IMG/VR virus record: IMGVR_UViG_3300006919_000575
Span: 1 to 21,126 of that record
Strand: one strand, 5' to 3'
DNA length: 21,126 nucleotides
Source of the DNA: a virus
Shown here piece by piece: positions 1 to 21,126 of this stretch. A program made the translations under genes and the position numbers. Position 1 is the stretch's first letter; each line of letters opens with the position of its first letter. The notes under the pieces were generated by a model. The model saw only the letters and a list, made by a program, of their open reading frames with translations, searched no databases and was not told the origin of the DNA.

Positions 1-442
1 ACCAATTAAATAAAGGTGTTAGTTTCATTTCAGTAGTACAAAACCTAGACATTATATTAGGTAAATAATTCCCTTTATCATTTATAACTTCTTCAAAAGT
101 TTTGCCAGTAACCCAATTAATTTCACTACCAATAAACTGTTCTAAATCTAGCATAGTATAAATAATAGCATCTTCTTCAAGAGTTCCTATAAAATCTACA
201 CCTAATCTATCGCTAACCATCTGCCTAACTTTTTCATCAGGAAACTTACAATTAATATCGTCTGTTCTTACTAATGAAAAAATATTGTAGTCTGCCGGGT
301 AATTAGCAGCAATGTAAGAAGAAGTTTTACCACCACTTAAGCTATTAACGGTTATTAAGCTTTTTTCTTCAACAGCTTCTTTAAACCATTTTTCATCAAA
401 AACTTCTTTATTATTTTCGTCTATTGTGTAAAACCTTTTCAT
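1..442 (-). CDS. PAPS reductase-like PP-loop protein (3' end cut by window)
   Basis: The 147 visible residues are the N-terminal part of a phosphoadenosine phosphosulfate reductase-family protein; the C-terminus lies outside the window. The nucleotide-binding PP-loop is seen as SLSGGKTS at residues 34-41, followed by an RTDD segment (59-62) and a RFCTTEMK segment (133-140) that matches the Cys-containing motif of this family. Phage members are common but their role is rarely known; options are sulfur transfer, base or tRNA modification, or host sulfur metabolism. The ATG overlaps the stop of the upstream gene as TAATG, which suggests translational coupling in the recombination operon. The family call is firm; the substrate is not known. 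Confidence 0.8.
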   Translation of the reverse strand, partial: MKRFYTIDENNKEVFDEKWFKEAVEEKSLITVNSLSGGKTSSYIAANYPADYNIFSLVRTDDINCKFPDEKVRQMVSDRLGVDFIGTLEEDAIIYTMLDLEQFIGSEINWVTGKTFEEVINDKGNYLPNIMSRFCTTEMKLTPLFNW

Positions 443-861
443 TAATTACCAGTTTGTTTAAATTCGTTTTCTAGTCTTTTTAGATCCTGCATTATTGAAG
501 CGATGGTATTATTAATTGCTTCTTGCTGACCTTTTAAACGTCTATACAATGATTCATAACCAGATTCAACTAGCCTCATATCTTTTACGTCTATTTCAGC
601 TTTCATAGATGCCTTAAATTGAGCATCACCATTAGAAACATATTCTAATACTTTTTGAGCTGTTTCTGACTTCCTATGAGCATAAGCTTTATTGTAACTA
701 TCTAAAGCATCTCCAACAGCCGTAGAGAACGTAAAAGAGTACCCTAACAACTTTCTTTTAGCAGTTGCTAAGAAATCTCCATCTTTTGAATCAGTTTGAG
801 AGTACCATGAAATTATTTTCACAATACTCTCTACTAACTTTTCTAACTCTTTACTATCCAT
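442..861 (-). CDS. Coiled-coil recombination accessory protein candidate
   Basis: This 139-residue protein is mostly helical and charged. It has a Tyr/Lys/Ala-rich helix around residues 56-76, a short acidic turn with a KAEID segment (87-91), and a long heptad-like C-terminal helix (105-136). Size, helix layout and position next to an SSB-like gene recall recombination mediators such as T4 UvsY (137 residues), but I see no clear sequence match, so that role is inference. It is coupled by TAATG overlaps to genes on both sides. It could also be an unrelated structural or replication accessory protein. Confidence 0.6.
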   Translation of the reverse strand: MDSKELEKLVESIVKIISWYSQTDSKDGDFLATAKRKLLGYSFTFSTAVGDALDSYNKAYAHRKSETAQKVLEYVSNGDAQFKASMKAEIDVKDMRLVESGYESLYRRLKGQQEAINNTIASIMQDLKRLENEFKQTGN

Positions 862-1154
862 TAAAACGGGAGATCAGAATCAGTATCAAAACCATTAATA
901 TTAACCTGTGGAGGCATACCAACTTTTGTATTTTTCGTACTAGTTGAATCAGGTTTAAAAGTATTTACAGAAGCATAAGCTTTACCAGACTGACCTACTT
1001 TTAAATCAAGGTTTATCCATTCATCAGACTTACTATTAAGCCATTGAATTAACTCAGCTCTTTTAATACTTAATGAGCCTTTAACAAATTCGGGTGCGCC
1101 ATTTCTAGGCAGCTTAAAAATTAACCCATTCGGAAATTCTAAATTATTATCCAT
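861..1154 (-). CDS. SSB-like phage protein with acidic C-terminal tip
   Basis: This protein has 97 residues. The N-terminal part alternates beta-type segments (IFKLPRNGAPEF, then WINLDLKVGQSGKAYASV). It ends in GFDTDSDLPF, close to the acidic-Pro-Phe tip with which bacterial SSB proteins recruit partners (DDDIPF in E. coli). A small OB-like ssDNA-binding protein is therefore likely, although it is shorter than a standard SSB and I cannot confirm the fold. It sits between the methyltransferase and the possible mediator, downstream of a Rad52-type annealing protein, as expected for a phage recombination module. Its stop overlaps the next start (TAATG). Confidence 0.65.
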   Translation of the reverse strand: MDNNLEFPNGLIFKLPRNGAPEFVKGSLSIKRAELIQWLNSKSDEWINLDLKVGQSGKAYASVNTFKPDSTSTKNTKVGMPPQVNINGFDTDSDLPF

Positions 1155-1165
1155 AGTTGTAAATT

Positions 1166-1828
1166 TTAAAATAAACTTTTTTGATTTTCATTTTTTTGTT
1201 TATGTATTCCTAAGAAAGTTTCAAAGATAGTTCTTCCAGCTTCATAATCTACTAAGTTTCTAGCTATTTTAGCTACTCTTTGGTTTCCTTTGTACTTTCT
1301 AAAATCGTAATCGTGGAAGTCGCTCAAATCACTAACTTTTGATTGTATGAAGTTACTCGCCTTTCTTCCGTTTAAATCACTTGGTAAATTAAAGTTTGTC
1401 CAATATAAATGTCTATCTCTTTTCTTTGCTGGTATTAAAGGCTCGTAAAAAGGTATTACATTTTCAACACAATATTTCCCTTTAAAAAAGTGTTCTAATA
1501 ATAATATTTCTTGGTACAACTTCATATCAGGATAAGTCGCTTTAGATTTCCTCTCACCTTCGCCTGTATTTGTTTTCCTCATTCTACTATGAGTAGGGCA
1601 AGGTGGCGAAGTCCAAATAAAATCAAACTCTTTATAGTTGTCAAGTAAATATTTATGAGCATCTGCAACTATTACAGTATCATTAGGGAAACGCTCTTGA
1701 TATAATTTTGCTAACTCAGTATCTAGCTCAACAGCAGTAACATCTAAATTAATACCAGCTTCTTCTGCTACTTCATCCCATTTATAACGGTTGCCACCTA
1801 AACAAGCGTATAAATTCAAAACTTTCAT
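1166..1828 (-). CDS. DNA (cytosine-5) methyltransferase, short phage form
   Basis: This 220-residue protein carries the ordered motifs of C5-cytosine methyltransferases. Motif I is NLYACLGGNRYKW near the start (SAM binding), motif IV is SPPCPTHS at 74-81 with Cys77 as the predicted nucleophile, motif VI is VENV at 121-124, and a motif VIII-like RDRHLYW lies at 137-143. It is short, leaving little room for a usual target-recognition domain, so specificity cannot be guessed. No restriction enzyme is adjacent, so it probably acts as an orphan enzyme protecting phage DNA from host restriction. It overlaps the upstream gene by ATGA in the leftward operon. Confidence 0.85.
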   Translation of the reverse strand: MKVLNLYACLGGNRYKWDEVAEEAGINLDVTAVELDTELAKLYQERFPNDTVIVADAHKYLLDNYKEFDFIWTSPPCPTHSRMRKTNTGEGERKSKATYPDMKLYQEILLLEHFFKGKYCVENVIPFYEPLIPAKKRDRHLYWTNFNLPSDLNGRKASNFIQSKVSDLSDFHDYDFRKYKGNQRVAKIARNLVDYEAGRTIFETFLGIHKQKNENQKSLF

Positions 1829-2067
1829 AAAAAACGATTATTAAACTGTTTATCTAAATCCATTTCTATCTTGTTTTCGTTAAGATAGTCTATTATTTCT
1901 TGCGCTCTTTCTGAGGTTAAGCCTCCTAAGTTATCAAAAAACTCTTTTTCTAAACTTGCTAACTCTTCAACATCTATATTATAATAGTTGTTGCTGTTCA
2001 TGAAAAGCCCGTCAAGTATTTGCTCTTGCTCTGGGCTTATATATTCTTCAAAAGGATTAAACGCCAT
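1825..2067 (-). CDS. Hypothetical acidic protein
   Basis: This 80-residue protein is strongly acidic and probably helical, with an Asn/Tyr patch at 25-32 and an FDNLGGLTSERAQEI segment at 44-58. I recognise no family. It starts just after the Rad52-like gene and overlaps the methyltransferase start by ATGA, so it is co-translated with the recombination and modification genes. A regulatory or partner role for one of them is possible but not shown. Confidence 0.65.
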   Translation of the reverse strand: MAFNPFEEYISPEQEQILDGLFMNSNNYYNIDVEELASLEKEFFDNLGGLTSERAQEIIDYLNENKIEMDLDKQFNNRFL

Positions 2068-2069
2068 AA

Positions 2070-2594
2070 CTAAAACTTTGTATTAACTCTAACATTATTA
2101 TTTTTATCTCTAGCACCTATAATACCTTTTTCGTAATCTATAAACCAAGTCCAGTCATTAGGTCTTAGTTTACCTGTTGCTGCTGGTTTACCTCCTTTAT
2201 CATAGTATTCATTATCTTTTAATTCTACAAATAAATTAGGAAAATCGTATAAATGTCTACCAATACCCCACATAAAACCAGCTCTTTTAAAAGCATCTGA
2301 ATACTCTCCTTTTTCCTTCTCAGTCATAGATTCAGTACCGTTAGACCATTTCCAAACCCACTCAGAACCAAATTTAATAGCTATACCACATTGCAAAACT
2401 CCTTTAGAATCTCTTTTGTAATCGTTCATCCAATTCTCTGGACCTACTACCTCATCAAGTATATTCATATCAACTCTAGCATCCTTATAAGCTAATAATA
2501 AAGCCATAACTTTAGGTCCAGACTTGATTAACTGTTTCACTTTAAAATCAATATTACTAACATCTAGTTTTTTACTTAATCCTTTTGTTTCCAT
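2070..2594 (-). CDS. Rad52-type single-strand annealing protein
   Basis: This 174-residue protein matches the Rad52/22 family of phage annealing proteins, which pair complementary single strands during recombination and replication. The characteristic run is visible: AYKDARVDMNILDEVVGPENW (35-55), a beta-hairpin ending in GSEWVWKWSNG (76-86), and KGEYSDAFKRAGFMWGIGRHLY (95-116). The length fits the N-terminal DNA-binding core without the eukaryotic tail. With the SSB-like gene two genes downstream it forms a typical phage recombination module. No partner 5'-exonuclease is visible in the window. Its start overlaps the end of the upstream gene by 19 bases. Confidence 0.85.
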   Translation of the reverse strand: METKGLSKKLDVSNIDFKVKQLIKSGPKVMALLLAYKDARVDMNILDEVVGPENWMNDYKRDSKGVLQCGIAIKFGSEWVWKWSNGTESMTEKEKGEYSDAFKRAGFMWGIGRHLYDFPNLFVELKDNEYYDKGGKPAATGKLRPNDWTWFIDYEKGIIGARDKNNNVRVNTKF

Positions 2595-2824
2595 GTTTGT
2601 TTCTTTATTTTAATTTGTAACTCAGCATCTTTATTAAATGCTTTTATTATTTTGTTTAGTTTCTCAGCCGTTTTACATATTGACTTTTTCTCTTGAAAAA
2701 TAACAATATTATCGTGACTGTTTTTTAGCTTCTTTATTTCTCTAATGCTCTCAGCTAATTCAGCATTTGATTTATGAGAGTTCTCAATCAGAAAACTCCC
2801 TAAATCGTTCTTTTGTTCTTCCAT
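2576..2824 (-). CDS. Hypothetical Lys-rich helical protein
   Basis: This 82-residue protein is lysine-rich and almost wholly helical in appearance, with a basic C-terminus (KIKKQTWKQKD) and one Cys. It resembles no family I know. It precedes and overlaps the Rad52-like gene, so a role in recombination or nucleic-acid binding is plausible from context and charge only. Confidence 0.6.
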   Translation of the reverse strand: MEEQKNDLGSFLIENSHKSNAELAESIREIKKLKNSHDNIVIFQEKKSICKTAEKLNKIIKAFNKDAELQIKIKKQTWKQKD

Positions 2825-2826
2825 GT

Positions 2827-3072
2827 TTATAATTGTTGAAATTCATCTATTACTAATCTTTTAATATCTTCTTTGTTAATTGCTTCATATCTTTTAATAA
2901 GATCATTACAAATACATTCATTTTCTTCATCGTAATAATCAGAAGATATTTCAAAATCTACTTCTGTTGGGCTGTCGTAATCAGGTTTACTGTAGTAACC
3001 AGTTACTTCAACTGAAAAAGGTCTTTCTTGTGCTTGTCCTAAATAAAATCTTACTGTTTCTGTACGTGTCAT
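2827..3072 (-). CDS. Hypothetical first gene of recombination operon
   Basis: This 81-residue acidic protein has an N-terminal beta-like half (TVRFYLGQAQERPFSVEV) with a DYDSPTEVDFEISSDYYDEENE acidic middle and a helical end. No family is recognised. It is the first gene after the promoter at 3100-3129, so it is probably among the first products of the leftward operon. Small acidic early phage proteins often bind host proteins, but nothing in the sequence proves this here. Confidence 0.6.
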   Translation of the reverse strand: MTRTETVRFYLGQAQERPFSVEVTGYYSKPDYDSPTEVDFEISSDYYDEENECICNDLIKRYEAINKEDIKRLVIDEFQQL

Positions 3073-3099
3073 AATGTTATTTTTTTGTTGTTTGTTTTA

Positions 3100-3129
3100 C
3101 AAATATAATAATAACTTTTTAATATACAA
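3100..3129 (-). promoter_or_regulatory. Flavobacterial-type promoter for recombination operon
   Basis: Read on the minus strand, TATATTTG (3107-3100) matches the -7 element TAnnTTTG exactly, and TTG (3129-3127) lies 19 bases upstream as the -33 element. The spacing fits the 17-23 range of the Bacteroidetes consensus. It overlaps the last bases of the upstream gene and starts transcription about 30 bases before the 2827-3072 gene. Confidence 0.7.
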
Positions 3130-3564
3130 CTATAAGAAAGAAAGTTTTATTTTCATATCATGAGGTGCAGGTGCTTTACCTCCAAAGTAAGGAAATCTAT
3201 AACACCCAAACCAGTAAACCTTTTTACTCTTTAGCTTTATCTTTTTAGTCTGATTTATTTTAACTTCATCTAATGGGTTTATGATACGTTCTCCATTTCT
3301 GTATTCATACGTATAAAGCTTGATAATATCGTTTATAGGGTCATATCTCCATCCTATCCTAATACTATTCCTGTGGTGTAATATTTCACCAAATCCTACA
3401 AGCTTATTAATCTGCTCAGTCATTTGTATAGTATTACCTAAGTATCTGCATGAATCAGTAAACTTAAAAGCTACTGTAATAGATTTACAACGTATAAAAG
3501 GTCTAAACCTAAAACCGCTGTAATGCCTACCTTTTTTTACTACTAATTCGTTTAATCCATACAT
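3130..3564 (-). CDS. Hypothetical basic beta-rich protein
   Basis: This protein has 144 residues and is very basic, with many Tyr, Arg and Lys residues. Strand-like segments include HHRNSIRIGWRYDP (63-76) and IKLYTYEYRNGERI, and it ends in a PYFGGKAPAPHDMKIKLSF segment. There is no signal peptide. I believe similar HH(R/K)NS-x-R-x-GWR proteins exist in other Bacteroidetes but know no function. Its start lies inside the end of the upstream membrane-protein gene (38-base overlap), so the two are coupled. It is the last gene of the accessory block before the recombination promoter. Confidence 0.65.
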   Translation of the reverse strand: MYGLNELVVKKGRHYSGFRFRPFIRCKSITVAFKFTDSCRYLGNTIQMTEQINKLVGFGEILHHRNSIRIGWRYDPINDIIKLYTYEYRNGERIINPLDEVKINQTKKIKLKSKKVYWFGCYRFPYFGGKAPAPHDMKIKLSFL

Positions 3565-3721
3565 AGCACATAATTAAGAAGTAAATAACACCTATTGCAC
3601 CAGCGACTAAAAAAATAATTGATACAAAGTCAGCATAAATAGGGCTTTCTATAAAATAAGAGCCGATAATTAATAACCATCCTATAGATATTAGAATGTA
3701 AATTAAATTTTTTGTTTTCAT
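3527..3721 (-). CDS. Small two-helix membrane protein
   Basis: This 64-residue protein has two transmembrane segments (about 6-24 and 31-53) and a basic tail (RISSKKR), predicting both ends in the cytoplasm. It lies between a lipoprotein gene and a soluble basic protein in the accessory block. A membrane protein next to a lipoprotein recalls phage superinfection-exclusion genes, but a holin-like or purely accessory role is also possible. Confidence 0.65.
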   Translation of the reverse strand: MKTKNLIYILISIGWLLIIGSYFIESPIYADFVSIIFLVAGAIGVIYFLIMCYVWIKRISSKKR

Positions 3722-3733
3722 AATATTTATTTT

Positions 3734-3976
3734 TTACCATTCATAACCATAACACCTTTTATCCCCAACATGGGCGTTCATCCATAAATCTTGATCCATG
3801 TAGAAACGTTTTTTATTGCTTGTGCAGTTGTTTCTTACTTCAATCCAATAGCTATTTCCACTAATACCGTCATTTGCTATCGTTCCACATTCACAGCTTG
3901 TTGTTACTGATTCATACTCTTTTTCACATGACATTAAAGCCAATGCTAATCCTAATAAAATTGTTTTTGTTTTCAT
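3734..3976 (-). CDS. Phage-borne lipoprotein
   Basis: This 80-residue precursor has a short type II signal peptide (MKTKTILLGLALALMSC) whose lipobox LMSC places the lipidated Cys at position 17. The mature part is short, about 64 residues, with four more Cys residues (28, 30, 50, 74) that could form disulfides, and several aromatic residues near the C-terminus (YMDQDLW, CYGYEW). The acidic residues right after the lipid Cys (EKEYE) fit a surface-export signal of Bacteroidetes lipoproteins. Phage lipoproteins often block superinfection; that role is inferred from type and context only. Confidence 0.75.
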   Translation of the reverse strand: MKTKTILLGLALALMSCEKEYESVTTSCECGTIANDGISGNSYWIEVRNNCTSNKKRFYMDQDLWMNAHVGDKRCYGYEW

Positions 3977-4039
3977 ATTTGTTGTTTTAAAAGTTACTAT
4001 ATTTTGCCAGTAATTAAGGTTTAGTGGCGTTTTATAGTT

Positions 4040-4252
4040 TTACTTGTTTTTACCTAATGGGTTAATAAATGTGTAATAATATTCTTCAGCCAAAGGGTAA
4101 TAGTAACTTTCTTTTAATGGGTTAATAAAATCTTTAGTATATGCCCTTATCCAACAATGAATAAACTCTGTTTTTTCCTTTTCAAGTAGATCCTTATACT
4201 TAGCTAATAAATCATTCCCTATAAAGTATTGGTTTTGCTCCATATACTCCAT
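4040..4252 (-). CDS. Hypothetical protein with repeated FINPL segment
   Basis: This 70-residue protein is rich in Tyr and Glu. The segment FINPL occurs twice, 20 residues apart, around a YYYPLAEEYYY stretch, and the DNA shows the same thing as a 15-base exact direct repeat (4055-4069 and 4115-4129). The ORF starts MEYMEQ, so a second in-frame ATG is available. No family is recognised. Codon use and orientation match its neighbours. Confidence 0.55.
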   Translation of the reverse strand: MEYMEQNQYFIGNDLLAKYKDLLEKEKTEFIHCWIRAYTKDFINPLKESYYYPLAEEYYYTFINPLGKNK

Positions 4253-4272
4253 TAATTATTGTAGTGGTGTTT

Positions 4273-4482
4273 TCATTCTGATTCTTTGTTTAGTTTATAA
4301 AATTCATTTCTAACCTCATTCCAATAATTAAACTGGTCAGGTGTTAATCTGATAATGAAACTTTCTAAAATCTCATTACAAAATATTAAACCTAAATTTG
4401 AGTTTCTTCTTTTTTCATTTTTATCATTACTTTCATACTGAATTTTGTCAAGTAGTGACAATGCTTTGTCTTTTGGTGTCAT
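4273..4482 (-). CDS. Small helical phage protein
   Basis: This 69-residue protein has the layout TPKDKALSLLDKI, then a polar linker, then NLGLIFCNEILESF, and ends YWNEVRNEFYKL. I recognise this pattern from many short Bacteroidetes phage and prophage proteins that start TPKEKA and end YWxEVxxEixxL, but their function is unknown. It lies just downstream of the hairpin at 4503-4518. Confidence 0.65.
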   Translation of the reverse strand: MTPKDKALSLLDKIQYESNDKNEKRRNSNLGLIFCNEILESFIIRLTPDQFNYWNEVRNEFYKLNKESE

Positions 4483-4502
4483 AATCTTATTTGATGTTTT
4501 AA

Positions 4503-4518
4503 AAGCCCCGGAGGGCTT
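4503..4518 (-). terminator. Intergenic hairpin, weak terminator or attenuator
   Basis: A 6-bp stem (AAGCCC with GGGCTT) closes a 4-base loop between two accessory genes. On the minus strand it is followed by TTAAAACATC, a poor T tract, so partial termination or mRNA processing is more likely than a full stop. Confidence 0.4.
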
Positions 4519-4521
4519 AGT

Positions 4522-4731
4522 TTATAATTCTTTTACTCCTAAAGCTTCATCTAATTGCTTTACAATCGCCTTAGCTTCTACTGGTGTATCACAGGCTATA
4601 ATTTCAAAATGTTGGTCATCATTATCCTCTCCCGTAAAAACTGGATAATAAAACGTAATATCATTTTCACGTAAAGTATAATCTGATACATGAGTTAAGT
4701 TAATTCTAGTGTTCTTAATTTTAATCCACAT
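4522..4731 (-). CDS. Hypothetical small protein
   Basis: This 69-residue protein appears to be two beta-hairpins (MWIKIKNTRINLTHV, then DITFYYPVF) followed by one helix (TPVEAKAIVKQLDEAL). No family is recognised. It is the second gene after the promoter at 5058-5085, followed by the hairpin at 4503-4518. Confidence 0.55.
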   Translation of the reverse strand: MWIKIKNTRINLTHVSDYTLRENDITFYYPVFTGEDNDDQHFEIIACDTPVEAKAIVKQLDEALGVKEL

Positions 4732-4757
4732 ATTTTAAATGTTTATAGGTTAATAAT

Positions 4758-4781
4758 AGAGGAGCTTAAATTAACTCCTCT
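4758..4781. terminator. Hairpin at end of the SH3-like gene
   Basis: A 7-bp stem (AGAGGAG with CTCCTCT, loop 10) spans the stop codon of the 4766-5029 gene. The run of six T follows the stem on the plus strand, so as a rho-independent terminator it faces the opposite way to the gene. For the minus transcript it may only stabilise the 3' end. Confidence 0.35.
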
Positions 4782-5029
4782 TTTTTAATTACTAATTTAG
4801 TTACTGTGCTAAGGTTTATCATTCTGAACGCCCCTTTGTCGATGTCGTAAACTGGAAGTAAACCTTTTTCTATTGGGTTATAAGCCATACCAGTACCTTT
4901 AACACCTTTTTTAACTCCTAATCTAGCGTTCATCTTTCTTAATGATCCGTCTTTCTTAATAAATTCAACGTGAAAAAAAGTATTCTCTGCTGTTTGAATT
5001 TTCTCTAAAGTTTCTCTAAAATTTTCCAT
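4766..5029 (-). CDS. SH3 beta-barrel fold phage protein
   Basis: This 87-residue protein matches a small family found in Bacteroidetes phages and mobile DNA and usually annotated as an SH3 beta-barrel fold protein. The diagnostic run is FIKKDGSLRKMNARLGVKKG (residues 24-43), then YNPIEKGLLPVYD and FRMINLSTVTKL. The Lys/Arg-rich loop suggests nucleic-acid binding, but no function is proven. It is the first gene downstream of the promoter at 5058-5085, with a leader of about 25 bases. Confidence 0.75.
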   Translation of the reverse strand: MENFRETLEKIQTAENTFFHVEFIKKDGSLRKMNARLGVKKGVKGTGMAYNPIEKGLLPVYDIDKGAFRMINLSTVTKLVIKKEELI

Positions 5030-5057
5030 TTGTTGTGTTTTTCTGTGTTTGATAAAT

Positions 5058-5085
5058 CAAAGATAGTATTAATTTTTTAATACAA
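5058..5085 (-). promoter_or_regulatory. Flavobacterial-type promoter for accessory block
   Basis: On the minus strand TATCTTTG (5065-5058) matches the -7 element TAnnTTTG. TTG elements occur at 5085-5083 (spacer 17) and 5089-5087 (spacer 21), both within the accepted range. It lies just after the lysis-operon terminators and before the SH3-like gene, so the accessory block is an independent transcription unit. Confidence 0.7.
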
Positions 5086-5117
5086 GCAAGTTTTTTTAAA
5101 AATATTTTTTCAAGCAC

Positions 5118-5143
5118 AAAAAAAGAGGGGCACAACCCCCTCT
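5118..5143 (-). terminator. Strong rho-independent terminator of the lysis operon
   Basis: On the minus strand a 7-bp stem AGAGGGG / CCCCTCT with a 6-base loop is followed by a run of seven T (5124-5118). It follows the weaker hairpin at 5161-5175 and closes the transcript that ends with the holin candidate. Confidence 0.85.
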
Positions 5144-5156
5144 AAACACAAACAAC

Positions 5157-5175
5157 GAAAAACCCAGAAAGGGCT
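5157..5175 (-). terminator. First of tandem terminators after holin gene
   Basis: On the minus strand AGCCC pairs with GGGTT (one G-U) around a 5-base loop and is followed by five T. It is weaker than the next hairpin but is the same kind of element, placed about 10 bases after the holin stop. Confidence 0.5.
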
Positions 5176-5184
5176 AAGAAAACC

Positions 5185-5451
5185 TTATTTATTTTTAATA
5201 TCTTCTACCTTGTTAGATAACCACACAGCCAATACACCACCAATTAAAAGCATAATAGCACCTCCTACAATCTCATACCAACTTTCAGAATCAGCACCAT
5301 CTGTAACTAATCCAATGCCTGACGTGATTAACAAACCACTTCCCCCCATTGCTAAAATTCCTTTGTTTAAAGCTCTTTCATCTGAACCTTTTAAAACTTT
5401 TATAACCTCTACTGGGTTAACCTTACCTAATAAATTCCCTAAAAATTTCAT
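5185..5451 (-). CDS. Holin candidate, two membrane segments
   Basis: This 88-residue protein has two hydrophobic helices (about 31-50 and 60-79) joined by an acidic turn (TDGADSES) and ends in a charged tail (KVEDIKNK). Size, topology and position directly after a lysin candidate fit a class II-type holin, which makes the inner-membrane lesion for lysis. It overlaps the upstream gene by ATGA and is the last gene before tandem terminators. No sequence family is recognised, so the role rests on topology and context. Confidence 0.65.
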   Translation of the reverse strand: MKFLGNLLGKVNPVEVIKVLKGSDERALNKGILAMGGSGLLITSGIGLVTDGADSESWYEIVGGAIMLLIGGVLAVWLSNKVEDIKNK

Positions 5452-5885
5452 TTTAATTGAGCTTTATTTATTACTTCTAATTTTATTATATCAAAATCTC
5501 CTAACACTTCTAACAACTCTTTATAAGTCTTTTTACTATTACCTACAAAATCAACAGCTTTAGATGATCCAACTAAAATACAACCATGAGAATGTTCTGC
5601 TTTATTTCCCCAATGTATTCTAATACCATCAAATCTAACACCCTCACCATCTTGTACGCTTAAATCTTCTTGATTATAAACTAAAGGCATAACTTGTTTA
5701 AATCTGTTTGAATATGATAATGTAACTGAATAGTTACCTTCTGGGATGGCTGTTTCTCCGTAAACCTTAACACCTTTAGCTCTTACAACATCTTCTAAGG
5801 TGTAGCAAAATTCTACGCCATCAATAAAAAGCCTTCCGATAGTGCTTTTACTTGTGTAAGTATCTCTGATTAATGTAAGTTTCAT
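5448..5885 (-). CDS. DUF5675 protein, endolysin candidate
   Basis: This 145-residue protein matches the DUF5675 family. Hallmarks are IGRLFIDGVEFCYTLED (16-32), GETAIPEGNYSVTLSYSNRF (43-62) and GIRIHWGN followed by HSHGCILVG (87-106). The spaced His91 and His100-Gly-Cys102 resemble the active-site pattern of L,D-transpeptidase-like (YkuD) enzymes, which act on peptidoglycan peptides. With a holin candidate downstream and a membrane coiled-coil protein upstream, it is the best candidate for the lysis enzyme of this phage. No signal peptide is present, so holin-dependent release fits. Activity of the family is not established as far as I know. Confidence 0.75.
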   Translation of the reverse strand: MKLTLIRDTYTSKSTIGRLFIDGVEFCYTLEDVVRAKGVKVYGETAIPEGNYSVTLSYSNRFKQVMPLVYNQEDLSVQDGEGVRFDGIRIHWGNKAEHSHGCILVGSSKAVDFVGNSKKTYKELLEVLGDFDIIKLEVINKAQLK

Positions 5886-6148
5886 TTAGTACTTAATTGC
5901 TTAATAAAGCCTTTAATCTCTCCTATATCGATTGCAATACGTTTTAAATCAGCTTCAACTTCACTTATTTTAGTTTCAAGTTTAGTATAACTTCTTTCAT
6001 TTTCTTCTTTAACGTCTTTTATTGACTTTTCAAGCTGAGTAATCATAACTGAGTGTCTTTCTGTTTTATTGTTAAATTTAACAAAAGCAGCAACTAACCC
6101 ACCTAAGAAAACTATAAACTGTATTGTATTCTCTATAGAAAGTTCCAT
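5882..6148 (-). CDS. Membrane-anchored coiled-coil lysis accessory protein
   Basis: This 88-residue protein has one N-terminal transmembrane helix (about 7-24) and then a long charged coiled coil (about 30-85, heptads such as LEKSIKDVKEE and LETKISEVEADLKRIAIDI). Its size and parts are those of phage XhlA-like proteins, but the membrane helix is at the N-terminus instead of the C-terminus. A spanin-like or holin-partner role in lysis is likely from position, being coupled by ATGA to the DUF5675 gene. Confidence 0.6.
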   Translation of the reverse strand: MELSIENTIQFIVFLGGLVAAFVKFNNKTERHSVMITQLEKSIKDVKEENERSYTKLETKISEVEADLKRIAIDIGEIKGFIKQLSTK

Positions 6149-6310
6149 TTATTTTTTATCATCCTTTTCTTTAATGCAGCTTTCTAAAATTGTCTTAGCT
6201 TCATTAATTTGATTTAAGTACTGTGAAGCTTCAACCCCCGTTAAAGACTTCGGTAATTCAGCCCTATAGGCTAATTCTAATAATACTTTTAGTGCTTGTT
6301 CTTTATTCAT
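6149..6310 (-). CDS. Small helical protein, 53 residues
   Basis: A short ORF fills the gap between two longer genes. It starts with ATG at 6310-6308, begins MNKEQALKVLLELAYRAEL, and ends with a charged KEKDDKK tail and TAA at 6151-6149, directly before the next ATG. Its pattern (NKEQAL at the start, then a helix with an ASQYLNQINEAK segment) resembles tiny helical proteins seen in other Bacteroidetes phages between tail and lysis genes. Function unknown. The tight packing, with no spare bases on the downstream side, supports it as real. Confidence 0.6.
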   Translation of the reverse strand: MNKEQALKVLLELAYRAELPKSLTGVEASQYLNQINEAKTILESCIKEKDDKK

Positions 6311-6321
6311 GCTCAAATATA

Positions 6322-6741
6322 TTAAATTCTACATAAATAGTTGTAAATCCTATTAACATTTTCTGTTGAGGTGTTACTTTTTCCTTTTAGTATTCTATTC
6401 TTTGCTTTAAAAAAGAATCCAAAGGTAGTAGTACCAATAAAATTACGTAGAGCCTTCTTTTTACCCATTAGTTTTTGAAGCTTATACATAATGTAATCAT
6501 CTTTGTAATTACCACCAAAAACCCTATAAGCGTAATCATGTAGAAATATTTCAATAGATGGGTGAGTTTCATCTTCTATACCCGTAGCACCATCATATCC
6601 ATATTCTACCCAAAACCTACTAGCCCAAGCTTCTTTAAATAAAGGCATCAAAAAAAGCAGATTATAATGATTAATCTGCCTTTGTAAAGCGTTTTTAACT
6701 TCCTTTTCAGTTAGAAACTTGTATATATTACCAAAGTACAT
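6322..6741 (-). CDS. Hypothetical phage protein with HDYAYR motif
   Basis: This 139-residue basic, aromatic-rich protein contains HPSIEIFLHDYAYR (60-73) followed by an Asp/Tyr-rich helix (KDDYIMYKLQKLM). The IHDYxYR-type motif recalls DUF1353 phage proteins, but the rest is not clearly alignable by eye, so this is a tentative link. It is coupled by TAATG to the 6741-7148 gene and lies between tail fibre and lysis genes. A virion-associated or lysis-related enzyme is possible. Confidence 0.55.
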   Translation of the reverse strand: MYFGNIYKFLTEKEVKNALQRQINHYNLLFLMPLFKEAWASRFWVEYGYDGATGIEDETHPSIEIFLHDYAYRVFGGNYKDDYIMYKLQKLMGKKKALRNFIGTTTFGFFFKAKNRILKGKSNTSTENVNRIYNYLCRI

Positions 6742-7148
6742 TAAACTCCTACTATTTCTAAACTGCCTTCTGGAAAAATACCATTAGCATATAAGAAACT
6801 AACCAATAACCTATTTTGGTCGTCAATCATACCTATCACATAATCTTTATCAGACCTTGTAAAAGGATATTTATAAGTACCATCTTCATTAAATAAAGAT
6901 ACTCTATACTTTTTAGAAACTTCTTTTAAAGTAACAGATGGTTTAGTATCTTTTTCTGTATAGTTACCAACCCACATTAATAAAGGAATCTCCCAAACTA
7001 AAGATAAATCTTTACCATAAGCGTTAGGATCACCTAACCATAAAGTAACCTCAGACCCTTCTGGTAATTCATTTTCTAAAACATCTCCAAAAGCATTTTT
7101 AGTTACTTCTGTTAATTTAATACTTGCTGTTGTTATAATTTTAATCAT
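6741..7148 (-). CDS. Hypothetical protein downstream of tail fibre gene
   Basis: This 135-residue protein is beta-rich by appearance, with Trp, Tyr and Gly turns (EVTLWLGDPNAYGKDLSL, then IPLLMWVGNY). No family is recognised. It starts 12 bases after the tail fibre stop and is coupled to the next gene by TAATG. A small fibre chaperone or tail accessory protein is a reasonable guess from position only. Confidence 0.6.
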   Translation of the reverse strand: MIKIITTASIKLTEVTKNAFGDVLENELPEGSEVTLWLGDPNAYGKDLSLVWEIPLLMWVGNYTEKDTKPSVTLKEVSKKYRVSLFNEDGTYKYPFTRSDKDYVIGMIDDQNRLLVSFLYANGIFPEGSLEIVGV

Positions 7149-7160
7149 TTTATTTATTTA

Positions 7161-8393
7161 TTAAGTTAATGCAACGCTTCCACTTTTTACAGTAGTGCCG
7201 TCTGAATATTTCACTTTAAATGTTAAATTGTTCCCCGATTCGTCAATATGAAAACTCATTTCACTAGCTACAAGTTCAGCATCAGCAGTAGTAGTGGTAA
7301 CTGCTTTAATTCTAATATTCCCTCCGTCATCAAAAGCTAAAAATCTACTTGTTAAGTCATTACTAAAAAACCCCCTTGTTTGATTTTCCGTAGCGGTTGC
7401 AAAATCGTTAACAGAAGTAAACGCCCCTAATGTTGTCCCTGTTATATCAAAACAAAACAAAGATGATGCGACTTTATTTATGTAAGTATTTTCATCTATT
7501 CTTATCCCTGCTGTATTTCTTAGCCTTGTCCCCGTAGTACCCCAAACAGGTATCGTCTGAACATCAAAAATAAAATTACTAACGCTCGGAAGTATTACTT
7601 CACTAGCACCGCTAAAAGTAAGACTTGCTTTAGTGTATAATGTAGAACTTGTCCCCGTTCCATTTCCCACAGTAAATATTGGAACATCTGAATTATCCCT
7701 AACTTGAAAAAGTAAGTCATTTTCACCCGTTCCGCCTCTGTTATGACCTGCTTTAATTCTTAAACCAGTGAAAGAACCATCACCAGTATCAAAAGTCAAT
7801 GAGTTTCCTTGAGCGTAGTGAATTGAGTTTTTACTTTGATAAACATCACCGTTATTCCTAAAATCCCAAAGATCAGCACTAGCTGAATCAACTATTTTAA
7901 CATTAGATGAAGCACTAGAAGTATTATTACCTTTAAAAGTAAAAGTATCTGTTAAAGTAGCAACAACAGAAGTAGGTACTGTTCCACTTGCTGTGTAAAT
8001 AGAATCTCCGCCAACTTGTAGCCAATCAACACCATCATAAGAAAACAATTTATCTGCTGTCTTATCATAACATAAACTACTTTTTTGAGGTGTAATACTA
8101 TTCCAAGTTGTATTAACTAAATCATATCTAACCCAATCATCTAAACTAACAGCACCCCAACCAGCATTAACACTACCACCACTACTTAAAACGTAAATAT
8201 CTCCATCGTTAGTAGTTGGAGGGGCTACACTTGCATCAACGAAATTTAAAGCAGCAGGTAAAACTAATTCATCTGTGCTTTCTAACTCTCCTTTTTCATT
8301 TCTCCAAGATACATCTCCATTATTAGCATCAGGAAACCATTTAGGGTTATGTATATCAGCCGAAGCTGTAATATTTTTATGTAAAGTTGGCAT
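7161..8393 (-). CDS. Tail fibre / receptor-binding protein
   Basis: This 410-residue protein is rich in Ser, Thr, Gly and Asp with repeated beta-type segments, as in trimeric fibres. Its N-terminal third contains GDIYVLSSGGSVNAGWGAV, DDWVRYDLVNTTWNSITPQ and KLFSYDGVDWLQVG, a pattern of phage fibre and DUF2793-like proteins. The C-terminal two thirds (for example FTGLRIKAGHNRGG, LLFQVRDNSDVPIFTV) look like repeated beta-prism units that describe a receptor-binding shaft and tip. The ATG lies 3 bases after the adaptor stop, in the virion operon. Fibre identity is likely; the receptor is not known. Confidence 0.75.
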   Translation of the reverse strand: MPTLHKNITASADIHNPKWFPDANNGDVSWRNEKGELESTDELVLPAALNFVDASVAPPTTNDGDIYVLSSGGSVNAGWGAVSLDDWVRYDLVNTTWNSITPQKSSLCYDKTADKLFSYDGVDWLQVGGDSIYTASGTVPTSVVATLTDTFTFKGNNTSSASSNVKIVDSASADLWDFRNNGDVYQSKNSIHYAQGNSLTFDTGDGSFTGLRIKAGHNRGGTGENDLLFQVRDNSDVPIFTVGNGTGTSSTLYTKASLTFSGASEVILPSVSNFIFDVQTIPVWGTTGTRLRNTAGIRIDENTYINKVASSLFCFDITGTTLGAFTSVNDFATATENQTRGFFSNDLTSRFLAFDDGGNIRIKAVTTTTADAELVASEMSFHIDESGNNLTFKVKYSDGTTVKSGSVALT

Positions 8394-8396
8394 ATT

Positions 8397-8900
8397 TTAA
8401 TAAAATATAATTCCTCTTTTATTTACTTGTACTTTGTCAACACAGCTATCAAATAACGGATATTTAGTAGCGTCATTATCTTGAGCATCTTTAATATACT
8501 CTATCATGTCTTTTCTCCAATTATCCCCTTGAGATATAAAGAAATCTCTATTCTGTGAATATTCAAAGCTCTTATTTTGTCTACTAAACTCGGTATAGTT
8601 TTCCATACTCCCCATGTTAGTTACCTGAGTATGAATCTTAGGAAACACCTCATAGACGATATAATGAGCTAACATAGGTTTAATAAAGTTTTCTACTATA
8701 ATAGTATTATCAGCCGTTAAAGTAGCACCTGCAACCTCTGTTAATATCTCATCATAGTAATCATCTCCTAAAGTTGGTTTTAAATACTTTCTTTGAACTA
8801 CTATAATATAATCTTCAAAATACGCTTCATCAAAAGCAGTATCATTAATAGCTAAAGCCTTAACCTCAGCAGCAGTAATTACCTCTGTATTATACGCCAT
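8397..8900 (-). CDS. Head-tail adaptor-like protein
   Basis: This 167-residue, mainly helical protein follows the portal gene with an 11-base overlap. It opens ITAAEVKALAINDTAFDEAY, continues with IVVQRKYLKPTLGDDYYDEI, and has a helix FIKPMLAHYIVYEVFP. This helical-bundle layout after a portal is that of gp6-like head-tail connector proteins; Bacteroidetes versions are annotated as DUF6712-like. The role is inferred from layout and position. Confidence 0.6.
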   Translation of the reverse strand: MAYNTEVITAAEVKALAINDTAFDEAYFEDYIIVVQRKYLKPTLGDDYYDEILTEVAGATLTADNTIIVENFIKPMLAHYIVYEVFPKIHTQVTNMGSMENYTEFSRQNKSFEYSQNRDFFISQGDNWRKDMIEYIKDAQDNDATKYPLFDSCVDKVQVNKRGIIFY

Positions 8901-10173
8901 CGTTAGAACTATTTAAAATCTTTACTAATCTATTTCCTTGCTCTTCATCCTCTAGTAATTCCATTCCTAAAGCTGCTCTAGCTTCATTGATTGTAATAAC
9001 AGCATTAACATCAATACTTTCATTAATACCTACTGGCGCAACATTCATAATGTCTATCTCAACATCAAAACCAGCTTCTTTAATAATTCTGTTAAACTCT
9101 CTTAGAATAGGCTCTTGAAAGTCTGGAATAACTACGCTATTCATAAACTTATCATACTCGTTTCTAATTTGTTGATTAGAGCCTAATTTACCAGCATTTT
9201 CTAAACCTGCTAAAGATGGTGTAATTCTATGAGCAGTAATAATATTTTTAACGGCTAATTCTGAAAGCATTTGAAATTCTCCATCCCTTTCACGCTCAAA
9301 CTCTTTTATATGTGCTGCTTGTTCTGGGCTATCTAATAACTCTACTAAAAACTTATCGTTGTTCCCTTCTCCTACGTATTTATCTTTAATCTTTTCTACG
9401 TATTGTTGAGCGTTCATACCGTCAGGCACATCTCCAAAAAACTGCATTAAAACAGATGGAAAAAACCCGTTATCAAACTTATCAATATTGTACTTAGAAA
9501 TTCTATACTCAATATCAATCCAATCTAAAGCACCTACGTAATCAGGCAACCCATAAAAGTTAAATTCTGGGTATTTACGCATGATATGACAAACGTACTC
9601 CTTTTGCTCTCTATCTTGTTTAAATGGAATAGTTAAAATAGGATATTCAGCACTAGGAATAGTATCTAGTTTAATATCTCTCCAAAAGTTAGAAATATGA
9701 GCAGTCTTTTTATCTTTAGACTTTCTTACAGTAGTTGCATCAATAGAATATAAAGCTGTATAATCTCCAGACTTTTTAACATGAGGATAACAGTTACCAG
9801 TAATGATAAAACTACGCATAACCTCCTTAAAAACATCTCTTAAAGTATCTCCATCAGGGTTAACTTCGTTATACCACTCAATAAACCTACTATCTAAATC
9901 TTCAAAGTTTACTCTTTCATCATTTTGCCAAAAACAGAAATCTTTACCAATAGCAAAGGTTAACTTTTGATTAATGATAGATGAATGTGTTGAGCTTCTT
10001 CTAGCTCTTTTTGCTAAGTCATTAACATAGATGTTATCAGAGTCTTTAAAAAACGGAACCCATGCAGAAACGATATCTCTGTTTAAATCTTTTTCCTTTT
10101 TAACTATAGGAGTTGAAATAGGATCAGATTTAGCAGTACTTGCTTTAATATTACTTATCTTCTTTTGGCTCAT
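8890..10173 (-). CDS. Phage portal protein
   Basis: This 427-residue protein has features of HK97/SPP1-type portals: an N-terminal helix with DLAKRARRSSTHSSIINQKLTFAIG, a beta-wing region SFIITGNCYPHVKKSGDYTALYSIDATTVR, the stretch YGLPDYVGALDWIDIEYRISKYN, and the stem/crown segment ITPSLAGLENAGKLGSNQQIRNEY. Its length is normal for the family. The portal is the dodecameric DNA gate of the head. It overlaps the 59-residue gene upstream and the adaptor downstream. It is separated from the capsid genes by the plus-strand array, an unusual arrangement. Confidence 0.9.
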   Translation of the reverse strand: MSQKKISNIKASTAKSDPISTPIVKKEKDLNRDIVSAWVPFFKDSDNIYVNDLAKRARRSSTHSSIINQKLTFAIGKDFCFWQNDERVNFEDLDSRFIEWYNEVNPDGDTLRDVFKEVMRSFIITGNCYPHVKKSGDYTALYSIDATTVRKSKDKKTAHISNFWRDIKLDTIPSAEYPILTIPFKQDREQKEYVCHIMRKYPEFNFYGLPDYVGALDWIDIEYRISKYNIDKFDNGFFPSVLMQFFGDVPDGMNAQQYVEKIKDKYVGEGNNDKFLVELLDSPEQAAHIKEFERERDGEFQMLSELAVKNIITAHRITPSLAGLENAGKLGSNQQIRNEYDKFMNSVVIPDFQEPILREFNRIIKEAGFDVEIDIMNVAPVGINESIDVNAVITINEARAALGMELLEDEEQGNRLVKILNSSNDGV

Positions 10174-10330
10174 CCTTTACTTCTTCTACTTTAATCATAT
10201 TTGTAAAACCTGCATTATACAGTTTCTTTAAATCCTTTTGAGAAGTCGACTCTGTAAGCAAGAAAATACCTACCTGACCCATTATTTTTTTACCTAAAAA
10301 CTTAGGCTCTATACAAAAAATTTTCTTCAT
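10151..10330 (-). CDS. Small protein upstream of portal, 59 residues
   Basis: An ATG at 10330-10328 opens a 59-residue ORF beginning MKKIFCIEPKFLGKKIMGQV and ending VEEVKDEPKEDK, with TAA at 10153-10151 inside the portal gene (23-base overlap). A short alpha/beta core (GFTNMIKV) precedes an acidic tail. It is the first gene of the portal transcription unit. The overlap and shared strand support a real gene; I know of short proteins in this position in other Bacteroidetes phages but not their role. Confidence 0.6.
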   Translation of the reverse strand: MKKIFCIEPKFLGKKIMGQVGIFLLTESTSQKDLKKLYNAGFTNMIKVEEVKDEPKEDK

Positions 10331-10437
10331 AATGATAAAAATACTAAAAATATTTTACTTATTTAGAATTAATATAAATAACAGCTTTTTAATTTTAGTT
10401 AGTATTATTTTTTTTAATATTACATTAATGATACAAC
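10331..10437. other. AT-rich gap before portal operon
   Basis: This 107-base stretch separates the array from the 59-residue gene. It must hold the portal-operon promoter if the unit is not read from elsewhere. On the minus strand TATTTTTA occurs twice near 10340-10360, one base off the -7 consensus, but no good -33 partner is visible. I see no hairpin or ORF that I trust. Confidence 0.4.
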
Positions 10438-10484
10438 TAATGTTAGAAGTAAAAATCTGCGTAGTTGTTTTTACTACGTGTTAT
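10438..10484 (+). repeat. 47-bp hairpin repeat, copy 1 (left edge of array)
   Basis: Matches 12071-12117 at 46 of 47 positions. Inside, AGTAAAAA pairs with TTTTTACT (8 bp, 12-base loop), and alternatively CGTAGT pairs with ACTACG. The outer arm found in copy 2 is missing on the left here, as expected if this is the truncated first boundary of the array. Confidence 0.8.
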
Positions 10485-10497
10485 AAAACGTTAAGAT

Positions 10498-10857
10498 ATG
10501 GAAGATTGGAAAGGAAATACAATAAAAAAAGGTGATATAGTAAAAATATATATGTACAGATATATGTTTAGTGGGTCTGAAATGAGTTTGGTTATTATTG
10601 ATAGAAACGGACGTATTCAGGAAACTGCAAAAACTACAATACCAGAGGAGTATGTGTGGGTGCTTTGTAACACTTATAAAATTATTGGAGGAACAACATT
10701 TATAATTAAAGAAGATACTAAACCAGATGAAGTTGTAGAAATGCCGTTATGTTGCTTTGATTTTATGATTAATGCAAACGGATTTTGTCACGCAATTTGC
10801 ATTGAAGGAGTTTCTGATAATAGAGATGATTTTATGATAAAGCATTTTAGTTCATAG
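10498..10857 (+). CDS. Array ORF 1, hypothetical protein
   Basis: This 119-residue protein begins with a small beta-barrel-like segment (WKGNTIKKGDIVKIY) and has five Cys residues (58, 84, 85, 97, 101), among them CC and CHAIC. No family is recognised. The ATG lies 5 bases after the inverted arm 10480-10492 and the stop lies 3 bases before its partner 10861-10873 (13 pairs, two of them G-T), so arms closely frame the ORF. An extra plus-strand ORF at 10332-10535 overlapping its start is not credible because it runs through the hairpin repeat. Confidence 0.6.
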   Translation: MEDWKGNTIKKGDIVKIYMYRYMFSGSEMSLVIIDRNGRIQETAKTTIPEEYVWVLCNTYKIIGGTTFIIKEDTKPDEVVEMPLCCFDFMINANGFCHAICIEGVSDNRDDFMIKHFSS

Positions 10858-10906
10858 GTAAATGTTTTATAATGTACGGTTGTAATAAACTTTTAAAATC
10901 AGATTA

Positions 10907-11050
10907 ATGAGTAATAAAGAAAACCTACTGGCAATAGTTAGTAAAGAGAAAACAAAGACTATTGAACGAAATAAAATAAGGATTAAATACCGTTGGTTTA
11001 TTAGGATTGTTAATAGGTTGAAACTTTGGTGGCTTAATACTACTGACTGA
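10907..11050 (+). CDS. Array ORF 2, 47-residue basic protein
   Basis: A short ORF starts with ATG at 10907 (MSNKENLLAIVSKEKTKTIE) and ends WWLNTTD with TGA at 11048-11050. It is strongly basic with an aromatic patch (KYRWFIRIVNRLKLWW), so membrane or nucleic-acid contact is possible. The flanking arms 10885-10902 and 11047-11064 pair over 10 plus 6 bp around a symmetric TT/TT internal loop, and the stop lies inside the downstream arm. Reality of the protein is less certain than for longer array ORFs. Confidence 0.45.
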   Translation: MSNKENLLAIVSKEKTKTIERNKIRIKYRWFIRIVNRLKLWWLNTTD

Positions 11051-11075
11051 TTTTAATTGTTTATAATGTTAAATG

Positions 11076-11177
11076 TAAAGATAGTAGGGTAAGAATTGGG
11101 CTATGTACCATAAAGGCGAAACTCCTTAAACTAATAGATGAAGTCTCAAACAGATACATAGCACCCTATTGTTTTTA
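11076..11177 (+). ncRNA. Structured ORF-less element 1
   Basis: A 15-bp closing stem (11076-11090 with 11163-11177, three G-U pairs) is followed by a one-sided 9-base bulge (11091-11099) and a perfect 8-bp inner stem (11100-11107 GCTATGTA with 11155-11162). A small AAGG/CCTT hairpin lies inside. Tolerance of G-U pairs and the nested bulge favour a folded RNA, though a DNA cruciform role is possible. No known RNA family is recognised. Confidence 0.45.
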
Positions 11178-11183
11178 AATTTT

Positions 11184-11279
11184 GTTATGAACTTTGGCGG
11201 TTTCCTGCACTCGGAGTTAGTGATGCGCATTATGGGGGACTTAGTAGTACACAAGCCTACGACCGCCATTGTTTATAAC
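11184..11279 (+). ncRNA. Structured ORF-less element 2
   Basis: The closing stem has 9 bp, a symmetric TT/TT internal loop, then 8 bp (11184-11202 with 11261-11279). The same TT/TT internal loop, in the contexts AACTTT and ATTGTT, occurs in the arms around array ORF 2, which links the coding and non-coding units. The interior is GC-richer than its surroundings. No RNA family is recognised. Confidence 0.45.
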
Positions 11280-11285
11280 GTACAA

Positions 11286-11395
11286 GAATATGAGTAGTGG
11301 CGGGAATAAGGGTTAATAGTACCGCATACAAACGAGTAACCCCGAAAGACCCGAAGGTTCAGCTCTTAGGTATGCTTTAGCCATTACTTATATTT
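11286..11395 (+). ncRNA. Structured ORF-less element 3
   Basis: The closing stem is 16 bp (11286-11301 with 11380-11395, three G-U pairs). Inside, GCATAC (11324-11329) can pair with GTATGC (11370-11375), and GGGTTA (11310-11315) with TAACCC (11337-11342); together these would form a pseudoknot. The inner 12 bp of the closing stem (ATGAGTAGTGGC) are identical to element 4 while the outer pairs change in a compensatory way. Confidence 0.5.
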
Positions 11396-11398
11396 ATT

Positions 11399-11427
11399 GT
11401 TGTATGTCTTTTTTAATTGCATACAAC
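11399..11427 (+). repeat. Spacer hairpin between elements 3 and 4
   Basis: GTTGTATG pairs with CATACAAC (8 bp) around a 13-base loop. The 13-base string CTTTTTTAATTGC at 11408-11420 recurs exactly at 11822-11834 in another spacer hairpin, although the stems differ. Confidence 0.7.
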
Positions 11428-11433
11428 GGACGA

Positions 11434-11506
11434 GTGTATGAGTAGTGGCACATACACCGAACCTTTGAATTATGCCACAAACTTTAACGTGCCATTACTT
11501 ATACAC
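11434..11506 (+). ncRNA. Structured ORF-less element 4
   Basis: An 18-bp closing stem (11434-11451 with 11489-11506) contains two G-U pairs. Compared with element 3, two outer pairs change from A-U and A-U to U-A and G-C, keeping the pairing. GTGGCA (11445-11450) has a second partner at TGCCAC (11472-11477), so two mutually exclusive folds exist. It is the shortest unit, 73 bases. Confidence 0.5.
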
Positions 11507-11509
11507 ATT

Positions 11510-11807
11510 GTTGTGTGTAGTAGCGGTTTAAAACAATAAAAATGAAAATATTACACATTACACCAAGTAGTAACGGTTATGAAGAAGTTGAACTTTTAGC
11601 AAACCGAATTAACAGAAAAAACAGCCTTGCACTTATTTTGAAAAACGGACAAGAGTGTATGACTGGCGGACATTTGATAAATGACACTCCTGATATTAGG
11701 GCTGTTTTGGATTCAATGCCAGGAGATAAGCAATATGACTTCGTAACTATGTTTAAATGCGACCCTTTTGCTAAAAGTTATGCGGAAGAGTAGCTATTAC
11801 ACACAAC
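11510..11807 (+). repeat. 15-bp inverted arms framing array ORF 3
   Basis: GTTGTGTGTAGTAGC (11510-11524) pairs with GCTATTACACACAAC (11793-11807) at all 15 positions, with a single G-T pair. The downstream arm begins at the last base of the stop codon of the enclosed gene. Confidence 0.8.
11542..11793 (+). CDS. Array ORF 3, small conserved-looking protein
   Basis: This 83-residue protein starts MKILHITPSSNGYEEVELLA and has NRINRKNSLALILKNGQE, MTGGHLINDTP and KQYDFVTMFKCDP segments. I believe close relatives with the TPxSNGYEEV, MTGG and KQYDFV motifs occur as small proteins in other Bacteroidetes, but I know no function. It is framed by 15-bp inverted arms (11510-11524 with 11793-11807) and lies directly after the ORF-less elements. 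Confidence 0.65.
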   Translation: MKILHITPSSNGYEEVELLANRINRKNSLALILKNGQECMTGGHLINDTPDIRAVLDSMPGDKQYDFVTMFKCDPFAKSYAEE

Positions 11808-11815
11808 GTTTAAAG

Positions 11816-11839
11816 TAAACGCTTTTTTAATTGCGTTTA
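11816..11839 (+). repeat. Spacer hairpin between array ORFs 3 and 4
   Basis: TAAACGC pairs with GCGTTTA (7 bp) around TTTTTTAATT. It shares the 13-base string CTTTTTTAATTGC with the spacer at 11399-11427. A possible outer stem ACACA (11801-11805) with TGTGT (11844-11848) would extend it. Confidence 0.7.
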
Positions 11840-11877
11840 ATTATGTGTTATGTTTTGTTAAATTAAAATAGATTAAG

Positions 11878-12063
11878 ATGAATATAAAAGATTTAAACCT
11901 AAAGGTGGGTAGTAGAATTAGGCAGAAAAGTTGGAGAAAAGGTAAACTTGTTGTTGTTACTTGTATTGAAATTAACCGAGGTGAACCAACTTATTATGCA
12001 GTAGATAAAAACGGCAAAGAATCTGTTTATGGTAATTACGGTGATTGGGAAATTGTAGAGTAA
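11878..12063 (+). CDS. Array ORF 4, small beta-barrel-like protein
   Basis: This 61-residue basic protein has a short SH3-like layout: KVGSRIRQKSWRKGKLVVVT, then GEPTYYAVDKNGKES and a WEIVE end. Similar small VGxxIRxKSW...WxxV proteins occur in phage and mobile DNA, with no known role. Its unit is framed by arms 11848-11860 and 12061-12073 (13 bp, one G-T pair), and its stop codon lies inside the downstream arm. A minus-strand ORF at 11899-12204 is a shadow. Confidence 0.6.
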   Translation: MNIKDLNLKVGSRIRQKSWRKGKLVVVTCIEINRGEPTYYAVDKNGKESVYGNYGDWEIVE

Positions 12064-12070
12064 TAAAACA

Positions 12071-12117
12071 TAATGATAGAAGTAAAAATCTGCGTAGTTG
12101 TTTTTACTACGTGTTAT
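12071..12117 (+). repeat. 47-bp hairpin repeat, copy 2
   Basis: Matches 10438-10484 except at one base. Here the outer stem is present: ACATAA (12068-12073) pairs with TTATGT (12114-12119), enclosing the 8-bp AGTAAAAA / TTTTTACT hairpin. It forms the boundary between array ORFs 4 and 5. Confidence 0.8.
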
Positions 12118-12130
12118 GTAACGTGAGAAT

Positions 12131-12454
12131 ATGAGTACTAAAGCAAATTTTATATACGAAGAAGGTTTTGAAGGTTTTGAAGAAACAAACGAACCACAAA
12201 GCATATTTGGTAAATTTACTGGATATAATGCTTATTTAATAATTGAAAATAATTACATAGATTTCTTTAAGTTGGATGGTGAATATTTAGTTATTAAAAC
12301 TAAAAACAACAATAAAATACCTAAACACTTTAAATTATGGGGTGATGCCGTTATTGAGTTTGAATGGGATGAAGATGGTTTGGAGATTGTTTTAAAAGGA
12401 GGACATCACATTACAAAAAAGGTGATAAAGAATGATTACCCAAATGTTACATAA
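12131..12454 (+). CDS. Array ORF 5, hypothetical acidic protein
   Basis: This 107-residue protein has an acidic N-terminus (EEGFEGFEETNE) and a beta-rich middle (KFTGYNAYLIIENNYIDFFKL, then HFKLWGDAVIEFEWDEDGLEIVLKGG). No family is recognised. It is framed by arms 12111-12124 and 12444-12457 (14 bp with two G-T pairs), with the stop codon inside the downstream arm. The ATG follows copy 2 of the 47-bp hairpin by 13 bases. Confidence 0.6.
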   Translation: MSTKANFIYEEGFEGFEETNEPQSIFGKFTGYNAYLIIENNYIDFFKLDGEYLVIKTKNNNKIPKHFKLWGDAVIEFEWDEDGLEIVLKGGHHITKKVIKNDYPNVT

Positions 12455-12486
12455 CATAGTTGTAATGACACTTTAAGTATTAACTA

Positions 12487-12711
12487 ATGGAAACAATATC
12501 AATAACTTATACTATTACTTTTGTTGTGGATTTTGCCCCAGAGTATAAGTTTACAAAGTACAAAGAATGTTTTAACGCTAAGACTGGCAGAAAGATAAAA
12601 CAAATATCTAATAACGGAACTTTAGGATATAAGATTAGAGGTAGTTTCTATTCTGTTAATAATCTTAGAAAACACCTAGTAAAACCAGTTAAAGCAGATT
12701 GTCCTTTCTAA
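12487..12711 (+). CDS. Array ORF 6, small phage-type protein
   Basis: This 74-residue basic protein contains FAPEYKFTKYKECFNAKTGRKI, a GYKIRGSFYSVNNLRKHL segment and a CPF end. I recognise this pattern from short proteins in Bacteroidetes phages, somewhat like the small DNA-binding NUMOD repeats of homing endonucleases, but there is no nuclease domain. It is the last plus-strand gene. Unlike the other array ORFs it has no obvious partner arm downstream, so it may be the array end or a separate phage gene. Its stop is 9 bases from the convergent terminator. Confidence 0.6.
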   Translation: METISITYTITFVVDFAPEYKFTKYKECFNAKTGRKIKQISNNGTLGYKIRGSFYSVNNLRKHLVKPVKADCPF

Positions 12712-12714
12712 ACT

Positions 12715-12742
12715 AAAAAAGGGTTAGCGTAAAAACTAACCC
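12715..12742 (-). terminator. Terminator after tail tube gene
   Basis: On the minus strand GGGTTAG pairs with CTAACCC (7 bp, 8-base loop) and is followed by six T (12720-12715). It ends the capsid-tube transcript at the edge of the array. On the plus strand the stem is followed by CTTT only, so its main use is for the minus strand, though it may also slow the convergent transcript. Confidence 0.8.
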
Positions 12743-12767
12743 CTTTAAGCAACTATTGAAAGTATAA

Positions 12768-13343
12768 TTAAGAACCAAATGATACTGAACCACTAGCATT
12801 AGTGTCAATAGACCCTACAAATTCTCTTAGTAATTCAGCTTGTTTACCAGAGAAAGTTACTGTATAACCGTTCTGACCTTGTACCTCTCCTTCAATAACT
12901 TCTGAAGCGATAGCATCAACATGAGCATCAACGCCCATAATCTCATCAAAACCTAATACAAAAGCTTTATTCTCAGTAGTTTCTTTGTTGTAAGTTTCAA
13001 AAATTACAACTAATCCACAAGACTGAACATAAGCGTTAATTCCTTGTGCTTTTGTTTTCTCCATCTTAGGGCAAAATACCTCTAAAGTAGTTTCATAAGC
13101 GATAGAACCGTTTTCTCTACTTCCCTCAGAAGTATAAGTCTTAGTTTCTAACTCTCCTTCAATCTCATACCAAACATCTGAAGTAGCTGCAAGAGTTACA
13201 GCAGTATAAGCGTGCTCAGTTGAAACAGTTGAAGCAGTAAAGCTAGAAATATCATCTTTATTTGTAATGAAGATACGTTTTATACCTCCTCTTCTATTCT
13301 CATCGGCACAACCAAAAAGAATATCTGTACTAATTTCTGCCAT
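12768..13343 (-). CDS. Probable major tail tube protein
   Basis: This 191-residue protein starts MAEISTDILFGCADENRRGG and is rich in beta-forming Thr, Val and Ser. It contains YEIEGELETKTYTSEGSREN, SIAYETTLEVFCPKMEK and VVIFETYNK, an arrangement I associate with tail tube proteins of Bacteroidetes phages. It lies directly downstream of the capsid gene and ends 26 bases before a terminator. An abundant structural protein is likely; the tube assignment is from pattern and position. Confidence 0.6.
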   Translation of the reverse strand: MAEISTDILFGCADENRRGGIKRIFITNKDDISSFTASTVSTEHAYTAVTLAATSDVWYEIEGELETKTYTSEGSRENGSIAYETTLEVFCPKMEKTKAQGINAYVQSCGLVVIFETYNKETTENKAFVLGFDEIMGVDAHVDAIASEVIEGEVQGQNGYTVTFSGKQAELLREFVGSIDTNASGSVSFGS

Positions 13344-13356
13344 TTTTAAAAAGTTT

Positions 13357-13381
13357 TAAAGAAAGCCCCAATTAAGGGGCT
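13357..13381 (-). terminator. Hairpin between capsid and tube genes
   Basis: On the minus strand AGCCCC pairs with GGGGCT (6 bp, 6-base loop) and is followed by TTCTTTAAAA. The T tract is interrupted, so it probably acts as a partial terminator or 3'-end stabiliser that sets a high capsid-to-tube ratio. Confidence 0.55.
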
Positions 13382-13387
13382 ATCATA

Positions 13388-14425
13388 TTAATAATACATT
13401 CCTACTAATTCTCCATGAATGAACTGAGCACCCATTTTGTACTTAGCAATGATTTTAAGTAATTCAGAATCATCATCGTTACTTCTAAACTTTAACTCAG
13501 CTTGTGGATCAGATACATCAGTACCGATTACTAAGTTATCATTTACAGTATAAACCATTAAGTTAGCACCAATGTTAATACCAGTAGTAGTATTAGGGTT
13601 GTCGCTATCAGCTAAAGCTGTATCCCATCCTCTAACTTCAACAACTGGAATACCTCTAAACTTCAATTGAGGCTCTCCTGCACCGTTAATTAACATAGAA
13701 AGTCCTAACTCGTTTCCAGTACCTAATTGCTCATAAGTAGTAATTAAGTTATCTACGATTGTAGAAGTAACTCTAAACGACTTAGAAGAGTTAGGCATTT
13801 TTCTTAATACTTGTGATTGGTTTTCGTAAGCATATTTTAAAAGCTCATAAGCACCATCAGCAACTAAAACACCAGCAGTATCTTCAACATTAGCGATAGC
13901 AGTCATTGCAACATACTTATCTAATGAAGCAGAACCGTCAATAAACAACTGAATGAAACCATCCATTTGAGAGTAATCAGCAGAAGCACCAGAAGTAGCA
14001 CCAAACCAAGCGATACGCCCGTTATCATCTGCAATACCTTCTAAAACTTTTCTTCTTGCAATATCTCCTACGATAGTATCTTCTAAGTTATCAATATCAG
14101 TACCAGCACCGTAGAACTCTTCCATAACAGTACCATAGAAAGTATCTCCACATTGCTCAAGGTTTACTTTCATTTTCTTAACTTCTAACGTCTTATCTGA
14201 TACGTCAATAGCTCCACCAGTTGCAGTGAAACCACAAGTAGAATAAGCTCTTACGATTTTTGTTAAAGTCGCAGGTAAGTATAAAGTAGTTTTTACCTTT
14301 ACATTAGGTAATTTTCTAATCCCCATTAAGTCATCAGACCCTTCTTGAGGTGCATAAAATAACTCGTTAGTAACATGAGTACCAGAGTAAGTTATGTTAA
14401 ACGATTGTGTAATAAAATTTGCCAT
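13388..14425 (-). CDS. Major capsid protein
   Basis: This 345-residue protein follows the prohead protease and has the composition of an HK97-fold capsid protein. A segment near 60-90 (RAYSTCGFTATGGAIDVSDK) and the long helix region EDTIVGDIARRKVLEGIADDNGR lead to a P-domain-like region LMVYTVNDNLVIGTDVSDP and an end YKMGAQFIHGELVGMYY. It contains a GIPVVEVRGWD segment typical of capsid A-domain loops. No N-terminal scaffold is present; that role appears to sit in the fused protease. It forms the shell of the head. The type is likely, while the exact family was not checked. Confidence 0.75.
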   Translation of the reverse strand: MANFITQSFNITYSGTHVTNELFYAPQEGSDDLMGIRKLPNVKVKTTLYLPATLTKIVRAYSTCGFTATGGAIDVSDKTLEVKKMKVNLEQCGDTFYGTVMEEFYGAGTDIDNLEDTIVGDIARRKVLEGIADDNGRIAWFGATSGASADYSQMDGFIQLFIDGSASLDKYVAMTAIANVEDTAGVLVADGAYELLKYAYENQSQVLRKMPNSSKSFRVTSTIVDNLITTYEQLGTGNELGLSMLINGAGEPQLKFRGIPVVEVRGWDTALADSDNPNTTTGINIGANLMVYTVNDNLVIGTDVSDPQAELKFRSNDDDSELLKIIAKYKMGAQFIHGELVGMYY

Positions 14426-14437
14426 CTTTTTTAATTA

Positions 14438-15484
14438 TTAGTTAATTTTAAATCCTGATTTTTTCCAAACATTCTTAATCATAGCACCTAACTCGTCTTT
14501 GATTTCAGGAGTTGATTTAACACCTTCTTCATCTTCTCTAGCAGGAGCTTCTTCTCTTTTTGCGTTAGCTTTTTCAAGCTCTTTAGCTTTAGCTTCAAAT
14601 TCTTCAGCCTTAGCTTGTAACTCTGCCTCTTTAGCAGCTAATTCAGCTTTTAAAGCTTCTTTATCCGCTTCAACACTTGCAGAAATTTCAGCCATTAATT
14701 CAGCTTTTAATTCCTCAGCATTGATTTCAGCCTTAGGCTCTTCTTTCACTTCTTCTTTTTTATTTGAGAAAGTTTCAGAAACCCAAGCTTTTAACTCTTC
14801 TAAAAGAGTTTCCTTTTTTGTTTCAGACATATCTAAACTATTTAATTGATTTACGTAATTAGATGGAATATTTTTATATCCCTTTTTCTCTAAGTCTTTA
14901 GGTTGAGCGTAAGCAGCAACTTTAACAGCACCTAACACCTCAGCAACAAAACCTAACTCAAAAGCCTCATCAGCATCCATCCAAGTATCTTTATCCATCA
15001 TAGATTTAATAGAATCAACTTTTAAACCAGTAACACTAGAATAAATCTTAGCTAGTTTATCATTAATCTTATCCATTAAATCCGCTTGACTTTCTAACTC
15101 CTTAGTATATTCTCTAATATCATTAGAATCCATACCCTCCATTGATACTACTGGCATCCATGCGTTATGAATCATAAAGAAACTGTTAGCCGTCATTTTA
15201 GGCTTTTCTTTTCCAGCTAAAGCGATAATAGTAGCAGCAGAAGCAGCAACGCCCTCAATTTTAACTGAAACATCATACTTTGAGTTTTTTAGAAAGTCGT
15301 AAATAGCTAAAGCATCAAATACTGATCCTCCGTAACTATTAATAGATAACTCTACCTTTCTTGAGTTAGAACTTTGTACCTCTTCAATAAAAGACTTAGC
15401 AGAAATACCATAACTACCAATCTCCTCATCAATGGAAATTTGTAGCTTGTTCTCAATACTATTTTCTATTGTGTACCAATTCAT
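14438..15484 (-). CDS. ClpP-type prohead protease with fused scaffold-like tail
   Basis: Residues about 15-185 are a ClpP/S14-type serine protease. INSYGGSVFDALAIYDFL (48-65) is the substrate-strand region, GVAASAATIIALAG (78-91) carries Ser82, FMIHNAW (103-109) carries His106, and KDTWMDADEAFELGFV (165-180) supplies Asp166 as the third catalytic residue. Residues about 215-320 are a long Glu/Ala/Lys coiled coil, typical of a scaffold domain fused to a capsid maturation protease. The enzyme is expected to cleave scaffold during head assembly. It lies directly upstream of the capsid gene, after a terminator and a palindrome pair. Confidence 0.85.
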   Translation of the reverse strand: MNWYTIENSIENKLQISIDEEIGSYGISAKSFIEEVQSSNSRKVELSINSYGGSVFDALAIYDFLKNSKYDVSVKIEGVAASAATIIALAGKEKPKMTANSFFMIHNAWMPVVSMEGMDSNDIREYTKELESQADLMDKINDKLAKIYSSVTGLKVDSIKSMMDKDTWMDADEAFELGFVAEVLGAVKVAAYAQPKDLEKKGYKNIPSNYVNQLNSLDMSETKKETLLEELKAWVSETFSNKKEEVKEEPKAEINAEELKAELMAEISASVEADKEALKAELAAKEAELQAKAEEFEAKAKELEKANAKREEAPAREDEEGVKSTPEIKDELGAMIKNVWKKSGFKIN

Positions 15485-15508
15485 GGTACAACATTAAATA
15501 ATTTCTAT

Positions 15509-15533
15509 TTAACATAATGTTAATGGCATTAAC
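15509..15533. promoter_or_regulatory. Two overlapping 15-bp palindromes, operator candidate
   Basis: TTAACATAATGTTAA (15509-15523) and GTTAATGGCATTAAC (15519-15533) are each perfect 7+1+7 palindromes, overlapping by 5 bases, 25-49 bases upstream of the protease start. They lie between the terminator and the gene, where a promoter for the capsid unit would be expected. A dimeric repressor or activator site is plausible. Confidence 0.5.
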
Positions 15534-15557
15534 AAAAAAAGAGGGCGCAAACCCTCT
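15534..15557 (-). terminator. Terminator before protease-capsid unit
   Basis: On the minus strand AGAGGG pairs with CCCTCT (6 bp, 6-base loop) and is followed by seven T (15540-15534). It would end transcripts coming from the tail genes, so protease and capsid genes need their own promoter or antitermination. Confidence 0.8.
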
Positions 15558-15618
15558 AAAATGTAACACTCTCACAAAAACACCTTGAAAACTAACAAGA
15601 GATTACAAATATAATAAA

Positions 15619-15927
15619 CTATAGGTAATAGAAGTTATTTTTTTGCTCTTCTTTACAAAGTTGTTTAAAACTATCTCTATCTTCTTTATCTAAGTTTGAA
15701 TAAGTAAAAGAATCTACTAAGCTATGTAATCTCTTTTGCTCTTTAATATACTCGTTAAAAGCTTCTCTATCCTTTATTGAATTATCATGAATAACTAACA
15801 TATCATCTTTAGTATCTAAACAATAAACTCTTTTAGAATCTAAAAACAATCTAAGCTTATCAGATAAATCATAATCTTTATTAGCCCTTGCTTCCTTTCT
15901 TAATTCTATAGCCTCATCAACACTCAT
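15619..15927 (-). CDS. Small protein with CysRS-tail-like motif
   Basis: This 102-residue charged helical protein has an N-terminal segment ELRKEARANKDYDLSDKLRLF (8-28) followed by SKRVYCLDTKDDM. This resembles the C-terminal helical motif of cysteinyl-tRNA synthetases (ARxxKDYxxSDxIRDxL, GVxLxDTxDG). No synthetase catalytic domain is present. It may be a captured domain with a phage role such as tail assembly or tRNA contact, or chance helical similarity. It overlaps the upstream gene by ATGA. Confidence 0.6.
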   Translation of the reverse strand: MSVDEAIELRKEARANKDYDLSDKLRLFLDSKRVYCLDTKDDMLVIHDNSIKDREAFNEYIKEQKRLHSLVDSFTYSNLDKEDRDSFKQLCKEEQKNNFYYL

Positions 15928-16223
15928 CTTTCTCTTATTATCTTTCTTATTGAATCAACACCTAAATCGTACTTTACTGATAGATTATAGTAAATATCCA
16001 TCGTTTTAATAGGTGTTTTATACATAATATCAAAATCATTACATATTGATATGTTTCTGATTAAATCTTGATTAATTAACCCGTTTTCTATTAGAATATT
16101 GATAGCATGAGGCACATCAATAGCTTTATCAACATAAGAGTATAAAGTTTTGGTTAAAGCATCTTCCAGCTCTTCAGCCTCTGATACCAATAGGCTGTTA
16201 CTCTCTTTCTGCATTTTCCACAT
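15924..16223 (-). CDS. Hypothetical helical protein
   Basis: This 99-residue helical protein has an acidic N-terminus and a C-terminal segment DIYYNLSVKYDLGVDSIRKIIRER that looks like a short helix-turn-helix. Position within the tail-to-head gene block suggests a structural or assembly role, but no family is recognised. The ATG at 16223 makes a 70-base overlap with the upstream gene; a second ATG at 16214 would shorten it to 61. Confidence 0.55.
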   Translation of the reverse strand: MWKMQKESNSLLVSEAEELEDALTKTLYSYVDKAIDVPHAINILIENGLINQDLIRNISICNDFDIMYKTPIKTMDIYYNLSVKYDLGVDSIRKIIRER

Positions 16224-16384
16224 CTAGCGTTAAAGTTTGGTTCTACAATCGTCTTAAAATAGCTGTATAGTATTTCTAAGCTTGTGCCGTCTGGTAACAT
16301 TTTACCGTAAGTTTTCATTACAGCATCATAGATTAATTCACGTTCATCTATTGTTAATAATTCTAGTTTTTCGTCTATGCTCAT
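16154..16384 (-). CDS. Hypothetical protein with a Cys pair
   Basis: This protein (76 residues from the ATG at 16384-16382) starts MSIDEKLELLTIDERELIY and contains FNARCGKCRKRV, a CxxC pair near the C-terminus. An upstream in-frame GTG at 16390 is possible, but the ATG forms a TAATG overlap with the previous stop, the coupling seen elsewhere in this genome, so I prefer 16384. One CxxC is not enough for a zinc site unless it dimerises. Role unknown; it lies in the block between tape measure and protease. Confidence 0.6.
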   Translation of the reverse strand: MSIDEKLELLTIDERELIYDAVMKTYGKMLPDGTSLEILYSYFKTIVEPNFNARCGKCRKRVTAYWYQRLKSWKML

Positions 16385-16614
16385 TACCACTTATTCTTAG
16401 GACATTTTTCATTCTCCCAAATAACCTTCTCTAAGATAGCACAATTACATTTCTTACATTGCGGAACGTTACTAATAGTTTTAAACAGAGCTTTGAAATG
16501 AGGGCTATAATAACTACAGCCCTGACATATCTTTTTACGCTTATCTTGTTTTAAACGGCTTACTATGTTACTGTCATAGTTTTTAACCCTACCAAATATT
16601 CTAGCTAACCACAT
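16384..16614 (-). CDS. Small Cys-rich, zinc-binding-like protein
   Basis: This 76-residue basic protein has Cys30-x2-Cys33 and Cys53-x2-Cys56-x-Cys58 with a further Cys71, which could form a zinc ribbon. The N-terminus is basic and aromatic (MWLARIFGRVKNY). It follows the tape measure gene by 18 bases and overlaps the next gene by TAATG. Small zinc proteins here may be tail-assembly factors, but this is only context. Confidence 0.65.
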   Translation of the reverse strand: MWLARIFGRVKNYDSNIVSRLKQDKRKKICQGCSYYSPHFKALFKTISNVPQCKKCNCAILEKVIWENEKCPKNKW

Positions 16615-16632
16615 AAAGTAAATATAATAAAA

Positions 16633-19581
16633 TCAACCGAAGGTTGCGTCACTAACGATATTACTAACCTTAGCAGCTTCAGTAAATGTATCAGTAGCAT
16701 TGTTTATAACTTGAATAGCACCTATTGACTGAGTTACAGCTTTAGCTATTCTATTTTCCATATCAACCATATCAACAGACATAGAAGAAGTAAAACCACC
16801 ATTAGCAAAACCTGTTCCTATGTATGGTTGAGGTCTATTTAACCTCATGCTTTCTAAAGCACCAACTAAAGCACCACCTCTATTAGTTTCTAATACGTTT
16901 TTAGGTACTACATACTCGCCTTCATGCACTACCCCAGCTTGTTTAAATCCACTAGCATCAGGACTACCAAAACCATCACCAGTAAAACCACCCTCAGCAA
17001 ATGATTGAGAAGCAATTATACCAGCTTGAACAGCAGACCTAGCAACAGCAATACCAGTTAATACTTGAGCTTGAGTTAAACCAGCAGCACCAAAAGTAAA
17101 TGCGTTAGTAGGGTTAGCAGCAGCACTAGCATTAATAGCTGCTATTTCTCTAGCTAAACTAATAGCAACTTGAGCTAATTCTAACCTTTTTTGTCTTTGA
17201 AATGCTTTTTTCTCTATTGCATATCTTTCCTTTTCAAATTCTTCTTGTGATATTAAACCGTTTTGTAATTTAGCGTTTAAAGCATCTAGCTCTAAAGTTT
17301 TTTCTCTTTCTACTTTTCTGTTAGAAACTTCTACTAAAGCATTTGCTGCTTGTTCTCCTAAGTCGAATAATTCAGCATTAACTTGTTTTTGAAATTCTTT
17401 TTTAGCTTCGGCTTTTTCTCTTTCCTGCTCTAACTCTTTAGCGATAGCAGCAGCATTATCCGCTACCATTTTATCTAACATTTCTTCTTCAATACTAACT
17501 AACTCATCAGCATTTTCTTTAAAGTTTCTATTGTAAGATTCAATAATAGCATTTTTCTTATCGTAAAGATCTTCAAACCCTTCATCTTCTTCATCTAGTT
17601 TCAAAAGCCAAGCATCAATAGCCTCAGTTTCTTCTACTTTTAAATCAATAGATTTTTTAGTAGCATCATTATTATCTTCTACTACATTAGTATTTTCTTC
17701 AGTCTTTCCGTTTAAATCTTCCGTAGATAATCCTAATCTTTCTTCTATTGCTGCCCGTCTATCTTTAGCTGCTGTTAACTTATCTTCTTCTTCTTTTAAA
17801 TCTGCTGTTTTTCTTCTTATTTGAACTAAAAGTGCATCATTCTCTCTAGTAAAATCATTATAAGAATTTTGTTTATGAGCTAATACAGTTAAAGCGTTAG
17901 CTTTTTCCTCAACACCTAAAGTAGAATCTTCAAGAATCTTTAATTCTTCTTCAGCTCTAGCTTTAGAAAGCTTATTAAATTTAGTTTCCTCTGCATTTCT
18001 TAATTCTAAATTTCTTATCAATCTATCACTAAGCCTATCTGATAACTCTTGTCTTTTATCCTCAATATCAGCGGCTACTTCCCCAGCCTCTTGAGCTTGT
18101 TCTTGTACTTTTTCTAACTCCTTTTGTAGTATGATTTTGTTAATCATTTCAGAGTTAGATTTTTTCATAGCCTCAGCTAACTCTTCATTACTTATGGTTT
18201 GCTTATCATACCCCTCTAATATATTAGGGTTAATAGCATCTAATTCATTAAGTAATTTCAATCTATTCTCATCATTTTCTGACAAACTAAGTATTCTATT
18301 AGCTAGTGAATTTGCTTCCACTTGTTGCAATCTCATAGCGTCAGATTCAGCATGAGTATTTTTAGTTAAATCTCCTAACGTATCAATGAAATCTGTAGCA
18401 CCTTGAACAATATCTCTAAATAAATCTTCTCCATTTTCTCCAAGATTTAATACTAGCCCCTCCCATGCAGAGTTAAACCTTTTTACATCACCCTCTAATG
18501 TATCTCCTACTATCTTAGCCATAGCACTAGCAGCACCTTGAGCATTTTTTAACTCTTTAGTGAATTTAGATGTTTCTGATGTAGATTTAGCTAAAGTTGT
18601 AGCTACAACTGCATTCTCCTTACCAAATAATTTACTAGCTGTAGCTGAACTGTTAGTAGAGTTAGCTACCATATTCATAGCCTCATTAAGAGTCATGCCT
18701 TTTTCAGCTAATGTTAAAAATATGTTTCTAAGCCCTGTTCCTGCTGTTTCTGCTTTAATGCCGTTATCAGCTAAAACACCTAAGAAAGATGTAGTTTCTT
18801 CAATACTTAATCCAGCATCTTTAGCTACTGGTGCTACTTGCCTCATTGCAACCTCAAACTTATTAATATCTAAAGCTGATGAAGTAAATGATTTAGCCAT
18901 TACATCAACTACCCTTTGAGTATCTTTAGCATCCATCCCAAAACCGTTAATAGTAGAAGCTGCAACTTTAGCGGATTGTGCTAAATCTGATCCAGTTGCT
19001 ACGGCTAATTCTAAAGTGGCTTCAGTAGCGTCTAATATTTCATTAGTACTAAATCCTAACTTAGCAAACTCTTCCTGTAGTTGCCCTACTTGAGTAGCCG
19101 TAAATTGAGTACTAGCACCTAATTCTTTTGCGTTTTTCTCTAACTGTGCAAACTCTTGAGCTGTAGCACCTGTTACCGCTTTTACGTTAGCCATTTGCTG
19201 CTCAAATTCTTTTATAGTTGTTATAGCTTGTGAGAATAACTGCCCTACTTTTTGAATAGCAAATAAACCAACAAAAGCACCACCGATAGAAGTACCTAAC
19301 CTAGCAAAACTTTTACCTAGTTTTTTAGTGAAAGAATCTAAGCCTAGTATGTTTTCACGCATAACTAACATCTCACGTCTGTTAGCTTTTAGCTTAGTGT
19401 TAATTTCAGCCATCTCTTTACCATATCTAGCAAGAGATATAGTACCTTCTTTAACGGCTCTATTTAATTCTGTTCTTCTGTTAGTTAATTTCTTAACTTC
19501 TGTTTCAAGTTGAGCTAGTTTCTTTTGCTGTTCTGCTGTTCCTTGAACATCTATTTTAATCGCTATTGTCTTATTTGCCAT
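16633..19581 (-). CDS. Tail tape measure protein
   Basis: At 982 residues this is the largest gene here. The N-terminal 80 residues are coiled coil. From about 137 to 375 is a TP901-type tape measure core (AQLEKNAKELGASTQFTAT, ATLELAVATGSDLAQSAKVAAS, FEVAMRQVAPVAKDAGLSIE, GTGLRNIFLTLAEKG). A long charged coiled coil follows, then a hydrophobic helix region near 840-890 and a Gly-rich C-terminal segment FAEGGFTGDGFGSPD with VHEGEYVVPKNV. It sets tail length; at the usual 0.15 nm per residue this predicts a tail of roughly 145 nm, so a long-tailed phage. It starts 3 bases after the hub gene. Confidence 0.95.
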   Translation of the reverse strand: MANKTIAIKIDVQGTAEQQKKLAQLETEVKKLTNRRTELNRAVKEGTISLARYGKEMAEINTKLKANRREMLVMRENILGLDSFTKKLGKSFARLGTSIGGAFVGLFAIQKVGQLFSQAITTIKEFEQQMANVKAVTGATAQEFAQLEKNAKELGASTQFTATQVGQLQEEFAKLGFSTNEILDATEATLELAVATGSDLAQSAKVAASTINGFGMDAKDTQRVVDVMAKSFTSSALDINKFEVAMRQVAPVAKDAGLSIEETTSFLGVLADNGIKAETAGTGLRNIFLTLAEKGMTLNEAMNMVANSTNSSATASKLFGKENAVVATTLAKSTSETSKFTKELKNAQGAASAMAKIVGDTLEGDVKRFNSAWEGLVLNLGENGEDLFRDIVQGATDFIDTLGDLTKNTHAESDAMRLQQVEANSLANRILSLSENDENRLKLLNELDAINPNILEGYDKQTISNEELAEAMKKSNSEMINKIILQKELEKVQEQAQEAGEVAADIEDKRQELSDRLSDRLIRNLELRNAEETKFNKLSKARAEEELKILEDSTLGVEEKANALTVLAHKQNSYNDFTRENDALLVQIRRKTADLKEEEDKLTAAKDRRAAIEERLGLSTEDLNGKTEENTNVVEDNNDATKKSIDLKVEETEAIDAWLLKLDEEDEGFEDLYDKKNAIIESYNRNFKENADELVSIEEEMLDKMVADNAAAIAKELEQEREKAEAKKEFQKQVNAELFDLGEQAANALVEVSNRKVEREKTLELDALNAKLQNGLISQEEFEKERYAIEKKAFQRQKRLELAQVAISLAREIAAINASAAANPTNAFTFGAAGLTQAQVLTGIAVARSAVQAGIIASQSFAEGGFTGDGFGSPDASGFKQAGVVHEGEYVVPKNVLETNRGGALVGALESMRLNRPQPYIGTGFANGGFTSSMSVDMVDMENRIAKAVTQSIGAIQVINNATDTFTEAAKVSNIVSDATFG

Positions 19582-19584
19582 ATC

Positions 19585-21126
19585 TTATTTATAAACTGGG
19601 TATAACCAACCGTTAAACGGATTTTCTATAACTACTTCTATTAAATTACCGCTTCCATCTTCAACATAAATAGGCTCTAATGGTTGAGGTAAATTTCCAT
19701 TATCAATATCAACACTATTATTACCCTCTTGAGATGAATCAATACTTACACTTCCTAAGTTTTCAAATTTAAACAAACTAACCTTAGTTAACCCATTTTT
19801 AATAGGGTTATAATCAATAACACTCTCTATTAAATAATATCCTTTTACTTGTGCAGGGTAATCAATATAAACTAACTTTCTAAAGTCTAAATTTTCAATA
19901 TCAACATTGTCTAAGTTAAAGTAAGCTATAAGCCTACCTCCTTCTTCAATGTTTTTCATCATACTAGCATAGTAATTGTAAAATAACCCTCTATCTACAC
20001 TTCCATCAGATTTAAAAGAATCTGCAAAATTTAAGTTTATAGGTGTATCGGTATTATTATACGCTTCAAATATCCCATAAGGAATAGCACTAGCATAAGA
20101 AGTACCGAAGAAGTCCATTAGTCTAGTAGTACCATCTAAAGACGTTTGACCTCCAAACTTGAAAAAGAATATTTTAGGATTGTAATTAGTTATCCTTTCT
20201 TCTGGCTGTAGTTCTTCTTTAGTGTTAATATACTCATTCCATACTTTTAAAGTAGTAAAGGCTAAATTCTTATTAAATGTTCCACTTTGTAAATATGTTA
20301 CCTCATTAGCTACATGAGCATAAGGCGCACTAAATAAATCTAATTTAATAGATGTTGTACCCTCAGCGAATCTATTAGGTAAAGTATGTGTATATTCCCC
20401 GTATTTACGTTTGTTATTACTTTCCCAACCTTTTAGCCATTCATCAGAGCTTAAATCTTTATAACTAAACTCAACACTTCTCTTATAACTACTTACATAA
20501 TCTAATTCATACTTATTTGATAAATCTATCTTATCAGTCCAGTCTATAGCATTAGCCTCTGATTCAAAAAAAGTATTCCTAGGCTCTAAATAAATTGTTT
20601 TAGTCCTTACATCAGTCCAATAGTAAATATTAAACATTCTTGTAAAGTCGTTTATTACATCTAGCAACTTATAATCATCAGGTATAATTTCACTTAAAGT
20701 ATAACTATCGCCCTCCGCTAATTCAGTAGCTCTGTAAATATTAAAATAACTACCTGCTTTTACATTTGCAGAAGTAGAAGGAGATAAAGTATCTATAGTA
20801 GCATAAACAGAAACAACATCACTAAAATTTAATGTTAATGTTACATCTCTAGTACCCGTTTGAGTAGCTGATGAAGTAGTGAAAGCAAAACTATTTGTTT
20901 CAATACCATTAACATAAACTTTAGTTACTACACTAGCTGTCGTAATATTTGCATCCCCTGCTGAGGTTGATAGCTCTAAAATATACCTACCAGTAGAAGG
21001 TACTGTATAAACGTATGTAGACGTATTATAATTACCGTTAGCATCGCTATTAGGAGGTGTTGAGTCATCATTGTAAGCTATAATAGTATCAACTCCTTTA
21101 CTTATCGCTACATTTCCAGTAGTTTC
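19585..21126 (-). CDS. Tail hub/baseplate-like protein (5' end cut by window)
   Basis: The reading frame is open to the right edge, giving 513 visible residues and no stop, so the start is outside the window; an in-frame TTG at 20667 is not the start. The N-terminal visible part (Ser/Thr/Gly/Asn-rich, with VVTKVYVNGIETNSFAF and GRYILELSTSAGDANIT) looks like a beta-sandwich. After it, LDVINDFTRMFNIYYWTDV and TIYLEPRNTFFESEANAIDWTDKIDLS are typical of tail proteins of Bacteroidetes phages that act at the tail tip. It directly precedes the tape measure gene. A hub or distal tail protein is the best reading. Confidence 0.65.
   Translation of the reverse strand, partial: ETTGNVAISKGVDTIIAYNDDSTPPNSDANGNYNTSTYVYTVPSTGRYILELSTSAGDANITTASVVTKVYVNGIETNSFAFTTSSATQTGTRDVTLTLNFSDVVSVYATIDTLSPSTSANVKAGSYFNIYRATELAEGDSYTLSEIIPDDYKLLDVINDFTRMFNIYYWTDVRTKTIYLEPRNTFFESEANAIDWTDKIDLSNKYELDYVSSYKRSVEFSYKDLSSDEWLKGWESNNKRKYGEYTHTLPNRFAEGTTSIKLDLFSAPYAHVANEVTYLQSGTFNKNLAFTTLKVWNEYINTKEELQPEERITNYNPKIFFFKFGGQTSLDGTTRLMDFFGTSYASAIPYGIFEAYNNTDTPINLNFADSFKSDGSVDRGLFYNYYASMMKNIEEGGRLIAYFNLDNVDIENLDFRKLVYIDYPAQVKGYYLIESVIDYNPIKNGLTKVSLFKFENLGSVSIDSSQEGNNSVDIDNGNLPQPLEPIYVEDGSGNLIEVVIENPFNGWLYPVYK

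Follow-up and report, generated by a model that had tools for sequence, protein, structure and literature searches.

A probable integrase-less, integron-like cassette array splitting the late genes of a Bacteroidota phage

The window analysed here is the whole of the 21,126-nt IMG/VR record IMGVR_UViG_3300006919_000575, in which a plus-strand block (10438–12713) interrupts the late genes on the minus strand (Table 1). A portal protein (PF04860) and a Clp-type protease (PF00574) were confirmed among the minus-strand head genes, the former in agreement with the flanking portal operon proposed in a preliminary description of this DNA, and the gene at 12768–13343 gave no family match to back the proposed tail tube assignment. 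That description recognized ten opposite-strand units splitting the late genes; the plus-strand array between minus-strand genes is indeed present, but we parse it as nine cassettes, with cuts at a recurring AAC or AAT before each site. Six of the cassettes contain an ORF (O1–O6) and three are noncoding. None of the ORFs has a convincing Pfam or PHROG match, no tRNA or tmRNA was found in the window, and no similar DNA was found in plasmids. An imperfect palindrome, ATTTAGAATTAATATAAAT (10361–10379), lies between the portal operon and the array, is kept in relatives and could represent an operator or divergent promoter. Elsewhere in the window, the backbone encodes a C5-methyltransferase-like gene (1166–1828), and in a relative a similar ORF (L180:3746–4348) occupies the array site as a cassette. 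The stretch 4442–4492 is shared, at 96% identity, with L228:270–320: these 51 bp (MTPKDKALSLLDK...) begin a backbone gene here and a different, cassette-borne ORF in L228, and beyond them the sequences diverge.

Table 1. Coordinates of the cassettes, their flanks and comparable features in other contigs
Feature	Position	Strand	Remarks
Left flank	10338–10434		Retained in empty-site relatives; compared with empty sites of L133, L134, L136 and L209
Cassette 1: 63-nt-type hairpin site + O1 (119 aa, no family)	10438–10873	+	O1 10498–10857; arms I3 10481/10853
Cassette 2: short stemless site + O2 (47 aa)	10874–11066	+	O2 10907–11050; arms I4 10885/11047
Cassette 3: noncoding attC-like hairpin	11067–11192	+	attC-model match 11060–11191, E=0.001
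Cassette 4: noncoding hairpin GGCGGT...ACCGCC	11193–11279	+	Fold z=-2.0 as DNA; no attC-model match; exact core confined to identical phages
Cassette 5: attC-like hairpin, loop = structured RNA domain	11280–11427	+	attC-model match 11272–11406, E=2.6e-10; RNA fold z=-3.9
Circularly permuted structured RNA domain, absent from Rfam 15	11300–11378	+
Cassette 6: attC-like hairpin G (about 11428–11512) + O3 (83 aa)	11428–11807	+	O3 11542–11793; arms I6 11510/11793; attC-model match 11420–11517, E=1.4e-14
Cassette 7: hairpin site + O4 (61 aa)	11808–12074	+	O4 11878–12063; arms I2 11848/12052; lost with cassette 8 in L132/L137
Cassette 8: 63-nt-type site + O5 (107 aa)	12075–12455	+	O5 12131–12454; lost in L132/L137; other right neighbour past AAC in L314
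Cassette 9: short stemless site + O6 (74 aa)	12456–12713	+	O6 12487–12711
Terminator-like hairpin closing the array	12718–12745		From sequence; retained in empty-site relatives
Arrays of the 246-kb contig, each followed by a recombinase gene	L212:8683–10563; L317
RNA domain, both permutations	Window 11300–11378; L001–L009, L277–L287		Phage tRNA clusters and cassette loops

Inverted arms of 15–22 nt enclose whole units, several ORFs included, and a 63-nt boundary sequence is present twice at 90% identity. Nine of the ten units had been described as closed by long inverted arms; such arms are present as I2, I3, I4 and I6, and two boundaries (10862–10906 and 12450–12486) show no visible stem. Arms that pair both across boundaries and around whole units had further been taken as a departure from integrons. 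They are no such departure: arms around whole units are the R'/R'' pairing expected of integron cassettes, because the start of a cassette (from R') is complementary to its own R''. In the window, the start and end arms of ORF units prefer their own partners over those of other units, with permutation p=0.02 when scored by alignment and 0.08 when scored by energy. L270, a cellular array beside a recombinase, shows this pairing more strongly (p<5e-5). Comparison with shuffled sequences clearly favours one structure, the RNA fold of 11268–11420, which none of 200 shuffles equalled; the other hairpins, folded as plus-strand single-stranded DNA, surpass their shuffles only to a moderate degree (z -0.8 to -2.9), and 10430–10490 alone does not differ significantly from them. 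Small ORFans, an AT-rich region and the modest fold scores of some units would suit ordinary moron genes added singly, with the pairing arising by chance. Such an origin is barely credible, as the sites recur in unrelated phages, and the empty sites, precise excision and relocation described below contradict it. Evidence beyond chance is stronger from the comparison among relatives than from folding.

The preliminary description proposed searching genomes with the arms and a covariance model, and comparing related phages. The arm pattern AACG-N8-TATGAGTAGTGGC occurs in more than 117 stretches among the genome-contig matches listed, mostly from Bacteroidota and allies, and in 37 stretches of viral contigs. 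A covariance model was trained on 17 hairpin sites, all cellular and mostly from Bacteroidota genomes; in their alignment the ends AAC...GTT are invariant and the stems covary. The model matches cassettes 3, 5 and 6 of the window, all on the plus strand, with a weak echo of the cassette 6 match on the opposite strand, and it gives 35 matches across the host loci and 28 across those of phages. Since eight of the 17 training sites were found via a pattern derived from the window (the nine sites from L270 were chosen without it), the E-values of cassettes 5 and 6 are partly circular. Neither cassette 4 nor the 63-nt sites are matched by the model which, together with the stemless sites of cassettes 2 and 9, indicates that the array is heterogeneous. 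Of the attC boxes RYYYAAC and GTTRRRY, which enclose an imperfect hairpin, AAC...GTT is present and RRRY is only loosely kept. CALIN elements are defined by at least two attC sites without an integrase, and with our home-made model the window has two such sites, in cassettes 5 and 6, and a weaker one in cassette 3.

For the comparison among phages, we used 80 portal relatives and took as the array site the stretch that separates the gene at 12768 from the small gene lying upstream of portal. Presence, absence and order of cassettes vary among them. The site is empty (about 110–140 bp) in most relatives, including some that are 93–96% identical in portal; two relatives carry the same array; and others contain different cassettes at the same place (492–1305 bp), one with a C5-methyltransferase-like ORF. 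In L132/L137, whose portal protein is identical, exactly 648 bp are missing (11808–12455), corresponding to cassettes 7 and 8. The breakpoints are ACACAAC|G and ACATAAC|A, and the joined sequence reads ACACAAC|ATAG. Since the 63-nt repeats do not delimit the missing block, their collapse during assembly does not explain the loss. In L228, the array site is empty and the flanking blocks are 92–93% identical to the window in DNA, but cassette 6 (hairpin G and O3) is found, at 95% identity, in another array about 6 kb away. Homology stops at AACG on both sides (AAC breaks), both neighbours differ, and the ORF differs from that of the window by 11 synonymous and 4 nonsynonymous codon changes. The copy of cassette 8 in L314 is unchanged up to and including ACATAAC, beyond which its right-hand neighbour is a different one. 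The sites are also found with other genes: the cassette 1 site precedes other ORFs in L294, L295, L297 and L298, and hairpin G is 97–100% identical in several contigs lacking a related backbone, each time with a different ORF 38–51 nt downstream, some of which encode methyltransferases. O3 homologs in the large phages L305–L311 have no recognisable flanking sites, indicating that this ORF exists outside cassettes too. Thus, the array is mobile, with cassette-precise loss, gain and relocation, and the natural excision and insertion events break precisely at AAC (G^TT core), as in integrons. The microhomology at the breakpoints is just 3 nt, and a single event could be a rare illegitimate recombination.

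An alternative is a fossil or passive cluster: the array would have been acquired a single time from a host integron, and all change since then would be due to ordinary recombination between phages, whether homologous or illegitimate. Tyrosine recombinase (PF00589) was not matched in the contigs, about 40 kb each, of six relatives, consistent with such a cluster, as are the degenerate, stemless sites at two boundaries and the presence of repeats, such as the 63-nt boundary, which could recombine. Nevertheless, three independent sets of junctions fall at AAC and the 648-bp loss did not occur between 63-nt repeats, and we consider this explanation unlikely.

Candidate recombinases are found near the cellular sites in several genomes. 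Among the eight genomes with the full hairpin pattern, five encode a tyrosine recombinase related to TIGR02249 within 15 kb, and a sixth (G009) contains only fragments; a recombinase homolog is present in just 5 of 117 8-kb loci, so that the host linkage rests on few genomes. In L270, about 14 gene cassettes, all in the same direction and with ~130-bp hairpins between them, lie behind the recombinase gene (2355–3485); L275 contains a smaller array. Another host recombinase gene is that of Draconibacterium orientale (L268:7704–8825). At the positions usual for the active site, Arg, His and Tyr do not vary among six recombinases, and the host proteins have an N-terminal extension of roughly 90 aa. 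The linked host recombinase scores 204 bits against TIGR02249, below the cut-off of 265, and in alignment with IntI4 (2A3V) it skips about 45 residues (200–247). Thus, it lacks the IntI-specific insertion, which places it outside canonical integrons. The best fit of the L270 protein is NF040815 (XerA), with 223 bits against a cut-off of 220. The XerA-like recombinase, as well as the short boundaries of about 25–30 bp with inverted ends, might suggest exchange of Xer/dif modules (pdif-like) rather than attC-type sites. Modules of this type would have 28-bp XerC/XerD sites at their ends. However, the linked chromosomal sites are imperfect hairpins of about 130 bp with conserved AACG...TGTT ends, not short dif sites, and, with the boundaries judged by eye, this possibility appears very improbable.

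A viral contig of 246 kb (IMGVR_UViG_3300025030_000041; terminase match) encodes two XerA/IntI-like recombinase homologs (one at L212:9748–10563), each directly beside its own array, and a shorter, near-identical contig encodes one. In the 246-kb phage, an AAC| junction lies just upstream of the recombinase, which starts at the array end and is co-directional with the ORFs. Apart from the reversed cargo, this arrangement is the divergent one of classical integrons. In the family of the window phage, no attI site or integrase-promoter platform was identified. A noncoding element of ~160 bp with AACG at both ends is repeated in both arrays (L212 ~8982; L317, reverse strand, ~827); its first 82 bp are exact and the rest is similar, with a TAnnTTTG stretch resembling a promoter at the end.

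The loop of cassette 5 (79 nt) matches intergenic RNA in the tRNA clusters of T4-like, T5-like, Vequintavirinae and jumbo phages; one further copy lies in a group I intron loop. In all these copies, the core comes after the piece GCTCTTAGG, but in the window and some viral contigs it comes before this piece, indicating a circular permutation. Hammerhead and twister ribozymes are known examples of compact cores that occur in circularly permuted forms. All 16 proposed pairs are kept in each of 15 sequences of the domain, with a covariation score of 0.51 versus 0.14 in shuffles. In Rfam 15, no family reached its gathering threshold in the window, and array matches at E<10 were at chance level; over the domain in the phage loci, Rfam was silent except for the group I intron that hosts one copy. 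By eye, T4 rnaC and rnaD, considered as candidate counterparts, do not resemble the domain.

Phage and cellular arrays differ in polarity. When hairpins are read as AACG...TGTT, the flanking genes lie on the same strand in 34 of 35 phage cases but in only 4 of 53 cellular ones, the other 49 being on the opposite strand; a pattern-based count agrees. Hence, relative to attC, the ORFs of phage cassettes have the reverse orientation, and the hairpin is located 5' of the gene. Since this polarity is unlike that of host arrays, the phage array is no simple copy of one, which also counts against a fossil cluster. The folded strand differs as well. Folding of the bottom (antisense) strand, as in canonical integrons, is found in the cellular array, where the better-folded strand is antisense to the genes at 10 of 10 sites, but not in phages, where the better-paired strand is mostly gene-sense (G.T pairs 20 versus 3). 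The latter bias, as well as the covarying structured RNA in one loop, would be expected if the hairpins mainly served the transcript, in RNA processing, stability or ribozyme-like units, and the cassette boundaries were joins of RNA modules. We regard this as improbable, given that the same physical strand folds better in the chromosomal array, where it is antisense, as attC bottom strands would have it, and given the DNA-level breakpoints at AAC.

Collectively, the sequence comparisons favour, with a probability of roughly 85%, a CALIN-type cluster, in other words an integron-like cassette array without an integrase, carried by a Bacteroidota phage and recombining at AA^C (opposite strand, G^TT). 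In the proposed scheme, a cassette would combine a hairpin site of the type seen in Bacteroidota chromosomes with an ORF, which in phages comes after the site, and recombination at AA^C would excise, insert or reshuffle whole cassettes. A recombinase supplied in trans by the host or a co-infecting phage would presumably act on the single-stranded hairpins. The reversed ORF orientation may be kept because phage transcription reads the ORFs together from one strand. Host-interaction genes are a likely part of the cargo; methyltransferases are found in sister arrays, not in that of the window.

The layout had been thought to match no described system. However, integrase-less attC clusters have been reported in phages, including a Polaribacter (Flavobacteriia) phage, with DNA methyltransferases among the cargo (PMC9892861, 2023). 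The present array resembles them in its phage-borne cassettes, folded recombination sites and lack of an integrase, but the linked recombinase is not IntI proper, the ORFs are reversed relative to attC, there are noncoding units (one with a structured RNA), and loss and relocation are visible between near-identical phages. Polarity reversal, the non-IntI host recombinase and the structured RNA go beyond what the preliminary description had seen. With chromosomal integrons, the system shares R''/R'-like AAC...GTT boxes, imperfect hairpins, serial ORF-attC cassettes, a better-folded antisense strand in the cellular array and a recombinase adjoining the array (L270); it differs in the recombinase, for the reasons given above. 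Compared with XerA-type recombinases (NF040815), among which the L270 protein passes the cut-off, the host proteins are extended N-terminally and lie beside cassette arrays. Complete integrons in Bacteroidetes are known only from Salinibacter, according to the authors of IntegronFinder (PMC9024848). In the literature searched, with incomplete coverage, neither the Bacteroidota system nor the RNA domain was found described. The mobile integrase-less array is a variant rather than a canonical integron.

More tentatively, at somewhat less than even odds, Bacteroidota phages may have an integron class of their own, with a XerA-like recombinase without the IntI insertion, a hairpin 5' of the gene on a shared transcript, cassette trade between phages, and noncoding cassettes as carriers of folded RNA modules. 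Among the latter would be a new circularly permuted RNA, possibly a ribozyme, which also occurs in the tRNA clusters of large, unrelated phages. Structural and cleavage studies could readily be directed at this conserved domain. IntI-based searches would miss such an integron-like system of Bacteroidota and their phages, because its recombinase is not captured by the IntI model. The comparison presented here makes cassette exchange between nearly identical phages visible, and the opposite polarity of phage and chromosomal cassettes offers a simple clue to array expression and to the continued separation of the two pools.
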